Shown piece by piece: positions 1 through 64,000 of a DNA stretch of 64,000 nt; position 1 is the first letter of the stretch; every line of letters starts with the position of its first letter. The translations under genes were made by a program, and so were the position numbers. The notes under the pieces were generated by a model. The model saw only the letters and a program-made list of their open reading frames with translations. It did no database searches and was not told the DNA's origin. This DNA comes from an uncultured Bacteroides sp. (lineage in GTDB: Bacteria > Bacteroidota > Bacteroidia > Bacteroidales > Bacteroidaceae). Location of the stretch: NCBI GenBank assembly GCA_902388495.1, contig CABMPP010000011.1:39694-103693 (forward strand), given 5' to 3'.

Positions 1-142
1 GCTCGAAAAATAGGGTGGCGACTACTTTCCCGTCCAAAAGATGCCGATTGGGATGCGCTTCAAACTCTTTAGCCATTTCGAGCATGTAGAGGATTTTTTC
101 TCTGCTGTGTTCGGCAATGGTGACTAAACTTCTGTTTTCCAT
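1..142 (-). CDS. pyrB: aspartate carbamoyltransferase catalytic subunit, N-terminal 47 residues (cut by window edge)
   Basis: The minus strand from the ATG at 142 reads MENRSLVTIAEHSREKI and continues to a VVATLFFE motif at the window edge. This is the start of bacterial aspartate transcarbamoylase, which makes carbamoyl-aspartate in pyrimidine synthesis. The motif just precedes the carbamoyl-phosphate-binding STRT loop, which lies outside the window. It is divergent from mrcA. The call rests on 47 residues but the match to Bacteroides PyrB N-termini is characteristic. Confidence 0.85.
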   Translation of the reverse strand, partial: MENRSLVTIAEHSREKILYMLEMAKEFEAHPNRHLLDGKVVATLFFE

Positions 143-422
143 ATCGTTGAATTCATTTATACTTTTCGAGAGTGTAAAGTTACGGAAAATCTACGGGCTA
201 TGGAAATCTCAGGGGAACTTTTTGCAAGAAAAAACGTCGGTTTCTGAAATGCCACACTTCGCCGTTTGAAGTGTGGTATTTGGGACGATGAAGTGTGAAT
301 ATGCGTTTTCCTATACATAAAATGCCCCAAAACGTGCAAAAAAACACTTGAAAAGAGCGAGTTTTCTACTATATTTCCCTACCTTTGCCCTATTATTTAA
401 TTTTGATTTTTAGGAACCAAAC
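143..422. promoter_or_regulatory. divergent pyrB/mrcA intergenic region with hairpin and promoter box
   Basis: This 280-bp region has no convincing ORF. Positions 252-260 and 268-276 form a perfect 9-bp inverted repeat (CCACACTTC / GAAGTGTGG) with a 7-nt loop, and a further GAAGTGTG copy lies near 290. A Bacteroides -7 box TACCTTTG is at 380-387, about 35 bp before mrcA. I could not find a good -33 TTTG at the expected distance. The repeat could be an operator or an RNA hairpin. Confidence 0.5.
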
Positions 423-2747
423 ATGATAAAGAAAATCGTCAAAATCCTTTGGATTTTCATTGCACTGATTGCATTGGTGTGTGTCTTTATATTCTTCTCT
501 ATTGCTAAAGGCTGGATAGGCTATATGCCCCCGGTAGAAGACCTGGAAAACCCGAATTACAAGTTTGCCACAGAAGTGCTTTCCGATGACGGGAAGGTAC
601 TCGGTACGTATTCTTATAGTAAAGAGAACCGTGTTTTTGTAGGCTATAATGATTTGTCGCCCCACATCATCAATGCTTTGATTGCTACGGAAGACGTGCG
701 CTTTGCCGAACATTCGGGCATTGACGCCATAGCATTGTTTCGTGCGCTGGTGAAGCGTGGTGTCCTGATGCAGAAGAATGCCGGTGGTGGTAGTACCATC
801 ACCCAGCAGCTTTCCAAACAGCTCTATTCGCCCAGTGCCGACAATATAATGGAACGTCTTTTTCAGAAACCCATCGAATGGGTGATTGCCGTGAAGCTGG
901 AACGCTACTATACCAAAGAGGAAATCCTCACGATGTATCTCAATAAGTTCGACTTCCTGAACAATGCGGTAGGTGTAAAAACAGCCGCTTTCACCTATTT
1001 CGGTTGCGAACCGAAGGATTTGAAGATAGAAGAAGCCGCTACGCTGGTAGGCATGTGCAAGAATCCGTCGCTCTATAATCCGGTTCGCTACAATGAGCGT
1101 TCACGCGGACGCCGCAACGTTGTGCTCGATCAGATGCGCAAAGCCGGTTATATCACGGAAGCAGAACGCGACTCTCTGCAGGCGCTGCCCCTGAAACTGA
1201 AATACAACCGTGTAGACCATAAAGAGGGATTGGCAACTTATTTCCGCGAATACCTGCGCGGTGTGCTCACTGCCAAGAAACCCGACAAAGCCGATTATCG
1301 CGGTTGGCAAATGCAGAAATTCTACGAAGATTCGCTCGACTGGGAGAACAATCCGCTGTTTGGCTGGTGCGAAAAGAACACCAAGAAAGACGGTACCAAA
1401 TACAATCTTTATACCGACGGATTGAAAATTTATACAACCCTCGACTCGCGTATGCAGAAGTATGCCGAAGATGCCGTGACCGAACATCTGAAAGAACTTC
1501 AAGGCTACTTCTTCAAAGAGAAAAAAGGCGCCAAGAAGGCTCCATACACATTCAGACTGACCCAGGAGCAAGTAGATGAGATTTTAGGACGTGCCATGAG
1601 GCTGTCCGACCGTTACCGCATCATGAAGAAAAACGGTGCATCCGAGGCGGAGATAAAGAAGGCTTTCGATACGCCGGAAGAAATGTCCGTGTTCAGCTGG
1701 GAGGGAGAGAAAGATACCATCATGACCCCGATGGACTCCATACGTTACTACAAATTCTTCCTTCGTGCCGGCTTCATGTCCATGGATCCGCGCAGCGGTT
1801 ATGTGAAGGCTTATGTAGGTGGACCTAATTATCACTATTTCCAATACGACATGGCAATGGTAGGTCGTCGCCAGGTAGGTTCTACCATCAAGCCATTCCT
1901 ATATACGCTGGCTATGGAGAACGGCTTCTCGCCCTGCGACGAAGTGCGCCATGTGGAATATACGTTGATTGACGAAAACGGAAAACCGTGGACTCCGCGT
2001 AATGCCAATAAGAAACGCTATGGTGAAATGCTGACCGTGAAGTGGGGATTGGCAAACTCGGATAACTGGATAACCGCTTATCTGATGAGTAAACTGAACC
2101 CATATAACCTCAAGCGCCTGATACATACTTTCGGCGTGCGCAATCGTGAAATTGTTCCTTCCGTTTCGCTCTGTCTGGGACCGTGCGAAATTTCCGTCGG
2201 CGAGATGGTGAGTGCTTATACGGCATTCCCTAACAAGGGGATCCGGGTTGCTCCTCTGTTCGTGACGCGTATAGAAGATAACAGTGGCAATATACTGGCA
2301 ACCTTCTCACCGGAAATGCAGGAAGTTATCAGCGTGTCCAGTGCCTATAAAATGCTGGTTATGCTGCGTGCCGTTGTCAACGAAGGTACCGGAGGGCGTG
2401 TACGCCGTCTGGGTGTAAAGGCCGATATGGGTGGCAAGACGGGAACAACGAACTATAATGCCGATGGCTGGTTTATGGGCTTCACTCCGTCGCTTGTATC
2501 CGGTTGCTGGGTGGGCGGCGAAGACCGTGACATCCATTTCGATACGATGTTGCATGGGCAGGGTGCTTCTATGGCATTGCCCATTTGGACTAAATATATG
2601 GTAAAAGTGCTTGGTGACAAGTCTTTGGGATATGATGAGAATGAGACATTCCAGTTGCCCGAAGGTTATGACCCCTGCAAGGATACTGTAGAAGGAGAGC
2701 CACGCACCGAAGAACCGATAGGGGGATTGGATGAATTGTTTAACTAA
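423..2747 (+). CDS. mrcA: class A penicillin-binding protein 1A (glycosyltransferase/transpeptidase)
   Basis: This is a bifunctional peptidoglycan synthase of 774 residues, acting at the outer face of the inner membrane. One N-terminal membrane helix (about residues 4-28) anchors it. The GT51 glycosyltransferase domain shows the EDVRFAEHSGID motif (catalytic Glu near residue 90) and GGSTITQQ. The transpeptidase domain shows the SxxK motif GSTIK (Ser near 487), an SDN motif and a KTGTT motif. Length is normal for PBP1A. The gene begins a rightward run that continues with folK-like and kdsB. The start is the first ATG in a strong coding frame. Confidence 0.93.
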   Translation: MIKKIVKILWIFIALIALVCVFIFFSIAKGWIGYMPPVEDLENPNYKFATEVLSDDGKVLGTYSYSKENRVFVGYNDLSPHIINALIATEDVRFAEHSGIDAIALFRALVKRGVLMQKNAGGGSTITQQLSKQLYSPSADNIMERLFQKPIEWVIAVKLERYYTKEEILTMYLNKFDFLNNAVGVKTAAFTYFGCEPKDLKIEEAATLVGMCKNPSLYNPVRYNERSRGRRNVVLDQMRKAGYITEAERDSLQALPLKLKYNRVDHKEGLATYFREYLRGVLTAKKPDKADYRGWQMQKFYEDSLDWENNPLFGWCEKNTKKDGTKYNLYTDGLKIYTTLDSRMQKYAEDAVTEHLKELQGYFFKEKKGAKKAPYTFRLTQEQVDEILGRAMRLSDRYRIMKKNGASEAEIKKAFDTPEEMSVFSWEGEKDTIMTPMDSIRYYKFFLRAGFMSMDPRSGYVKAYVGGPNYHYFQYDMAMVGRRQVGSTIKPFLYTLAMENGFSPCDEVRHVEYTLIDENGKPWTPRNANKKRYGEMLTVKWGLANSDNWITAYLMSKLNPYNLKRLIHTFGVRNREIVPSVSLCLGPCEISVGEMVSAYTAFPNKGIRVAPLFVTRIEDNSGNILATFSPEMQEVISVSSAYKMLVMLRAVVNEGTGGRVRRLGVKADMGGKTGTTNYNADGWFMGFTPSLVSGCWVGGEDRDIHFDTMLHGQGASMALPIWTKYMVKVLGDKSLGYDENETFQLPEGYDPCKDTVEGEPRTEEPIGGLDELFN

Positions 2748-2769
2748 TGGAGAATGGTTCATTAAAGGA

Positions 2770-3147
2770 ATGATTTATACAATCAGCATTGGCAGTAACG
2801 AGCACCAGAAAGATAATCTGGCACTGGCACGCAAGCGCTTGGCCGAACTTTTCCCGGGAATCCGTTTTTCGAAGGAAGAGGAGACGAAACCTTTGTTCTT
2901 TCGCCGCCCGAATCTGTTTTCCAATCAAGTGGCACGCTTTGCTTCCAACTGTCCGACGGGAGAAGTCACTTCCCGGCTGAAAGCTATTGAGCAGGAAGCA
3001 GGAAGGATGCCCGAAGAGAAAATGCAGGAGATTGTCCGGCTGGATATTGATCTATTGTCCTGCGATGCGGTGGTTTACAAACCGGAGGATTTGAAAAGAG
3101 ACTATATTCTTCGCGGTTTGGAGGAACTGGAATCGAAGCAATCTTAA
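2770..3147 (+). CDS. folK: HPPK-like 2-amino-4-hydroxy-6-hydroxymethyldihydropteridine pyrophosphokinase
   Basis: This 125-residue protein begins MIYTISIGSN, like the IxLGSN opening of HPPK, and has the family signature IVRLDIDLLSCD near the C-terminus. HPPK transfers pyrophosphate from ATP to hydroxymethyl-dihydropterin in folate synthesis. An upstream in-frame ATG at 2731 overlaps the end of mrcA. I prefer 2770 because family similarity starts there. It is shorter than typical HPPK (about 160 residues), so activity is likely but not certain. Confidence 0.7.
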   Translation: MIYTISIGSNEHQKDNLALARKRLAELFPGIRFSKEEETKPLFFRRPNLFSNQVARFASNCPTGEVTSRLKAIEQEAGRMPEEKMQEIVRLDIDLLSCDAVVYKPEDLKRDYILRGLEELESKQS

Positions 3148-3173
3148 TTTGTAATCAGTAATTTGTAACTATA

Positions 3174-3929
3174 ATGAAGTTTTTAGGAATTATTCCTGCC
3201 CGTTACGCATCTACGCGTTTCCCTGCCAAACCCTTGGCTATGCTGGGCGGAAAGACAGTGATACAGCGGGTATACGAACAAGTGGCAGGCGTCTTGGATG
3301 ATGCCTATGTAGCCACTGACGACGAACGTATTGAAGCTGCAGTGAAAGCCTTCGGAGGAAAAGTGGTGATGACCTCCGTAGATCATAAAAGCGGCACCGA
3401 CCGGTGCTATGAGGCATGCACTAAGATTGGCGGACAGTTTGACGTCGTTGTGAATATCCAGGGAGACGAACCTTTTATCCAACCTTCACAGTTGCAAACC
3501 GTCAAGACTTGTTTTGATGACCCCACTACTCAAATAGCGACTTTGGTAAAGCCTTTCACTGCCGATAATGGTTTTGAAGCATTAGAAAATGTGAATTCTC
3601 CCAAAGTGGTATTGAACAAGAATATGAATGCACTTTATTTCAGCCGTTCCATTATTCCTTACCAACGCAATGCGGAGAAAGCGGAGTGGCTGAAGAATCA
3701 TACCTATTACAAGCACATCGGCCTGTATGCCTATCGGGTAGAGGTACTGAAAGAGATAACGTCTCTTTCCCAATCTTCTTTGGAGCTGGCCGAGTCGTTG
3801 GAACAGTTGCGGTGGCTGGAAAATGGATATACAATAAAGGCCGGCATTACCGAAGTGGAAACCATCGGCATCGATACGCCGCAGGATTTGGAACGGGCAG
3901 AAGAGTTTTTAAAGAGAAACCAATGTTAG
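3174..3929 (+). CDS. kdsB: 3-deoxy-manno-octulosonate cytidylyltransferase (CMP-Kdo synthetase)
   Basis: This 251-residue protein has the KdsB signature IPARYASTRFPAKPL at the N-terminus, a TDD motif near residue 49 and QGDEPF near residue 100. It activates Kdo as CMP-Kdo for the lipopolysaccharide inner core and is cytoplasmic. Length matches the family. Its stop codon overlaps the start of the next gene, suggesting translational coupling. Confidence 0.95.
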   Translation: MKFLGIIPARYASTRFPAKPLAMLGGKTVIQRVYEQVAGVLDDAYVATDDERIEAAVKAFGGKVVMTSVDHKSGTDRCYEACTKIGGQFDVVVNIQGDEPFIQPSQLQTVKTCFDDPTTQIATLVKPFTADNGFEALENVNSPKVVLNKNMNALYFSRSIIPYQRNAEKAEWLKNHTYYKHIGLYAYRVEVLKEITSLSQSSLELAESLEQLRWLENGYTIKAGITEVETIGIDTPQDLERAEEFLKRNQC

Positions 3930-5212
3930 ACCGAAGTAATCAACCCCAAATCCTGGAGCCGGAGCATCTGGCCATACAAAAGCCCGAACGGATGGTACTG
4001 CCTAACGGCGTCCCTCTGAATGTGCTTAATGCCGGTGAAAGTGAAGTAGTCCGCGTGGACCTTTTGATGGAAGGCGGACGCTGGCATCAGACACAGGTCT
4101 TGCAGGCATTGTTTACAAACCGGATGCTGCGCGAGGGAACCCGGCGCTATACGGCTGCCGAGATAGCAGAGAAACTGGATTATTACGGAGCCTGGCTGGA
4201 ACTGTCCAGTGCGTCGGAGTATGCTTACGTCACGCTGTATTCCTTGAATAAATATCTACCCGAAACATTGGATGTGCTGGAATCCATTATTAAGGAACCG
4301 GTATTTCCGGAGAAAGAACTGGGCGTGATTGTCGAAAATAATATCCAGCAATTCCAGGTCAATTCCTCCAAAGTCGATTTCCTGGCACATCGCGGACTGG
4401 TAAAGTCCTTGTATGGCGAGCAGCATCCTTGCGGCCGGTTGGTGCAGGAAGAAGATTATTATCGTGTCAATCCTGCTGTGCTGAGTGAGTTTTATACCCG
4501 TTACTATCATTCCAAAAATTGCAGCATTTATCTTTCGGGCAAAGTCAATGATGACTGCCTGCGCCGGATAGAAAGGCTCTTTGGGAACGAACCTTTCGGT
4601 ACAGACTTCCGTAAGCCGGAGAAGATAGAATATACACCTGTTTCTTCCTCTGAAAAACGCATATTCATAGAGCGTCCGGATGCGTTGCAAAGTGCGGTGC
4701 GCATGGGGATGCTTTCTTTAGACCGCAATCATCCCGATTATTTGAAGATGCGTGTGTTGGTGACTTTGTTCGGCGGGTATTTCGGCAGTCGCCTGATGTC
4801 CAATATCCGCGAAGAAAAGGGATATACTTATGGCATCTCGGCAGGTATCATGCCCTATCCGGGAAAGGGAGTGCTGGTTATCAGTGCCGAAACTGCCAAT
4901 GAATTTGTGGAGCCTTTAATTGCCGAGGTCTACCATGAAATAGACCGCCTGCAAAATGACCTGGTTTCCGACGAGGAACTTTATATGGTAAAGAATTATA
5001 TGCTGGGCGATATGTGCCGTAGTTACGAATCCGCCTTCTCATCGGCCGATGCATGGATTTTCGTGCAGACTTCCGACTTGCAGGACACGCATTTTGCAGA
5101 AGCTATGGAGGCTGTGAAGACCGTTACTCCGCAGGAGATCCGTGAACTTGCGGAACGTCATTTTTGCAAAGAGACATTAAAAGAAGTCGTGTCCGGCAAA
5201 AAAATGTCATAA
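3923..5212 (+). CDS. M16 (insulinase-like) peptidase family protein, probably catalytically inactive
   Basis: This 429-residue protein has the M16 fold: an N-terminal half with MLREGTRRYTAAEIAEKLDYYGA and a C-terminal half with GSRLMSNIREEKGYTYGI, the typical C-domain motif. The zinc-binding HxxEH expected near residue 50 is absent; the equivalent stretch reads LFTNRML. It is therefore probably a non-catalytic M16 subunit or an inactive homologue. The ATG at 3923 overlaps the kdsB stop by 7 bp. An earlier ATG at 3686 lies inside kdsB and is rejected. Confidence 0.8.
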   Translation: MLDRSNQPQILEPEHLAIQKPERMVLPNGVPLNVLNAGESEVVRVDLLMEGGRWHQTQVLQALFTNRMLREGTRRYTAAEIAEKLDYYGAWLELSSASEYAYVTLYSLNKYLPETLDVLESIIKEPVFPEKELGVIVENNIQQFQVNSSKVDFLAHRGLVKSLYGEQHPCGRLVQEEDYYRVNPAVLSEFYTRYYHSKNCSIYLSGKVNDDCLRRIERLFGNEPFGTDFRKPEKIEYTPVSSSEKRIFIERPDALQSAVRMGMLSLDRNHPDYLKMRVLVTLFGGYFGSRLMSNIREEKGYTYGISAGIMPYPGKGVLVISAETANEFVEPLIAEVYHEIDRLQNDLVSDEELYMVKNYMLGDMCRSYESAFSSADAWIFVQTSDLQDTHFAEAMEAVKTVTPQEIRELAERHFCKETLKEVVSGKKMS

Positions 5213-5397
5213 AAAGCGTAACATCCCACCTGGTTTTAGCAGATAAATCGTATCTTTGTGCATACGATGTAAGGGGAAGTGTAACAATTTGCATCCCAAA
5301 TACGTCCTTTTTATCAGGGTGAAGCTTTTGTGAACCTCTAAATATGATGCCGGTGTCCGGCCATTCTTTAATTTAAAATGTAAACTATTAAATTCCA
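5213..5397 (+). promoter_or_regulatory. intergenic promoter region before the MORN-repeat gene
   Basis: A Bacteroides -7 box TATCTTTG lies at 5251-5258, about 140 bp before the start codon, so a long 5' leader is predicted. The -33 element is weak. No ORF is supported here. Confidence 0.45.
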
Positions 5398-6561
5398 ATG
5401 AAATATCTATATACTGCACTCATTCTGGTCTTCTTGTGCCAAGGCGGAGCTACCGCTCAGGAAAAGAAAGGTGGCTTTTTCGACAAAGTGAAGAATACGT
5501 TCTCTTCAGAGATTAAAATCGGTACATACACCTTTAAAGACGGAGCTGTGTACACCGGCGAAATGAAAGGACGCAAACCGAACGGTAAAGGCAAGACCGT
5601 TTTTAAGAACGGAGACGTCTATGAGGGTGAGTATGTAAAAGGCAAGCGTGAAGGATTTGGTACTTATATGTTCCCCGACGGCGAGAAGTACGAAGGACAA
5701 TGGTTCCAGGATCAGCAACACGGAAAAGGTATTTATTACTTCATGAACAATAACCGCTACGACGGTATGTGGTTTCAGGATTACCAGCAAGGTAAAGGTA
5801 CGATGTACTATTATAACGGCGATACCTACGAAGGCGACTGGGTGAGCGACAAGCGCGAAGGCCAGGGAACTTATACCTGGAAGAACGGTTCCAAATATGT
5901 CGGCTCGTGGAAAAATGACAAGAAAGATGGTGAAGGCGTACTGACCTGGAATGACGGTTCAAAGTACGACGGACAGTGGAAAAACGACGTCCGCGACGGC
6001 AAAGGTACTTACGAATATGCCAACGGTGATAAATATGTGGGCGATTGGGTAGAAGACATGCAACATGGCAAGGGTATCTACTTCTTCCATACCGGCGACC
6101 GTTACGAAGGTTCGTATGTACAAGGCGAGCGCACCGGCGAAGGCATTTACTACCATGCAAGCGGCAACAAGTATGTGGGAAGTTTCAAGGATGGCAAACA
6201 AGAAGGACATGGTACTTTTACCTGGGCTAACGGTGCTGTCTACGAAGGTGATTGGAAAGACAACCAACGTGATGGACGCGGTACTTACAAATGGAATGTA
6301 GGTGACTCTTACGAAGGCGAATGGAAAGACAATAAATTCAACGGGCAAGGCACTCTGATCCTGACGGACGGAACCAAATACAAAGGTGGCTTTGTGAATG
6401 GCTTGGAAGAAGGTAACGGTGTGCAGGAAGATAAGAACGGCAACCGCTACGAAGGTTTCTTCAAGCAAGGAAAGAAACACGGGCCTTTTGTGGAGACGGA
6501 CAAAAACGGAAAAGTGATACGGAAAGGAACCTACAAGATGGGGAGACTGGAAGTTAATTAA
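5398..6561 (+). CDS. secreted MORN-repeat protein
   Basis: This 387-residue protein starts with a cleavable signal peptide (MKYLYTALILVFLCQGGATAQ). After a short linker it is almost entirely MORN repeats: I count 14 units of about 23 residues built on Y-x-G-x-W/Y plus a G-x-G step. MORN arrays form an elongated beta-sheet used for scaffolding or lipid contact. In Bacteroides the role is unknown. A bidirectional terminator follows. Confidence is high for the architecture and low for function. Confidence 0.85.
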   Translation: MKYLYTALILVFLCQGGATAQEKKGGFFDKVKNTFSSEIKIGTYTFKDGAVYTGEMKGRKPNGKGKTVFKNGDVYEGEYVKGKREGFGTYMFPDGEKYEGQWFQDQQHGKGIYYFMNNNRYDGMWFQDYQQGKGTMYYYNGDTYEGDWVSDKREGQGTYTWKNGSKYVGSWKNDKKDGEGVLTWNDGSKYDGQWKNDVRDGKGTYEYANGDKYVGDWVEDMQHGKGIYFFHTGDRYEGSYVQGERTGEGIYYHASGNKYVGSFKDGKQEGHGTFTWANGAVYEGDWKDNQRDGRGTYKWNVGDSYEGEWKDNKFNGQGTLILTDGTKYKGGFVNGLEEGNGVQEDKNGNRYEGFFKQGKKHGPFVETDKNGKVIRKGTYKMGRLEVN

Positions 6562-6580
6562 AAAGTTGGGAATAAAAAAT

Positions 6581-6632
6581 AAAAATGAAAGGCTGCGCGG
6601 TTCAAACGAACATTGCGCAGCCTTTCATTTTT
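6581..6632. terminator. bidirectional rho-independent terminator
   Basis: An 18-bp perfect inverted repeat (6581-6598 with 6615-6632; core AAAGGCTGCGC / GCGCAGCCTTT) has A-rich and T-rich flanks on both sides. It serves the converging MORN gene and prs. Confidence 0.9.
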
Positions 6633-6650
6633 CATCCTTCGTTTTTTACT

Positions 6651-7589
6651 TTAGATGATATATTGTGAACTGATGGATTCGTTGTTCATCACTCTCTTGA
6701 TGGTTTCGGCAAACATATCGGCGATGCTCAGTTGTTTAACCTTGGCACATTTCTTGGAGTAGGGGATACTGTCCGTGAAGACCATTTCCGTCAGGGATGA
6801 TTCCTGTACGCGGAAAGAAGCAGGGTCGGACATCACACAGTGGCTGGCGATGGCACGAACGGATTTGGCTCCTCCTTCCATCATGATGTTGGCAGCTTTG
6901 GTGATGGTGCCGGCTGTATCTACGATATCGTCAATCAATACTACATTCTTATCTTTTACGTCACCGATGATTTGCATGGTTGCAACGACATTGGCTTTTT
7001 CGCGCGTCTTGTTGCACAACACCAGAGGCACACCGAGGTACTTGGAGAATGTGCTGGCACGTTTTGAACCGCCCACGTCCGGAGTAGCAATTACGAGATC
7101 TTCCAGCTTCAGCGATTCGATATAAGGAAGGAATACGGCTGATGCATACAAGTGGTCTACCGGAATATCGAAGAAACCTTGAATCTGGTCTGCGTGGAGA
7201 TCCATCGTAATCAGACGGTCGATACCTGCAACAGAGAGCAGATCGGCCACTAACTTGGCGCCGATGGATACACGGGGTTTGTCCTTTCTGTCCTGACGTG
7301 CCCAACCGAAGTAGGGAATAACAGCTACGATGCTTTTTGCCGATGCTCTTTTTGCAGCATCAACCATCAGCAGGAGCTCCATCAAATTGTCAGAATTAGG
7401 GAAGGTTGATTGAACCAGGAATACATGCGAGCCACGGATAGACTCTTCATAGGAAACTGCAAACTCACCGTCGGCAAAATGGGTGATGTTCATCTTTCCC
7501 AGAGGGCAGTCAAGGCTAGCGCAGATTTTCTCTGCAAGGTATCTCGAGTTTGTTCCGGAGAATACCATAAAGGGTGCTTTTTCGCTCAT
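6651..7589 (-). CDS. prs: ribose-phosphate pyrophosphokinase (PRPP synthetase)
   Basis: This 312-residue protein makes PRPP from ribose-5-phosphate and ATP for nucleotide, His and Trp synthesis. It has the class I motifs: FADGE near residue 40, the DLHADQIQGFF metal/ATP region near 130, and the PRPP loop VVLIDDIVDTAGT near 215. Length and motifs are complete. RpiA, which supplies its substrate, is encoded nearby at 14263. Confidence 0.96.
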   Translation of the reverse strand: MSEKAPFMVFSGTNSRYLAEKICASLDCPLGKMNITHFADGEFAVSYEESIRGSHVFLVQSTFPNSDNLMELLLMVDAAKRASAKSIVAVIPYFGWARQDRKDKPRVSIGAKLVADLLSVAGIDRLITMDLHADQIQGFFDIPVDHLYASAVFLPYIESLKLEDLVIATPDVGGSKRASTFSKYLGVPLVLCNKTREKANVVATMQIIGDVKDKNVVLIDDIVDTAGTITKAANIMMEGGAKSVRAIASHCVMSDPASFRVQESSLTEMVFTDSIPYSKKCAKVKQLSIADMFAETIKRVMNNESISSQYII

Positions 7590-7626
7590 TTGTGTAATAG
7601 ATGTTACCTATTTGTTAATTTGCCTG

Positions 7627-7659
7627 CAAAGGTATGAATTTCCCGTTACATAAGACAAG
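7627..7659 (-). promoter_or_regulatory. probable prs promoter
   Basis: On the minus strand a -7 box TACCTTTG (7627-7634) is preceded 21 bp upstream by CTTG (7656-7659), close to the Bacteroides TTTG-N19-21-TAnnTTTG consensus. Confidence 0.55.
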
Positions 7660-7701
7660 AGTTATTGTATAAAAATTATTTTTCTTTCTCGAATTTATTT
7701 G

Positions 7702-7709
7702 TAGCTTTG
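7702..7709 (+). promoter_or_regulatory. -7 promoter box directly in front of the sensor kinase
   Basis: TAGCTTTG matches TAnnTTTG and ends only 4 bp before the ATG at 7714. Transcription would then begin at or after that ATG, which argues for a leaderless message or for the in-frame ATG at 7735. Confidence 0.5.
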
Positions 7710-7713
7710 CTCT

Positions 7714-10700
7714 ATGAAACGACTTTCTTCGATAATGCTTGCAGGTTTGTTGTATCTTTGTACAGCGATGGTTTCGTGCGTGGGCACGGCTCCCACGAAG
7801 GAAGTACGCCTTATAGACTCGCTCAACCAGGCTGCCTATACTTATCGTTATAAAGACCTCGACTCGTCTTGTCATGCTGCTTCAAGGGCTTACCGCGAAG
7901 TGAGCCTTTACAAGCAAGGCAAGGCGGAAGCTTGCAATAATCTGGGCTTTTGCGCTTTCATGCGCATGGATTTTGAGCAGGCGGAGAAGTATCATCTGGA
8001 AGTTTACGACCTGACCAAAAACGAGCTGGAACTTCTGATTGCCGACATCGGTTTGATGAAGATTTATCAGCGGACTGCCTTGAACAAGGAGTTTTATGAC
8101 TATCGTAACAGTGCCCTGCGCCGCATGAAGCGAATCGCAGAGGACAACAATCTCTTTGTAGACAAACACGAGCGGTTGCGTCTGAATTATGCGCGCTCGG
8201 AATTCTATATTGTTTCTGCCGTCTATTATTATTATCTCCAGCAACGTCCGGAAGCTGTGGCGTCCATCAATGAAGTACCCGAAAATGAGGAACTGCTGGC
8301 GGACACCAACCAGTTGCTGTATTACCATTATATCAAAGGTTCTGCCGCTTTGTGCGAAGGCGAGACGCCGGACGAACAGCGGCTGCGTGAGTTTGATGAA
8401 CTGTATACTACCTGGCGCCTGGCATCGCGGAAAGGTTATCTTTACTTTGAAGGGAATGGCGTGCAGGGACTTGCCAACCTGATGGCCTCGCCAGATAATT
8501 ACGAGTTTTTCCAAGACCGCCGTTCGCATGCATTGACACGCTTCGGGGTGCCGGTGGACTCCTTGCTGCCGATGCGGTTGGGGCAGCTGGCTTTGCAGAA
8601 ATTCCGCCAGTACAACGACTTGTATCAGATAGCAGGAGCCTACGTGTCCATCGGCAAATACCTGAATGCACACGGTAAATATACGGAAGCCCTGGATACA
8701 TTGACGCTGGCCCTGGAGTGCGTGAATGACCATCACCGCCGCTTTTATGATTGCCACGACAGCCTGGACTGGTTGAAGGCGTTCGACCGTAGAGATACCA
8801 TCTGTGCCGAAAAAGCATGGATAGAACATAAACTGAAGACCGTACCCGAGTGGATATCCCGCATCCGCGAGCAGCTGAGTGTGACGTATGCCGGGCTCGA
8901 AATGAAGGAGAAGTCTGACTATAACCGTAATATCTATCTGGATATTCTGGAAGATACACGCCAGGATAAGGAACTGGAAAGCCGCTATCAGGCGTTGGAA
9001 AAAGAATCGAGGCAATTGAACGCCCTTCTTTCGCTGGTTATCGTGGGATTTGTCCTGGTGTTCGTTTTCTTCTGGTTCTTCAACAAGCGTTCCAAAACAC
9101 GGAGCAAGCTGCATCTTCAGCGTTTGCAACTTATGCTGGATATCTGCCAGAAGATTACGGCATCCATTCCCACAGATGCACAGACGGAAGAAGAAATCAT
9201 AGATGCCATTCAGACCGCCGTTTGTCCGGAACTGGAAAAGCTATTCGGAGTGAAAGACATACGCATTGAAGGCAGCCAAGTGATCTTTCCGCATAAGATG
9301 GGTAAAGAAGAGCAGGCAATGCTGCGTGTGATAACTCCCTACATCCAGTGGGCGCTCGACAATGGTATGACATCCATTTCCCTGGGCGATGAACGCCGGA
9401 GGCTGGAAAAGCAGCGTTACATCTACGAACAGCATATAGCCGGAAATAAACGACAGAATCTGATAAAGAAGGCATGCATGTCCATCGTGAATGGCATTCA
9501 CCCTTATATAGACCGTATTATTAATGAGGTGCACAAGCTCACTCAAAAAGGATTCATAGAGGACGAACGCATCAAACGGGAGAAGTACCAGTACATTGAC
9601 GAGTTAGTTACAACCATCAACGAATATAACGATATTCTGGCCCTGTGGATCAAGATGAAGCAAGGTACATTGAGCCTGAATATCGAAGGCTTTGAGCTGA
9701 ATGAGCTCTTTGAACTGATAAGGAAAGGAAACCGTGCTTTTGAAATGAAGCACCAACGTCTGGAAGTGCAGCCTACGGATGCCTGGGTAAAGGCTGACAA
9801 GGCTCTCACCTTGTTTATGATAAATACGTTGGCAGAGAATGCCCGCAAATATACTCCTCAGGGCGGCACGGTGAAAGTGTATGCGCGTCGGGCGGAGAAT
9901 TATGTAGAGATCTCGGTAGAGGACAATGGTTGCGGATTATCTGCCGAAGACGTGGCGCGCATTGTGGGTGAGAAGGTGTATGACTCGAAAGCAATCGGCA
10001 TGAACGATGCTCCCGACAAGGAAGAACTGAGAAAGAATAAGGGTAGCGGCTTCGGATTGATGAATTGCAAAGGGATTATCGAAAAATACCGTAAGACGAA
10101 CGACTTGTTCAAAGTATGCTTGTTCGATGTGGAGAGCACATTGGGAGAGGGGAGCCGGTTTTACTTCCGTTTGCCGGCCGGAGTCCGCAAGACTTTGTCG
10201 GTATTGCTTCTTGTGCTGTCTTTGGGAGTATCATCGTGCCAGAATAGGGCAGAAAGTGCTGCACCGGAAAGCATGGAGCAGGATTCTTTGGTATTGGCTG
10301 CACAGGATGAGTACGAAGTGTTGCTTGACCATGCATCCGATTATGCCAACGAGGCCTATTATTGCAATGTGGACGGAGAGTACGAAATGGCGTTGCAGTA
10401 CGTTGACTCGGCAATGCATTGCCTGAACGAACACTATAAGCAGTATGCATCTTCTCCGCAGCGCTACATGACCTTGACGGGCGAAGGCGCACCAGCGGAA
10501 CTGGACTGGTGGAACGAAATGTTCAACTCCGACTTCCATGTAATATTGGATATAAGGAATGAAGCGGCAGTTTCTTTCCTTGCACTGAAACAGTGGGATG
10601 CTTATAGTTACAATAACGCGGCTTATACCACTATGTATAAATTGTTGGGAGAAGACCAGTCTTTGGAAGACTATTGCCGGCAACTGGAACGCTCCACCAA

Positions 10701-12060
10701 TAACAAAATGGTGGGTATTCTGCTGGCCGTTATCCTGCTGTTTGTGCTGTGGCTGGGGTATTACATCCTCAACTTCCGCAAACGCCTGGTCGACCGCTGG
10801 AATTTGGAGCAGGTACTCGAAATCAATGGAAGGGTATTTAAGGCATCCTTGCTGCCCGTCACGGAGACGGAAGAAATGTTGCAACGCGAAGAAGATACCC
10901 TGAAAGAAATTCCGTTGCAGATTGTAAACTCGGCTTTCGATGCCGTGAACGAGTTGTTGAGCATCGACCGGCTGAGCATCGCAGTTTATAATGAAGCGAC
11001 CCATCGCCTGGAATATACATCCAATCCGGCAGAGGACACTACAGCCGAAGAAGAAATGCCCTGGAAGGTTTTCATGAAGCGTTGCTTTGAACAACAGACG
11101 TATCTGACTGAAAAGGGAATGCAAGCATTGCCGCTCATTGTAGATGCCGGGAGTGCCTGCCGCTGCATCGGTGTGCTGTGCCTGGAACGCCGGGAGGGAA
11201 CGGAGCAGGAGACCGACCATCTGCTGCTGGAATTGATTGCGCGATATGTGGCTATTGTCATCTTCAATGCAGTGGTGAAGCTTGCCACAAAATACCGGGA
11301 TATCGAAACTGCCCAGGATGAAGCCCGACGCGCTTCGTGGGAAGACAGCCTGCTGCATGTGCAGAATATGGTGCTGGATAACTGCCTTTCCACCATCAAG
11401 CATGAAACGATTTATTATCCGAATAAAATCAAGCAACTGATAGGGAAACTTCGTTCCGGACAACCGACAGAGGATGAAGAACGCGAGACTGTGGCTGCCA
11501 TCAGTGAACTGATAGAGTATTATAAAGGTATATTTACGATACTCAGTTCGTGCGCTTCCCGTCAACTGGAAGAAGTAACTTTCCGCCGGACGGTGATAGC
11601 TGTGCCGCAACTGATGGCTGCTGCCGAGAAGTATTTTCGTAAAGCAAGCAAGGGGAGCAAATTGCGAATAGACCTCCATGTGGCGGTGCAGGACGAACGG
11701 GTGGTGGGTGATTGGAATCAATTGCGTTTCCTACTGGAGAACCTAATAGACGAAGCCCTTTCCGCTCCTTTGGATGGAGACCTTTATCTGACGGCAATAG
11801 AGGAGGATGAATTTGTACGCTTTTTATTTACAGATATGCGCAGGGAGAAAACCCGTGAAGAGTTGAACCAATTGTTCTATCCCAATCTGGCACGTATGAC
11901 GGCCGGCGAGAAGGGCGAGTTGCGTGGTACGGAGTATCTGGTTTGCAAGCAGATTATTCGCGACCACGACGAGTACGCCGGACGCCGGGGATGCCGCATC
12001 AATGCCGAAGCGGGTAAAGAAGGAGGTTTCACTGTGTATTTCACACTACCGAAAAAATAG
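7714..12060 (+). CDS. tandem double-module membrane sensor histidine kinase (DUF5112/DUF5113-type)
   Basis: This 1448-residue protein joins two sensor kinases. Module 1 has a lipoprotein-like signal (lipobox MVSC), TPR-like periplasmic helices, a membrane helix near 438-456, a candidate phosphoacceptor His near 596, and an HATPase with N-box near 700-712, DNGCGLS near 735 and GSGFGL near 775. Module 2 starts with a second hydrophobic segment ending in SSC (about 829-843), then a periplasmic segment, a helix near 999-1019, a GAF-like region, an HETIYYP H-box (His near 1230) and a degenerate HATPase (near 1335-1440). The two extra membrane segments keep both kinases cytoplasmic. The start may instead be 7735. 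The response regulator follows after 3 bp. Confidence 0.82.
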   Translation: MKRLSSIMLAGLLYLCTAMVSCVGTAPTKEVRLIDSLNQAAYTYRYKDLDSSCHAASRAYREVSLYKQGKAEACNNLGFCAFMRMDFEQAEKYHLEVYDLTKNELELLIADIGLMKIYQRTALNKEFYDYRNSALRRMKRIAEDNNLFVDKHERLRLNYARSEFYIVSAVYYYYLQQRPEAVASINEVPENEELLADTNQLLYYHYIKGSAALCEGETPDEQRLREFDELYTTWRLASRKGYLYFEGNGVQGLANLMASPDNYEFFQDRRSHALTRFGVPVDSLLPMRLGQLALQKFRQYNDLYQIAGAYVSIGKYLNAHGKYTEALDTLTLALECVNDHHRRFYDCHDSLDWLKAFDRRDTICAEKAWIEHKLKTVPEWISRIREQLSVTYAGLEMKEKSDYNRNIYLDILEDTRQDKELESRYQALEKESRQLNALLSLVIVGFVLVFVFFWFFNKRSKTRSKLHLQRLQLMLDICQKITASIPTDAQTEEEIIDAIQTAVCPELEKLFGVKDIRIEGSQVIFPHKMGKEEQAMLRVITPYIQWALDNGMTSISLGDERRRLEKQRYIYEQHIAGNKRQNLIKKACMSIVNGIHPYIDRIINEVHKLTQKGFIEDERIKREKYQYIDELVTTINEYNDILALWIKMKQGTLSLNIEGFELNELFELIRKGNRAFEMKHQRLEVQPTDAWVKADKALTLFMINTLAENARKYTPQGGTVKVYARRAENYVEISVEDNGCGLSAEDVARIVGEKVYDSKAIGMNDAPDKEELRKNKGSGFGLMNCKGIIEKYRKTNDLFKVCLFDVESTLGEGSRFYFRLPAGVRKTLSVLLLVLSLGVSSCQNRAESAAPESMEQDSLVLAAQDEYEVLLDHASDYANEAYYCNVDGEYEMALQYVDSAMHCLNEHYKQYASSPQRYMTLTGEGAPAELDWWNEMFNSDFHVILDIRNEAAVSFLALKQWDAYSYNNAAYTTMYKLLGEDQSLEDYCRQLERSTNNKMVGILLAVILLFVLWLGYYILNFRKRLVDRWNLEQVLEINGRVFKASLLPVTETEEMLQREEDTLKEIPLQIVNSAFDAVNELLSIDRLSIAVYNEATHRLEYTSNPAEDTTAEEEMPWKVFMKRCFEQQTYLTEKGMQALPLIVDAGSACRCIGVLCLERREGTEQETDHLLLELIARYVAIVIFNAVVKLATKYRDIETAQDEARRASWEDSLLHVQNMVLDNCLSTIKHETIYYPNKIKQLIGKLRSGQPTEDEERETVAAISELIEYYKGIFTILSSCASRQLEEVTFRRTVIAVPQLMAAAEKYFRKASKGSKLRIDLHVAVQDERVVGDWNQLRFLLENLIDEALSAPLDGDLYLTAIEEDEFVRFLFTDMRREKTREELNQLFYPNLARMTAGEKGELRGTEYLVCKQIIRDHDEYAGRRGCRINAEAGKEGGFTVYFTLPKK

Positions 12061-12063
12061 AAT

Positions 12064-12792
12064 ATGGAAGACAAGAAATTTAAAGTTATCATCGTTGAGG
12101 ATGTTAAGTTGGAACTGAAAGGTACGGAAGAAATCTTCCGTCACGAAATTCCCAATGCAGAAGTCATAGGCACTGCCATGACCGAACAAGAGTTCTGGAC
12201 ATTGATTGAGGCGGGTGTTCCCGATCTCGTCCTGCTCGATTTAGGGTTGGGAGGTTCCACCACTATCGGCGTAGATATCTGCCGGAATATCTTCAAACGT
12301 TATCCGGGAGTACATGTACTGATATTTACCGGAGAGATTCTGAATGAGAAATTATGGGTCGATGTACTCGAAGCCGGAGCAGACGGCATTATTCTGAAGA
12401 CCGGTGAGCTGCTTACCAAGACGGATGTACAGGCCGTGATGGATGGCAAAAAGCTGGTTTTCAATTATCCGATCCTGGAGAAGATAGTAGAGCGCTTTAA
12501 AAAATCGGTTTTGAATGATGCCAAACGCCAGGAAGCTGTCATCAGCTACGACATCGACGAATATGACGAACGTTTCCTGCGTCATCTGGCATTGGGGTAC
12601 ACCAAGGAGATGATTGCCAATCTGAAGGGTATGCCGTTCGGAGTGAAATCGTTGGAGAAGCGACAGAATGACCTGGTAGGGCGTCTTTTTCCACCCAGCG
12701 AACGAGTGGGGGTGAATGCCACGCGCCTGGCAGTGCGCGCACTGGAACTTCGCATCCTGGACATTGACAACCTGGAACCGGACGACGAATAA
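12064..12792 (+). CDS. response regulator with C-terminal helix-turn-helix-like domain
   Basis: This 242-residue protein has an N-terminal receiver domain: acidic pair E12/D13, phosphoacceptor D59 in LVLLDLGLGG, the switch Thr in IFTGE and the conserved Lys in ILKTGE. The C-terminal part (ALGYTKEMIANLKGMPFGVKS) resembles a LuxR-type HTH, pointing to transcription control. It lies 3 bp after the double sensor kinase, so they form one two-component system. Confidence 0.86.
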   Translation: MEDKKFKVIIVEDVKLELKGTEEIFRHEIPNAEVIGTAMTEQEFWTLIEAGVPDLVLLDLGLGGSTTIGVDICRNIFKRYPGVHVLIFTGEILNEKLWVDVLEAGADGIILKTGELLTKTDVQAVMDGKKLVFNYPILEKIVERFKKSVLNDAKRQEAVISYDIDEYDERFLRHLALGYTKEMIANLKGMPFGVKSLEKRQNDLVGRLFPPSERVGVNATRLAVRALELRILDIDNLEPDDE

Positions 12793-12813
12793 GTTTTATT
12801 TTAAATTCGACCT

Positions 12814-14268
12814 ATGAGGAATAAATGGCGCATGCCACATCCCGCAACGATGTTCTTCCTGCTGACGCTGGCAGTCATCCTTTTGTCCTGGATATTCGAT
12901 GTCTATGGCCTGAAGGTGGTGTTGCCACAGACGGGAGAGGAGATACGCGTGCAGAGCTTGCTGAGTCCGGAAGGCATCCGCTGGCTGTTGCGTCATGTCA
13001 TAACCAACTTCACTGGGTTTGCTCCGCTGGGATTGGTGATTGTGGCGATGTTCGGCATCGGGGTGGCGCAGCATTCGGGTTTCATTGATGCCTGCATCCG
13101 TAGAGGGGTGCGGCGGCAACGTGATCCCTGGCGCATTATTCTTTGGGTGATTGTGTTAGGGTTGTTGTCCAATGTAGTGGGAGATGCAGGGTACATCATC
13201 TTGCTGCCTATAGCTGCAACGCTGTTCCAGTCCGTCGGACTGCATCCCGTAGGAGGCATCATTGCGGCGTATATCTCCGTGTCCTGCGGATATAGCGCCA
13301 ATATCTTCCTGAGTACCCTGGATGCCATGCTTTCTGCAACGACGCAAGAGGCGGCCGATATGGTAAATATAGCTCCCGGACAAACGGGACCGTTGTGCAA
13401 TTATTATTTTCTGTTCGCTTCGGCTTTTCTGCTTGCATTCATTATTTATTATATCACCCGTAAGAGCTTGTTGCCGCGGCTGGGCACGTATGAAGGCGAT
13501 ATCTGTTTTAATGGCTACAAGCAATTGTCGCGCAAGGAGCGGAGGGCGATGATAAGTGCGGTCACTGTGGGTTTGCTGTATGCGGCAATTATATTATGGG
13601 CTACTTTTTCTTCATGGGGAATATTGCGGAGTGTCAATGGCGGTCTGATCCGTTCTCCGTTCATTGTCGGCATCCTGTTCCTGATTTCTTTGGGTATAGG
13701 GCTGATGGGGATGGTGTATGGATTTGCTTCCGGTCGCTACCGTACGGACGGTGATGTGATTGAGGGGCTGACTCAGCCTATGAAACTACTTGGCGTTTAT
13801 TTCGTGATAGCTTTCTTTGCTTCGCAGATGTTTGCCTGCTTTGAGTATTCCCATCTGGATAAATGCATTGCCATTATGGGAGCGGATTTGCTCTCTTCCG
13901 TTCGTTTGGGCAGCCTGTGGATATTGATTCTATTCATCTTATTCACGGCTCTGGTCAATCTCATCATGGTGTCTGCTACGGCAAAGTGGACTTTTATGGC
14001 TTTCATCTTTGTGCCGGTATTGGCCGGTATGGGCATTTCTCCGGATATGGCGCAATGCGCTTTCCGTATCGGCGACAGTGCCACAAATGCCATCACGCCT
14101 TTTATGTTCTACATGCCGCTGGTGCTGACTTATATGCAGCAATACGACAAGCAGTCCACGTACGGCTCCCTGCTTAAATACACGTGGAGGTACTCGCTGG
14201 CCATTCTCCTGGCTTGGACGGCATTGTTCGTACTTTGGTATATCAGCGGCTTGCCATTGGGACTATAG
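12814..14268 (+). CDS. abgT: AbgT-family transporter
   Basis: This 484-residue polytopic membrane protein has about 11-13 hydrophobic helices and the AbgT-type stretches GDAGYIILLPIAA and SATAKWTFMAFIFVPVL. Family members import p-aminobenzoyl-glutamate or export sulfonamides. The substrate here cannot be read from sequence. It follows the response regulator by 21 bp and may be cotranscribed. Its last 6 bp overlap rpiA, which converges on it. Confidence 0.87.
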   Translation: MRNKWRMPHPATMFFLLTLAVILLSWIFDVYGLKVVLPQTGEEIRVQSLLSPEGIRWLLRHVITNFTGFAPLGLVIVAMFGIGVAQHSGFIDACIRRGVRRQRDPWRIILWVIVLGLLSNVVGDAGYIILLPIAATLFQSVGLHPVGGIIAAYISVSCGYSANIFLSTLDAMLSATTQEAADMVNIAPGQTGPLCNYYFLFASAFLLAFIIYYITRKSLLPRLGTYEGDICFNGYKQLSRKERRAMISAVTVGLLYAAIILWATFSSWGILRSVNGGLIRSPFIVGILFLISLGIGLMGMVYGFASGRYRTDGDVIEGLTQPMKLLGVYFVIAFFASQMFACFEYSHLDKCIAIMGADLLSSVRLGSLWILILFILFTALVNLIMVSATAKWTFMAFIFVPVLAGMGISPDMAQCAFRIGDSATNAITPFMFYMPLVLTYMQQYDKQSTYGSLLKYTWRYSLAILLAWTALFVLWYISGLPLGL

Positions 14269-14961
14269 CACTACTACTTCAACATCATAGCCGATAAAAA
14301 GGCCGCTTTCAATGACACCGGTGATTGATTTCAGCTCCCGTTCTAAATCGGGAGCGATATCTCTGAAACGGACATCAAGAATGAAATTACCATTCTCTGT
14401 GAAGATGGGGCCATCTTTTCCACCGGCAAGGCGCAAGGTTATTTCGGAAGCACCCAATTGGCGTATTTCGTTTTCTACAAGATTGAGGGCACCGGGGAAA
14501 ACTTCTACCGGTATGGGGAAATTGCATCCTAATTTGTTGACTATTTTACTTTTATCGATAACAATGTAGCTTTTGCCACTGCTTTTAATCAGAAGTTTTT
14601 CCTTAAACATTGCTCCTCCGCGTCCTTTTATCAGGTTGTGCTGAGGATCTACTTCATCGGCTCCGTCAAACGTCCAATCCGGCTGCTTGCTCCAAAGGGT
14701 GGTTTGCGGTATGCCAAGTTGTACGCATGTCATGGAAATCTCTGTAGAAGCCGGAATGACTTCTATGTGCAGAGCCTCTTTGCGAATCCGTTCGGCCAAT
14801 GCCAATAAAGTAAGATAGACGGTAGATCCGGAGCCTGCCCCGATGATATCGCCTTCTTTGGCCAATTGTGCCATTTCATGGGCAACAAGTTCCTTGCTTA
14901 CTCTGTTTGTAATCGGGGCCGACCACTGCAGATGCTTTATCAACTGATTATCCCATTTCAT
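14263..14961 (-). CDS. rpiA: ribose-5-phosphate isomerase A
   Basis: This 232-residue protein interconverts ribose-5-phosphate and ribulose-5-phosphate in the pentose phosphate pathway. It shows GAGSGSTVYL near residue 42, DGADEVD near 99 and KGRGGAMFKEK near 111 (catalytic Glu/Lys region), all diagnostic. Length fits. It is convergent with abgT, with a 6-bp overlap and no terminator between them. Confidence 0.94.
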   Translation of the reverse strand: MKWDNQLIKHLQWSAPITNRVSKELVAHEMAQLAKEGDIIGAGSGSTVYLTLLALAERIRKEALHIEVIPASTEISMTCVQLGIPQTTLWSKQPDWTFDGADEVDPQHNLIKGRGGAMFKEKLLIKSSGKSYIVIDKSKIVNKLGCNFPIPVEVFPGALNLVENEIRQLGASEITLRLAGGKDGPIFTENGNFILDVRFRDIAPDLERELKSITGVIESGLFIGYDVEVVVL

Positions 14962-14972
14962 GCCTCTTGGAT

Positions 14973-15143
14973 TTATTCGTTGTTATCTTCTTCATCATCA
15001 GTCAGGTTGTTAAGCTCTACTTCGAGATCGACCAACTCTTTTTCCCAAATCTTCCGGACTTGCTCCGGTGTATCTTTCGGAGCTTCTTTGATGCGTTTCT
15101 GAGCTAATGAAACCTCATGCTCCAATTGTGAACGTCTACTCAT
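14973..15143 (-). CDS. 56-residue charged protein of unknown function
   Basis: The minus strand reads MSRRSQLEHEVSLAQKRIKE and ends in an acidic tail (DDEEDNNE). It is predicted helical, probably a short coiled coil. It lies 11 bp upstream of rpiA on the same strand, so the two may be cotranscribed. I recognise no family. Confidence 0.6.
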   Translation of the reverse strand: MSRRSQLEHEVSLAQKRIKEAPKDTPEQVRKIWEKELVDLEVELNNLTDDEEDNNE

Positions 15144-15290
15144 ACTCTTTATTTTTATTGTTTATAGTAAAACAAGTATTCAGTTGTAAATGTTCTGGAA
15201 AATTTATATAGAAAAGATGGATCTTAATCATTCTTCCTCAATGGTAAAGGGGATTTTCTCTATAAGCAACAAATATTTTAGATATAAAAA

Positions 15291-15321
15291 TTTGCAGTAT
15301 TCGTAAAAAAGCGTACCTTTG
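15291..15321 (+). promoter_or_regulatory. consensus Bacteroides promoter for tRNA-Arg
   Basis: TTTG at 15291-15294 and TACCTTTG at 15314-15321 are separated by 19 bp, an exact match to the primary sigma factor consensus. The tRNA starts 16 bp downstream. Confidence 0.85.
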
Positions 15322-15337
15322 CACCGCAATTAAGGAT

Positions 15338-15411
<74 letters not shown>

Positions 15412-15417
15412 CAAAGT

Positions 15418-15460
15418 AAAACCGTAGATGTTTGTTTGTCAAATGTTTACGGTTTTCTTG
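15418..15460 (+). terminator. terminator after tRNA-Arg, near the presumed left attachment site
   Basis: AAAACCGTA (15418-15426) pairs with TACGGTTTT (15448-15456), followed by a T-rich run. A direct repeat of GTCCGCAT lies just downstream near 15472 and 15483. The exact att core needs the right junction, which is outside the window. Confidence 0.6.
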
Positions 15461-15630
15461 TTTCTGGAATAGTCCGCATTTTGTCCGCATTCATATTTTG
15501 AGAAGGAAAAGCTGGGGAATGATGCCCAACTTACATTATAGGTTTTGTTCCCTCGCTGATTTTAGGCGTTGGGACATATCCTGCTTCCTATTTTCTTCTT
15601 AATCTCTGAGATATTTCTATTTATTGAATA
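15461..15630. other. non-coding stretch at left prophage edge
   Basis: I see no supportable gene. Apart from the GTCCGCAT direct repeat the sequence is unremarkable. It separates tRNA-Arg from the leftward lipoprotein gene and should contain or border attL. Confidence 0.4.
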
Positions 15631-15939
15631 TTACCTCAAATCCTTTAACTCATAGAAATTTCCATCTATATGTATTGTCGTTCCGACAGTCTCAAAAGAG
15701 ATTTGCTCTCTCACCATACCTCCAAGCGAATTCTTAGCTCCGTAATCAAGTTCCCAATTTACAGTATATTCCCCATCTTTTGTATATTTTTCACTGTATA
15801 TTTTAAATGAATCAGGGTCTTTTAGTATATGGTTGAAGTAGGCTTTATATGTTGTTCTTCCTTCAGATACCGCTTTGTCGCAAGCTGTAAACAGCATTAT
15901 TGGCAGAATTGCTACCAGTATAAATAAAAACTTCTTCAT
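15631..15939 (-). CDS. small prophage lipoprotein
   Basis: This 102-residue protein has a signal peptide ending in the lipobox LFTAC (Cys near residue 20), so it is probably a lipidated envelope protein. The mature part contains a DPDSFKIY motif and predicted beta strands. It lies downstream of the nuclease and repressor genes on the same strand, in a segment likely expressed in the lysogen. Superinfection-exclusion lipoproteins occupy such positions in other prophages; that role is inference. Confidence 0.65.
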   Translation of the reverse strand: MKKFLFILVAILPIMLFTACDKAVSEGRTTYKAYFNHILKDPDSFKIYSEKYTKDGEYTVNWELDYGAKNSLGGMVREQISFETVGTTIHIDGNFYELKDLR

Positions 15940-15943
15940 AATC

Positions 15944-17404
15944 TTAAATATTTAGTTTGTTCTTTAACTCGTTGAATAAATCGGAGGTTTCCATGTCTGA
16001 CCAAGCATATCTCCTGTATCTACTTCGGTCGAATCCTTGCATCTTTTCATATACAAAAAGATAAAACTTGTCGCATAAGACAATCACCGAAGATTCAAGT
16101 AATCTGGCATAGGAACGAGCTTGTAGAAATGCCTCTTCTATTTCTTGATTGTTCTTCATATAGAGTTTTGCTTCAATCAAGACATTTGCTTTTATATCAT
16201 CTTCTTTCCCGTTATAGTGAAGAATGTAATCAGGGAATATTCTATGCCCTCTTCCTGCTTTTAAAGAAAGTTGTCGAATGAAATCTTTATTCTCATGCAA
16301 TCCCATAGCATTTAGCAATGGTTCTAACAACAGCTTTTCTACATCATGCTCAAGCTCTATATTTACGTTTTGGGGTAGGGTAGGAGCATATAATTTGGGC
16401 AAGGCTTCTGTGTCAAATCCTTTATCTTCTATCATGCGAATAAGTTCTGAATAATCCTCGCTACTCATCGGCCATCCGTTTACACCCTGGAACTTTTTTC
16501 TAATAAGCGGATGCTTAGAAAAATATTCATCAGCCTGAAGTTCTTTTAAGGTAATATGCGGTATTTCTATTTTCCCACTTATGTAGGTGTTACTATAATA
16601 GTGAAAAAATGGGTCTACCACACCATCTGTTTGCGCTATCCAAATGCAAGTAATTGCGCTAATAGGGAATGTTTCGTAATGAACGAGAATATCTCCTTTT
16701 CTTGTTTCTGGATTGGCTTGCCAAAATGAGCTGTTTAAACTCTGCTCTTCTGGTGATATAAGCCCACCTATAAACCAAGATTGTGCAGGTTTGGGGATGT
16801 TTGTTATTTCTTTTGAAGTGTAATTATGCGCAAAGTCATATAAGAAAGCGCATAACTCAGCAGGAGACAGATTGTTTTCTATTCTGAACTGATAGAATAC
16901 TTCACATAGTTGCCAGTAATACACACACCTTGCTCTATAGTCAGATTTCTTAGGCATAGACGGTAATTCTATCTCAAATGTGTCAGCTATCTTGTTTAAA
17001 TCAAACTGCCTGCATACAAATAAATTTGGGAAGAAATATTCTGGTGCATAATAATATAGCAAAAAGGAAATGACGGAGTTTGCTTGCAGCATTAACTGAT
17101 AATCTCCGTGATTAATATAAGACTCTCCTTCGACTTTGATGCCTAAGGTAATAAGGTTATTGTATAGTGCTTTTGCCTCTTGGGCATTATTAGGATTTCT
17201 GTATTCCGATATTCCATAACAGAATATAGCTTCACAAGCTTCTTTAAAATCGGATTCGCTTATAAATTTCGCAAATGCAGAATTGTATTTAACGAACAAA
17301 TCATATTCTGACATATTCTCTGCTGCATCTGCAAACTCCTTTATGACTTTTTGTCCGTCAGGGAGTTGCTTATATAAATTCCATGTGTATTGTTCGAACT
17401 TCAT
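15944..17404 (-). CDS. predicted EVE/PUA-like domain plus PD-(D/E)XK nuclease (defence candidate)
   Basis: This 486-residue protein appears to have three parts: an N-terminal helical region (1-200), a middle EVE/PUA-like region (about 210-330: WQANPE, GDILVHY, CIWIAQ, DPFF, LRR-less IxLxEL then FQGVNG), and a C-terminal HsdR-N-like nuclease (355-486) with FPD (D392) and IEAK (E411, K413) as candidate catalytic residues. EVE domains bind modified bases and fuse to nucleases in modification-dependent restriction. It sits next to the repressor, so it is probably expressed in lysogeny against other phages. The EVE assignment is by pattern only. Confidence 0.6.
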   Translation of the reverse strand: MKFEQYTWNLYKQLPDGQKVIKEFADAAENMSEYDLFVKYNSAFAKFISESDFKEACEAIFCYGISEYRNPNNAQEAKALYNNLITLGIKVEGESYINHGDYQLMLQANSVISFLLYYYAPEYFFPNLFVCRQFDLNKIADTFEIELPSMPKKSDYRARCVYYWQLCEVFYQFRIENNLSPAELCAFLYDFAHNYTSKEITNIPKPAQSWFIGGLISPEEQSLNSSFWQANPETRKGDILVHYETFPISAITCIWIAQTDGVVDPFFHYYSNTYISGKIEIPHITLKELQADEYFSKHPLIRKKFQGVNGWPMSSEDYSELIRMIEDKGFDTEALPKLYAPTLPQNVNIELEHDVEKLLLEPLLNAMGLHENKDFIRQLSLKAGRGHRIFPDYILHYNGKEDDIKANVLIEAKLYMKNNQEIEEAFLQARSYARLLESSVIVLCDKFYLFVYEKMQGFDRSRYRRYAWSDMETSDLFNELKNKLNI

Positions 17405-17408
17405 AGAA

Positions 17409-18167
17409 TTACCAACCTTTGTCTGTTAGTATTTTGATAACTTTCCAGACAGAGACAATCATATTTTTAGGAAGCTCTTCATCTGCTACATTAGGATTGT
17501 GAGAGTGGCACCAAACATACTCTTTAGGGTTCTCTTCATACTTATTAATCTCTTTTGTTATCCTACGGCCGTCAGATAGCTCAATTACGAATATGTTCCC
17601 ATACCCGAAATACTCTTTCCAATTGGAAACCTCACGAATTTGCAACAGACTTCCGGGCGGAATTGTAGGTATCATACTGTTTCCTGATTGATATATGGCT
17701 CTGTCATCATCTTGGGCATTGACAAATGGAACATACCCTTCAACGAACTGTGGTTCACTTACTATGTCATTTCTTGAATGTACACCTCCTACGCTATCAA
17801 CATGAATGACTGGGACAAGCTTGTAATTAACATCGTTAGGAATAGATTCTTCTTGAGATAAGATACATCTTTGTGTTGGAGAAAAATCCACAAGCATTTC
17901 CTTTTCTCCAGTAAGAAGCCACTCTATATTAAAAATGTTGTACGTATTGCAGAATCTTTTAAGAAAAGACTCTGTTAAGTATTTGACATTTCCATTAAGC
18001 GCATTACTTATAGTTACTTGATTGTTATATCCCATCTGTTCTGCAATATCTTTTTGCGTAGATTTCTGGGAGACTCTTTCTGTTGAAATCAAATATGCTA
18101 TTGCTTTCTTAAGTCGCTCTAATCTAACAGAAGTAATTGCTTTTTTTAGTTCTTCCCTATTTATCAT
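17409..18167 (-). CDS. CI-type prophage repressor (HTH plus S24 peptidase-like domain)
   Basis: This 252-residue protein has an N-terminal HTH (STQKDIAEQMGYNNQVTISNA, about residues 36-58) and a C-terminal LexA/CI-like S24 domain with SGNSM (Ser164) and RRITK (Lys205), the catalytic dyad positions. Such repressors maintain lysogeny and respond to DNA damage. It is transcribed leftward with the nuclease and lipoprotein genes. Three CTAA-N5-TTAG palindromes lie between it and the rightward genes, and the first overlaps its own 5' leader, suggesting autoregulation. Confidence 0.88.
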   Translation of the reverse strand: MINREELKKAITSVRLERLKKAIAYLISTERVSQKSTQKDIAEQMGYNNQVTISNALNGNVKYLTESFLKRFCNTYNIFNIEWLLTGEKEMLVDFSPTQRCILSQEESIPNDVNYKLVPVIHVDSVGGVHSRNDIVSEPQFVEGYVPFVNAQDDDRAIYQSGNSMIPTIPPGSLLQIREVSNWKEYFGYGNIFVIELSDGRRITKEINKYEENPKEYVWCHSHNPNVADEELPKNMIVSVWKVIKILTDKGW

Positions 18168-18461
18168 AACTGTATGTTGTTTATCCTAATATAATTAGTA
18201 TTTATGCGCAAATGAAATAATGAATATTTTTATTGTTGTGCTGGCTATCTCATGATTGAGCCTTACTACTCATATAATAATGAGTAAATAAAGTAATCGT
18301 TAAACAATGTTATATACTAAATATTTTAGGATGTAAAAGTGTATAGTACTAAAAAAGTTAGTATATTTGCATCGTCAAACAGTGATAACGTAATCACTTT
18401 TGCAAAGAACGTCATTTTTGAGATTATAAACAATAGTATAAACATATTAAATCACACGATT
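18168..18461. promoter_or_regulatory. lysogeny control region with three CTAA-N5-TTAG operators
   Basis: Three palindromes share CTAA-N5-TTAG: 18186-18198, 18317-18329 and 18349-18361. The third abuts the rightward -7 box TATATTTG (18362-18369). A leftward -7-like box (TTCATTTG on the minus strand, 18209-18216) lies upstream of the first. A different pair of inverted repeats, CTCA-TGAT-TGAG (18249-18260) and TACTCAT-N6-ATGAGTA (18267-18286), sits between them and may bind a second regulator. Confidence 0.75.
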
Positions 18462-18794
18462 ATGAGCACGAATTTTAAGAATCAGATGAAAGAGGTCATG
18501 AGTTTAGCATGGTCTTTCGTAAAGAGAAACGGTTTTTCTATGAGCGAAGCCTTGAAAGTAGCCTGGGCAAACATGAAGTTGAAGGCTCAAATGAAGAGCC
18601 GGATTGTGAAGTTCTACTTTAAGAAAGTGGACGGCTCTGTACGCGAAGCATACGGTACGCTGAACGAGAAGTTAATGCCGGCTATCACTGGCACCGATAA
18701 GAGAGCGAAGAACGACACTGTTCAATGCTACTATGATACTGAGCGCGGTAAGTTTAGAAGCTACAAGAAAGCTAACCTTTTAAATATCGCATAG
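18462..18794 (+). CDS. SH3-like beta-barrel (DUF2693-type) small protein
   Basis: This 110-residue protein carries the stretch VKFYFKKVDGSVREAYGTLN and RGKFRSYKKANLL, typical of DUF2693 proteins found on Bacteroides mobile elements. Function is unknown. It is the first gene after the rightward promoter. I start it at 18462, where the recurrent leader CACACGATTATG places the ATG. The longer frame back to 18339 overlaps the promoter and is rejected. Confidence 0.72.
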   Translation: MSTNFKNQMKEVMSLAWSFVKRNGFSMSEALKVAWANMKLKAQMKSRIVKFYFKKVDGSVREAYGTLNEKLMPAITGTDKRAKNDTVQCYYDTERGKFRSYKKANLLNIA

Positions 18795-18796
18795 CC

Positions 18797-19030
18797 ATGA
18801 AAGAAATAGAGAAGAAACTGGATGATCTCTACGCTGAACTTGACAGCGTGCAGCACATGAGCGAAGAAGCAGTATGCTTGACGTACAACGTTGATCGAAA
18901 GCAAGAATATATCCAGCTAATAATCGAAGAGATTGACAGCCTCGAAGACCAACTCGAAGAACTTGAGGCTTATGAAGATCGAGAAACAAATTACAGGCGA
19001 ACGGCAGATATGCCATGCCTGTGTTGGTAA
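18797..19030 (+). CDS. coiled-coil small protein, unknown function
   Basis: This 77-residue acidic protein is almost all predicted coiled coil (IEEIDSLEDQLEELEAYEDRE). It begins 3 bp after the previous stop, in the early operon. No family recognised. Confidence 0.6.
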   Translation: MKEIEKKLDDLYAELDSVQHMSEEAVCLTYNVDRKQEYIQLIIEEIDSLEDQLEELEAYEDRETNYRRTADMPCLCW

Positions 19031-19344
19031 CTCACGATTATAAACGCACGACTTGCCCGTGCAGACGTAGAGAATATTCTACACGGGCGCAATTGATTAG
19101 CTCTTTGACGTATTGGTAAAATAGAGGTTGCAAGTTATCCTCTGCTGAAAACGGACGACGTGAATAGGCATAACTTGACAACGATGTATGCTGTGGTAAA
19201 GGTCAAACCAGCATCGTTGCAAAAATAAACAGTTAGACTTTGGTCGGCAAATCAAGGCATTTGCTTTAATATATGGCCCCTCACGTCACGATACGTGAAA
19301 GAATCCGTAAAAGGTATCGGGGGCACAAACTAATACTTATTCTT
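19031..19344 (+). ncRNA. structured non-coding stretch in the early operon
   Basis: No convincing gene fits this 300-bp stretch. It can form several hairpins: GCCCGTG/CACGGGC (19055-19061 with 19082-19088) enclosing GTAGA/TCTAC, AGAGG/CCTCT near 19121-19141, and CAACGATG/CATCGTTG near 19180-19215. It contains a copy of the leader CACGATTATA without a usable ATG. It could be a long structured leader or a small RNA. An in-frame extension of the next gene from 19273 is possible but weak. Confidence 0.35.
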
Positions 19345-19542
19345 ATGGATAAAGACGAATATATGAAGTTCTTGGAAGATACAGTAAAAGAGCTTATATC
19401 GGATTTGGAAGCCGCTACTGACTGTTTAGCAGCTTTATCAATTCGAAGAAAAAGAGAAATGGATGACCTTATGCGCCATATTGATGATGCAATAAGTAAC
19501 TCTAAGATTACCCTTAATAAAGTAGAGGGGGTGCTGCCGTGA
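19345..19542 (+). CDS. small helical protein, unknown function
   Basis: This 65-residue protein starts MDKDEYMKFLEDTVKELISD and is predicted helical. An alternative start at 19273 would add 24 basic residues. Its stop overlaps the GTG start of the next gene (GTGA), typical of coupled phage genes. Confidence 0.55.
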   Translation: MDKDEYMKFLEDTVKELISDLEAATDCLAALSIRRKREMDDLMRHIDDAISNSKITLNKVEGVLP

Positions 19543-19721
19543 AAGTAATCATGTTTGCTCTATCACTACTCGTGTTTGTTTGCGCGGTAGTCATGCTGTG
19601 TGGCGCCATCGTCAAGGATAGCCCAATGTATTTCACTGGCATCATCTTTATGTTTTTGATTTGCGGGCTATCCCTGGTTTCCGTCAGAGTGACGTATGGA
19701 GAATTGAAAGAAGAAAAGTAA
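19539..19721 (+). CDS. two-helix small membrane protein
   Basis: This 60-residue protein starts with GTG and overlaps the preceding stop by 4 bp. It has two hydrophobic helices (about 4-23 and 31-49) and a charged C-terminus. No family recognised. Confidence 0.55.
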   Translation: MKVIMFALSLLVFVCAVVMLCGAIVKDSPMYFTGIIFMFLICGLSLVSVRVTYGELKEEK

Positions 19722-19743
19722 TAATGTTCAAAACAAATTAGAT

Positions 19744-19941
19744 ATGAAGCAAGAAGTAAAATATGAGGTTATACCCTACGAGGTTACTGAGAGGGACAGA
19801 GGAAAGTTTTCTGTTACCAAATGCCCTTATATAGCAGGAAAGTTTGTAGGCTCTTACTATTGTGCTTGTTTGTGTAGATACTCTTTATCTACCCCAAAAT
19901 ATCGTGAAATAAAATGTTCATACAAGTATCAAAATATTTAA
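19744..19941 (+). CDS. small cysteine-containing protein, unknown function
   Basis: This 65-residue protein has four to five cysteines (FSVTKCPYIAGKFVGSYYCACLCRY), compatible with a small metal site. It resembles short phage proteins with a CPY...C.C.C pattern. Function unknown. Confidence 0.5.
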   Translation: MKQEVKYEVIPYEVTERDRGKFSVTKCPYIAGKFVGSYYCACLCRYSLSTPKYREIKCSYKYQNI

Positions 19942-19955
19942 AACTGATTTAGGTA

Positions 19956-20159
19956 ATGATACAAATAAGAATTAGAGATTTGATAGGTGCCATAGCACTG
20001 TGTTTGCTTTTATCTCTACTCTTTATTGCCCGTGCTCAAAAAGAGTATATAAATGCTTTGTCACAATCGATAGCGGTAAAAGACAGTATTATAGAAAATT
20101 GCTTCACGAAGGAATTTCAGCAAGCAGACTCAATGTTTAACGAAAAATACGGATTATGA
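19956..20159 (+). CDS. small single-span membrane protein
   Basis: This 67-residue protein has one N-terminal membrane helix (LIGAIALCLLLSLLFIA) followed by a polar tail. Its stop overlaps the next start (ATGA). No family recognised. Confidence 0.5.
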   Translation: MIQIRIRDLIGAIALCLLLSLLFIARAQKEYINALSQSIAVKDSIIENCFTKEFQQADSMFNEKYGL

Positions 20160-20338
20160 TAACAATATCATGGAATTTCATTGTGTATGTACTGGTATTG
20201 GTATGTACATACGCATTCGCAGCAACAAGGGATAATATACCTGGCTGGTTTGGCTCTTCAAGGGATTGGGCGATAATCTTATGGATTATATTAGGGATTA
20301 TATTTACCGCAATTTGGGGCGGTATATTTTGGTGGTAA
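20156..20338 (+). CDS. small two-span membrane protein
   Basis: This 60-residue protein has two hydrophobic helices, the second Trp/Ile-rich (IILWIILGIIFTAIWGGIFWW). It is coupled to the preceding membrane gene by a 4-bp overlap. The pair may act together at the membrane; nothing more can be said. Confidence 0.5.
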   Translation: MITISWNFIVYVLVLVCTYAFAATRDNIPGWFGSSRDWAIILWIILGIIFTAIWGGIFWW

Positions 20339-20361
20339 TATTCAAAACAAGAAAGTAACGA

Positions 20362-20802
20362 ATGAAAGCAATAACAATAAAGCAACCGTGGGCATCCTTA
20401 ATAGCCCATGGTATTAAGGACACTGAGAACCGGAGTTGGAAAACGAATTTCCGTGGACGTGTTCTCATTCATGCCGCTGGGTCTCATGGTAGAAAGTTCT
20501 CCATTGATTTGACTGACGAACAGACAAAAGCCGCATTTTCTACGATAGCTAAAGAAACTATGTTCGGCAATATGCCTTTTGGATCTATTATCGGCAGCGT
20601 TGAAATAGTGGACTGTGTGCAAAATCATCCTTCCATTTGGGCTGAAAAGGGTGTGTATAACTGGGTACTGGCTAATCCTATATTATTTAAAAATCCTATT
20701 CCTGCAAAAGGAAAATTGTCATTTTGGGAATATGATGGACTGTCATCGCAGGCGTTACAGGTTGTTGATGATGTGATTAAGAAACTTAAATCTAACGTAT
20801 AA
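20362..20802 (+). CDS. ASCH-domain protein
   Basis: This 146-residue protein begins MKAITIKQPWASLIAHGIKD and continues with ENRSWKTNFRGRVLIHA, the classic ASCH signature (PUA-like fold that binds RNA or modified nucleosides). Phage ASCH proteins are common and poorly characterised. A second, unrelated-looking ASCH gene lies at 35360. Confidence 0.82.
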   Translation: MKAITIKQPWASLIAHGIKDTENRSWKTNFRGRVLIHAAGSHGRKFSIDLTDEQTKAAFSTIAKETMFGNMPFGSIIGSVEIVDCVQNHPSIWAEKGVYNWVLANPILFKNPIPAKGKLSFWEYDGLSSQALQVVDDVIKKLKSNV

Positions 20803-20824
20803 CAAAGTAGAAAGGAACAAAAAT

Positions 20825-21091
20825 ATGATTGAAGCATTAAGTGAAGAAAAGCAATATCAGTATCTATCCACCCTAACGCATTACGCTGATATTGCAGATA
20901 GGCGGGCGCAAGAAAACGAATTTGAAGTGTTAGTATTGCGATTAATGAAAGAACTGGCAATCGTTCCATACAAAGATGGTAACCAATGGTGCGCCTTGTA
21001 CGGCGAAGATTTACAGGCTGGAATTGCCGGATTTGGCAATACTCCATTTTTGGCGATGGCAGATTTAAGAGACCAATTAAATAAGGCGTAA
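20825..21091 (+). CDS. hypothetical prophage protein (88 aa)
   Basis: This protein has a helical N-terminus and a segment CALYGEDLQAGIAGFGNTPFLAMADLRDQL that looks like a small alpha/beta domain seen in phage hypothetical proteins. It is followed directly by the first copy of an 88-bp repeat. Function unknown. Confidence 0.55.
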   Translation: MIEALSEEKQYQYLSTLTHYADIADRRAQENEFEVLVLRLMKELAIVPYKDGNQWCALYGEDLQAGIAGFGNTPFLAMADLRDQLNKA

Positions 21092-21095
21092 ACCA

Positions 21096-21183
21096 ATATA
21101 GAAACGAGCCAATAACGGATGGACCGGTAGGAATCCGGCAATTAAATAGATGTTCACCCATCATGAGGCTCTTAACAAGTAGA
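21096..21183 (+). repeat. 88-bp structured repeat, copy A
   Basis: This intergenic sequence is identical over 88 bp to 28950-29037. It begins just after a stop codon and ends 3 bp before the next ATG. It can fold as a three-way junction: GAGCC/GGCTC (21106-21110 with 21167-21171) closes arms CGGAT/ATCCG and GATG/CATC. Perfect conservation in non-coding sequence suggests a functional RNA or recent duplication. Confidence 0.9.
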
Positions 21184-21186
21184 ATT

Positions 21187-21408
21187 ATGAGTAAACAGTC
21201 AGAAAACAGAGAAAAGCAGGGTTTTCATAAGAAATGCCCATGCTGTAGCAATTGTCTTCACTTTACCAGTGAAATAGTTAAGGAACAATCTTTCATGCCA
21301 GGAAGTTATTGGGAGTGTGAAAAGAATCTCCGTTGTGGAATTGGTGGTTTTAAGGTTGGTAAATCCAATTGGTGTCAAGAGCATAAGTTTAAGAATGATA
21401 AGAAATGA
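21187..21408 (+). CDS. small cysteine-rich (zinc-finger-like) protein
   Basis: This 73-residue protein has CPCCSNC near the N-terminus and further Cys/His residues (WECEKNLRC, WCQEH), suggesting one or two zinc sites. The ATG at 21187 directly follows repeat copy A. A longer frame starting at 21163 runs through the repeat and is rejected. Confidence 0.6.
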   Translation: MSKQSENREKQGFHKKCPCCSNCLHFTSEIVKEQSFMPGSYWECEKNLRCGIGGFKVGKSNWCQEHKFKNDKK

Positions 21409-21505
21409 GTAGCAAGTAATAGTAACTTAGAAACTGTTTTGTCGTGTTTTATTTTGTGTTTATACCGGGTGTACCGTTCGTGAGAATAGTGCACCTTTCT
21501 TATTT

Positions 21506-21669
21506 GGAGAAGTGGCGGAATTGGTAGACGCTTAGTTTCAGTAGTAAAAATGCACGGATAGCATCACGAGTTGGGTAATCATGCTATTAACGCCCGACAC
21601 ACGTACAATCGGAAGCTGAAACGAAAAGACTGATTGCAACAGATCCCGGTTCGAGTCCGGGCTTCTCCA
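21506..21669 (+). tRNA. tRNA-Leu-like gene with about 80 extra bases in the anticodon/variable region
   Basis: The ends form a good tRNA: acceptor GGAGAAG/CTTCTCC with A73, a Leu-type D-arm (GCGGAATTGGTAGACGC) and T-arm CCCGG-TTCGAGT-CCGGG. The segment TTAGT-TTCAGTA gives a possible CAG anticodon, but the matching 3' stem does not follow. Instead about 80 nt intervene, ending CTGAAAC, which pairs with GTTTCAG over the anticodon; ACTGA further on could pair with TTAGT. It may be a tRNA with an insertion or intron, one with a giant variable arm, or a decayed gene. Confidence 0.55.
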
Positions 21670-21696
21670 CAAATCATTAATTAAATTTTAAATCTT

Positions 21697-21918
21697 ATGG
21701 CAACAATCAGAGAAACAATTTTGAAAGTAAAGCCGGGTAAGCAGAAGATTATCCCGCTATCAGAGGTAGATGTGACTGGCTATCGGCAGCAGGCTCACGT
21801 GATAAGCAAGGAACTGAAAGATAAGGGAGTGCTTATTCCCAATGGCAAGCCGGCTTATACTATCTCCAAAAACAAGTACACGAACTCCATGTACATCATC
21901 AACAACATGGAGAAGTAG
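21697..21918 (+). CDS. hypothetical small protein (73 aa)
   Basis: This basic protein (MATIRETILKVKPGKQKIIP) ends NKYTNSMYIINNMEK and contains a stretch (QAHVISKELKDKGV) that may be a small DNA-binding helix pair. It begins 28 bp after the tRNA-Leu-like element. Function unknown. Confidence 0.55.
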   Translation: MATIRETILKVKPGKQKIIPLSEVDVTGYRQQAHVISKELKDKGVLIPNGKPAYTISKNKYTNSMYIINNMEK

Positions 21919-21937
21919 GCTTTTAAACCACACGATT

Positions 21938-22300
21938 ATGAATAGAGTATTTACAGAACTCACCCCCGAATGCGAGATTACAGCACGAATGTACGCACAA
22001 GGGTATGAGAAGAAAGAGATTGCCAATCTCAAATGTAGAGCTGTCAGTACGGTAAATAACCAACTGCAAAGGGCATTTGAGGTTTTGCATGTACGGAATG
22101 GGAGAGAGCTTGCAACTATGCTTTACGAGCGGATTAGTGGAGTGAAGTTCACGATGGATTTTGCACCGATTGTACGTTCAGCGGTTGCCTGCTGCTTACT
22201 GTGTGTCTTTTCTCTTTCACTTTACCACGAACAAAGTGACATGAGAAGGCCAAGAAGGACGAGAGTTGAACGAATAGAGAGAGTGAGGAGGATAGAATGA
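21938..22300 (+). CDS. LuxR/GerE-type HTH protein with C-terminal membrane segment
   Basis: This 120-residue protein has a GerE-like HTH: LTPECEITARMYAQGYEKKEIA followed by VSTVNNQLQRAFEVLHV. A hydrophobic helix (SAVACCLLCVFSLSL) and a basic tail follow, so it may be a membrane-tethered regulator. The start at 21938 is set by the leader CACACGATTATG. The track-length alternative at 21842 overlaps the previous gene. The stop overlaps the next start. Confidence 0.7.
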   Translation: MNRVFTELTPECEITARMYAQGYEKKEIANLKCRAVSTVNNQLQRAFEVLHVRNGRELATMLYERISGVKFTMDFAPIVRSAVACCLLCVFSLSLYHEQSDMRRPRRTRVERIERVRRIE

Positions 22301-22596
22301 ATATTGAAGATATCTTAAATAGTGGTGCCAATGTTACTTTGACTATAAAATCCACTGATTTGAAAGAATTTGCGGAGCACCTTGTGAAGAAGACTGTGAG
22401 AAGTATCAAGGATTCTTTCATCAAGTCGGAGGAAGATTATCTTACTATTAAAGAAGCGAGCCAAATTCTGCATACTGATAAGTCAACTTTATGGAGATGG
22501 CATAGAATCGGGTATTTGTGTAGACTGGAAATTGGTGGTAAGAGATTGTACAAGAAAAGCGATGTAGATGCTATTCTACAGAAAGAAAATAATTAA
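22297..22596 (+). CDS. MerR/excisionase-type HTH protein
   Basis: This 99-residue protein has a C-terminal HTH-17 domain: YLTIKEASQILHTDKSTLWRWHRIGYL, then GKRLYKKSDVDAIL. Members act as excisionases or small regulators. The N-terminal half is a helical extension. The ATG overlaps the stop of the LuxR-type gene. It could be the directionality factor for the integrase at 29333. Confidence 0.78.
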   Translation: MNIEDILNSGANVTLTIKSTDLKEFAEHLVKKTVRSIKDSFIKSEEDYLTIKEASQILHTDKSTLWRWHRIGYLCRLEIGGKRLYKKSDVDAILQKENN

Positions 22597-22615
22597 CCCT
22601 TTAATTTTTACGATT

Positions 22616-23083
22616 ATGAGTAATGAAAAAGAATTAGCTCTAAAAGAGCAGGAATCTTCGTTTGAAATTCAAGCGGCAGATTTGAGTACAAGTGACCTTC
22701 CGTCTTTGGAGGATGCACAAGAATTACCGATTGATTTGTGTGGTAACTATTGGACGCCGGAACATGCCGGTGAATTTAGGAAAATGTTTTTTGTTGAAAT
22801 CAAGCCGCAAAGAGTGCTGAGTGCAACCAATCCGGATGAATTGATAGATTTGGATTGTGCGACATTCTTGGAAAAAACAGAGGATGGAACCGTGCAGACG
22901 GTGACAAATGGTTCTCGCAGACTGGTTGGTATTCTTGAGCAGTATATTGAAAATGGTTCTCTTAAAACAGGGACTCCATTAAAAATTACCTACATGGGAA
23001 AAAGAAAGAATAAGACCAATAATTTTCAGTCTGACAACTGGTCTGTAAAACCGCTTCGTATTAACCTGCCAGTTGTTCGGTAA
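22616..23083 (+). CDS. hypothetical protein paired with the exonuclease
   Basis: This 155-residue protein has an acidic N-terminus and a segment YWTPEHAGEFRKMFFVEIKP... with LKITYMGKRKNKTNNFQSDNWSVKP, compatible with an OB-like fold. Its stop overlaps the start of the RecE-like exonuclease, which suggests a recombination partner such as a single-strand-binding or annealing protein. That is inference from position. The start at 22616 follows TTACGATTATG. Confidence 0.55.
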   Translation: MSNEKELALKEQESSFEIQAADLSTSDLPSLEDAQELPIDLCGNYWTPEHAGEFRKMFFVEIKPQRVLSATNPDELIDLDCATFLEKTEDGTVQTVTNGSRRLVGILEQYIENGSLKTGTPLKITYMGKRKNKTNNFQSDNWSVKPLRINLPVVR

Positions 23084-24228
23084 TGGAGGCATTTGACTTA
23101 GATGGATTCGCAGAAGGGGAAGAACTTAACCCTTCTGCTTATAATCCGGATGATTACCCAACAAAAGAAACTATTTTAGATTTCATTGCGCTAAACTGTA
23201 ATAAAAAGCCAGTCAATATTGATTTGAAATCATTGAGTAGAAATGGTACAGTAAAGCGCGATCCGATGGAATTATATCTCCAAAGCAAATATATTTCCTC
23301 TTCGAATCTTAAAAATGCCCTTAAAACTCCACGCTCTTTTTATTATGACTATGAGAGAGTTTTTGAAGAGAAGGAAAAACCTTGTTTCCAATTAGGCACA
23401 TTCGCGCACATGGCATTTCTTGAACCTCGTCTGTTTGATCTCGTGAGGGTGGAACCAAAGTATAGCCAGTCTTCCAAAGAAGGTGTGATTGGGATGATTA
23501 AGTTCTATGATGAACTTTTGTCAAAAGATAAGGACTACATTCCTGATGTTGAAGAAGAACATCCTTCTGAAAGGTGGAATTTCAACGATCTGAAATACTA
23601 TCGAGACAGCAGGAAGCAGAAGTGCCTTGATTTGGGATATTCTTTCATAAGCGAAGAAACTGACATGATAATCAAAGCGCTGGAGAGAAATTATTATTGG
23701 TATGGCAGTGGCATTATTCAGCAGCTTTTGAAAGGTGCACTTTCGGAAGTCTCTTTTTATGGGACAGATGAGGAAACAGGGTTGAGCGTTAGGGTAAGGC
23801 CGGATTATTTCAATGTTGAAGAGAATATTGGTGTCAATGCTGTTATCTCTTTCAAGACCACACGAGCCGATGATCTCGGCAAGTTCTACTATGATTGTGC
23901 CAAGCTCAAATATGAGTTGTCAGAAGGTATGTATCAGGAAGTGATGAGCAGTGTTACAGGGCGAAACTTCAATGTAACGATAATGATTATGTTGCAGACG
24001 GTTGAGCCTTATGATATTGCTGTTCTTTTCTGGTCTCCCGATGATTTGGCAAATGGTAAGTATAAATATCACTATGCTCTTTCAATCGTAAAGGATTGCT
24101 TTGATAAGAAGTGGTTTCCTGGCTACGATGCCAAAGCGGAAGAAGGCGCTCGTGGTGTTATTGATATGCAGCTTCCTGATTGGAGTAAAAAACTTCTTCA
24201 TCCGGTAGCTATTGAAGACTTTGAATAG
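23083..24228 (+). CDS. RecE-like PD-(D/E)XK exonuclease (DUF3799-type)
   Basis: This 381-residue protein shows the family layout: SSSNLKNALKTPRSFYYDY, then GTFAHMAFLEP, EVSFYG, RPDYF and ISFKTTRADD, matching the metal-binding and catalytic positions of the Cas4/RecB-type exonuclease fold. It probably resects double-stranded DNA ends for phage recombination. It is translationally coupled to the gene before it. Confidence 0.78.
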   Translation: MEAFDLDGFAEGEELNPSAYNPDDYPTKETILDFIALNCNKKPVNIDLKSLSRNGTVKRDPMELYLQSKYISSSNLKNALKTPRSFYYDYERVFEEKEKPCFQLGTFAHMAFLEPRLFDLVRVEPKYSQSSKEGVIGMIKFYDELLSKDKDYIPDVEEEHPSERWNFNDLKYYRDSRKQKCLDLGYSFISEETDMIIKALERNYYWYGSGIIQQLLKGALSEVSFYGTDEETGLSVRVRPDYFNVEENIGVNAVISFKTTRADDLGKFYYDCAKLKYELSEGMYQEVMSSVTGRNFNVTIMIMLQTVEPYDIAVLFWSPDDLANGKYKYHYALSIVKDCFDKKWFPGYDAKAEEGARGVIDMQLPDWSKKLLHPVAIEDFE

Positions 24229-24234
24229 AAACTT

Positions 24235-24456
24235 ATGAAAACATTATTCGATGAGGATGCAAATTACAGTCAGAAGATTTATCGACGAGATCGTCATGGG
24301 CGGTTTGCATCAGAAGAACAAGCTAAATTTGAAAAGGCGTGCTCTGAAGCAAGCTATTATAAGCAGATGTATTTCGCATCCTTGTCGAGAATGAGAGGCT
24401 TTGCCCGTATCATAAGACAGAAAGATGAACTAATTTTAAAACTGAAAGATAGATGA
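24235..24456 (+). CDS. hypothetical small protein (73 aa)
   Basis: This basic, helical protein has an N-terminal YRRDRHGRFAS motif often seen in phage proteins near replication genes. It overlaps the next gene by 4 bp. Function unknown. Confidence 0.55.
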   Translation: MKTLFDEDANYSQKIYRRDRHGRFASEEQAKFEKACSEASYYKQMYFASLSRMRGFARIIRQKDELILKLKDR

Positions 24457-25283
24457 TTGACTTAAAAGATTATACACCGGAAGAAATTAAATTTAAGCTG
24501 CCGGTTACAGTGAAATTTCCAGAAGTGATTTTCGCAGATTGTGTCTGCATGGATGATGTGAAGAAAAAACTCTCAGAGAATTTTGTCACTGTTCAGGAAA
24601 AAGATGTAGTTGCTAACCGGGTAATGGATGAGTATGAAATATCTACCATTCGTGCAAATTATGGTGAGATAGCAGAAGAACAGATGCCGGAACTGGAAAG
24701 CCAGTTCGAAAGCTTGAAAGCAAAGTTCAATGCGGAGAAAAAAGACTTTGAGGCAAAGATTTCTGCTTTAAATACTCAATTCAAAGACCTCGTTAATTTG
24801 GCGAAGAAAGGTATTAAGGATTATCCTTTAAAGATGATTGATACTTTCCGTATTCCTGTGATGGGATATTACTTGTATTACTCATGGGTGAATGAGGCAT
24901 TTCGCTTGGCTTTGGTGCAAGAGATTCCAAAGCATGAATATAACGACCTGTTTAATTCAGGAGAGATGAATCAGGAAGCATTTGTTGCTCTTGGGTATGA
25001 GTTGCCGGATATTGAAGTTAAAGACACCCGTAAGAATCTTCGCAAGTTTGGGAAAGGTGAAGATATAGTAGAGGTTTGGGAAGAAGACGGTCAAGACGTT
25101 TGGTTAGAACATTGGATTGAAGATTTCCTTGACGAAGATAATGGTGAAGTGGTTCCTATCCAGCGCCATGAATGGCATAGGGTAGCGATTGAAGAAAGCC
25201 CGTGGAGAAAGGAGGATGACAATGGCGAGACTGAAACACAAGAAGGGGAGGCCGTCGAAGTATCGGACGAGTCTGAAGAATAA
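24453..25283 (+). CDS. hypothetical phage protein with central coiled coil
   Basis: This 276-residue protein has a coiled coil (about residues 75-115, ELESQFESLKAKFNAEKKDF) and a very acidic C-terminus. It lies between the exonuclease and HNH genes, so a recombination or replication accessory role is possible. No family recognised. Its last 62 bp overlap the next gene in another frame. Confidence 0.6.
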   Translation: MIDLKDYTPEEIKFKLPVTVKFPEVIFADCVCMDDVKKKLSENFVTVQEKDVVANRVMDEYEISTIRANYGEIAEEQMPELESQFESLKAKFNAEKKDFEAKISALNTQFKDLVNLAKKGIKDYPLKMIDTFRIPVMGYYLYYSWVNEAFRLALVQEIPKHEYNDLFNSGEMNQEAFVALGYELPDIEVKDTRKNLRKFGKGEDIVEVWEEDGQDVWLEHWIEDFLDEDNGEVVPIQRHEWHRVAIEESPWRKEDDNGETETQEGEAVEVSDESEE

Positions 25284-25488
25284 TCCCTATTGGGAAGAAG
25301 TAAAGCGTAAAGTTCGCATTCGTGACGGGCATCGCTGTCAAATGTGCGGCAAGACTTATAATTTGGAAGTTCATCACAAAGTCTACAAGATTGGAGGCGT
25401 TTCCATTGTAGGGCATGAACTTGAATGCTTGCATTGTTTGATGACGCTTTGTGAGGATTGCCATGCAAAAGTTCATGGTAAAAAATAG
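25222..25488 (+). CDS. HNH endonuclease
   Basis: This 88-residue protein has RDGHRCQMCG, LEVHHK and LCEDCHAKVHG, a complete zinc-stabilised HNH motif. The start at 25222 is chosen because a strong Shine-Dalgarno AAAGGAGG (25208-25215) precedes it by 6 bp. This puts the start inside the previous gene. Here it is far from the terminase, so a packaging role is less likely than recombination or homing. Confidence 0.85.
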   Translation: MARLKHKKGRPSKYRTSLKNNPYWEEVKRKVRIRDGHRCQMCGKTYNLEVHHKVYKIGGVSIVGHELECLHCLMTLCEDCHAKVHGKK

Positions 25489-25536
25489 CTTTGTTAACCT
25501 GCCTGCTCGGTCTGTGAAGATATAGCGGGCAAACAT

Positions 25537-25667
25537 GGGAGCGTAGCTCAGTGGATAGAGCGCCGTGTGTGGTGGAAGGTTGGGAGTTCGAGTCTCTCAA
25601 GTAGATTCTTAGCTTAACGGGAGAGCACCACAAGCGGAGGTCGGTGGTTCGAATCCACCCGTTTCCA
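25537..25667 (+). tRNA. composite tRNA-like element (fused or interrupted tRNA)
   Basis: The 5' acceptor GGGAGCG pairs with the distant 3' CGTTTCC, and the outer ends have a D-arm (GCTC/GAGC) and a T-arm (GGTGG-TTCGAAT-CCACC). Between them lie a second T-arm-like hairpin (GGGAG-TTCGAGT-CTCTC) and a second D-arm-like hairpin (GCTT...GAGC). The would-be anticodon arms (CCG..TGTGG / CCACA..CGG) pair across the insert. It may be two tandem tRNAs fused by deletion or one interrupted tRNA. No reliable anticodon can be given. Confidence 0.5.
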
Positions 25668-25678
25668 CAAGCCTTTGA

Positions 25679-25865
25679 ATGGACGAAGCAGAAGTAGAAA
25701 CAAACAGGCTTATATAGTTTACGGGCTGCCAAAATATACGGCTATACACGACGGAAAGACGCCGAAGAACTATATGAGTGTTTCTATGAAGTAGCGGAAG
25801 AGTTGTTGTTTAGCCCCGAAGAATCCGCTTCGGGGCTTTTATTTGACAATTATTTAAAATGTTGA
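25679..25865 (+). pseudogene. possible frameshifted small gene
   Basis: An ATG at 25679 opens MDEAEVETNRL and stops at once, but the +1 frame continues YSLRAAKIYGYTRRKDAEEL, which looks like real protein. The frame then runs through a strong terminator to 25865. It may be a decayed gene or need a +1 shift. Weak evidence. Confidence 0.25.
25812..25840 (+). terminator. rho-independent terminator
   Basis: AGCCCCGAAG pairs with CTTCGGGGCT around a 6-nt loop, followed by TTTT. It ends the exonuclease/HNH block before the replication genes. Confidence 0.88.
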
Positions 25866-25868
25866 TAT

Positions 25869-26162
25869 ATGAGACAGATAAGTAAAAAACAAGCCCAGCG
25901 AAATAGTGAGGTAGCGAAAATAAAGAAAGCATTGTCTCCTTATTGTACTATTTGTGGTAAACCAATGTCCGATGCTGCCCATTTGGTTCCGAAATCGGAA
26001 TATCCAGAACATTACACCAATCCTCTCAATATCGTCGGATTGTGCCGTGAATGTCATAACAAGTACGACAATAATTTGTCTTTTAGACAAAAGCAAAAGC
26101 GGCTGATTGAGCGTGTGAAGTCTTTTGATGAATGTGCGGCAAATAGATATTTTCACTTATGA
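25869..26162 (+). CDS. HNH-like zinc endonuclease (97 aa)
   Basis: CTICGKPMSDAAHLVPKSEY followed by NIVGLCRECHNKYDN forms an HNH/NinG-like nuclease core with two CxxC pairs. Its stop overlaps the start of the replication initiator. A role in recombination or replication intermediates is plausible. Confidence 0.72.
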   Translation: MRQISKKQAQRNSEVAKIKKALSPYCTICGKPMSDAAHLVPKSEYPEHYTNPLNIVGLCRECHNKYDNNLSFRQKQKRLIERVKSFDECAANRYFHL

Positions 26163-27100
26163 ATAGCTATCAACTAATATCCAAACTTCGAAAAGTTCGG
26201 GATGACACTTACCTTACTACCGCCTCGCAAGCCTTGTACCATGAGCTTGTTGCGATATGTAATGAAATGAAGTGGAAGGATGTGTTTTTTGTCCGTAGTA
26301 ATGTTCTCTGCGGTAATTTAGATATGTCTGATAATACTTTGCGTAAATCCAGAAGTAGTTTAGCTGCTTCTGGTCTTATTTATTATGAAACAAGTAAAGA
26401 CAAGCGTATAGGATGTTATTACTCATTCGTTAAGAAATTGAGTAACGACATTGTATCATCCGCAGAATCATCCGCAATATCATCCTTAAAAACTGCGGAT
26501 GATATTGCGGATCATATTAAGGATGAAGATATAGATAACCGTGAAGGCCGATTTATCAATGATATTCCGGGATCATCCTCAATATCATCCGCAGAATCAC
26601 CCGCAAAAATTGCGGATGATAAAAAAGATACATCCTCAATATCATCCGCAAATTTTGAGTATGAAACGGAAATTCCACCTATTATAGATATTAAAACTAT
26701 AAACAAAGGAGAGAGTCTCGCGCATACGCACGAGAGTCCCCCACCCAAGAAGGCTAAGTCTTCTCGCAAAAAAGAGGGTGATGAGAAGCCTCTGGTATTC
26801 CCTTTCACCTCACTGCGTTTCATGTCCACTTGGGAGGCTCTTCGTAATACACCGAAGTGGAAGAAGAAAATGAACTTGGCCCTCCAGATGTCACTAAACA
26901 AACTCGGAAAGTTTGAAGAGGAGTTTGCCATTGAACTAATGGATCGTGCTATTGAATCAGATTGGACTGGGGTGGTATTTCCTGGCACTGAACAAAAATA
27001 TAAAGAATGGCTAAATCGAAAACATGGAAACAATAGGAAACTTGTTAGCAAATCAGAAGAAGAATCCGCTGGTATCAAGTCAATTACCTTTGGCGGGTAA
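26159..27100 (+). CDS. phage replication initiator (O-like) with embedded iterons
   Basis: This 313-residue protein has an N-terminal winged-helix-like domain (about 1-95), a Ser/Ala/Asp-rich linker (about 98-195) and a C-terminal domain like those of DnaD/O-type proteins (SLRFMSTWEALRNTPKWKKK). The linker DNA contains repeated ATCATCCGCA boxes, as the lambda O gene contains its origin. The DnaC-like loader follows in an overlapping frame. Together they would open the origin and load the host helicase. Confidence 0.72.
   Translation: MNSYQLISKLRKVRDDTYLTTASQALYHELVAICNEMKWKDVFFVRSNVLCGNLDMSDNTLRKSRSSLAASGLIYYETSKDKRIGCYYSFVKKLSNDIVSSAESSAISSLKTADDIADHIKDEDIDNREGRFINDIPGSSSISSAESPAKIADDKKDTSSISSANFEYETEIPPIIDIKTINKGESLAHTHESPPPKKAKSSRKKEGDEKPLVFPFTSLRFMSTWEALRNTPKWKKKMNLALQMSLNKLGKFEEEFAIELMDRAIESDWTGVVFPGTEQKYKEWLNRKHGNNRKLVSKSEEESAGIKSITFGG
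26455..26650. repeat. iterons of probable prophage replication origin
   Basis: Six exact ATCATCCGCA boxes occur: + strand at 26455, 26467, 26584 and 26641; minus strand at 26494 and 26611. Near copies lie at 26479, 26506, 26572 and 26596. Neighbouring copies are 12 bp apart (26455/26467/26479, 26494/26506, 26572/26584/26596). The array lies within the initiator gene, the arrangement of lambda-type origins. Confidence 0.78.
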
Positions 27101-27725
27101 ATCTATACAGCAACAATGGAGTAATGAGAAAATAAATGCTTATTGGAAACGTGAGTTTGTTGCATCCATAAAGTCTGTCTCACCAAGTTTTACAGTAGAC
27201 GATAGCAACCGATTATTACTCAATGCTATTTATCGCTGGATGTGGAAAATGACTGGTACTCTTGACGTAACCAAAGGGATATTGCTTCATGGCCCTATTG
27301 GAGTCGGAAAATCCACATTGTTGAAAGGTATGCAACATTATGCTGCAAAGGTCGCCAGATATTGTATCTGTGATAAGAATACCTGTGATACTTTTCAATT
27401 TATAAGTGCTGCCGAGATTGCCTTACAATTTGCAGAAAAGGGCATAACCTGTTTGAATAGATATACGGATAGAGGGTGTATGCATCATCTTGCTATTGAT
27501 GAGGTAGGACGGGAGCCTATGGAATCTAAATATTTTGGCACCGGCATCAATGTTATACAAACTGTTCTTCAACTCAGATATGAACAGAGGTATGATTTTT
27601 ATACTCATATTACTACAAATCTAGATCCTAATACTGAGTTTTCTTCATATTACGAGTCTTACGTCACTGATCGAGTAAAAGAAATGTTCAACGTAATCAA
27701 AATGGAAGGAAAGAGTAGAAGATGA
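27024..27725 (+). CDS. DnaC-like helicase loader ATPase
   Basis: This 233-residue AAA+ protein has Walker A GPIGVGKST (near residue 94), Walker B LAIDEVG (near 157), a sensor Asn in THITTNLDP and an Arg-containing C-terminus (VTDRVKEMFN). Phage loaders of this type deliver the host DnaB helicase to the origin. It overlaps the initiator gene by 77 bp in another frame. Confidence 0.82.
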   Translation: METIGNLLANQKKNPLVSSQLPLAGKSIQQQWSNEKINAYWKREFVASIKSVSPSFTVDDSNRLLLNAIYRWMWKMTGTLDVTKGILLHGPIGVGKSTLLKGMQHYAAKVARYCICDKNTCDTFQFISAAEIALQFAEKGITCLNRYTDRGCMHHLAIDEVGREPMESKYFGTGINVIQTVLQLRYEQRYDFYTHITTNLDPNTEFSSYYESYVTDRVKEMFNVIKMEGKSRR

Positions 27726-27832
27726 AAGACCTCAAACTTGTTGCGACTATCCTGTCCGTATTGGCAGCATACGTTGCTTTTTATTTTATCTGTTATTGGA
27801 TAGCGGACTATTGTTTAAGAACTTATTTATAA
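27722..27832 (+). CDS. 36-residue membrane peptide
   Basis: MKDLKLVATILSVLAAYVAF begins a single hydrophobic helix. Its ATG overlaps the stop of the helicase loader (ATGA), supporting translation. Function unknown. Confidence 0.5.
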   Translation: MKDLKLVATILSVLAAYVAFYFICYWIADYCLRTYL

Positions 27833-27843
27833 AAACAAGAATT

Positions 27844-28077
27844 ATGAGTAAGATATTGAAGCAAGGTGAGATCTATAAGTATCCCAAGGGTACCAAGGTT
27901 AGAATCAAAGATAATGTACAATGTCATCAGCAATACCATGATGGCGGTACTCTTATCTTTCAAGAACGGAAAGATGTACATAAGGGGGAATATCGTGTAG
28001 GTATTCAAGTAGAATTAGGAGTTTGTTTCGATTTTCACCCAGATGATTACGAATTGATTAAACTGAAACAAAAATGA
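27844..28077 (+). CDS. small beta-rich protein, unknown function
   Basis: This 77-residue protein (MSKILKQGEIYKYPKGTKVR) looks like a small SH3/KOW-like barrel. The start at 27844 follows AGAATTATG. A frame extended to 27796 overlaps the membrane peptide gene and is rejected. Confidence 0.55.
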   Translation: MSKILKQGEIYKYPKGTKVRIKDNVQCHQQYHDGGTLIFQERKDVHKGEYRVGIQVELGVCFDFHPDDYELIKLKQK

Positions 28078-28080
28078 GCC

Positions 28081-28326
28081 ATGAGAATAAAATTAAAAAG
28101 TAAATACATCAAAATGGACTTTGACACCAAGGATATCAAGATGATATCTATTCCATCAAAGCCACATTATCACCAAGTAGATTTATGCTTGACCGATAAG
28201 GACGAAAAATCAATGAACGTATGTATTGCGTCACTCGATTTTTGTTCATCCAATAATTTCGAGGATGCACAGAAGCTCGGCGAAGAGATAGCTCGGAGAT
28301 GGAATGAGTGTACTGATAAAAAGTAA
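28081..28326 (+). CDS. hypothetical protein (81 aa)
   Basis: A small alpha/beta protein ending FEDAQKLGEEIARRWNECT. It follows the previous stop by 3 bp. No family recognised. Confidence 0.55.
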   Translation: MRIKLKSKYIKMDFDTKDIKMISIPSKPHYHQVDLCLTDKDEKSMNVCIASLDFCSSNNFEDAQKLGEEIARRWNECTDKK

Positions 28327-28338
28327 TTCAGAAAAAAG

Positions 28339-28620
28339 ATGAATACAACAGCAGAAGAATATTTGGAAGAGCGAACAGAGTGGTTTGAAGCTGTTCAGGA
28401 AGATTTAATAGCCCCAAGCCATGCAAGAATTGCTATTGCAATGGCACGGTTGGCGATGAAGGAAAAAGCTATTGAATCTTATATCGAAAATTGCGAGTAC
28501 AAATCAGATTGGTGTTGCGGTTGTGCGGAAGCTCGTGGAGCAATCCTTTCTGAACCGGATGTATGTATGGGTAGGGATTGCCCTTATGTTAAAGGATTTA
28601 TTGAAAAACTTAATTCATAA
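28339..28620 (+). CDS. Cys-rich small protein, paralogue 1
   Basis: This 93-residue protein has a helical N-terminus and a C-terminal module KAIESYIENCEYKSDWCCGC with CMGRDC and FIEKL. The next gene carries a similar module (KAIEAYKNACRFGSSGCC...CDCDELKDFINEL), so the two are paralogues. The cysteines suggest a metal site. Confidence 0.58.
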   Translation: MNTTAEEYLEERTEWFEAVQEDLIAPSHARIAIAMARLAMKEKAIESYIENCEYKSDWCCGCAEARGAILSEPDVCMGRDCPYVKGFIEKLNS

Positions 28621-28630
28621 TTGAATAAAG

Positions 28631-28945
28631 ATGAATAAATCAGAAGAATATATCGAGAATGAGAGCTTTGTGGTAGTCAATCCTGATTATCCAGTTATCT
28701 CAAAAGAAAATGCTCTTAAAGCCGTAGATATGGCACGTGAAGAAGGCGCCAACAATCTGATTGAACAGTCAGTATTCAATGGGCACATGAAATATCAACA
28801 GGGAATGGACTTCATGAAGCAAAAAGCTATTGAAGCGTATAAAAACGCTTGTCGCTTTGGTTCGTCCGGCTGTTGCCAGATTAAAAAAGATGCTGGTAAG
28901 TGTGACTGTGACGAGTTGAAAGATTTTATTAATGAATTAGCGTAA
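28631..28945 (+). CDS. Cys-rich small protein, paralogue 2
   Basis: This 104-residue protein shares the C-terminal KAIEAYKNAC...CC...C.C module with the gene just upstream, with a different N-terminus. It is directly followed by copy B of the 88-bp repeat. Confidence 0.58.
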   Translation: MNKSEEYIENESFVVVNPDYPVISKENALKAVDMAREEGANNLIEQSVFNGHMKYQQGMDFMKQKAIEAYKNACRFGSSGCCQIKKDAGKCDCDELKDFINELA

Positions 28946-28949
28946 AACG

Positions 28950-29037
28950 ATATAGAAACGAGCCAATAACGGATGGACCGGTAGGAATCCGGCAATTAAA
29001 TAGATGTTCACCCATCATGAGGCTCTTAACAAGTAGA
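28950..29037 (+). repeat. 88-bp structured repeat, copy B
   Basis: Identical over 88 bp to 21096-21183, 7854 bp upstream. As in copy A it starts just after a stop codon and ends 3 bp before the next ATG, with the same predicted three-way junction. Confidence 0.9.
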
Positions 29038-29040
29038 TAA

Positions 29041-29289
29041 ATGAAAAAATTAGAGCATATTTCCATCATTGATTTCTGTTATTGGAGGCTTGAAGAACTA
29101 AATAAAAAGCTATCTTATCCCCAATCGCCAATAGAAGCAGCAATTGATAACGCTTGTGGATATGACCGGATGAAGGAGCTGAAAGATGATGCGATATCTC
29201 TTGTAGAGCAAATTATTGAAAGCAAGAAAGCTATTGATGTTGATTATACTGGTGATAATGCATTTCTTGAAAAATTGAAAAGTAATTAA
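29041..29289 (+). CDS. hypothetical helical protein (82 aa)
   Basis: A helical protein (FCYWRLEELNKKLSY...MKELKDDAISLVEQIIESKK) whose start directly follows repeat copy B, as the zinc-finger-like gene follows copy A. Function unknown. Confidence 0.55.
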   Translation: MKKLEHISIIDFCYWRLEELNKKLSYPQSPIEAAIDNACGYDRMKELKDDAISLVEQIIESKKAIDVDYTGDNAFLEKLKSN

Positions 29290-29332
29290 CCCTTTAAAAT
29301 GAAATACCAAAACATTCCAAGTATCTACCCCG

Positions 29333-30307
29333 GTCCAGCCCCGCCAGGCGAGGAAGGACTACATTAACCACTTCCGCCAGGAGAAGCCTTTAGAAGGTAT
29401 ATACTTCACTGGCTTCATTCGGGAAGTTTTGGAAAAACGATCTCGACGCAAGTCAAAGGACTATGCTGCCGTCTACGATGCTATTATCAAGCATATTGAT
29501 AACTTCTCTGAAGAGTTTGATTGCGACATATTCACGAACTCTATTACTGCGGAGTTCTTGGATGATTTCATCATCTACCTGGAAGACCAGGGACTAAGGC
29601 ATAACACAATTGTTGGGTATATCCAAAAGATTCAATCACTTGTTCGACGGGCCAGCCAGTATAACTATGCAGTAGATACGACCTACGATGAGATTGATTT
29701 ACGGGAGGAGCCGACAAATGCGGTGTTTCTTTCGATGAATGAGATTACGCGTATCTACTATTACAAGTTTTTGAAGCAGGATAAGCGGAAAGCTAAGGAA
29801 CGCATCCGGGACTTATTTGTTATCGGTTGCCTTACCGCCTTACGCTATTCTGATTATTCTACCCTTACAGCAGATAACTTACAGCAAGGCTATATTGTGA
29901 AGCGGACAAAGAAGACTAACGTTGATGTCAAGGTGCCGGCCCATGACTACGTATTGGAGATATTCGAGAAATATCATGGACTGATTCCAAGTGGCTTGTG
30001 CATTCAGTACTTCAACAAGTACCTGAAGGTAATAATGCGCGAAATCGGTCTGACGGATAAGATCACCTATTCATATACCCAGGGTGGGAAGCTAATCACT
30101 GTCACTCGTGAGAAGTGGGAATTAATTAGTAGTCATACAGCGAGAAGAAGCGCTGCAACCAATATGTATCTGACCGGTCGCATGAAGACCTTTGAGATTA
30201 TGAAACTCACCGGGCACCGGTCCGAACAGAATTTCTTCCGCTACATACGTTTGACATCGGAAGATACGGCACGTGCCATATCTGGTGATAGTTTTTGGAG
30301 GAAATAA
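29333..30307 (+). CDS. int: tyrosine recombinase (integrase), start unresolved
   Basis: This protein (324 residues from 29333) has an SAM-like core-binding domain (about 30-115) and the catalytic domain with Arg in TALRYSDYSTL, HTARRS, TGHRSEQ and the Tyr in FFRYIRLT. Phage integrases of this type recombine attP with a tRNA-linked attB. The coding pattern extends upstream of the first usual start (TTG at 29429) through QARKDYINHFRQEK, with no ATG or GTG. The frame opens after a stop at 29300. I place the start at GTC 29333; a 1-bp shift from ATG 29299 is the alternative. Confidence 0.85.
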   Translation, partial: VQPRQARKDYINHFRQEKPLEGIYFTGFIREVLEKRSRRKSKDYAAVYDAIIKHIDNFSEEFDCDIFTNSITAEFLDDFIIYLEDQGLRHNTIVGYIQKIQSLVRRASQYNYAVDTTYDEIDLREEPTNAVFLSMNEITRIYYYKFLKQDKRKAKERIRDLFVIGCLTALRYSDYSTLTADNLQQGYIVKRTKKTNVDVKVPAHDYVLEIFEKYHGLIPSGLCIQYFNKYLKVIMREIGLTDKITYSYTQGGKLITVTREKWELISSHTARRSAATNMYLTGRMKTFEIMKLTGHRSEQNFFRYIRLTSEDTARAISGDSFWRK

Positions 30308-30324
30308 TCAATAATTTAAAAACA

Positions 30325-30696
30325 ATGAGAATAATAAAATTTAGAGGAAAGAGCCTTATAAATAACAGTTGGATAGATGGCTCTCTCGCATTAGAAGGAG
30401 AAAATGCCTATATAAGTTATGGTACAGTTGATTTCTCTGAAGTTGCTCCTACAACAGTGGAACAATTTACCGGACTACTTGATAAGGCTGGTAAGGAAAT
30501 CTATGAAGGTGATATTATCGAATGCAACGGAGATATTTGTAAGGTCGTATATAGCGCACATTATGCCGGATTTGCACTTGATAAAAAAGGTTGGGCATAT
30601 CTCCATTTCTTTGGAGAAGCATTTAGCAATTATGATTGCCTTGTTATTGGAAACATACACGATAATATTGAATTGTTGAAAGGAGGCGAACTATGA
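30325..30696 (+). CDS. YopX-like phage protein
   Basis: This 123-residue protein has the YopX family pattern: IIKFRGK at the start, EQFTGLLDKAGKEIYEGDII, and VIGNIHDNIELL at the end. Function is unknown though the family is widespread in Gram-positive and Bacteroides phages. The stop overlaps the start of the MazG-like gene. Confidence 0.85.
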   Translation: MRIIKFRGKSLINNSWIDGSLALEGENAYISYGTVDFSEVAPTTVEQFTGLLDKAGKEIYEGDIIECNGDICKVVYSAHYAGFALDKKGWAYLHFFGEAFSNYDCLVIGNIHDNIELLKGGEL

Positions 30697-31223
30697 ATTT
30701 GAACCACTTACGCGACTGCGCTTATAAGTGCGCTTGCGATCATGGATTCCATGATGAAGAATTAAGTAACGAACACTGTATCATGTTAGTGATTACTGAA
30801 CTATCAGAATCCGTGGAAGCAGATAGAAAGAATCATTATTGTGAAACAGATAAGTGCAAGAGGCTACTTTCCTTAGGAAAAGAATTTGATTACGTATTCT
30901 GCAATTTCATTAAAGATACAGTAGAGGATGAGCTTGCTGATACTTGTATACGCCTATTTGATTTGGCCGGTCTGAGAAATCTCAATCTTAACAGGTTTGC
31001 CTTTGTTAATGTGGTTTCAAAGAAAAAGACCTTTACGGAAAACATCTATGCTATTGTAAAAGACATAATGAACTATAAATACTCATTGGAAGAGCAGGTT
31101 AATTATGCGATTACACAAGTGTTCTCCTTTGCAGATATACTTGGAATAGACTTGCTTTGGCATATCGAGAAAAAGATGGCGTACAATGAATTACGCCCTA
31201 AGTTACATGGAAAGAAATACTAA
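30693..31223 (+). CDS. MazG-like nucleotide pyrophosphohydrolase
   Basis: This 176-residue all-alpha protein has the metal-binding motif ITELSESVEADR and EDELADTCIRLFDLA, typical of phage MazG-like enzymes that hydrolyse (d)NTPs or ppGpp. A strong Shine-Dalgarno AAAGGAGG (30679-30686) precedes the ATG by 6 bp and lies inside the YopX gene. Confidence 0.78.
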   Translation: MNLNHLRDCAYKCACDHGFHDEELSNEHCIMLVITELSESVEADRKNHYCETDKCKRLLSLGKEFDYVFCNFIKDTVEDELADTCIRLFDLAGLRNLNLNRFAFVNVVSKKKTFTENIYAIVKDIMNYKYSLEEQVNYAITQVFSFADILGIDLLWHIEKKMAYNELRPKLHGKKY

Positions 31224-31226
31224 GTC

Positions 31227-31424
31227 ATGAAAGTAGAAGATTTGCATATAGGAATGAAGGTAGTAGAATTGCTGCCTTCCCCACAGGGAATAAGAGAAAC
31301 GATCCCAATGGATGTCGTAGCCATATTCAAAGACGGAGACATCTATCTCGACTTTGAAGGCAATGAGGGGGATGTTTGGGAAGCGAAAGCAAAGGATCTG
31401 AAACAAATAAATGTTAGAGAATGA
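31227..31424 (+). CDS. hypothetical small protein (65 aa)
   Basis: A small beta-rich protein (MKVEDLHIGMKVVELL), reminiscent of short barrel proteins. It overlaps the next start by 4 bp. Function unknown. Confidence 0.55.
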   Translation: MKVEDLHIGMKVVELLPSPQGIRETIPMDVVAIFKDGDIYLDFEGNEGDVWEAKAKDLKQINVRE

Positions 31425-31834
31425 GAGCAGTAGATAAGAAACTAAAGCGTAATAAACAAGCCCTTCCTGATGATCGTAAGAAAGTCGATACTTCTGTCAA
31501 TGGAGACGCTGAACGTCTTGTGGAGGAGCACAGAAAGACTGAGAAGAAGTTATTCCCGTTGCGTATAGACCACCGGACTACTATCTATGTGACGAAAGAC
31601 AAACTCACTTCTGAATATGTGGAGCAATATAAGAAACGGATGAGTATTCAGGATGAATCTTGCCTAAAAAGGCCGATGAAGGGATTATCTAAGAATAACC
31701 TGTATAACCTCTATATCACTCAAGGAAAGACACTCCAAGAAACTGCTGATGCTATAGGAGTATGTAGCAGAACTATTGCGTATCACTTGCAGAAATATGG
31801 AATTAATAAAAAGAAGAATGGAAAAGATAATTGA
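31421..31834 (+). CDS. HTH-containing phage protein
   Basis: This 137-residue basic protein has a C-terminal helix-turn-helix (LYITQGKTLQETADAIGVCSRTIAYHLQKYGI) suited to DNA binding. The N-terminal half is charged and undefined. A regulatory or packaging-recognition role is possible. Confidence 0.62.
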   Translation: MRAVDKKLKRNKQALPDDRKKVDTSVNGDAERLVEEHRKTEKKLFPLRIDHRTTIYVTKDKLTSEYVEQYKKRMSIQDESCLKRPMKGLSKNNLYNLYITQGKTLQETADAIGVCSRTIAYHLQKYGINKKKNGKDN

Positions 31835-31994
31835 TAACAACGTACATTATGACGCAATGAGAATGGCTTTGAAAGTGGAGTTCCTTGCAAATAGTGAGGA
31901 ACTCTTTTTATATGTTGGTGCTCTCTATGCTGCTATGATGTGGGGTAGGGGGATTGATGAAAAGAGCAAGGCTACTGATGTTCCAGGGGAATAA
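31818..31994 (+). CDS. small helical protein, unknown function
   Basis: This 58-residue protein starts MEKIIDNNVHYDAMRMALKV and overlaps the HTH gene by 17 bp. An upstream start at 31797 or 31776 is possible. It has one amphipathic or membrane-prone helix. Confidence 0.5.
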   Translation: MEKIIDNNVHYDAMRMALKVEFLANSEELFLYVGALYAAMMWGRGIDEKSKATDVPGE

Positions 31995-32106
31995 AGAAAG
32001 GGAACCAAGCGCACGACCACCCAATTCCCCTTCATATGATGGAGAATCTCTTCTCCTCACACGATTATGATGCAAATATACTATTTACTTTTAAAATAAT
32101 CGTGCT
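31995..32106 (+). promoter_or_regulatory. leader region with CACACGATTATG and ATCGTG motifs
   Basis: This gap holds a leader motif CACACGATTATG whose ATG opens no long frame, followed by an AT-rich stretch and ATAATCGTGCT just before the next ATG (AATCGTG is the reverse of CACGATT). No gene is seen. Confidence 0.35.
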
Positions 32107-32541
32107 ATGCAAAAAGAATTTTCAGCAGTTGTAGAGCTTAAATCTATCAGAGAACAGAAGTCGAGACTTTCAGAGAGAGAACAAGAACTATCAGAGCCTC
32201 TATTACATGACTATTCGCTTATTGAGGAGATATACTCTTGGTTCAAAGAAATGCTCTCCGGGTTATTGTTGCCTCCATGTGTGGATAGTCCAACACAGAG
32301 AAAGAAGTTCATCTTCATAATCCTTTTCCTGTATTCTCCCAGTACGCTGGCAGGCGGTAAGATGAAAGTAGGGTTGAGGGATAAGATAGCGGAAGTTACC
32401 GGATGTACCGGTTCTTTAATTTCTCACAATTGCGAAGATGTGACGTTTTTCTATCAGCAGTATAAATCCCATAGGCAGGATATAGACTATCTTTACACCG
32501 AAATTATTAATCGGTTAAAAATCAAAGGGCTAATCAAGTGA
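32107..32541 (+). CDS. conserved phage protein, possible late regulator (144 aa)
   Basis: A helical N-terminus is followed by the stretch KKFIFIILFLYSPSTLAGGK and a segment (GLRDKIAEVTGCTGSLISHN) that could be a helix-turn-helix. Similar sequences recur in Bacteroides phages and conjugative elements. It is followed by a terminator. Function not established. Confidence 0.55.
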   Translation: MQKEFSAVVELKSIREQKSRLSEREQELSEPLLHDYSLIEEIYSWFKEMLSGLLLPPCVDSPTQRKKFIFIILFLYSPSTLAGGKMKVGLRDKIAEVTGCTGSLISHNCEDVTFFYQQYKSHRQDIDYLYTEIINRLKIKGLIK

Positions 32542-32570
32542 AAGCCGGAGTTTAGCGCTCCGGCTTATTT
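32542..32570. terminator. terminator between converging genes
   Basis: AAGCCGGAG pairs with CTCCGGCTT around a 7-nt loop, followed by a T-rich run. It lies at the end of the rightward block and overlaps the end of the leftward 70-residue gene. Confidence 0.8.
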
Positions 32571-32764
32571 ATTAATACTGATTTTATTTCGCTAGCTGCT
32601 TTTAAAGCATTATCTATATTTCGAAAAAGATTATAATCGGAAAGCGTGTTTTCGTTCCCATCATATACAATTGGCATTGGATGAATACTAATTATCGCAT
32701 TTTTCTCTGTAAGAGTCAGATAGTAATAGGTTTCTCCTATTATTGGAATAAAATGTTGTGCCAT
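32552..32764 (-). CDS. small protein cotranscribed with the XRE repressor
   Basis: This 70-residue leftward protein (MAQHFIPIIGETYYYLTL) lies 4 bp downstream of the XRE gene. It appears to be a small alpha/beta domain. It could be an antirepressor or accessory to the repressor; no family recognised. Confidence 0.55.
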   Translation of the reverse strand: MAQHFIPIIGETYYYLTLTEKNAIISIHPMPIVYDGNENTLSDYNLFRNIDNALKAASEIKSVLINKPER

Positions 32765-32768
32765 ATAT

Positions 32769-33023
32769 TTATTCTCCTTTCTCTATTTTGATCTTCTTTC
32801 CACAGTGAGGGCAAGTGATAGTATGCTCCTCTTTTTCTTCTCCTATCAATTCAGTGATAGGCACATTGAGAACGCTGGCAATCTTTAGAAGATTATCCAA
32901 AGAAGGTGAAGACTTTCCGGTTACAATGTTGCTGACAGCCACCTTTGAGATACCAACTTGTTCAGCGAGCCACGCAGAAGTAACATTGCGTTCACTCATA
33001 AATTCTTTTATTCGTAAGTCCAT
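32769..33023 (-). CDS. XRE-family repressor with C-terminal zinc ribbon
   Basis: This 84-residue protein has an XRE HTH (SAWLAEQVGISKVAVSNIVTG) and a C-terminal CPHCGKKI half zinc ribbon. It is leftward inside rightward phage genes and faces a region full of TGATAAAG repeats, so it likely controls a second regulatory switch in the prophage. Confidence 0.82.
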   Translation of the reverse strand: MDLRIKEFMSERNVTSAWLAEQVGISKVAVSNIVTGKSSPSLDNLLKIASVLNVPITELIGEEKEEHTITCPHCGKKIKIEKGE

Positions 33024-33216
33024 AAACTATACTTTATTTTGATTACTCCGCAAAGTAATGTGAACTTTATCATATAACCTAATATTGATAAAGTTTTATT
33101 TATTAAATATTCTTAACTGATAAAGAAAACTATATCAAAAATGCTGCTTTTAATAAAGTTCTCTTTATCTTTGCATCATCAGAAACGAAGTAATAACAAT
33201 TAAAAGATATACGATT
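33024..33216. promoter_or_regulatory. second control region with TGATAAAG operators
   Basis: AACTTTATCA (33063-33072) and TGATAAAGTT (33086-33095) form a perfect 10-bp inverted repeat with a 13-bp spacer. Further half-sites occur at 33118-33125 and 33151-33160. A rightward -7 box TATCTTTG is at 33166-33173. This fits autoregulation by the XRE protein and control of the downstream small genes. Confidence 0.68.
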
Positions 33217-33438
33217 ATGAAAGAGCGAAACGGGCAATATCAATACGAAGTTGAAAACGTGCATATAAGCACAATACAAGTAGGTGATACCATTTTGGAT
33301 GCTGATGGGTTGTTGAAGACTGTATGTCGTAACAATATAAGTATAGATCGATTTATGGGACGATCTTTATTCGGTGATACTTATTGCCTGGGTACTATCC
33401 CTGTGAAGAAGGTGAGGTTTGTATTGAGAGCTAAATGA
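33217..33438 (+). CDS. hypothetical small protein (73 aa)
   Basis: A beta-rich protein (HISTIQVGDTILDADGLLKTV) of a type common in mobile elements. It starts after TATACGATTATG and is the first gene after the second control region. Function unknown. Confidence 0.58.
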   Translation: MKERNGQYQYEVENVHISTIQVGDTILDADGLLKTVCRNNISIDRFMGRSLFGDTYCLGTIPVKKVRFVLRAK

Positions 33439-33467
33439 TAATTTACTTGTAAAAAGAAGTTTAACCG

Positions 33468-33485
33468 GCAGGGCGAAAGCCCTGC
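33468..33485 (+). other. GAAA-tetraloop hairpin in intergenic leader
   Basis: GCAGGGC-GAAA-GCCCTGC is a perfect 7-bp stem with a GNRA tetraloop, between a stop codon and the next ATG. There is no T-run, so it is more likely an RNA processing or stability element than a terminator. Confidence 0.7.
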
Positions 33486-33500
33486 ATGATATAGAAGATT

Positions 33501-33617
33501 ATGACAAAAGAAGAAGTTTATAAATTGGCGACAGTTGAGAATCCTATTATCAACGATAATGGCAATAGAATAGAATTTGCCAATGGTGAGGTATATGCAA
33601 AGCAGTCAATCACTAAT
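33501..33617 (+). CDS. 38-residue peptide, doubtful
   Basis: An ATG after AGATTATG opens MTKEEVYKLATVENPIINDN and stops at 33617. It lies between two hairpins. It may be a real micro-gene of the string that follows the second control region. Confidence 0.4.
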
Positions 33618-33684
33618 TTGTATTGCAAAGTAAAAATCTACTTTTAATCCGGTAGCCAAAAGACTACCATAACCCCTTTGAATC

Positions 33685-33924
33685 ATGAAAGCGATAGTAG
33701 AAAATCCGTTAATGAATTGCGAAGAAATGAGCATGTTTGTATTTGTTCAAATTATCAATGAGATAACATCTTCTTCTTATGAAGATGAGTTGAAAGTGAA
33801 CATGAATTGTTTGTGCGTAAGAGTCCCCTATTTAAGGCTTTATTTTGATTATGGATTCGAGATGAATTGTATGTGGGTGAAAGAACACGGCTATTCTGAA
33901 AGAATGATATTGGTTGAATTTTAA
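33685..33924 (+). CDS. hypothetical small protein (79 aa)
   Basis: A small protein (MKAIVENPLMNCEEMSMFVF) preceded by a hairpin GGTAG/CTACC (near 33653-33670) and followed by a UUCG hairpin. Function unknown. Confidence 0.5.
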   Translation: MKAIVENPLMNCEEMSMFVFVQIINEITSSSYEDELKVNMNCLCVRVPYLRLYFDYGFEMNCMWVKEHGYSERMILVEF

Positions 33925-33928
33925 TCCG

Positions 33929-33946
33929 GTAGCCTTCGGGCTACCA
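33929..33946 (+). other. UUCG-tetraloop hairpin in intergenic leader
   Basis: GGTAGCC-TTCG-GGCTACC is a perfect 7-bp stem with a very stable UUCG loop, between a stop codon and the leader ACACGATTATG of the next gene. Together with 33468-33485 and the hairpin near 33653 it makes a series of hairpin-separated small genes. Confidence 0.7.
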
Positions 33947-33960
33947 CAATATACACGATT

Positions 33961-34428
33961 ATGAAAGCAATTTCAACTCAACTACTAAATAGTGATATAA
34001 TTAAAAAACTACCTGATAATTATGGCATAAATAAAACAGGTGGCGTGATTCGGATGGATCAATTTCTATCTTTTATTACCGTGAAGTTAAATAAAACAGA
34101 TGGTCTTGGTAGCGACATGGGGTGGTCATACCGTAAAAACGACACGGGATCGCTAATTATGCAAGGTGGGTGGTATAAAGAAGTAGAGTGGCTTGATTGT
34201 ATAAAATATGGCAAGAATCTTCAAAATCCTTATAATAATTTTGTTAACCTATTTGGTATATGGGACATCCTTAATGATAATGGTAGAACCTTCGTTTTGG
34301 ACTATTACAAGAAAGATTTAGAAGAATTGATATTTGCAGAAGAACAGTCAATAGTATTCTATAATAGAAAAATATCTATTTGCGAGTCCAAGATTCAGCA
34401 GATAAATGAAATTATAAACTGTAAATAA
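33961..34428 (+). CDS. hypothetical protein (155 aa)
   Basis: This protein has a mixed N-terminus with repeated Trp (GWSYRKND, GGWYKEVEWLD) and a C-terminal coiled coil (about 115-155). The start follows ACACGATTATG. No family recognised. Confidence 0.5.
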   Translation: MKAISTQLLNSDIIKKLPDNYGINKTGGVIRMDQFLSFITVKLNKTDGLGSDMGWSYRKNDTGSLIMQGGWYKEVEWLDCIKYGKNLQNPYNNFVNLFGIWDILNDNGRTFVLDYYKKDLEELIFAEEQSIVFYNRKISICESKIQQINEIINCK

Positions 34429-34434
34429 ATGATT

Positions 34435-34740
34435 ATGGATAGAAAAGAAGAAATATATGCAGCGAACCCATATAGCTATAGTAGTTATATAGAATATGGC
34501 AAAAGACTTGGTTTTTTCGCCGGTGCTGAATGGGCAGACGCTCATCCTAAGAATCCGTGGATAAGCGTAAAGGACAGCTTGCCAGAATCCGATGATCTCA
34601 TGATAACCGGATGCTGGTGCTCTGAGTATTTCAAATATATTCAGCGTGGGCTATACGACAAAAATAGTGGCGAATGGCGTGATGATTGCGGTAATGTAAT
34701 TTGTGTTACTCATTATATGCCTATTGTAGAACCTAAATAG
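34435..34740 (+). CDS. DUF551-like protein
   Basis: This 101-residue protein contains WISVKDSLPESDDLMI, a spaced segment, and VTHYMPIVEP, the ends of the DUF551 pattern (WIsVeDrLPe...vTHWmplPep). Such proteins are frequent phage cargo of unknown function. An alternative start is at 34429. Confidence 0.75.
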   Translation: MDRKEEIYAANPYSYSSYIEYGKRLGFFAGAEWADAHPKNPWISVKDSLPESDDLMITGCWCSEYFKYIQRGLYDKNSGEWRDDCGNVICVTHYMPIVEPK

Positions 34741-34748
34741 TAGTGATT

Positions 34749-34985
34749 ATGAAAGTACCCAATAACACAAAAATTATTCTTGAAATGACGGCTTTTGATG
34801 CTCAATTCATTTTGCCTGCATTGGTAAAACAATATTATCAAAAAGCTACTTGGGGTATTACGAATCCCGGTGAATATCCACCTAATTATTGGTATGTACC
34901 CAAATCAAAAGAAGCAAAGCAATTATTATCTACAATAAAACATATTGAAAAACAATTAAAAGAACAAGGCTTATGGACTCAATAA
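34749..34985 (+). CDS. hypothetical small protein (78 aa)
   Basis: A small protein (MKVPNNTKIILEMTAFDAQF) with a helical C-terminus that overlaps the next gene by 13 bp in another frame. Function unknown. Confidence 0.5.
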   Translation: MKVPNNTKIILEMTAFDAQFILPALVKQYYQKATWGITNPGEYPPNYWYVPKSKEAKQLLSTIKHIEKQLKEQGLWTQ

Positions 34986-35182
34986 ACGTAAACGGTTGCA
35001 GCGTATGCCAACCCGGTAAAGAGAACTATTGTACCTACACTACCAAGTTAAGAGGTAAGAGAGTGAGAATGTACCAGTACGACTATCGTATTGAAAGTGG
35101 TGATCTGTTCGCTTGCTGTGCGCCTACTTTAGAGGCGTGCAGAGAGAAAAGAGACGCTTGGCTGAAAAGTCTTTCACAATAA
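34973..35182 (+). CDS. DUF3873-type small protein
   Basis: This 69-residue protein has the pattern INVNGCSVCQPGKENY...MYQYDYR...GDLFACCAPTLEACREKRDAWL, typical of DUF3873 proteins on Bacteroides mobile elements. Function unknown. Confidence 0.72.
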   Translation: MDSINVNGCSVCQPGKENYCTYTTKLRGKRVRMYQYDYRIESGDLFACCAPTLEACREKRDAWLKSLSQ

Positions 35183-35227
35183 CACCATTGTGAAGAATGA
35201 AGATTGAAGATATTTCGTTATCTTTGG

Positions 35228-35257
35228 TTGCGGTAGTACCTTTGGGGTACTATCGCG
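35228..35257 (+). other. hairpin directly 5' of the initiator-like tRNA
   Basis: GCGGTAGTACC and GGTACTATCGC form an 11-bp stem (one wobble) around a 5-nt loop and end at the first bases of the tRNA. The stem could affect tRNA processing. Confidence 0.55.
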
Positions 35258-35326
35258 GGTTAGAGCAGTGGTCAGCTCGTCACTTTGACTTGGTGAAGGT
35301 CAGCGGTTCGAATCCGTTACCCGCAA
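35254..35326 (+). tRNA. initiator-type tRNA with GAC anticodon
   Basis: The cloverleaf is complete. Acceptor CGCGGGT/ACCCGCA leaves C1 opposite A72, the hallmark of bacterial initiator tRNA, with A73. The D-stem GAGC/GCTC gives A11:U24, also initiator-like. The T-arm is AGCGG/CCGTT. The anticodon arm is TCACT-TTGACTT-GGTGA, anticodon GAC (codons GUC/GUU), without the three G:C pairs normally seen in tRNA-fMet and with an unusual U37. An automatic tool would probably call it tRNA-Val. See findings. Confidence 0.75.
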
Positions 35327-35359
35327 CAATGATTATTAACTTTTAAAATACACACGATT

Positions 35360-35719
35360 ATGGAAATTTTGACGCTTATCATTAAGCAAAAATTCTTTGA
35401 TGAGATTATCAAAGGCACGAAAAAACAAGAGTTCAGAGAGATACGTCCGAATAGTCAAGCAAAATATTGCGAACTGGATAATGAAGGATTTTGCAAAGAA
35501 GTTGACGGTGTATTGCAGCCTCGCAAGTATGATGCAATTCGTTTCTTTGTTGGTTATAACAAAGACCGTGCTTCGGCTTTGGTTAAGGTTGAAGGTGCGA
35601 AGATTGAACTCTTTGAGGACGAAGATGGTAATCTCATTGAATATAAAGATAAAGGTGAAAGTTATTTAGCTGCACAGGTCGTTTATGACCTTGGTGAAAT
35701 AATAGAGAAGAATGTTTAA
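35360..35719 (+). CDS. ASCH/PUA-like domain protein
   Basis: This 119-residue protein begins MEILTLIIKQKFFDEIIKGTKKQEFREI, an ASCH-like pattern (KxxfdxIlxGtKkiEfR), and contains YDAIRFFVGYNKDRASALV. ASCH proteins bind RNA or nucleosides. It lies 33 bp after the unusual tRNA and could act on RNA; this is inference. The start follows CACACGATTATG. Confidence 0.75.
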   Translation: MEILTLIIKQKFFDEIIKGTKKQEFREIRPNSQAKYCELDNEGFCKEVDGVLQPRKYDAIRFFVGYNKDRASALVKVEGAKIELFEDEDGNLIEYKDKGESYLAAQVVYDLGEIIEKNV

Positions 35720-35739
35720 CTATTAATTAAAAAAGCTGA

Positions 35740-35898
35740 GTCAGACAAAGAACAGGTTTTGCAACCTCTAACTACAGAGGTGGTCGTAGAGGGCTAACGG
35801 TGCCCGGTACAGGTAGAACGTCAAACGGTGGTCGATTTATCACCCGTAGACAGCAGTATGGTAATATCCGCAGAGGATTAGGCATGAGTGGGGGATGA
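35740..35898 (+). CDS. small Arg/Gly-rich basic protein, apparent GTC start
   Basis: The frame RQRTGFATSNYRGGRRGLTV to GNIRRGLGMSGG (52 residues if GTC is read as Met) opens with GTC at 35740, directly after an in-frame TGA. No ATG precedes the conserved-looking part; the first normal start would be a GTG near 35800. The stop overlaps the next ATG (ATGA), as in other coupled genes here, which supports translation. Basic composition suggests nucleic-acid binding. Confidence 0.55.
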   Translation, partial: VRQRTGFATSNYRGGRRGLTVPGTGRTSNGGRFITRRQQYGNIRRGLGMSGG

Positions 35899-36569
35899 CC
35901 TTACTTGAGAAGACATACAGTAATATAGACCTCATTCGAGTAAAATCGAGTGAGGCTATCTTGTTTTGTAGTCTCGGTAAAGATTCACTGGTTCTGCTTG
36001 ATTTAATCTATCCGAAGTTTGACCGGATTGTTTGTGTGTTCATGTGCTTCGTTGAAGGCTTAGATCACATCGAAAGATGGATAGGTTGGGTAAAGGCAAA
36101 ATATCCAAAGATTGAATTTGTACAAGTGCCTCACTGGAACTTGACATACATTCTTCGATCTGGTATGTATTGCGTGCCTAATCCGAAAGTAAAACTATTG
36201 AAGCTTGCCGATGTGGTGAAATCCATGCAACTGAAGTATGGTATCTATTACACCTTTCTCGGTATGAAGAAAGCGGACGGTATGAACCGTAGGTTGATGC
36301 TGAAAGGTTATGAGGTAAACGGATACGAAAATAAAGGTCTGTGTTATCCTTTGGCCGATTGGACGCAAAAGGATATTCTTGCCTACATGAAAATGCACCG
36401 GCTGCCCGAACCGGTACGATATTCATTGAAAGCCAGTTCAGGTGTTGGCTTCAATCTCGATTGTATGCTATGGATTCGTGCCAACTATCCACAGGACTTA
36501 CAGAAGATTTATAAGGTATTTCCCATGAGTGAAAGAATTTTATTTGAGTATGACAATGGAACTAAGTAA
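35895..36569 (+). CDS. PAPS-reductase/PP-loop family protein (IbrA-like)
   Basis: This 224-residue protein has the PP-loop SLGKDSLVLLDL (near residue 27-38) and later CMLWIRANYPQD, like phosphoadenosine phosphosulfate reductase-fold proteins. In phages and DndC-like systems such proteins adenylate substrates or work in nucleic-acid modification. It overlaps a ParB-like gene, recalling the IbrA/IbrB pair, and lies just before the terminase genes. Confidence 0.8.
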   Translation: MTLLEKTYSNIDLIRVKSSEAILFCSLGKDSLVLLDLIYPKFDRIVCVFMCFVEGLDHIERWIGWVKAKYPKIEFVQVPHWNLTYILRSGMYCVPNPKVKLLKLADVVKSMQLKYGIYYTFLGMKKADGMNRRLMLKGYEVNGYENKGLCYPLADWTQKDILAYMKMHRLPEPVRYSLKASSGVGFNLDCMLWIRANYPQDLQKIYKVFPMSERILFEYDNGTK

Positions 36570-37296
36570 ATACATAAAGAGTGAATCGGTAGAACTTAAC
36601 CGTTCTGCCATTCACTTTGCCGATTATAATCCAAGAAAACTTTCTGATGAATCACGTAAAACTTTAAAGCGTGGCATCAAGAAGTTCGGGTTAGTCGGTG
36701 GAATTGTCGTGAACAAGCGTACTGGATTGACCGTAGTCAGTGGACACCAGCGTTTATCCGTCATGGATGAATTGCAGAAATTTCCCGATAATGACTATCG
36801 CATCCGTGTTGATGTAATTGACGTGGACGAACAGCAGGAAAAGGAGTTGAACATTCTTATGAATAATCCAAATGCGCAAGGTACATGGGATTTCGATGCA
36901 CTTGCCCAGATTGTTCCCGATATTGATTGGAAAGACGCAGGTTTGACCGATGCTGACCTGAATATGATTGGCGTTGACTATCTGTTGCAGACCGAAGAGG
37001 AAAGTTCTATTGCAGATGCTCTGTCTAATATGATGGCTCCGGTCACCGAACAGAAAGAAGCAGATAAAGCCGCCAAGCAATTAGAGCGTGCCGAAAAGGT
37101 AGCCCACATGAAGGAAGTCAAGCAACAAGTAAAAGAGAACGCACAGAAGACAGCTGAGGATATGGATGCCTATGTGATGTTGTCCTTTGATACCTACGAG
37201 GCGAAAGCTGCTTTCTGTGAAAGGTTCGGGTATGACGCAGATATGAAGTTTATAAAAGGAGAAGTTTTCGATGAACAAGTAGAAAGGATTGATTAA
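36556..37296 (+). CDS. ParB/sulfiredoxin-fold nuclease-like protein (IbrB-like)
   Basis: This 246-residue protein has the ParB N-terminal pattern FADYNPRKLSDESRKTLKRGI, VVNKRTGLTVVSGHQR and later helical regions, ending with a small C-terminal domain (DAYVMLSFDTYEAKAAFCERFG). It overlaps the PAPS-reductase-like gene by 14 bp. Start 36550 is equally possible. ParB-fold proteins include CTPases and nucleases. Confidence 0.8.
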   Translation: MELSKYIKSESVELNRSAIHFADYNPRKLSDESRKTLKRGIKKFGLVGGIVVNKRTGLTVVSGHQRLSVMDELQKFPDNDYRIRVDVIDVDEQQEKELNILMNNPNAQGTWDFDALAQIVPDIDWKDAGLTDADLNMIGVDYLLQTEEESSIADALSNMMAPVTEQKEADKAAKQLERAEKVAHMKEVKQQVKENAQKTAEDMDAYVMLSFDTYEAKAAFCERFGYDADMKFIKGEVFDEQVERID

Positions 37297-37297
37297 A

Positions 37298-37480
37298 ATG
37301 AAAGCATCAGAAGAATTTGGAGAAACTATCGACACGATAGATAACTTATTAGGTGCATTGGAAATTCCTATGCCAGCCGAGTTTCATGTAAGCCAAATGA
37401 AACGTGAATTAAAAGAGGTTTCTGAAAAATTAAAGCGGATATACGTTGAGGAAGAAGGCGAAAATCCGTGGGATGAATAA
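37298..37480 (+). CDS. small helical protein (60 aa)
   Basis: MKASEEFGETIDTIDNLLGA begins an acidic helical protein just before the small terminase gene. It lies 1 bp after the ParB-like stop. Function unknown. Confidence 0.58.
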   Translation: MKASEEFGETIDTIDNLLGALEIPMPAEFHVSQMKRELKEVSEKLKRIYVEEEGENPWDE

Positions 37481-37485
37481 ATGAT

Positions 37486-38001
37486 ATGAGTAATAGTGAA
37501 TCTCAAAATACAAAAGGTAAAGGAGGAAGAAAGCCTAAGTTTGATTACACAAGCGAGGACTTTCTTTCTCTCGTAGAGTCGTATGCCAAAAAGGGATTCA
37601 CGGACAAGGAAATTGCTCATGCTATTGGACTGTGTCCTCAAACATTCTGTGAGAAGAAGAACGAATACCCCGAATTTAGCGAAGTACTATCACGCGCGCG
37701 TTGTGCAATTAACTCACTGGTGCGTGCCAAGTTCCTTGCTATGGCTTTGGGTGGTGTCAAGACAAAAAGCACCACTATCCGGAAAATCAAGGATAAGGAA
37801 GGAAACCTAACGGGTGAGGAAGAAGTTCAAACCGTAGAAGGTGAACTGGCTCCCAGCTTGCAAGCACAGTCTGTTTGGCTTTACCATTACGATGAAGAAT
37901 GGAGGAAGATAGAGCGTAAGCAGGATGAAGATGCCGACATTCCCACAGACATAAACCACGGTATCAGTATTGATTCATGGATTAAAGATAAGCTGAAATG
38001 A
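37486..38001 (+). CDS. terS: terminase small subunit
   Basis: This 171-residue protein has an N-terminal HTH (KKGFTDKEIAHAIGLCPQTFCE) and a C-terminal part ending GISIDSWIKDKLK, typical of small terminases that recognise the packaging site. It overlaps terL by 4 bp. Confidence 0.85.
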   Translation: MSNSESQNTKGKGGRKPKFDYTSEDFLSLVESYAKKGFTDKEIAHAIGLCPQTFCEKKNEYPEFSEVLSRARCAINSLVRAKFLAMALGGVKTKSTTIRKIKDKEGNLTGEEEVQTVEGELAPSLQAQSVWLYHYDEEWRKIERKQDEDADIPTDINHGISIDSWIKDKLK

Positions 38002-39266
38002 TAGTACCCCAAGAAATTTACCATCCATTATACGAAGATAAGGAGAAATTTATTATCCTTGTCACCGGAGGAAGAGGTAGCGGAAAAAGTTTCAATGCTT
38101 CCACCTTCATCGAACGTCTTACCTTTGAAATGACGGAAGCCGAGAAGATAGTCCACCAGATTCTCTATACCCGTTATACGATGGTTTCCGCAGGTATGTC
38201 TATCATTCCGGAAATGATGGAAAAGATAGAACTGGACGGAACAGAGAAGTATTTCCGAACCACCAAGACGGATATAGTCAATAAAATGACGAAAAGCCGT
38301 ATCATGTTCCGGGGTATCAAAACTTCATCAGGTAATCAGACGGCAAAGCTGAAATCAATTCAGGGTATTACTACTTTCGTCTGCGATGAAGCGGAAGAGT
38401 GGACGAATGAAGAAGAGTTCGACAAGATAATGCTCTCTATCCGTAAGAAAGGGATTCAGAACCGGATTATCATCATAATGAACCCTTGCGACTCCAATCA
38501 CTTCATTTACAAGAAATACATCGAGAATACTCATAAGCTTGTAGAGATTGACGGAGTACAGGTACAGATTTCCACTCATCCGAACGTGCTCCACATTCAT
38601 ACTACCTATTTCGACAACTTGGAGAACCTTTCTCCTGAGTTCCTGAAAGAGGTAGAGGATATGAAGTTGAATAGCCCCGAAAAGTACGCCCATGTGGTTA
38701 TCGGGCGTTGGGCTGATGTTGCGGAAGGTGCGGTGTTCAAGAAGTGGGGTATCGTGAAAGAGTTTCCTTCTTATGCAAAGAAAGTGGCTCTTGCATCTGA
38801 CTGGGGTTATACTAATGACCCATCAACCGGTATTCGTTGCGGTATTGTAGATAATCGGTTGTATGTAGATGAGCTATTCTATGAAACTGGAATGCTAACC
38901 AATGCCATTGCCGAGAAACTAAAGCCGTGGGGACTAAAAGTATATGGAGATAGTGCCGATCCCCGTTTGATACAAGAAATTAAGAATCGAGGTGTGAACA
39001 TCTACCCGGTAGATAAGTTCCCCGGATCGATTAAAGCAGGTATAGATAAAATCCATGAAATGGAGTTGTATGTTACAGAACGTTCGTACCATATTATAGA
39101 GGAACTTCGGAAATATGTTTGGGATAAAGACAAAGACGGGCATTACATCAATGAACCGGTAGACGCTTGGAATCATTGTATCGATCCCATTAGGTACTAT
39201 ATTTTGGGACATATTCTCGGACGTATTTTGAAGCCGAAAGATTTAACTGGAATATTCACACATTAA
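37998..39266 (+). CDS. terL: terminase large subunit
   Basis: This 422-residue protein has the Walker A TGGRGSGKSF, Walker B TFVCDEAEEW, and nuclease acidic positions in ASDWGYTNDPST, GDSADPR and VDAWNHCIDPIRY (PBSX-type). It is the packaging motor and headful or cos nuclease of a tailed phage. Complete length. Confidence 0.95.
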   Translation: MIVPQEIYHPLYEDKEKFIILVTGGRGSGKSFNASTFIERLTFEMTEAEKIVHQILYTRYTMVSAGMSIIPEMMEKIELDGTEKYFRTTKTDIVNKMTKSRIMFRGIKTSSGNQTAKLKSIQGITTFVCDEAEEWTNEEEFDKIMLSIRKKGIQNRIIIIMNPCDSNHFIYKKYIENTHKLVEIDGVQVQISTHPNVLHIHTTYFDNLENLSPEFLKEVEDMKLNSPEKYAHVVIGRWADVAEGAVFKKWGIVKEFPSYAKKVALASDWGYTNDPSTGIRCGIVDNRLYVDELFYETGMLTNAIAEKLKPWGLKVYGDSADPRLIQEIKNRGVNIYPVDKFPGSIKAGIDKIHEMELYVTERSYHIIEELRKYVWDKDKDGHYINEPVDAWNHCIDPIRYYILGHILGRILKPKDLTGIFTH

Positions 39267-39278
39267 AAATATAGCAGA

Positions 39279-40769
39279 GTCAAAAGTTTAGAAGAAATAT
39301 TAGCATTACCCGACATCGGGCAGAAGATAAGCTACCTAAAGAAAGGAAGAAAGACCGAACTTCCTGACCGTTGCAAACTTTGGGACGATTGGAATCCTGA
39401 ACGCCATGAAATCATGGTAGACAAAGAGAAGTACCCGGACAGAAAGGTGCTTGAAAAGGATGCGGAAAAAGTTTTCGATGAGAAGACTGGTAAGACTTGC
39501 GAGGTTGAAGCACAGTACAAAACTGAGCCGGTAAACCGTATCTCCATTCCATTGGAACAGGATATTGTTAACATTCAAACAGCTTTCACAGTAGGCACTG
39601 AGCCTTCAATAGACTGCACTCCAACGGATGATGATGAAAAGAAACTTCTGGATGCCGTTAAAGCCGTATTCAAGTCTAACAAAATCAAGTACCAAAACAA
39701 GAAGATAGTCCGTTCCTGGCTCTCCGAGCAAGAGGTTGCCGAATATTGGTATGTTGCCGATGATGATTCGTTCTGGAATAAGTTTTGGAAGAAAGTAAAG
39801 ACTACCTTCGGAGGCAAGGTAAAACCTGCCAAGAAGTTGAAAAGCGTGTTATGGTCTCCATTCAGAGGCGATACACTCTACCCGTTCTTCAATGATGAAG
39901 GTGATATGATTGCTTTCTCCCGCGAGTATAAGAAGAAGCTCATGGATGATTCGGAAATTACCTGCTTTATGACTATTACCGATAAGATGGTCTACCAATG
40001 GGATTTGTCTAAGGGGTATGAGGAAAGATCTTCATTCGCTCATGGATTCCCTAAACTGCCGGTTATCTATGCTTACCGTCGCGAAACATTCTGTAAGAAG
40101 ATTAAGACCTTCCGCGTGCGGTTGGAGAAACTTCTTTCAAACTATGCCGATTGTATCGACTATCATTTCTTCCCGATACTCCAACTTATTGGTGATGTGG
40201 AAGGCTTTATGGGAAAGGTTAAAGATAGGATGGTTAAACTTACAGGGCAGGGAGCAGGTGCTTCATATCTAACTTGGAACCAAGTGCCGGATACAATCAA
40301 ATTTGAAGCTGAAACGCTTACCAACATGGCTTATGATATGTCAAATACTCCGCGCATCTCCTTTGAGACATTGAAAGGTGTGGGAAAAGCGTCCGGTACA
40401 GCTTTTCGTTTTATGTTCATGGGTGCCCACATGGCTGTCGAAAACCACGGTGAGGTTATCGGAGAGTTCTTGCAACGTAGGGTTAATTTCATTGTTTCCG
40501 CTTTAGGCTCAATCAATCCTTCTGAGTTCAACAAAGTTTCACAGACGATTGATATAGAAACCGATCTTGTTCCATATATGATTGATGATTTGGATGATAA
40601 GGTTTCTACGGCTGTCTCCGCAGTGGGTGGTGGCATTTGGTCAACACGTGAAGGTATCATGTTCGCGGGGAATGCTGATAGGGTAGAAGAAGAACTTGCT
40701 GAAATCAAGGAAGAGCAAGCTGCAAAGAATACTCAAACCAGAAATAAAGAACAGAAAATAGCTTCGTAG
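39279..40769 (+). CDS. portal protein, apparent GTC start
   Basis: This is a SPP1-like portal (496 residues from 39279), the ring through which DNA enters the head. The first ATG is at 39414, but coding sequence clearly extends upstream: KSLEEILALPDIGQK and LPDRCKLWDDWNPERHEIM read on in frame to a stop at 39264. GTC at 39279 sits exactly where Met is expected (x-KSLEEIL). No ATG, GTG or TTG precedes this in frame. The C-terminal half has the usual portal features (TPRISFETLKGVGKASG). Confidence 0.85.
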   Translation, partial: VKSLEEILALPDIGQKISYLKKGRKTELPDRCKLWDDWNPERHEIMVDKEKYPDRKVLEKDAEKVFDEKTGKTCEVEAQYKTEPVNRISIPLEQDIVNIQTAFTVGTEPSIDCTPTDDDEKKLLDAVKAVFKSNKIKYQNKKIVRSWLSEQEVAEYWYVADDDSFWNKFWKKVKTTFGGKVKPAKKLKSVLWSPFRGDTLYPFFNDEGDMIAFSREYKKKLMDDSEITCFMTITDKMVYQWDLSKGYEERSSFAHGFPKLPVIYAYRRETFCKKIKTFRVRLEKLLSNYADCIDYHFFPILQLIGDVEGFMGKVKDRMVKLTGQGAGASYLTWNQVPDTIKFEAETLTNMAYDMSNTPRISFETLKGVGKASGTAFRFMFMGAHMAVENHGEVIGEFLQRRVNFIVSALGSINPSEFNKVSQTIDIETDLVPYMIDDLDDKVSTAVSAVGGGIWSTREGIMFAGNADRVEEELAEIKEEQAAKNTQTRNKEQKIAS

Positions 40770-40819
40770 TCAGAAAAATTGCGGGGTTAATAATTTTAGT
40801 ATAAGAAAAATAGAACATT

Positions 40820-40864
40820 ATGGGAAAGAAGAAAGGTTCAAAGAAAAAAGGTAAAGGCTGTTAG
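40820..40864 (+). CDS. 14-residue Lys-rich micropeptide
   Basis: MGKKKGSKKKGKGC is framed by ATG and TAG between the portal gene and a terminator. Its purely basic composition suggests nucleic-acid binding, but translation is unproven. Confidence 0.4.
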   Translation: MGKKKGSKKKGKGC

Positions 40865-40876
40865 GCTTCCTTTGGG

Positions 40877-40914
40877 ATAGCGGTGATTCGACAGGGTTGC
40901 CGCTATTTTTTTTT
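40877..40914 (+). terminator. terminator after portal
   Basis: ATAGCGG (40877-40883) pairs with CCGCTAT (40900-40906), followed by eight or nine T. It separates the packaging genes from the toxin-antitoxin cassette. Confidence 0.85.
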
Positions 40915-40922
40915 GCTTAATA

Positions 40923-40937
40923 TTCTAAATATTAGAA
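40923..40937. promoter_or_regulatory. higBA operator palindrome
   Basis: TTCTAA-ATA-TTAGAA is a perfect palindrome just upstream of the higB promoter. An ATTAGAA half-site recurs between higB and higA near 41288. HigA-type antitoxins bind such sites for autoregulation. Confidence 0.6.
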
Positions 40938-40943
40938 AAATGT

Positions 40944-40974
40944 TTTGATTTTCAGAAAATGAATATTACCTTTG
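40944..40974 (+). promoter_or_regulatory. consensus promoter of higBA
   Basis: TTTG (40944-40947) and TACCTTTG (40967-40974) are 19 bp apart, a perfect Bacteroides promoter 17 bp before the higB ATG. The cassette can therefore be expressed in the lysogen independently of late genes. Confidence 0.85.
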
Positions 40975-40991
40975 CTTCAAATAAATATGTT

Positions 40992-41285
40992 ATGAGAATA
41001 ATATCATTTGCAGCTATAAGAAACTATGTTATAAAGCACGCTGATTCTGACGTGCCTCTACGTGACTGGTATAAAAAGACTGAAAAAGCAGATTGGTCAT
41101 GTTTGGCTGACATTAAAAAAACATTCAACAGTGTGGATTATGTAGGCAATGACAGGTTTGTTTTTAATATCAAAGGTAACGATTACAGATTGGTTGCACT
41201 GGTATTGTTTGCCGCTAAAAAGGTATTTATCCGCTGGATTGGTACTCATAAAGAATATGATAATAAAGATTGTTCTAACGCTTAA
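40992..41285 (+). CDS. higB: HigB-family toxin
   Basis: This 97-residue protein has the HigB/RelE-like pattern: MRIISFAAIRNYVIKHAD, ADIKKTFNSVDYVGNDRFVFNIKGNDYRLV, FIRWIGTHKEYD. These toxins cleave mRNA on the ribosome. The antitoxin gene follows by 11 bp, the reverse order typical of higBA. The start is chosen at 40992, after the promoter. Confidence 0.9.
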   Translation: MRIISFAAIRNYVIKHADSDVPLRDWYKKTEKADWSCLADIKKTFNSVDYVGNDRFVFNIKGNDYRLVALVLFAAKKVFIRWIGTHKEYDNKDCSNA

Positions 41286-41296
41286 AATATTAGAAT

Positions 41297-41662
41297 ATGG
41301 CAAAGATAAAAACAGAAAAACAGTACAAGGCGGCTTGCGCAAGAGTCGAAGAACTGCTAAAGGTTGTTGGCAATGATACTCCAATTGATGATAAAAATTA
41401 TCTTGAATTGGACTTAATATCTGATTTAGTTGCTGATTATGAAGAAGAACATTATCCAATAGAAGCACCTTCCTTAGTTGATGTTATTAAACTTCGTATG
41501 TATGAACTTGGGCTTACTCAAACGAAGCTGTCGGAACTGTTGAATGTTAGTCCGTCACGTGTAAGTGAGTATCTCTCTGGGAAGTGTGAGCCGACCTTGA
41601 AGGTTGCTCGTGAGATGAGCCGGAAATTGAATATTGATGCTAATATAGTGCTGGGAGTATAA
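41297..41662 (+). CDS. higA: HigA-family antitoxin
   Basis: This 121-residue protein has an XRE HTH near the C-terminus (GLTQTKLSELLNVSPSRVSEYLSGK) after a helical toxin-binding N-terminus. It neutralises HigB and probably represses the cassette. A terminator follows. Confidence 0.9.
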   Translation: MAKIKTEKQYKAACARVEELLKVVGNDTPIDDKNYLELDLISDLVADYEEEHYPIEAPSLVDVIKLRMYELGLTQTKLSELLNVSPSRVSEYLSGKCEPTLKVAREMSRKLNIDANIVLGV

Positions 41663-41687
41663 AACTTCTCTTTCCAAACTTATTTAG

Positions 41688-41719
41688 GCGTGATTCCTAC
41701 CCGGTTTCACGCTTTTTTT
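41688..41719 (+). terminator. terminator after higBA
   Basis: GCGTGA pairs with TCACGC around a 13-nt loop, followed by seven T. It isolates the cassette from the head genes. Confidence 0.85.
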
Positions 41720-41838
41720 ATGCTATTTCTTCACAATCCCTTCTTAGTGAATTCTACACTATCCAATTATTTCCCTTCCACCTACTTACTTCCTACTTTT
41801 ATACCACGAATTTCAAATAACAATTTAATTCATACAGT

Positions 41839-42489
41839 ATGAATATTCAAGAACTTATTTTAGCAGGACTTCAAACCAAGTTTACTGGGGTGGATGCTGC
41901 TATTCTCACCCGGATCGCCACTAAAAAGGCAGAGGGTGTAACGGACGAAAGCCAAGTACAGACAATCGTGGATGGAGTAGGCTTTCCGGACGTGTTAAAT
42001 TCCTATGGCGATTTCCGGGCCGGGGATGCTACCCGTACTTCAGTTCTGAACTACGAGAAGAAGCATAACCTTAAAGACGGTAAGCCAATCGAGAACCCTA
42101 ACCCAAATCCTAACCCAAATCCGAAACCGGAAGAACAGCCCGACATTACAACCATCATTGCAAACGCGGTGAGTGCTGCTGTCAAGCCTCTTTCCGATGA
42201 GTTTACCCAGTTCAAGGCTGAGAAGTCACAGGCTACCCGTCAAGAGCAGATTTTGGCAAAGGCAAAGGAGTACGGAATTCCCGAAAATTACGCTAAGAGA
42301 TGTGCCATCAAAGACGATGAAGACTTGGATGCTTATTTCAAGGATTTGAAGCAGGACTTTGCAAATGACGGTTTCAAAGGCGTAACCCCTCCCGAATCAG
42401 CAGAGCAAAAGATTGAGAAAGAGTCTGAATCTATTGCCAAGATGATTGACGAGGGAACAAAAACTATTGTTGAACAAAACAAGAATTAA
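41839..42489 (+). CDS. probable capsid scaffolding protein
   Basis: This 216-residue protein lies directly before decoration and major capsid genes. It has a Pro/Asn repeat (NPNPNPNPNPKP) and a long charged helical C-terminus (about 110-216), typical of scaffolds. Assignment is by position and composition. Confidence 0.65.
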   Translation: MNIQELILAGLQTKFTGVDAAILTRIATKKAEGVTDESQVQTIVDGVGFPDVLNSYGDFRAGDATRTSVLNYEKKHNLKDGKPIENPNPNPNPNPKPEEQPDITTIIANAVSAAVKPLSDEFTQFKAEKSQATRQEQILAKAKEYGIPENYAKRCAIKDDEDLDAYFKDLKQDFANDGFKGVTPPESAEQKIEKESESIAKMIDEGTKTIVEQNKN

Positions 42490-42491
42490 TT

Positions 42492-43088
42492 ATGTCAGCA
42501 GGATTTAAGTATGATTTAGTTCCGCCTGTTGAGCAAGAGGAACGTTACGATGTCCAAACAGGCATCCGTAGACGCGGTCCGTACAAGCTCGACACAACGA
42601 ACTTAGTGGTGGGAAGTTTCCTGCCAGTATTTACCCCGATTTATGCAGACTTGAAAAACAAGTTTTCATACGCGGTAATCAATGTGCAAGTTATCGAAGC
42701 CTATACCACCGGTGATACGGCTTTGTCTATCAAGATTGCCAAGAACTCTTTGGCTTATAAGGGAATGTTTGTCGGGAACGGCAAGAATGGCGCCGAAGTA
42801 GACTCTATCGACAAGTCAAACAAAGACTATGATGTCTTGACTATTAAAGCAGCTTTCGGTGAAAACATCGCTAAGGATGCAGTTCTTTTCGAGGCTACCG
42901 CAGTAGATGGCACGAAACAGAAGTATGTTTCAAACTCCGCTTTGTACAACCGTACCAAAGTGGAAGATGGTATCGTACTGGTGTCATTGCTTCGTACAGC
43001 CGCAGAGATTGAGCCTTCAAAGTTGGTTATGCCGTTCTCCGAGAATGACAAGGCTAATTTGAAGGGATGGTTTGAATTTAACGAGTAA
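42492..43088 (+). CDS. head decoration/fibre-like protein
   Basis: This 198-residue beta-rich protein (LVVGSFLPVFTPIYADLKNK, LKGWFEFNE) precedes the major capsid gene by 11 bp, the place of decoration or head-fibre proteins. Function by position. Confidence 0.6.
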   Translation: MSAGFKYDLVPPVEQEERYDVQTGIRRRGPYKLDTTNLVVGSFLPVFTPIYADLKNKFSYAVINVQVIEAYTTGDTALSIKIAKNSLAYKGMFVGNGKNGAEVDSIDKSNKDYDVLTIKAAFGENIAKDAVLFEATAVDGTKQKYVSNSALYNRTKVEDGIVLVSLLRTAAEIEPSKLVMPFSENDKANLKGWFEFNE

Positions 43089-43099
43089 GGAGGTAAGAT

Positions 43100-44221
43100 A
43101 TGTTTTTAACGATTCAAACATTATTCGATGATGCAAACATTGTTTCCGCGATCATCAGACGTGTAAACCAAACGCGTAAGGACACGATCTACTGGCAACA
43201 GTATCTTACTTTCCGTAGAGTGACCACCCGTGTATTCAAGGATTATATCGGTTCTGTAACTGGCGTGATGGCCGGTTCTATCAATTCCCGTTTTGGAGAG
43301 AAACCAATCCGCGAACGCAGGAACATCGGTTCCGGATATGGTGAAATCGCCTACTTGGGTGATGCTTACCAGATGTCTATTGACCGTCTTTCCGAGTTGC
43401 AGGATTTGATTGACAAGTTCAATGTTGCCAAACCTGCCGACCAAATGGCGGCTATGGAGGAGATTGTTAGCTTCTTGGCAGATGATTATCGTCAGATTAC
43501 CCTTGCTGCTCACAAGCGCATGGATATCATTGTCGGTGCTCTGTTGATGCTTGGTGAAGCCACTGTTTATAATAAGGACGCTGCAATCACTTCCGGCCAG
43601 ACCAACAACAAGTTGTTGGAGATTGCTCTTCCGTTCAACTTCATCAAACCTGCCAAAGCTGATGTTGTTGTTGACAGCAAGAATATGTTTATCTCTTATT
43701 TGAGAGAGAAACTGCATTCTTTGGCTCCTGATTATGGGGTTTACGCCAAGATGATTATGACACGTGCGACATTCAACAAGCACGTGATTGGTTCTTCTGA
43801 ATTTGGCGAACAGTACAAGATGATTCTCGGCACTAACGAGATGAAGTTGAGTACCGGTTTGGTTTCTTCTGCTTTGGCTTCCGAAGTGTTCACCGGCATC
43901 GGTTTGCCTCGTATTGAAATCAAGGAAGATTACGTGAAAGACCAGACAGGTAAGAACGTACAGATTTATGCGGACAACCGTATTTCTCTGTTACCTTCTG
44001 ACCAAATCGGTTATATGCGCCACCACACCCCGTATGAAGCTACAGACCCGGTACAAGGACGTACTTATACTCCGGCAGACGGTCAGATGCTTGTTTCCAA
44101 CTACCGTGACAAGAACGGTCGTTACATGGAATATACGGCAGAGTGGATTCCGCAAATCAGTAACCCGGACTTGATTACCAATATCGACTTGAGCGATATT
44201 GCATCAATCCAATCAGCATAA
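43100..44221 (+). CDS. major capsid protein
   Basis: This 373-residue protein resembles lambda E/HK97-fold capsids of the phage major capsid type (RRVTTRVFKDYIGSV..., GLPRIEIKEDYV, NRISLLPSDQIGYM). It has a strong Shine-Dalgarno AAGGAGG (43086-43092), in keeping with high expression. Confidence 0.85.
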   Translation: MFLTIQTLFDDANIVSAIIRRVNQTRKDTIYWQQYLTFRRVTTRVFKDYIGSVTGVMAGSINSRFGEKPIRERRNIGSGYGEIAYLGDAYQMSIDRLSELQDLIDKFNVAKPADQMAAMEEIVSFLADDYRQITLAAHKRMDIIVGALLMLGEATVYNKDAAITSGQTNNKLLEIALPFNFIKPAKADVVVDSKNMFISYLREKLHSLAPDYGVYAKMIMTRATFNKHVIGSSEFGEQYKMILGTNEMKLSTGLVSSALASEVFTGIGLPRIEIKEDYVKDQTGKNVQIYADNRISLLPSDQIGYMRHHTPYEATDPVQGRTYTPADGQMLVSNYRDKNGRYMEYTAEWIPQISNPDLITNIDLSDIASIQSA

Positions 44222-44231
44222 GGAGGTGACT

Positions 44232-44564
44232 ATGAAAGTAAAAGTTACAGAAGTCTTTCGTGACAAGTTCACTGGTACGTATTACGAACCGGGGCAAGTT
44301 CTCGAAATTGAGGATGAAGCCCGCGTTGCAGACTTGGAAAGTCGCAAGTTGGCTGAACGTGTTGTAGTTCCCGAAGAAAAGAAGGAGGTTAAAATCTCCC
44401 TCTTTGAAAAGGAGTTTGAGAAGAAAGAGTTGGTTGAAGCGTTGAAGTCTATCGGTGAAAAAGGTACTATGAACATGAAAGAGGAAACTCTTCTTGTGAA
44501 TGTGGACGCTTTGGACGAAGAAAAGACTTTGGCTTTGAAAAAGGCTTTAGGTATTGAGGTATGA
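44232..44564 (+). CDS. head protein, unknown (110 aa)
   Basis: This protein has an N-terminal beta segment (VKVTEVFRDKFTGTYYEPGQ) and a helical C-terminus. A strong Shine-Dalgarno AAGGAGGTGAC precedes the ATG at 44232. It overlaps the next start. Such small proteins follow major capsid genes in Bacteroides phages. Confidence 0.62.
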   Translation: MKVKVTEVFRDKFTGTYYEPGQVLEIEDEARVADLESRKLAERVVVPEEKKEVKISLFEKEFEKKELVEALKSIGEKGTMNMKEETLLVNVDALDEEKTLALKKALGIEV

Positions 44565-44893
44565 CGACGGTAAACGACTACATAAAGGATTTGTTTGCAG
44601 GAATAAAGATAAACCTGAATAATGCGGCACTCTTAACGATTGCCCATTATTCGGGAATCTCAGGAGACGAGGAATACAGTGATGAGCAATTCAATAAAAT
44701 CATATTTGGTATTTTGAAGTTTGCCCCATTTCTTGTAGCAAGTCCTCAATCTTATTCTGTGTCTGAAAACGGTCACTCGAAATCTGTAGCGTTTAATAAA
44801 GAAGGATTCTTGAATTTCTATGGAGCCATGTGTAAACAACTTGGTGTCAAGGATGAACTTAATATCAACAAACCTAAATTGACTTTTCTATAA
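44561..44893 (+). CDS. head-tail connector-like protein
   Basis: This 110-residue helical protein is in the head-tail joining block. Position suggests an adaptor (gp6-like). Sequence features are not decisive. Confidence 0.55.
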   Translation: MTTVNDYIKDLFAGIKINLNNAALLTIAHYSGISGDEEYSDEQFNKIIFGILKFAPFLVASPQSYSVSENGHSKSVAFNKEGFLNFYGAMCKQLGVKDELNINKPKLTFL

Positions 44894-45231
44894 TGTTAGA
44901 AGATGCTCCACATATATTAGTCATTAGGACGGTTACTCCGCTTGAAAAAGATGAGTTTGGCAGACCAATACCCGGCACTGGTGGCGAATCGTGGGATGAA
45001 TTAACTGAATGTTTCTGCCATGATAATTCCCAAACAAAGGAGGTTTCTATCAATGGTGTTCTTTGGGTGTATTCTTATCATGTAGTATATGAAGGGGAGA
45101 AGATAGCATTAGGTACGAAAGTCCGTTGCTTGGACAAGATTACCGGTAAAACAGTTGGAGAAGGCGAGGTTAAGAAAAATGCAGAGTGTTATATCGAGGA
45201 CCTAAAAGGGAGGTGTGATATATGGATGTAG
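44893..45231 (+). CDS. head closure-like protein
   Basis: This 112-residue beta-rich protein (PHILVIRTVTPLEKDEFGRPI, YSYHVVYEG) fits head-tail stoppers (gp16-like barrel). It overlaps the previous stop and the next start. Confidence 0.58.
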   Translation: MLEDAPHILVIRTVTPLEKDEFGRPIPGTGGESWDELTECFCHDNSQTKEVSINGVLWVYSYHVVYEGEKIALGTKVRCLDKITGKTVGEGEVKKNAECYIEDLKGRCDIWM

Positions 45232-45533
45232 ATGCAGATTTTTCGGATGTTGACAAGTTCTTTCAAGATGGAGAATGGGAAGTCGAGAAGAAAATGATTG
45301 ATGTGGGCGATGAAGCTGTTAAATACGCGGAAGAACATGGCGATTATCAAGACCATACACTCACTTTGAGAACATCCAATGACTACGATGTTGATAAAGA
45401 CGGGTTAACTCTGAAAAATGAAGCAGAATACGCCTCATTCGTGGAATCTAAAGGGTTTGATGTTTTAAGTGGTGCCGCTTTATTTGCGGAGAAACGACTA
45501 AAAGAAGAATTTGAAAATGATAACGACTGGTGA
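45222..45533 (+). CDS. HK97 gp10-like protein
   Basis: This 103-residue protein has the HK97 gp10 pattern: YQDHTLTLRTSNDYDVDKDG, EAEYASFVESKGFDVL. Such proteins join head and tail or complete the tail. Confidence 0.72.
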   Translation: MDVDADFSDVDKFFQDGEWEVEKKMIDVGDEAVKYAEEHGDYQDHTLTLRTSNDYDVDKDGLTLKNEAEYASFVESKGFDVLSGAALFAEKRLKEEFENDNDW

Positions 45534-45924
45534 TGTTTATTGTATTCTTCGTAAGATTTGTGAGCAATTTGGTATTGCAGAAATATATGACGGGTTAGAT
45601 GAGCCGAAGGGAAAAATCAAATCCGAACGTATTGTGATACGGACAGGTTCGCAGAGTAATGGGAAGATATGGGAGAAATCATTCATCAATATCAATTTCT
45701 GTACTCCTTTGAATGTCGATGGAAGCGCAAACACCGTTAGACTTAATGAAATAGAACAGATAGTTAAACCAGTTTTCAAATATGGAGACGTAGTTAAATA
45801 TAATGGCTCTACTTGTTCTTATGAGAATGGTGGTGATAACTGGATGTCAAGAGAAGCGGACACTGCTTTGAAGTGTCATTATGTGAATGTGAGAATTTTA
45901 TTTCAAGTATTAAATGTAAAATAG
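45517..45924 (+). CDS. tail completion protein-like
   Basis: This 135-residue protein lies between the gp10-like and major tail genes, the slot of the tail terminator. It starts at ATG 45517 and overlaps the previous gene by 17 bp. Sequence only partly supports the role. Confidence 0.6.
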   Translation: MITTGDVYCILRKICEQFGIAEIYDGLDEPKGKIKSERIVIRTGSQSNGKIWEKSFININFCTPLNVDGSANTVRLNEIEQIVKPVFKYGDVVKYNGSTCSYENGGDNWMSREADTALKCHYVNVRILFQVLNVK

Positions 45925-45930
45925 AAGTAT

Positions 45931-46470
45931 ATGAAACCTTTTATTGGAATTAAAAAGATTTGGTACGGTGCGGTTATTACTGCTGCCGTTACTCCTACAA
46001 CTCTGAAAACGTGGTTAGGAACCGCTACAGAAGTGAAAAACTCCCATCAGGACACTTGGGGTTACACAGAAGATGACCCGACCACGACTGATTACATCAA
46101 TGAGTTGACTGGAAAGGTGTACTACAAGGATGTGACTGCCAAAGGTGCAAAAACTATGGCGTTCACTATGGGTGAGTATGCCTTTGAAGACAAGAAGGAA
46201 CTGCAAGGCGGTGAGCTTGTAAAAGAAAGTAATACTGTCGTAGGTTGGCAGGAACCGGAGGTTGCGGAAATCATCAATAAGGCAGTTGTCGGAATGACTA
46301 AGACTGGTAACTATATCGTATTTACCAATGCCGCAGTAATCGGTAAGGGTAACTTCGTTGAGAAGAATATCGGTTTGGGTGTTTCTGCTGTCGCAATGGA
46401 GAACTCCGCCGAAGGTGTAGCCGGAGAATACTGGTTTGATGGTGAAAAAGTAGATGCTCCTACGGCATAA
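45931..46470 (+). CDS. major tail (tube) protein
   Basis: This 179-residue beta-rich protein (MKPFIGIKKIWYGAVITAAV, GKVYYKDVTAKGAKTMAFTM) lies directly before the tail chaperones and tape measure. It has the usual length. A terminator follows. Confidence 0.75.
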   Translation: MKPFIGIKKIWYGAVITAAVTPTTLKTWLGTATEVKNSHQDTWGYTEDDPTTTDYINELTGKVYYKDVTAKGAKTMAFTMGEYAFEDKKELQGGELVKESNTVVGWQEPEVAEIINKAVVGMTKTGNYIVFTNAAVIGKGNFVEKNIGLGVSAVAMENSAEGVAGEYWFDGEKVDAPTA

Positions 46471-46496
46471 TTAAGGTAAAAGTAACGTTTAAGGAT

Positions 46497-46525
46497 GGCG
46501 GTGGGTGATTGCTCACCGCCTTTTT
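46497..46525 (+). terminator. terminator after the major tail protein
   Basis: GGCGGTG (46497-46503) pairs with CACCGCC (46514-46520) and a T-run follows. It probably lowers transcription of tail-assembly genes relative to structural subunits. Confidence 0.82.
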
Positions 46526-46534
46526 AGTTTAGAT

Positions 46535-46921
46535 ATGGAAAATAACGCATCAAAAATAGTAAGTGCAGCCGTTTTAGGGAAAGACTTTGAGACGGTATTT
46601 GTGAATGGGGAAGCCTATGTGATCCATCCACTGACAATTCACAAGATAGCAGGCGCAGGATATTATCTTTCTGATTTGAAAGAGTCGGCCACAGTTGTGG
46701 ATGTGCTTCATTCTTTAAAAGATATTAGCGTAGCCTCCCATGCACTTTCATGGATTATACAAGGTGATGATAGTCTTTACGAAGAGCTATCTCATGGAGG
46801 ATTTGATGAAGTGATAGAAGCATTGGAAATAGGTTTTTCAACAATTTCTGCTGAAAATTTTTACAAGCTGTCAGTTTTAGCCAAGAACGTAGCAAATCTG
46901 ACAGCAAAGCAGAAGCGATAG
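46535..46921 (+). CDS. tail assembly chaperone (gpG-like)
   Basis: This 128-residue helical protein sits between the major tail and tape measure genes. It contains the slippery heptamer A-AAT-TTT at 46855-46861 (codons AAT TTT near residues 108-109), after which the -1 frame stays open into the next ORF. The start at 46535 follows the terminator. Confidence 0.75.
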   Translation: MENNASKIVSAAVLGKDFETVFVNGEAYVIHPLTIHKIAGAGYYLSDLKESATVVDVLHSLKDISVASHALSWIIQGDDSLYEELSHGGFDEVIEALEIGFSTISAENFYKLSVLAKNVANLTAKQKR

Positions 46922-47121
46922 GAAACAATTGCTTGCTTGGACAGATCGCATCGTTCATGGAAAATCTGCATCTGTCTTATGATGAAGTCGTGTACAAGAT
47001 ACCATATCGGAACATGGTTATCATGCAGAAAGACAGGCTCCATACAGTCTACGGAGATGTTATGGAGGAAGTCTCAGAAGAAGAGTTTTTTAAAACAAAG
47101 GGTAGAAATCCATTAAAATAA
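46535..47121 (+). CDS. tail assembly chaperone frameshift product (gpGT-like)
   Basis: A -1 shift at 46855-46861 joins 46535-46861 to the -1 frame 46861-47121, giving about 195 residues. The T part ends VIMQKDRLHTVYGDVMEEV. This follows the lambda G/GT rule found upstream of most tape measure genes. The T frame has no ATG before 46957, so a shift is the simplest way to express it. Confidence 0.72.
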
Positions 47122-47127
47122 TAATAT

Positions 47128-50100
47128 ATGCCAAAGCTCGTATTCCGCGTGGCTTCCGATTGGGAGGAAGTCGTAAAATTAAGAAATGAGATAGCCAAGT
47201 TAAAGCAGGAATTGAAAGGTATGGATAGTACGCAATCACCTGCTGCTTTCAAAACACTCAATACTCACCTTGCCGCATCCACTCAACGAATGGATGAGTT
47301 AGTAGCCGGTGCCGCTAAAGCTGGTGCGGAGATGGAGAACGGATTCAAGAGGAAAATTTTTGATGCTTCACAGTCTGTAAATGGGTTTACAGAGAAGATT
47401 ATCGCTCAAAAAAATGCTATCGGAACTCTGCAAACAACAATTCGTAAAAATAAGGAGTTGTATAAAACGATAGTGTCAAGAGGCGGTGAAGATAAAGAAT
47501 TACTAAATCATATCAGAGAGCAGGAAAAAGCTCTTGGAAAAGAGCGGGATGCGCTTTTTAAACTTACCCAACAGCAAGCTGAAGCACGGCTTTCTGTTAA
47601 GAAACTCCGCGATGAGTATTCCCTCTATAAGAATGAAGGCAAACAGGTGGTTGAGACGAATAACGGCATTGCTATTTCGTGGAAAAAGGCATTGGCTGTC
47701 ATTGGCGGGGTGAGTGTTTTGAAAGCATTAGGATCTGAACTTATTCGCGTGCGTGGTGAGTTTCAATCCATGCAGACCGCTATGGAAACGATGGTAGGCA
47801 AGGATATAGCTGGGCTGCTCATGGCGCAAGTTAAAGAACTGGCTAAAATATCTCCATTGACTATGACGGATATGGTTGGTGCCGAAAAGATGATGCTTGG
47901 ATTCAACATACAGGCAGAGGACACTATAAAGTATCTGAAAGCTTTGTCTGATATTTCAATGGGAGAATCTGGAAAGTTCAATTCGCTCACTTTGGCTTTC
48001 AGTCAAATGTCGGCTGCTGGTAAACTTATGGGGCAAGATTTCAATCAAATGATTAATGCCGGATTTAATCCGTTGCAAACCATTTCTGAAAAGACAGGTA
48101 AATCCATTGCTACGCTGAAAGATGAGATGTCAAAAGGTGCGATCTCCGCAGAAATGGTACAACAGGCATTTCTTGATGCTACTGCTGCTGGTGGGAAGTT
48201 CTATAATATGTCCGAAAACGCGTCAAAGACTATCAACGGTCAGATTTCCATGATGCAAGATGCTTTGGATAATGTCTTTAATGAACTTGGGACGAAAGGA
48301 GAGGGTGCTATCATGTCTGGCATCCAGATGACTACCTCCCTAATTGAAAACTATGAAATAGTAGGCAAAGTATTGGCAGGATTGGTCATAACTTATGGTA
48401 CGTATCGTACGGCCGTGATGCTTTCTACTATTGCGACGAACGAACATACATTGGCAGAGATTGCTTTAACGAATGTCCGTGTCTTGGCGAGGAAGGCGCA
48501 ACTGGCATTGAATGCTTCCATGCTTACCAATCCTTATGTACTGTTGGCTACTGCTGTAGTTGGATTAGGTGCTGCAATGTGGGCAATGTCTGATAGTACA
48601 ACTGCTGCCGCACGTGCCCAAAAAGAATACAATGACATTAAAGACGCTGCATCAAAAAAAGAGCAAGAGCATAAGCAGAAAATAGAGAAACTTCTTACGG
48701 CTGCACGAGATGAAAGTCTGGCTACTCTCACTCGACAAAAATCGTTAGAAGAACTTCGCAAAGAATATCCGAAAATTTTTGGACAATATGATATTGAGAA
48801 GTTAAAGTTGGAAGATATCCTAAAGTTGAAGCAGCAAATCAATGAAGAAGACTCAAAGCGTTCAGTGCAGGGGAGAAAGGATAGTTATGACACTTTGAAA
48901 GCAGAGATAGCGAAGCAACAAAGATATTTGAGCTTGATTAAAAATCCGACCTTGCAAAGAAATATGTCGGAGGAAGACAAAGAATTATTAAGAATCAATG
49001 GAGGGGACAAGTCGTATTATCGTATAAAAGAAGAACTTAAAAAAAACTCTGAGCTTTTAAAGAAGTATCAAAAAGATGTCCTCGATGATAACATTGCTGC
49101 ATATAAGGCCAATCTTAAAAACTATTCTAAAGAAAAATTAGAGGCTGAATTAAAAATGGCCCAATCTTCTGCATCAAAGCGTAATGGTTTTAATGTTGGT
49201 GGAATGATGGTTAAAGGTGGAAATTTGGAAAGTCTTATTTCCTCAATAAATGGCGCATTGGCAGAAAAGAAATCCACCTATAAGCAAGACTATGATAAAG
49301 CAAAGAAAGATTGGGAAGATGCTAAGAAAGCCTTGTCAGAGATTGAAAAGGACAAAGATAAATTTACGTCTAAACAGTATGATGATGCAAAAAAACGTAA
49401 GGAAACGGCCGAAAAAGCCTACAAAGATTTAGGTGGCATTACTAATACTTCCAAGCAAGAGAAACAGGCAGCGCAGATTCGTACCCAAAATGAAAAGATT
49501 CTTCAGATGGAATCCAAACAGGCGCTTGATCGCCGCCGCCAGCAAGAAGATTTAGAGAATCAAGTTTCTCAGTCGAAGATTAATGCGATGTCTAATGGTT
49601 ACGAAAAGGGAAAAGCACAACGGGAGCTTAACAACAAGAAGGAACTCCAAGCTTTGAAACGTCAGAAAGAAGACTATATCCGTGCTTATGTTCAAGCTCA
49701 GAAGGATCTTTTTAATGCTCAAGAGGAATTGAAGGCAAAGCAAAATAAAGGTTATGTGAAGAAAACTTTTGATGCCAGTTCTGTATCTGTCAATACGTCA
49801 TCTTTTGATACAATTATAGGAAATACCCAAAATCGTCAACTTGATGATCAAATACGCGACCAAGAATCTGCTTGGAATGAGTATCTATCTAAATATGGTA
49901 CATTCTTACAGAAACGCCAAGCTATAACTGAAGAGTATCAGATGAAGATAAATGAGGCCTCTACTGCTGGTGATGCTGCGATTTATCAAAAGCAAATGGA
50001 AGAAGCCTTATCTTCTCTTGATATGAATAAGTTGAAGCAGGAAATCAACTGGGAAATGGTATTCGGTGATTTGAGCAAAGCATCAAAGAAGAGCCTTGAT

Positions 50101-53100
50101 AAAGTAAAAAAGCAACTCAAAGAGTTCAAGGACTCTGACGAATACCAATCAATGAGTCTTGAAGATAAGAAAATCATTGATGAATCATTAAACAATATAC
50201 AAACTGCTATCATTGATAAAGGGGGATTGCTTGGTGATTTACCCAATCAATTACAGGAGCTTGCTGATGCTCAAAGGGAATTGAATAAAGCCCAAGAAGA
50301 GTATAATGAGGCTATGAAGAATGGTACAGACCAGCAGAAAGAGGCGGCTACGAAGAAGAAAAATGCTGCAGAAATCAAGCTTCAAAATGCACAAACCAAT
50401 GTACAAACGTCAGCAGATAAAACCGTTAGTAACTTGAATTCTGTAGCTGGTGCCATGCAACAACTCAGCGGTACAGATGTAAGTTTGAGTAATATAGGTA
50501 ATGCTGTGTCGAGTCTTGTAGATGTACTTGGGGAATCAAAAAGTAAAATTGGAGGTATTATCGCTGCTATTCTTTCAATACTTGACACGATAGGCGATAA
50601 AGGTATTACTGACTTCGTTACCGACCTTGTAAGTAATGTGCTTAGTAGTCTTCGGGATGCAGCAATAAAGGATATAGAAAAAACTTCATTCGGACTCCTG
50701 GATATGAGCTTTTTCAAAGGAGCGGACTATTCCGATTATGACGATATGGTCGAGGAGTATAACAATCTGAATGAGATATGGGATGAGTTAATTGACAAGA
50801 AGAAGGAGTATATTGAAATGTCCTATGGAGCAGAAGCTTATAAGGTAGGACAAGAGGCAGAGGAACTCGTACGTAAAAGTATTGAGTCATATCGTACTCT
50901 CGGATTGGAAAGATTGAACTCTGGCGCAAGTACTGGCTCTCACTCTATTGGTGTTCGTATTCGTAAAGGAATGTCATCGGAAGGATGGAATGAAGCAAAG
51001 GCTGCACTAGGCAATGCATTTGATGAAAATAAAATCGGAGATGGACGTATGACTGGCCTCTTCAATTTGTCGGTGGAGCAACTGGATAAACTAAAGTCTG
51101 AAGCACCAACATTTTGGGCGAAGCTGGATGATGATGTACAAGATTACTTGAACAAAATTATAGAAGGAGAAAAACGTGTTGAAGATATTCAGGAAGCCGT
51201 GAGAGAGCAGCTTACGGCAACTACATTTGACAATGTCTATAGCAGTTTTCTTGATACTCTGATGAATATGGATGCTTCGGCCAAAGATTTTTCAGATGAT
51301 TTCCGGGAATATATGTTCAAAGCTGTTTTATCTAATACAATTGGTGATAAGTTCCAAGAACAGCTTAAAGGCTGGTATGAGCAGTTTGCAGATGCGAATA
51401 AGGATGGTGGAATTTCTGATAGTGAAATGGCAAATCTACAAGCCAAATATGAAGCAATAACTAATGCTGCTCTTGCTGAAAGAGACGCCATAGCTGCTGC
51501 CATTGGGTATAATACTTCTTCTTCTCAAGAATTTGAATCGTTCGTCAGTCAAATGCAAAGTTCTCTTCTTTCTTTGGATGCAACTGCTAAGGATGTCTCC
51601 GACAACATCTACGATTACTTCCGGCAAGCTATGATAAATGCTCTGTATGATAAGGAATACAAGAGCAAGATGGAAGAGTTGTATAAGAACTTTGAAACTC
51701 TTTCAGCAGACGGATTATCAGAGAATGATATGGCACAACTTGGATCCCAAGTAGACCAGTACATTGAGCAGATGATGAAGGGGGTTGAGAGCGTAAACAG
51801 CCTGTTTGCCGACAAATTAAAGGATGCTGAAGATATGCAATCATTCGTTGAGAGTGTCAAGTCTGCCATGTCCAGTATTGAGGCCACAGCTGAGGATGTG
51901 ACAGACAATATCTTTGAGTACATCCGTCAGCAAATGGTTGAGAAGATGTTTGCTGATACTTTCCAGTCGCAGATCGAGGCATTCTATCAGAAAGTTCAAG
52001 CGGCCATGTCTGACGGTGATATAACCGATAGTGAACGGGATGCTCTGAGAAGCGAAGCGGAGAAACTTGCCAACGATATCGTAGCCGCTAAAGACATCTT
52101 ATCTGATACGCTTGGTATTACTTCCAATAATCTAAGAAAAGAGCTTGAAGAGGAATTCAAGTCATTCTCAGATGGCATTTTGAATTCTCTGTATGATGCA
52201 GAAGTGACATCCGAAGCGGTCGCCAAGAATATCGCTGATTCCATGAGAAGGGAGCTTATTAAAGCTATGTACGTCGAGCAGTACGAGCCACGTATTAGAG
52301 CCATTTGGGATAAATGGAAGGAATACTCGTCTGACGGTCTTGTAACTGACGAAGAACGTGCCAATATCAAGAATGATATTGACGAAATCGGTAAAGAGGT
52401 AGCCGATGCTGCTAAAGAAATCAGTGATGCTTGGACGGATTCAGGTGAAGAGGTCAAGAAGGCGTTCGATTCGTTCTCTAATAGCATAAAGTCGGTTCTT
52501 TATGACGCGGAAGCCACAGCAGAAGATGTAGCCAATAACATCTATCAGTACATGAGAAACGCTCTCGTTGATTCCATGTTTGCAGCCCAACTTCAACCAC
52601 AGATTCAAGCATGGTACGACAAGTACACTGAATTCATGAAAGATGGTGCCATCGACTCTGAGGAACGCAAGACTCTGGACGAAATGATAGCCGAGATTCA
52701 GAAGGCAGGTGTTGAGATTATCGATGCCGCCAACAGTCTATTCCCTTCGCTTGATACCGGTGCAATAAAGCGCGCAGAGGAAGCCGCTCAAGAAATGGAG
52801 AATGCAAGGAACGAAGCTGAGCAGGAATGGGAGTCCTTCTCTGATGACATGCTGAACTCATTGTATGATGTCGAAGCTAAGGCTGAGGATATTTCTGATA
52901 ACATGGGAGAATACATGCGTAAGGCTCTCATTAAAGCTATGTATGTTGAGAACTTCAAACCTCAGATGAAGAAATGGTATGATGAGTGGCAACGTGCTAT
53001 GGGCGACGGTGAACTTACCTCCGAAGAAAAACAACTCCTTGATTCCATGAAGCAGACGATGGTTGATGACATGAAGAAGGAGGTAGACGCCATTAACCAG

Positions 53101-53595
53101 ATGTTCGATTCTATGTATTCTCAGCAAGCTTCTTCTAAAGGCTTTGAAGCTATGTCTCAAGATACTGGTGAGGAACTTAATGGACGATTTACTGCTTTAC
53201 AAACAGCAGGGGAGGAGATTAAAAATCAAGCAGTTAAGCAGACCGTTTTGTTATCGTCAATAAACGACAAGATGTCATTGCTTGATCTTACAAGTCAAAA
53301 CCTTCCCCTTTTGACGGCTACGGCCTCTCCGGGGATTGCAGAACGGACAAAGGAAGTTCTTGCGAGTAGCTATCAGCCGCAAATGACGGTTATATTTCCG
53401 GATGCCAAGATTGATGCTTTGACTACCGAAGTATCTAATCTGAGAGGAATTGTAGATGAAATGAGAACGTTTCAAGTAGAGGGAAATTTGGATCGTAAGG
53501 ACATAGTGGAGAACTCTGCTATCCTTGCCAAGAATAGCCCAAAAGTGCTTGATAATACGAATGAGATTAAACGAGATATAAAAAATGCAATATAG
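47128..53595 (+). CDS. tail tape measure protein
   Basis: This 2155-residue protein sets tail length. It has an N-terminal coiled coil, a TP901-type core (about 210-400, LAFSQMSAAGKLMGQDFNQM), hydrophobic helices near 410-430 and 470-490, long coiled coils (500-1150) and a hydrophobic stretch near 1145-1160. The C-terminal part (about 1366-1995) consists of six repeats of about 100 residues with the core YDAEATAEDV..NIYQYMR and an acidic loop; the first has a full EF-hand-like loop DANKDGGISDSE. Such repeats are unusual in tape measures. Confidence 0.9.
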   Translation: MPKLVFRVASDWEEVVKLRNEIAKLKQELKGMDSTQSPAAFKTLNTHLAASTQRMDELVAGAAKAGAEMENGFKRKIFDASQSVNGFTEKIIAQKNAIGTLQTTIRKNKELYKTIVSRGGEDKELLNHIREQEKALGKERDALFKLTQQQAEARLSVKKLRDEYSLYKNEGKQVVETNNGIAISWKKALAVIGGVSVLKALGSELIRVRGEFQSMQTAMETMVGKDIAGLLMAQVKELAKISPLTMTDMVGAEKMMLGFNIQAEDTIKYLKALSDISMGESGKFNSLTLAFSQMSAAGKLMGQDFNQMINAGFNPLQTISEKTGKSIATLKDEMSKGAISAEMVQQAFLDATAAGGKFYNMSENASKTINGQISMMQDALDNVFNELGTKGEGAIMSGIQMTTSLIENYEIVGKVLAGLVITYGTYRTAVMLSTIATNEHTLAEIALTNVRVLARKAQLALNASMLTNPYVLLATAVVGLGAAMWAMSDSTTAAARAQKEYNDIKDAASKKEQEHKQKIEKLLTAARDESLATLTRQKSLEELRKEYPKIFGQYDIEKLKLEDILKLKQQINEEDSKRSVQGRKDSYDTLKAEIAKQQRYLSLIKNPTLQRNMSEEDKELLRINGGDKSYYRIKEELKKNSELLKKYQKDVLDDNIAAYKANLKNYSKEKLEAELKMAQSSASKRNGFNVGGMMVKGGNLESLISSINGALAEKKSTYKQDYDKAKKDWEDAKKALSEIEKDKDKFTSKQYDDAKKRKETAEKAYKDLGGITNTSKQEKQAAQIRTQNEKILQMESKQALDRRRQQEDLENQVSQSKINAMSNGYEKGKAQRELNNKKELQALKRQKEDYIRAYVQAQKDLFNAQEELKAKQNKGYVKKTFDASSVSVNTSSFDTIIGNTQNRQLDDQIRDQESAWNEYLSKYGTFLQKRQAITEEYQMKINEASTAGDAAIYQKQMEEALSSLDMNKLKQEINWEMVFGDLSKASKKSLDKVKKQLKEFKDSDEYQSMSLEDKKIIDESLNNIQTAIIDKGGLLGDLPNQLQELADAQRELNKAQEEYNEAMKNGTDQQKEAATKKKNAAEIKLQNAQTNVQTSADKTVSNLNSVAGAMQQLSGTDVSLSNIGNAVSSLVDVLGESKSKIGGIIAAILSILDTIGDKGITDFVTDLVSNVLSSLRDAAIKDIEKTSFGLLDMSFFKGADYSDYDDMVEEYNNLNEIWDELIDKKKEYIEMSYGAEAYKVGQEAEELVRKSIESYRTLGLERLNSGASTGSHSIGVRIRKGMSSEGWNEAKAALGNAFDENKIGDGRMTGLFNLSVEQLDKLKSEAPTFWAKLDDDVQDYLNKIIEGEKRVEDIQEAVREQLTATTFDNVYSSFLDTLMNMDASAKDFSDDFREYMFKAVLSNTIGDKFQEQLKGWYEQFADANKDGGISDSEMANLQAKYEAITNAALAERDAIAAAIGYNTSSSQEFESFVSQMQSSLLSLDATAKDVSDNIYDYFRQAMINALYDKEYKSKMEELYKNFETLSADGLSENDMAQLGSQVDQYIEQMMKGVESVNSLFADKLKDAEDMQSFVESVKSAMSSIEATAEDVTDNIFEYIRQQMVEKMFADTFQSQIEAFYQKVQAAMSDGDITDSERDALRSEAEKLANDIVAAKDILSDTLGITSNNLRKELEEEFKSFSDGILNSLYDAEVTSEAVAKNIADSMRRELIKAMYVEQYEPRIRAIWDKWKEYSSDGLVTDEERANIKNDIDEIGKEVADAAKEISDAWTDSGEEVKKAFDSFSNSIKSVLYDAEATAEDVANNIYQYMRNALVDSMFAAQLQPQIQAWYDKYTEFMKDGAIDSEERKTLDEMIAEIQKAGVEIIDAANSLFPSLDTGAIKRAEEAAQEMENARNEAEQEWESFSDDMLNSLYDVEAKAEDISDNMGEYMRKALIKAMYVENFKPQMKKWYDEWQRAMGDGELTSEEKQLLDSMKQTMVDDMKKEVDAINQMFDSMYSQQASSKGFEAMSQDTGEELNGRFTALQTAGEEIKNQAVKQTVLLSSINDKMSLLDLTSQNLPLLTATASPGIAERTKEVLASSYQPQMTVIFPDAKIDALTTEVSNLRGIVDEMRTFQVEGNLDRKDIVENSAILAKNSPKVLDNTNEIKRDIKNAI

Positions 53596-53597
53596 TT

Positions 53598-54014
53598 ATG
53601 GCAGAGCTAATAATTAATAACAAAGACGCCTTTAAAGAGTGGAGCGTTAGGATGGGAGACAATTTTCTTGATGTGTTGGGAGCACCTGTACCTATGAAGG
53701 AATTCATAGAGAATAAATCACGTTTAGAGCATGGTAAGCAAGTTATTACAGACAACCCAAAACTTGATGAACGGGAGTTTACTCTTGTGTTTACCATAGT
53801 AGGCAGTTCACAAGCTGATTTCCAAACGAAGAAAAAGGCTTTCTATGAGGAATTGTATAAGGGGGCAATTAACATCCAAGTCCCGGCAAACGGTAGTGAT
53901 ATTTACCATCTAATTTATCTTGGGAAAAGTATCTCTTTTGCGCAGAGTTTTGATCGTACATTTTGTAAAATTTCAGCAAAATTTTGCGAACCTAATCCAA
54001 GTCTAAGGACTTAA
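53598..54014 (+). CDS. distal tail-like protein
   Basis: This 138-residue protein (RMGDNFLDVLGAPVPMKEFI, FTLVFTIVGSSQADFQTKKK) lies directly after the tape measure, the usual place of the distal tail protein. Role by position and length. Confidence 0.6.
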   Translation: MAELIINNKDAFKEWSVRMGDNFLDVLGAPVPMKEFIENKSRLEHGKQVITDNPKLDEREFTLVFTIVGSSQADFQTKKKAFYEELYKGAINIQVPANGSDIYHLIYLGKSISFAQSFDRTFCKISAKFCEPNPSLRT

Positions 54015-54044
54015 TTCTTCACTATTATGTCATTGTGAAATATG

Positions 54045-54075
54045 GAAGCTCTAAATTTTAGGGCTTCTTTTTTTT
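54045..54075 (+). terminator. terminator before tail-tip gene
   Basis: GAAGCTCTAA pairs with TTAGGGCTTC (one wobble) around a 3-nt loop, followed by eight or nine T. Confidence 0.85.
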
Positions 54076-54097
54076 ATCTCCGACCTTTGAGGACGTT

Positions 54098-57000
54098 ATG
54101 ATAGATATCAAAGACATACAAGGCAATATCCGCTTCTCTATCGGCTTTAATCCCGGGGCGAAGGGGAAGTTCTCTATGAAGAAAGAGGACTATATTGTAT
54201 TGCCTTTTAACTCCAACTCTCCGATTGACTTCCAGGTCGGTGATTACGTTGACCTGCGCGGTGTGCTCGATGCTTCTATGGGCGGAAAATTGGCTAAAAT
54301 CTACGATATCGTAGACATGTCCTACCCGAAGTATAACACGTCTACTGCCGGGTATGAATACGAACTCCGTCTCGACGCTTACTATATCAAATGGAAAACA
54401 AAGATTTTCAAGTACACCCCGGAAGTCGGAGGCCAAGAAGCGTCTTGGAACCTCACCGCTTCGCTGGATGTCCAGATGGGTGTATTCCTTCGCAATCTTA
54501 AAGCTCTTGGTTATACTTACGAGGGAAAGGATTTCGAGTTTTCCATAGATAGTACTGTCGAGAACTCGGCTAAGTTGATGTCATACGACAATACCAATTT
54601 GTTGGATGCTGTGTTCAGCATGGCAGATAAATGGGGCTGTGACTGCTGGGTGACAGATCACGTAATTAATTTCGGACGCTGTGAGTTTTCGGACGCTGTG
54701 ACGATCGAACTTGGCAAGGAGGCAAAGGACATGACGCGTAGTAACAGCAAGGGTACTTATGCTACTCGTATTTATCCTTTCGGCTCAACGCGGAATATCC
54801 CTACTAACTATCGCCTGGTAGACAGCAGTATGGTGGTTGGTGGCATCGTACAGAAGCGTTTGATGCTACCGGCCGGCACGCCCTACATAGATGCTTATGA
54901 GGGGATAACCGACTTGGAAGCTATCGAAGCGGTAGTAGTCTTTGATGATATCTATCCTCACCGAGTTGGAACCATTAGCGACGTCACTTCTTACGAAAGT
55001 GAGGTAGAGAATGAGGACGGCACGAAGACAAAAGCTACCTTCTATCGATTCAAGGATAGCGGTATTAACTTCTCCAAGGACTACATACTCGAGGGAAACG
55101 AACTCAAAATTAAGTTTGAGTCTGGTAAATTGAACGGCATGGAGTTCGGGGTTATGTTCAACCCGCTTGGACTGACCGAGAAGAACGATGATGGTAGTTG
55201 GAACCCAGACGCCCAGTTGTGGGAAATCGTATTGAATGAGGACTACGGCAGGCCATTGCCTGATGAGGTGCTTCTTCCCGAAAACGGGAATACCTATGTA
55301 CTTAGTGGTTGGAATGCTGAGAAGATTGAAGAGTTGGGGCTAATCGCTTCCGCAGAGAAGGAATTGCTTGCCACCGCGAAGAAGTACCTCGCCAAACTCA
55401 GCATCGACGACGGCACCTATACAGCTACGCTCAACTCGATTTGGGTACATGAAGACCAAATCAACCATAGCTTCGATATCGGTCAGCGTATCAACCTGAT
55501 TAATCCCGCCTATTTCAAGAATGGGCGTCAATCTCGCGTTATAGGTTTTGAAATCAAACTGGATATTCCTTATGACTCCCCGCAGTACACTATCGGCGAA
55601 AGCGCTGCCTATTCGCGCATATCTGATATTGAGGGCAAGGTTGAGGAATTGACATTCAAGGGACAAACCTTCACAAGTTCGGGAGGCAGTAACATCTATG
55701 TCATCAAGACCAACGATTCGACGGCTGCGAGCAATTTCAATGTGTTTTCTGCACTGCGCACCCTTCGGATGTTCCTCCGGAAGAATGCCCCGGATGAAGC
55801 GGAAGAGATTATCACGTTTCTCAAAGGCTTGCTGATTGGCAAGAACGGTAGCGGCATCACCTTGCGGGAAGATGGCACCAGCCAGGCCGTTGTTGACCGT
55901 CTGTACGTGAAGATCAAAGCCGTATTTGACGAGTTGCAGGTAAAGAAAGCCACCCACGTGGGCGGTGAGCAGATTATCACCCATGCCGGCATGAAGTGTG
56001 TCCGCGTGGAAGAACTCGCCAGTGTCTACAGGTGCTACTTCCTTGCCGAGCAAGATGGCGAAGCGATAGCAAACGAGTTTTCTGTCGGCTCGCTGGCACA
56101 AGCCAAGGAGTGCAACATTGTCGAAGGTACAACCCTTAACGCTTCCAACCGCTACTACTGGCGTGAGGTCATGGCTGTAGGGCGTGACTATATCGACGTA
56201 TCTAAGAGCATCTGTGACGAAGGAAGCGACGTGCCGGCCGCTGGTGACGATATTATCGGTTTAGGACACCGTACAGACGTAGACCTTCAGAGTGCAATAG
56301 TGCTTTCGTCAACCAATGAGACATCCCCGTCCATCACGTTATACACCGGCATCAACGACTTCAACTTGACGAAAAAGGACATTATTTCCTTCGGCGTTAA
56401 TAAGTCAACCAGTAGCGCCTACATGCGTGTATATGGTGACGCGTATATTGGTGCTCGTGACGAAAGCTCTTACTTAAAGTATACCAAAGATGGATTGGTA
56501 ATCAAAGCTAAGAGCATCCTCACTGCCAGCGGAAAGGATGTAGAAACAGAACTGGGGAATTTTGATACAGAGCTCGGCAATATTAACACTGGCCTTGGCG
56601 ATGTTAACGCTGGTTTAGGAAATCTCAGTACAGATTTGGGTAATCTTAACACAGGTCTGAGCAATCTCAATAAGGAAGTAGGTAATCTTGGCGCTGACAT
56701 CGATGATTTGCGCAACGTGTCGGATAAACTCATGGTCATTTGGGAGGGAGACTATCTGCCTACCTTGACCAATGCCCCGGCAAGCGACTGGAAAGACGAA
56801 GAATCCAAATCCTTGCATGAGGGTGACCTTTTCTACAATACAAGCAAGAACCCGGCTGTCGGTGGCGGTCGCTGTTATCGCTGGGAGGTACTCAGTACCG
56901 GTGTGTATGCTTGGAACGAAATCACCGACAAAGACACCATTGCCGCACTGGAAGCTGCTGCGTCCAAGAAGCGTGTATTCCTAACTCAACCTACTACTGC

Positions 57001-58651
57001 ATCCGACTATGATATTGGAGACATGTGGGTCAACGCTACATATTCTACTTTGTACGATAATGATTCGCTTGTGTGTATCAAGGCAAAGAAAGCCGGAGAA
57101 GCATTCAGCATCGCTCACTGGCGTGCATCTACCAAGGTGACCTCCTCCTACATCAAACAGATGGAGGATAAGATAGAAGCAGCTGTGCAGGTGACCGGTG
57201 TTGATAAGGATGGTAACATCATTTCGATTAACAAGAACGGTTTGGTGCTCACGAAGGACTTCTCGGCCCTCATGTCCTCCTATGCTGATGATGCCGGTGT
57301 TGTCAGCAAAGCTGAGATTGCAACCTTTATTTCCGATGCAAACGGGAAGTTCACTTCAAACGCCGTAATCCGCGCCGATAAGATTGACTTCATCGGCAAG
57401 ACCATGATTAACGGAAAGTTCGTCGTTGACACCAACGGGCATGTGACGATGACCGACTTTACGGCTAACAACGGTGTATTTAATGGTACAGTGAATGCTA
57501 CTGACGGAGAGTTCAACGGTACAGTCTACGCCACTGCCGGATCATTCCAAAATGTGACTGTAAGCAATATCAATAGTCCGGGTGATCCGTTCCATATTGA
57601 CCAATGGGGCTATCTAAATGCCCGCAGCATGGGAGTAGATAATGCAACCATATCCGGCGAAATCACCGCGACAAATGCGACCTTCAAGTACGGTTCATTC
57701 CAGCAAGGAGTATTTGAGAACATAACTCTGAAAAAGAGCATTAACACCCCGTCTGACAACCTCTATATTGATGCTGTTGGCGCTGTTACTGTAAAGGGTA
57801 CAATTACCGCTACAGACGGAACATTTAACGGCAAAGTAAACGCTACTTCCGGGTCGTTTCAGAATGTCTCAGTAAAGAACATCAATACGGCAGCAGACCC
57901 CTTCTATATTGATTCTGTAGGCATTTTCCACGGGAAGAATGTAGTCGTAGAAAGTGGTACGTTTAATGGCATAATTACATCAATATCAGGTAATATGGGC
58001 GGCTGGATAATTGATGCTGATAGCATTCACAAAAATAATATAGTACTTGGAGCTGACGGATCAATATACAATAGTAACGGTGCTTGGTACTTAGGGAATG
58101 ATAATACCGGCTATCTGGTAAATAGAAATATTTCTTGGAATGCATCCGGCGATATCACCATGAACAATGTCACAGCTAATAATTTCATTGTCAATAGCGG
58201 AGAATTTAAAGGAAGGGTTTCTATCGCTAATAAAATACTATTGGAAAACGATGGTAGCGGCAGTTTGGCGAGTGGTAATATAACTTGGGATGATAAAGGT
58301 TTGGCTGAATTTGTAGGAACCATAAAATCATCATCTTCTTCTGGAGGTAACTATGTTGTTGTAGGGGTTGATAAGCTATCTAGTACTCCTGGAGCAGAAG
58401 ATAATGGGTTGAAAATATATGATGGTCAAGGTAATCAAGTTGGAGCATTTGGATATATCACAGGGCTTGATATTGGTGGAAAAATGGGGATGGTACTTCG
58501 AGATGATAATGAGCAAATTATTATTAGATCCGACTCTCTATACTTACAACATACTTCTGGTGGTAATATATACTCTGTAGAAATATCGCCGCTTATTGGT
58601 ATTAAATTCTATGAGAATTTCAATCTTACCAAAACTTATAGCAGGAAATAA
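54098..58651 (+). CDS. tail-tip/fibre protein (phage tail spike-like)
   Basis: This 1517-residue protein has an N-terminal tail-hub-like region (about 1-500, FRGVLDASMGG...AKIYDIVDMSY), a coiled-coil stretch of repeated ELGN-x-NTGL units (about 810-865) and a C-terminal beta-helix-like region with repeats of the form ATDGEFNGTVYATAGSFQNV (about 1125-1330). It is likely the receptor-contacting tip of the tail. Confidence 0.75.
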   Translation: MIDIKDIQGNIRFSIGFNPGAKGKFSMKKEDYIVLPFNSNSPIDFQVGDYVDLRGVLDASMGGKLAKIYDIVDMSYPKYNTSTAGYEYELRLDAYYIKWKTKIFKYTPEVGGQEASWNLTASLDVQMGVFLRNLKALGYTYEGKDFEFSIDSTVENSAKLMSYDNTNLLDAVFSMADKWGCDCWVTDHVINFGRCEFSDAVTIELGKEAKDMTRSNSKGTYATRIYPFGSTRNIPTNYRLVDSSMVVGGIVQKRLMLPAGTPYIDAYEGITDLEAIEAVVVFDDIYPHRVGTISDVTSYESEVENEDGTKTKATFYRFKDSGINFSKDYILEGNELKIKFESGKLNGMEFGVMFNPLGLTEKNDDGSWNPDAQLWEIVLNEDYGRPLPDEVLLPENGNTYVLSGWNAEKIEELGLIASAEKELLATAKKYLAKLSIDDGTYTATLNSIWVHEDQINHSFDIGQRINLINPAYFKNGRQSRVIGFEIKLDIPYDSPQYTIGESAAYSRISDIEGKVEELTFKGQTFTSSGGSNIYVIKTNDSTAASNFNVFSALRTLRMFLRKNAPDEAEEIITFLKGLLIGKNGSGITLREDGTSQAVVDRLYVKIKAVFDELQVKKATHVGGEQIITHAGMKCVRVEELASVYRCYFLAEQDGEAIANEFSVGSLAQAKECNIVEGTTLNASNRYYWREVMAVGRDYIDVSKSICDEGSDVPAAGDDIIGLGHRTDVDLQSAIVLSSTNETSPSITLYTGINDFNLTKKDIISFGVNKSTSSAYMRVYGDAYIGARDESSYLKYTKDGLVIKAKSILTASGKDVETELGNFDTELGNINTGLGDVNAGLGNLSTDLGNLNTGLSNLNKEVGNLGADIDDLRNVSDKLMVIWEGDYLPTLTNAPASDWKDEESKSLHEGDLFYNTSKNPAVGGGRCYRWEVLSTGVYAWNEITDKDTIAALEAAASKKRVFLTQPTTASDYDIGDMWVNATYSTLYDNDSLVCIKAKKAGEAFSIAHWRASTKVTSSYIKQMEDKIEAAVQVTGVDKDGNIISINKNGLVLTKDFSALMSSYADDAGVVSKAEIATFISDANGKFTSNAVIRADKIDFIGKTMINGKFVVDTNGHVTMTDFTANNGVFNGTVNATDGEFNGTVYATAGSFQNVTVSNINSPGDPFHIDQWGYLNARSMGVDNATISGEITATNATFKYGSFQQGVFENITLKKSINTPSDNLYIDAVGAVTVKGTITATDGTFNGKVNATSGSFQNVSVKNINTAADPFYIDSVGIFHGKNVVVESGTFNGIITSISGNMGGWIIDADSIHKNNIVLGADGSIYNSNGAWYLGNDNTGYLVNRNISWNASGDITMNNVTANNFIVNSGEFKGRVSIANKILLENDGSGSLASGNITWDDKGLAEFVGTIKSSSSSGGNYVVVGVDKLSSTPGAEDNGLKIYDGQGNQVGAFGYITGLDIGGKMGMVLRDDNEQIIIRSDSLYLQHTSGGNIYSVEISPLIGIKFYENFNLTKTYSRK

Positions 58652-58667
58652 ACTAAATATATGAATT

Positions 58668-58949
58668 ATGAAAATCAATTTTAAGAAATTGGAGGCGGAA
58701 ACCTCCTTCAACGGTGATAAAAAGTCTTTCGACGTAACTGAAGATGTTGGTAATTTAATGAAGTACAACGGTACCATCTTATTGGATATCGGCTTTGAAA
58801 AGTTGGCAGAGGAAATTTTCTTTTCCAAAGGTGAAGTGGAAATTCCCGAACGTTATCGCAAGGCTCTTGAAGCCGTAATACGTAATTCAGGCCTGCTTGC
58901 ATGTATCAAGCGGGAACTCGTTAACCAATTAAACCCAAAGGAGGCATAA
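58668..58949 (+). CDS. hypothetical tail-region protein (93 aa)
   Basis: This protein (MKINFKKLEAETSFNGDKKS, ERYRKALEAVIRNSGLLACI) is in the tail block. A strong Shine-Dalgarno AAAGGAGG for the next gene lies in its last codons. Function unknown. Confidence 0.6.
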   Translation: MKINFKKLEAETSFNGDKKSFDVTEDVGNLMKYNGTILLDIGFEKLAEEIFFSKGEVEIPERYRKALEAVIRNSGLLACIKRELVNQLNPKEA

Positions 58950-58950
58950 T

Positions 58951-59235
58951 ATGGAATTTACAGGTGATGTAATCAAGACCGGTCAGTCTGCAATTGGTGA
59001 TTTCAGACTGAACTACTCAATCTCATACAATGGAGAAAATCAAGTGACTAACCTTGAAGCACAAATCAAGAAGGAGTCTAAAGAAATGACCCGAAACATA
59101 GGTAGTATCTCTTATGTAGCATCTACAAAGCGATATGCCTTTTCCTTGTTTGATGCGACTACCTCGGAAGAGCGCACAGCAATGTTTGATGACTTTGAGA
59201 AAACTTTGGCAGAGGTGTCATGCTCAAATACATAA
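58951..59235 (+). CDS. hypothetical tail-region protein (94 aa)
   Basis: A beta-rich protein (LNYSISYNGENQVTNLEAQI). It is preceded by a strong Shine-Dalgarno and overlaps the next gene by 16 bp. Function unknown. Confidence 0.6.
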   Translation: MEFTGDVIKTGQSAIGDFRLNYSISYNGENQVTNLEAQIKKESKEMTRNIGSISYVASTKRYAFSLFDATTSEERTAMFDDFEKTLAEVSCSNT

Positions 59236-59429
59236 AGTTCCGCATCCACGGAGGGCAGAAAGACGAGGACGGGGTAACCCGTCGCGCTGATATCCGGATG
59301 ATTGAGAGTACCATGACACCATTGGAGTGTAATGAACTGCCGATCATCCTGAATGCTCTTGCCGGAACGAAAGATTTAGTTGAGGAACGTCAGAACGGAT
59401 TCCCGTATACGTTCCCGATGACTTTTTAA
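59220..59429 (+). CDS. hypothetical small protein (69 aa)
   Basis: A small protein (MLKYIKFRIHGGQKDEDGVT) ending FPYTFPMTF, overlapping the previous gene. Function unknown. Confidence 0.55.
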   Translation: MLKYIKFRIHGGQKDEDGVTRRADIRMIESTMTPLECNELPIILNALAGTKDLVEERQNGFPYTFPMTF

Positions 59430-59446
59430 CTGATATAATTAGGGAT

Positions 59447-62400
59447 ATGGAAGATATATCTGGACTTGGTAATAAGGTAGAGAACGGCGGGATTAACCGG
59501 AACGGGAAGCTGACAGCAGATGAATTCAATAAACTTATTCGTGCTGTCACGGAGTTGCAGGAAGGCGGCAGCGGGCTTGTGATTGGCACAACTCCTGGCA
59601 CGGCCTACGATGGCGGTTCCGGTGCAGCACTTGAACAACTTGTCCGGGAACTGAGTGGTGGTGCCGGGACGATGTATAGCGTGTACGTGCGAAACAATAT
59701 GGAATCATTGGGATTCGCCAGCCAATACGGCGAAGAGTGCGTGCTTGACTTTACGTTTGTGTCGCAATATCGGGATGACATCAGTGAGCCGTATAAAGCC
59801 ACGGGTGAACTCGGTTTGTGTACTATCATGGTCAAGAATGCCAAATATGCGGATTTCACCGTAGTCAAGCAAATGGAGGTTTCTTCCGGCGTGTCTATCA
59901 AGCAGGATGTTTCGGAATGGCTATCATCCGGTAGCAACAACATTAAGATCACCATCAAAGGCGAAAACACTGATAAAACTACTGCACCGGTAACGTACAT
60001 CGTACAGTTGACATCACTCGGCATTAGCGCACCGAACTTTGCATGGTGGACGGCCTTCGCCGGTAGTATCTCCATCCCGATGATCATCAACGGCAACATC
60101 AACAAGACGCTGCACGTGACGGTCACCGGTACCGGATATAATAAGAGCTACGATAAGGTGATAGGTACTGCCGTATACCTTGATACTCCGTACATTTATA
60201 CGTTGGAGCATCCGGGAGCCACGGGAGTATACAATGTGAGTTTCTATCTTTCCAATTCGGACAATACTATCCAGACGAAAGCCGTATCAGTCAATATTAT
60301 GTGTATCAAGACGGCTGGCGAATCCGTGAAGTTGATGTGTGTAAACAATGTGGCAGAGCTGCTTACCAACTGGCAGGATAACACTCTATTCAACTATGCC
60401 ATCTACGACGGGTTATCGGCATTGACAGATGCACGGTTTTCGGTTACCAAAGATGATCAGGAAGTCTTTTATTCGGAGAACAACGCCATTGTCACGAATG
60501 CCAAGAATACGTTAGTTTATCCGATGGAGGTCGAGACCGACGATGACAGGAACTTCGAGGTTATCGTGAAAGCAACGAGCGGGAACACGGCTTTGATATC
60601 TCCCATCACAATAGCCGTCAACAACTCACTTGGCTACTCCGCGACAGCAGGTGCAGTACTATACATCAATCCAAAGACTCGCAGCAATTCTCAGACCAAC
60701 TATAAAAGCGTCGTCAACGAGGTGGATAAGTCCACCATCCCTGTTACTTGGCAAAACCTTAACTGGGGAAACGACGGCTGGGGAACGGACGAAGACGGAG
60801 TGAAGATTCTGAAAATATTCGCCCGAAGCAAAGCAATCATTGACTACCAGCCCTTCGCCACGGAAGCCGCGCGTCGCGGTAAGACTATCGAGATCGATTA
60901 TAAGGTGAAAAACGCCGCAGATGCCAGCAAGGACATTATCACCATTGCGGAAAACAATGTAGGTTTGCGGGTATCAGGCGAAAATATCTCCATGTTTTCC
61001 CAGTCGAGACATGACAGCACTACGCAGGATGTGCCTATCGACAACGATGTACGCCAACGTTTGACGGTAACTGTGATGCCTGATGCTTACGGTAACGCAG
61101 GCTTTAACCTCGTATGTATCTACATCGACGGGAGGAAGAACAGACAGTACGCATATCTGAGCAATGATTACTTCCGCAACAACGGTAAGATAACGCTTGG
61201 AAATGATTACGCGAACCTTTACCTGTACGGCTTACGCGTCTATGACGCTGCACTGACAGAAGAAGCGGTGCATAAGAATTTCATCAATCAGCTTACAACT
61301 ACGGATGAGAAGTTGATTGAGAAAGAAGCCAATGATGTGAAGGATGCGGAAGGCGTTAATGTTGATTTTGAAGCAACAAAAAAAAGGAAAAATGTTTTTG
61401 TTATCGACCAGCCATTCCCAAATCTGAATAACCCTGCCGGTGTTTATGGAAACCTTGAAGTCTTCTTCAAAGAAAAGCCGATGTATAATTTTCATTGGTT
61501 GAATTTACTGATTGAAGGTCAAGGAACATCATCAAAGAAATATTATGAGTGGAACGTTCGTCTCAAGGCGAATGCGATGAAAGATGCATTGGGGAATAAA
61601 ATAAAATCCCTTGTGACCTACGCTGACGGTACAACTGAACTTGGTAAGGTACGCATGTTTGAGGGTGTGCCGAAGGCCAGTAAACTGACTGCGAAGAAGA
61701 ACTGGGCAAGCTCCATGCAAGACCATAAGGCCGGCAGCGTGGCCGCCTACACCGATTTATTCAAAGCGCTTGGTCTGAAAAATGAGGCAATGGAAGAGGA
61801 TAATGATGTACGTGTCTCTGTATATCAAGAGCCGTTTATTGGTTTTTCAAAGTCTGTTAATGAAGAGGGTCAGGATGTATATACGTGTATGGGAGAATTT
61901 ACCTTCGGCCCGGATAAGGGGGATGCCGCTTGCTTTGGTTATGACACCGATAAATTCCCGAACCTGATATCTGTGGAAGGTTCGGATAATGCTCCGCTCG
62001 GGGCTTTGTTCCGCGTGCCTTGGAATCGCAGTAAATCATATTGGGCATACAACGCTGATGAAGAGGCATTCCAGTACAACAATACCAATTGTTGGGACTT
62101 CGATGCGGGCGAATTGAATGCAGACGAGACAGAACCTATATCTACGCAAAAATGGGTTGACGCCTACAATGCGGTCTATCAGTGTAATAACCGAATCCAG
62201 CCGTTTAACGGCACGTTGGATGAACTGAATGCTCAGGTCACCGCCTATCGTAGTACGGGTTATGAGTACTGGATTGCGAAGGCAGGAGATGCAAACCTGT
62301 ATAACCTGTACTATTATGAGGCCGCAGAGGGAAAGTTTATTTCATCTGATGTGGGCGATGGTGCTATCAATTTGCGCACACAGCTTGCGGCTTATCTTCC

Positions 62401-64000
62401 TTCTGATTTATCCGGTTACAGTTCGTATGAGATAAACGGATTCTTCAGCGTTGCACGTGTGCAGTTGTTCCGTGCTACTGTCCCGGAGTACTTCGACATC
62501 CCGGATGCAGTATTTCACCACAACTTTACAGAGTTTATTGCCGGTACCGACAACCGGGCAAAGAATACCTACCCCTATTGCTTCGGGAACGACGGGAGCA
62601 AGTGGAAGTGGCGTCAGGATGACCTCGATACAATTATGCCTATTGATAATCAAGGTCAGGACAGAAAACCATACTATTGCGAAATGCACGACTTTTACGA
62701 TAACGGCCAGCCCGTTTGGAACGGTGAGACATCCGTGTTCTGGAATATGCTCGAACTGGCTTATTCCGCGGAAATCGCTGCCGGTATGAAGAAGATGTTG
62801 TCTGCAATGGAGAGTCTTAGCGGGCAGTCATCCGGAACACCTTATGACAAGGTGTACGGCTTTTACAGGAAGTATTATCTCGGAATAAAAGACTACTTCC
62901 CCGCCACTCTTGTAAACGCCGACGCGAAACGGTACGAGATAGCCAAGATAGCCTATGACAAGGGACAGTATACGAATGATACCGACCCAATCACGCAGAG
63001 CCACGGTGATTTCCGCTCCGCTGAAACCGCGTGGATGAAGAAGCGTATCATGTACATCATGTCGAAGTACAACTACGGGCTATTTAGCGCTGACGGCACC
63101 GACACTATCATCGTTCGTGCAGCCGGTGATCTGATCGATTACGAGATAACTCCCGCTTTTGACATGTACCCTGCCATCGCTAACGGTACATCTATCGTAC
63201 AAGGAGCGCGAACCAAAGCCGGTGAAGCCTGCAAGATAACTATCGACCTCGGAGGAAGTGCCGACCAGCAGAATGCCATCCAGGGAGCGAGTTGGTTGCA
63301 AAGCATCGGTGATTGGCACAAGAAGAATGTTTCAGGCACCATGATCGTGCGTGGCAAGCGCCTTACCGATCTTATCCTTGGAAGCAAGACCGAAAGCATT
63401 GTTATCTCCATTACTGGGCTCACGTTATCAGACTGTGGCAGCATGCAGAAGGTAGTTGTATCTAACATCAAGACCTTGCAAGGTGCGCTTGACCTCAGTG
63501 CCTGCCAAAATATCCGCGAGATATATGCTGACGGCACGAACCTCAGCCAAATCAAAGTGCCGGAAGGCGGTAGCTTGGAAGTGATCGAATACCCGGCCAA
63601 CAACAAGTATATCAATTTCAAGAACTTCCCTCTGCTTACCACTGACGGCCTGCGTATCGGCCAGTGCGCGCCCAATGTCACAGACTTTTGGGTTGAAAAC
63701 TGCCCGTTGCTGGCTCCCATGAAGCTGCTCTCCGACATCATAGAGGCGCAACAATCTCAGAGTGTCAGTCACGCCCTGAAGCACATCCGCGCCGTCGGTT
63801 TTACTGAAGAGTATTACACCGCCGATGCACTCGACATGCTGGCGTTGCTTTCAGATGGAAGCTATTCTGGTTTGTCCGCCGAAGGACTTGCTGGCGAAGA
63901 CCCTATACCCGTGCTGGAAGGTACTATCACGGTACATTCTAAGTACTATCAGGACTCGGTGGATGCACTACGGAGCGTCTTCACAAGGCTGAATTTGGTG
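59447..64000 (+). CDS. giant tail fibre/adhesin-like protein, incomplete at the window end
   Basis: The frame is open from ATG 59447 to the last base (1518 codons). It begins MEDISGLGNKVENGGINRNG, with Ig-like and LamG-like beta domains in the first half (for example IEIDYKVKNAADASKDIITI and VYDAALTEEAVHKNF), then mixed regions. It is likely a host-recognition fibre or baseplate adhesin. The C-terminus is missing, so neither size nor domain end is known. Confidence 0.75.
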   Translation, partial: MEDISGLGNKVENGGINRNGKLTADEFNKLIRAVTELQEGGSGLVIGTTPGTAYDGGSGAALEQLVRELSGGAGTMYSVYVRNNMESLGFASQYGEECVLDFTFVSQYRDDISEPYKATGELGLCTIMVKNAKYADFTVVKQMEVSSGVSIKQDVSEWLSSGSNNIKITIKGENTDKTTAPVTYIVQLTSLGISAPNFAWWTAFAGSISIPMIINGNINKTLHVTVTGTGYNKSYDKVIGTAVYLDTPYIYTLEHPGATGVYNVSFYLSNSDNTIQTKAVSVNIMCIKTAGESVKLMCVNNVAELLTNWQDNTLFNYAIYDGLSALTDARFSVTKDDQEVFYSENNAIVTNAKNTLVYPMEVETDDDRNFEVIVKATSGNTALISPITIAVNNSLGYSATAGAVLYINPKTRSNSQTNYKSVVNEVDKSTIPVTWQNLNWGNDGWGTDEDGVKILKIFARSKAIIDYQPFATEAARRGKTIEIDYKVKNAADASKDIITIAENNVGLRVSGENISMFSQSRHDSTTQDVPIDNDVRQRLTVTVMPDAYGNAGFNLVCIYIDGRKNRQYAYLSNDYFRNNGKITLGNDYANLYLYGLRVYDAALTEEAVHKNFINQLTTTDEKLIEKEANDVKDAEGVNVDFEATKKRKNVFVIDQPFPNLNNPAGVYGNLEVFFKEKPMYNFHWLNLLIEGQGTSSKKYYEWNVRLKANAMKDALGNKIKSLVTYADGTTELGKVRMFEGVPKASKLTAKKNWASSMQDHKAGSVAAYTDLFKALGLKNEAMEEDNDVRVSVYQEPFIGFSKSVNEEGQDVYTCMGEFTFGPDKGDAACFGYDTDKFPNLISVEGSDNAPLGALFRVPWNRSKSYWAYNADEEAFQYNNTNCWDFDAGELNADETEPISTQKWVDAYNAVYQCNNRIQPFNGTLDELNAQVTAYRSTGYEYWIAKAGDANLYNLYYYEAAEGKFISSDVGDGAINLRTQLAAYLPSDLSGYSSYEINGFFSVARVQLFRATVPEYFDIPDAVFHHNFTEFIAGTDNRAKNTYPYCFGNDGSKWKWRQDDLDTIMPIDNQGQDRKPYYCEMHDFYDNGQPVWNGETSVFWNMLELAYSAEIAAGMKKMLSAMESLSGQSSGTPYDKVYGFYRKYYLGIKDYFPATLVNADAKRYEIAKIAYDKGQYTNDTDPITQSHGDFRSAETAWMKKRIMYIMSKYNYGLFSADGTDTIIVRAAGDLIDYEITPAFDMYPAIANGTSIVQGARTKAGEACKITIDLGGSADQQNAIQGASWLQSIGDWHKKNVSGTMIVRGKRLTDLILGSKTESIVISITGLTLSDCGSMQKVVVSNIKTLQGALDLSACQNIREIYADGTNLSQIKVPEGGSLEVIEYPANNKYINFKNFPLLTTDGLRIGQCAPNVTDFWVENCPLLAPMKLLSDIIEAQQSQSVSHALKHIRAVGFTEEYYTADALDMLALLSDGSYSGLSAEGLAGEDPIPVLEGTITVHSKYYQDSVDALRSVFTRLNLV

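Follow-up and report, generated by a model that had tools for sequence, protein, structure and literature searches.

Initiator-type tRNAs with altered anticodons are predicted to pair privately with matching start codons in phages of the Bacteroidales

The analysis presented here suggests that a prophage of an uncultured Bacteroides sp. and many of its relatives very probably possess natural private pairs of initiator tRNA and start codon, a function predicted from sequence. The window, that is, the whole stretch of 64,000 nucleotides analyzed, encodes an initiator-type tRNA with the anticodon GAC, and the original prediction that this tRNA serves a private GUC start is supported because anticodon and start codon covary across related phages, both in a small gene that usually accompanies the tRNA and in the major capsid protein (MCP) gene. 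The start is considered private because the host initiator tRNA (CAU) should read GUC, GUU, GUA and ACC poorly. In the usual view, translation starts with a single initiator tRNA at a small set of AUG-like codons; pairs of the present kind have been engineered before, and those predicted here are natural.

The window holds a prophage, and the portal protein of this prophage shares 91% identity with its counterpart in Bacteroides phage BS-TP2 across 93% of the length. Its tRNA (Table 1) was called as tRNA-Val(gac) by ARAGORN (35254-35327) and scored 53.7 bits against the Rfam tRNA model (35254-35326). Inspection of the sequence identified A73, A11:U24 and C1 opposite A72; the anticodon loop is TTGACTT (UUGACUU in the RNA), giving U37 and U38, and the anticodon stem, UCACU/GGUGA, is devoid of a run of three G:C pairs. 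The initiator-type body, the GAC anticodon and the missing three G:C pairs that had been claimed for this gene are therefore borne out by the sequence, ARAGORN and Rfam. An unannotated stretch of BS-TP2 is 81% identical to the window tRNA, and a search of plasmid sequences with this tRNA yielded no match. Elsewhere in the window (25537-25667, forward strand) lies a 131-nt tRNA-like element (46.9 bits, Rfam tRNA model) that looks like two fused tRNAs, with the 5' acceptor strand coming from the first and the 3' strand from the second; none of the loci compared contained a close copy of its full length.

Table 1. Features of the predicted private-start systems. Coordinates refer to the window unless a contig handle is given.
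Feature	Location	Strand	Basis or remark
Initiator-like tRNA, anticodon GAC at 35287-35289	35254..35326	+	ARAGORN, Rfam, family alignment
ASCH-domain-like gene, 119 aa, ATG start	35360..35719	+	Between tRNA and its target gene
GCTGA context ahead of small-gene GTC	35735..35739	+	A(-1) can pair with U37; G(-2) can pair with U38
Small basic RG-rich gene, 52 aa, GTC start	35740..35898	+	Usual partner of the tRNA
Terminase large subunit (named via BS-TP2 homology)	37998..39266	+	Ends 12 nt ahead of portal GTC
GCAGA context ahead of portal GTC	39274..39278	+	Sequence
Portal protein gene, GTC start, 496 aa	39279..40769	+	ORF, homologue alignment
GUU/C37 tRNA and AAC gene	L188, 2882-2958 and 3001
GUU/C37 tRNA and AAC gene	L192, 2885-2960 and 2998

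Downstream of the tRNA, the window contains an ASCH-like gene (so named from the annotation of its BS-TP2 homologue; PHROG 625, function unknown), the small basic gene, a PAPS-reductase-like gene, a ParB-like gene, the terminase genes and the portal gene, in this order. As had been proposed, the small gene and the portal gene open with GTC, and neither has a canonical in-frame start upstream. The small gene reads TGA/GTC AGA CAA... over 52 codons (slashes between codons mark predicted starts), with an in-frame TGA immediately upstream and the next canonical start 20 codons inside. PHROGs and Pfam gave no name for the small GTN proteins tested, and the single-sequence fold prediction for the window protein was weak (mean pLDDT 65, pTM 0.32); a database ortholog has Met exactly where the window has its Val start. 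The terminase stop TAA (39264-39266) is followed by AAA TAT AGC AGA/GTC AAA AGT..., which constitutes the portal opening, and the next canonical start in the portal frame is the ATG at 39414, 45 codons in. Homologous portals have the N-terminal stretch in common, and in most of them an ATG start lies no more than a few codons from the position of this GTC. Both GTC genes of the window end at normal stops, and the anticodon of the tRNA corresponds to GUC and GUU, and to no stop codon.

The designation of the portal as a target holds for the window, whereas across the family it is the small basic gene that most often accompanies the tRNA: among the 79 loci compared plus the window, a GTC-start portal was found only in the window and in L012. 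The latter carries the tRNA, so no GTC portal without a tRNA was encountered. The suggestion that the integrase might also start at GTC was not sustained, since the GTC near 29335 is preceded by CG, not GA, and the ATG at 29301 lies in another frame. The integrase-like frame itself (29301-30307, forward strand) opens without ATG, which might reflect a frameshift or a start that has decayed.

In order to compare related loci, portal homology was used to gather 79 viral loci and 30 loci in bacterial genomes. A covariance model identified such tRNAs in 47 of the 79 viral loci (two of them of a type with an 8-nt loop), in a further locus (L080) and in the window, with scores of at least 61 bits versus at most 24 bits for other tRNAs in the same loci. 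Versions with a valine anticodon were present in 13 of the 30 bacterial-genome loci, which derive from Bacteroides, Paraprevotella, Hallella, Hoylesella, uncultured Bacteroidales and two MAGs labelled Lachnospira/Lachnospiraceae. In the hosts of related prophages, the best-scoring tRNA under the family model, the phage copy aside, reached 71-73 bits, and the four such matches inspected (G001, G003, G004, G005) are initiator-type tRNA-Met(CAU). An exact pattern of the tRNA body had no match in viral_contigs, and looser patterns were used instead; with the anticodon free and U37U38G39 fixed, these returned 64 stretches (GAC 42, AAC 17, UAC 5). CAC was not among the 64; it would read GUG, which is already a usual start codon.

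Features of the family were counted on 59 chosen loci, amounting to 53 distinct tRNA sequences, of which 48 have a valine anticodon, the set having been selected on NAC; many sequences are close kin, and the counts include them. Among readable valine-anticodon versions, the 1:72 pair is mismatched in 46 of 47, the remaining one being U1:A72, and A11:U24 is present in 48/48, so that the elongator-type combination of paired 1:72 with Y11:R24 was not found. The determinants recognized by formyltransferase are the pairs G2:C71, C3:G70 and G4:C69, and these occur in 47/47, 47/47 and 46/47 versions, respectively. A73 is found in 47 of 48, U37U38 is invariant (48/48), none of the 48 has a run of three G:C pairs in its anticodon stem, and the 31:39 pair is U.G in 47/48. 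The family thus departs from the initiator class in its anticodon (GAC, AAC, UAC or GGU instead of CAU) and in the three G:C pairs. In five tRNAs (L016, 1583; L042, 1546; L044, 2167; L047, 1602; L151, 5590), the D-loop GG and the T-loop TTC are both lost, and the elbow contacts seem to have gone together. In L025, L027, L148 and L163, an ordinary tRNA-Asn(GTT) lies 4 nt after the private tRNA, which in these loci has A:A at 1:72 and a degenerate D-arm. On the portal tree, the labelled rows require at least seven anticodon changes. AAC and UAC both occur at two separate positions, but one of these positions is that of L084, a non-homologous row on a misplaced long branch; the starred branches force one origin of AAC only.

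The covariation between anticodon and start codon was assessed on the small basic gene, which usually lies about 0.5 kb downstream of the tRNA. An HMM of the small protein retrieved 128 ORFs in the loci compared, and distinct contexts were counted in loci with a tRNA. Beside GAC tRNAs the small gene opens with GTC in 41 distinct contexts, GTT in one and ATG in one; beside AAC tRNAs with GTT in seven and ATG in two; and beside UAC tRNAs with GTA in two. It opens with ATG in the two distinct contexts with a CAU tRNA (L164/L166, and L165, in which the tRNA is about 7 kb from the small gene, so that the pairing is not one of adjacent genes) and in the two with an 8-nt-loop tRNA. All 51 distinct GTN starts of the small gene are readable by the tRNA of their own locus, through Watson-Crick pairing or G34 with U, and none of 200,000 trials in which labels were shuffled reached 51/51 (P<=5e-6, kinship ignored). 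Some phages with the tRNA have an ATG small gene (the L033 group, GAC; the L038 group and L152, AAC), and these contain other GTC or GTT genes.

Co-occurrence was tallied in 101 loci for which 5.5 kb or more of sequence upstream of the portal was available: tRNA and small gene are both present in 77 and both absent from 18, four have the small gene only and two the tRNA only, and the whole records of nine of the loci with neither (19.6-59.9 kb) contain no such tRNA. Three of the four small-gene-only loci (L060, L171, L172) have an ATG small gene, and the fourth (L078) has a GTC one; when the full record of L078 was examined as a test, once the hypothesis had been framed, a GAC tRNA was found about 0.5 kb upstream of its small gene. 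In L066, another GTC case, the small gene lies about 0.5 kb from the contig start, where the tRNA would sit.

The MCP gene provides a second, unrelated gene for this comparison. In the UAC phage L084/L201, the ORF opening GCTGA/GTA encodes the MCP (PHROG 29, E 6e-31; Pfam PF03864). The gene was found in 80 loci of 188 relatives, and its start was placed by alignment alone, which resulted in 61 ATG, 14 GTT, two GTA and one TTG starts, one start misplaced by two codons (L245) and one partial gene. All six GTN starts in records with a known tRNA match its anticodon (five GTT with AAC, one GTA with UAC). ATG starts of the MCP gene also occur alongside tRNAs with GAC (L228, L239, L241, L257), AAC plus CAU (L224), GGU (L218) and CAU (L245), and L239, L241 and L224 carry further genes with GTC or GTT starts in the neighbourhood of the tRNA; the presence of the tRNA therefore does not force the MCP gene to use a private start. 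Four fragments of 12.7-19 kb with a GTT-start MCP (L206, L210, L212, L261) have no tRNA in their records. Among the 120 listed homologues of the GTA-start MCP, 85 have Met exactly at the GTA residue and 35 are shorter and open internally, including P0003, which is 99% identical to the GTA-start protein. The BS-TP2 MCP was also considered, and is too distant from the GTA-start MCP for a comparison of N-termini.

The sequence preceding the start is likewise distinctive. At GTN starts of both gene families, A(-1) faces U37 and G(-2) faces U38, L069 having been left out of this count because a chance upstream GTC had been picked there. Where the small gene starts with ATG, these two positions read tt, ct, aa or tc. 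The rule used for the small gene required GA before a non-ATG start, and no family member lost its start thereby; the unbiased test of this context is consequently the capsid set, in which GA precedes 8/8 distinct GTN starts versus 0/47 distinct ATG starts (Fisher 8e-10, kinship ignored). A scan blind to the anticodon gave a concordant picture. Among the codons opening start-less ORFs after GC[TA]GA on the tRNA strand, GTC ranks top in GAC loci (39 distinct, versus 12 for the next codon), GTT in AAC loci (7) and GTA in UAC loci (4). GTC is absent from the 12 commonest openers listed for the opposite strand of GAC loci, and GTC, GTT and GTA are all absent from the top lists for the antisense strand and for CAU loci. 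The control without tRNA contained five GTN openers (GTC in L078 and L032, GTT in two, GTA in one), of which L078 does carry a tRNA in its full record and the L032 gene lies at a contig end. A looser scan for [TA]GA ahead of GTN also returned background clusters (e.g. CL2, CL3, CL6, CL7, CL9) and was set aside, so that the evidence rests on family-anchored starts and the GC[TA]GA scan.

Under a strict rule, a GTN gene matching the anticodon was identified in 107 of the 109 tRNA loci that extend 2.5 kb or more on the 3' side, some of which were fetched twice from one contig. Of the two exceptions, L134 contains a GTC gene preceded by GCCGA, whereas in L006 the tRNA is present and no partner gene was seen. 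Recurrent GTC and GTT genes encode short basic proteins (VRKKTYSQL, VRRRQRSY, VRRKSLND and others) and often begin 7-8 nt after AGGAGG; a ParB-like gene is GTT-started in the L038 group and a PAPS-reductase-like gene is GTC-started in L033. The AGGAGG motif lies 7-8 nt upstream of many private-start genes (L002, 2996; L016, 3977; L077, 2966; L295, 2306; and others), although ribosomes of Bacteroidia are reported not to use Shine-Dalgarno (SD) sequences (PMC9976891). In the 50 of 57.6 kb of BS-TP2 that were scanned, there is one such gene; its annotation begins at an internal ATG, 33 nt beyond the private start, and the tRNA is unannotated. A search of about 5.8 billion predicted proteins, which requires shared 5-residue words and similar length, returned a single homologue of the window small protein outside the window. 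Both this scarcity and the shortened MCP homologues are consistent with private starts causing such phage genes to be miscalled.

Anticodons beyond valine extend the correspondence. In a second test made once the hypothesis had been framed, the record of L218, a contig picked for its related capsid gene, proved to contain an initiator-like tRNA with anticodon GGU and U37. Its small gene opens GCTGA/ACC (TRRRTTFSTSGYRGGRQ...) and is 59-61% identical to GTC-start orthologs, and a second gene opens GCTGA/ACT after AGGAGG. In L295, a related contig with a GGU-type tRNA, ACC or ACT opens six genes with a closely similar context, and one of these (TRRKTREQIYAQAERLS...) is 79% identical to a protein that is GTC-started in GAC phages; the two GGU contigs are close kin. 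The tRNA and the openers of L295 lie at 728 and 1215-4170 (reverse-strand coordinates), L288 has two ACC/ACT genes, and several of these genes follow AGGAGG. The pairing of ACC with GGU implies that the correspondence of start and anticodon is not confined to valine codons and that conservation does not concern the amino acid; a first residue that may be either Val or Thr suggests that what is kept is privacy.

A scan for U37 with a base other than A at position 35 returned five stretches (GGU two, CCU two, UUU one). The CCU initiator-like tRNAs with U37 are in L291 and L293. In L293, a gene for a head-closure protein (2044-2397, reverse strand; PHROG 25, E 2e-20) has a possible opening GGCAGA/AGG after AAGGAGG, which makes AGG as a private start a lead based on one case. 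The UUU tRNA (L294) has no recognized partner. When positions 37-39 were left free and base 34 was required not to be C, 44 stretches were obtained. The known family accounts for 38 of these, and the remaining six comprise three with GUU and C37, two with UAU and one with GAC and G37. About 40 nt after a GUU tRNA (Table 1), a gene opens ...CCG/AAC with an SD-like AAGGAG, and a second version of the tRNA, likewise with GUU and C37, is followed by ...CCG/AAC GAT TTT GGA. Relatives with no tRNA in the 3 kb upstream have ATG in the same place (L196, ATG GAT TTT GGC) or 2-3 codons earlier (L191). At the AAC starts G(-1) pairs with C37, as A(-1) does with U37 in the main family, and PHROGs gave no name for the protein. 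Judging from these few sequences, the GUU tRNA and its AAC starts look like a second, separate private start codon. Initiator-like UAU tRNAs with the loop CTTATAA (L183, 3772-3845, reverse strand; L185, 2341-2415, forward strand) could read AUA as a start. For the GAC tRNA with G37 (L184, 838-912, reverse strand), no C/GTC partner was found on the tRNA strand of two stretches. Finally, three initiator-like tRNAs in the same place as the private tRNA (L168, 5755-5831; L075, 1-74; L072, 1-70) have an enlarged 8-nt loop holding GTGGCTTT; no convincing GCC partner was found for them, and the adjoining small gene opens with ATG.

According to the mechanism proposed here, the anticodon of a phage initiator tRNA was altered from CAU, to GAC in the window and to AAC, UAC or GGU in related phages, and a selected set of phage genes exchanged AUG for the codon matching the tRNA. 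The tRNA would be charged by the synthetase of its anticodon, presumably ValRS in the window (A35, C36, A73), formylated by methionyl-tRNA formyltransferase, as the mismatched 1:72 and the pairs G2:C71, C3:G70 and G4:C69 suggest, and delivered to the P site by IF2. There it may read four bases, A(-1) G U C with U37 C36 A35 G34, and this reading may replace the missing three G:C pairs. Charging with valine and formylation are inferred from an engineered E. coli initiator, G34C36 (GAC), which is reported to be charged with valine, to be formylated and to start at GUC (PMC2268962). In the same report, E. coli mutants in the three G:C pairs are described as much less active, so that the phage tRNA must compensate, and pairing between U37 and A(-1) is proposed to do so. 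The purpose is the least certain part of this reading: the small basic proteins, the portal in the window, and the ParB-like protein and MCP elsewhere would depend on the phage tRNA and not on the host initiator, which might serve timing, or continued synthesis when host initiation is blocked.

Other explanations account for part of these observations. If the tRNA were an initiator charged with methionine, proteins with GUC starts would begin with fMet, and its body is near that of the host fMet tRNA (the family model gives 71-73 bits for the four host CAU copies inspected). Recognition by MetRS, however, relies on the CAU anticodon, and the valine versions have A35 and C36, with A73 in 47/48. 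ValRS, moreover, is reported to charge the engineered GAC initiator (PMC2268962), and charging with methionine appears quite improbable. Still less probable is a role of the tRNA as a decoy or an unusual elongator, with host fMet tRNA starting the GTN genes at a low level. The host initiator can start weakly at near-cognate codons, which speaks for such a scheme, and phage tRNAs with altered anticodon loops have been reported as nuclease escapees (PMC10264068). Against it, the start tracks the anticodon in two unrelated genes, no GTN small-gene start lies beside a valine tRNA unable to read it (51/51), the GGU phage changes two of three bases (ACC for GTC), and the 1:72 mismatch and A11:U24 disfavor an elongator. 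Access to the GTN frames by frameshift or readthrough from the upstream gene, without initiation, is suggested by the TGA that often stands immediately before GTN; yet the base ahead of GA varies (TGA, AGA, CGA), as does the distance to the preceding in-frame stop. Orthologs, moreover, carry their ATG at precisely the residue in question, and AGGAGG stands at a regular spacing before several of the starts, all of which makes this the least credible of the alternatives.

A further possibility concerns purpose and is compatible with private initiation: the system may bypass an attack on initiator tRNA, such as that of VapC-type toxins, a rebuilt anticodon arm allowing private-start proteins to be made when host or phage shuts AUG initiation. 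The anticodon arm is much changed relative to host fMet tRNA (U31.G39 in 47/48, U37U38, no three G:C pairs), the capsid protein is private-started in several phages, and VapC-LT2 is reported to target tRNA-fMet, which phages generally avoid carrying according to the same source (PMC10264068). On the other hand, most phage genes, including the portal in most relatives, still start with ATG, so that a full block of AUG would still stop the phage. Bypass is accordingly a tentative suggestion that we consider rather unlikely.

Private initiation by a phage tRNA, the reading favored here, resembles several known systems without coinciding with any of them. With bacterial and phage tRNA-fMet(CAU), such as the tRNA-Met of Erwinia and Vibrio phages, the family shares the C1:A72-type mismatch, A11:U24 and the acceptor stem, and it differs from them in that they have the CAU anticodon, the three G:C pairs and an AUG start. 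In phage stop-codon recoding, a suppressor tRNA reads a stop codon during elongation; in both cases the code is altered through joint changes in a tRNA and in genes of the phage, whereas with private starts a sense codon gains the meaning of a start, and does so in chosen genes only. The engineered E. coli initiator (PMC2268962) has the same combination of initiator body, GAC anticodon and GUC start; it is man-made from the E. coli initiator, whereas the phage tRNA is natural, has lost the three G:C pairs, has U37, and comes with co-evolved genes and several codons. The mark of an engineered-type orthogonal pair, target starts that match the anticodon and are not usual start codons, was found in the small gene, the MCP gene and the ACC/GGU case. 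Nuclease-evading phage tRNAs (PMC10264068) are also phage-borne with an altered anticodon arm; no link to start codons is seen in that report, the main text of which does not contain the term 'start codon'. No natural non-CAU initiator tRNA with matching starts was found in the literature searched, most subscription papers lying outside the scope of the search.

If the prediction is correct, a dedicated tRNA reassigns the meaning of start codons gene by gene in nature, with anticodon and start codon co-evolving. Such pairs would offer ready-made parts for orthogonal initiation, and a test of what an initiator requires, namely whether it can do without the three G:C pairs when residue 37 is paired to position -1. 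More broadly, we think it likely, with less assurance than for the pairs themselves, that orthogonal initiation has evolved repeatedly in phages, as a four-base code using valine and threonine codons (perhaps also AGG) in phages of the Bacteroidales and, separately, AAC elsewhere, and that it places virion proteins such as the MCP beyond host control of initiation or nucleases directed at initiator tRNA, with the codon hopping and privacy being kept.
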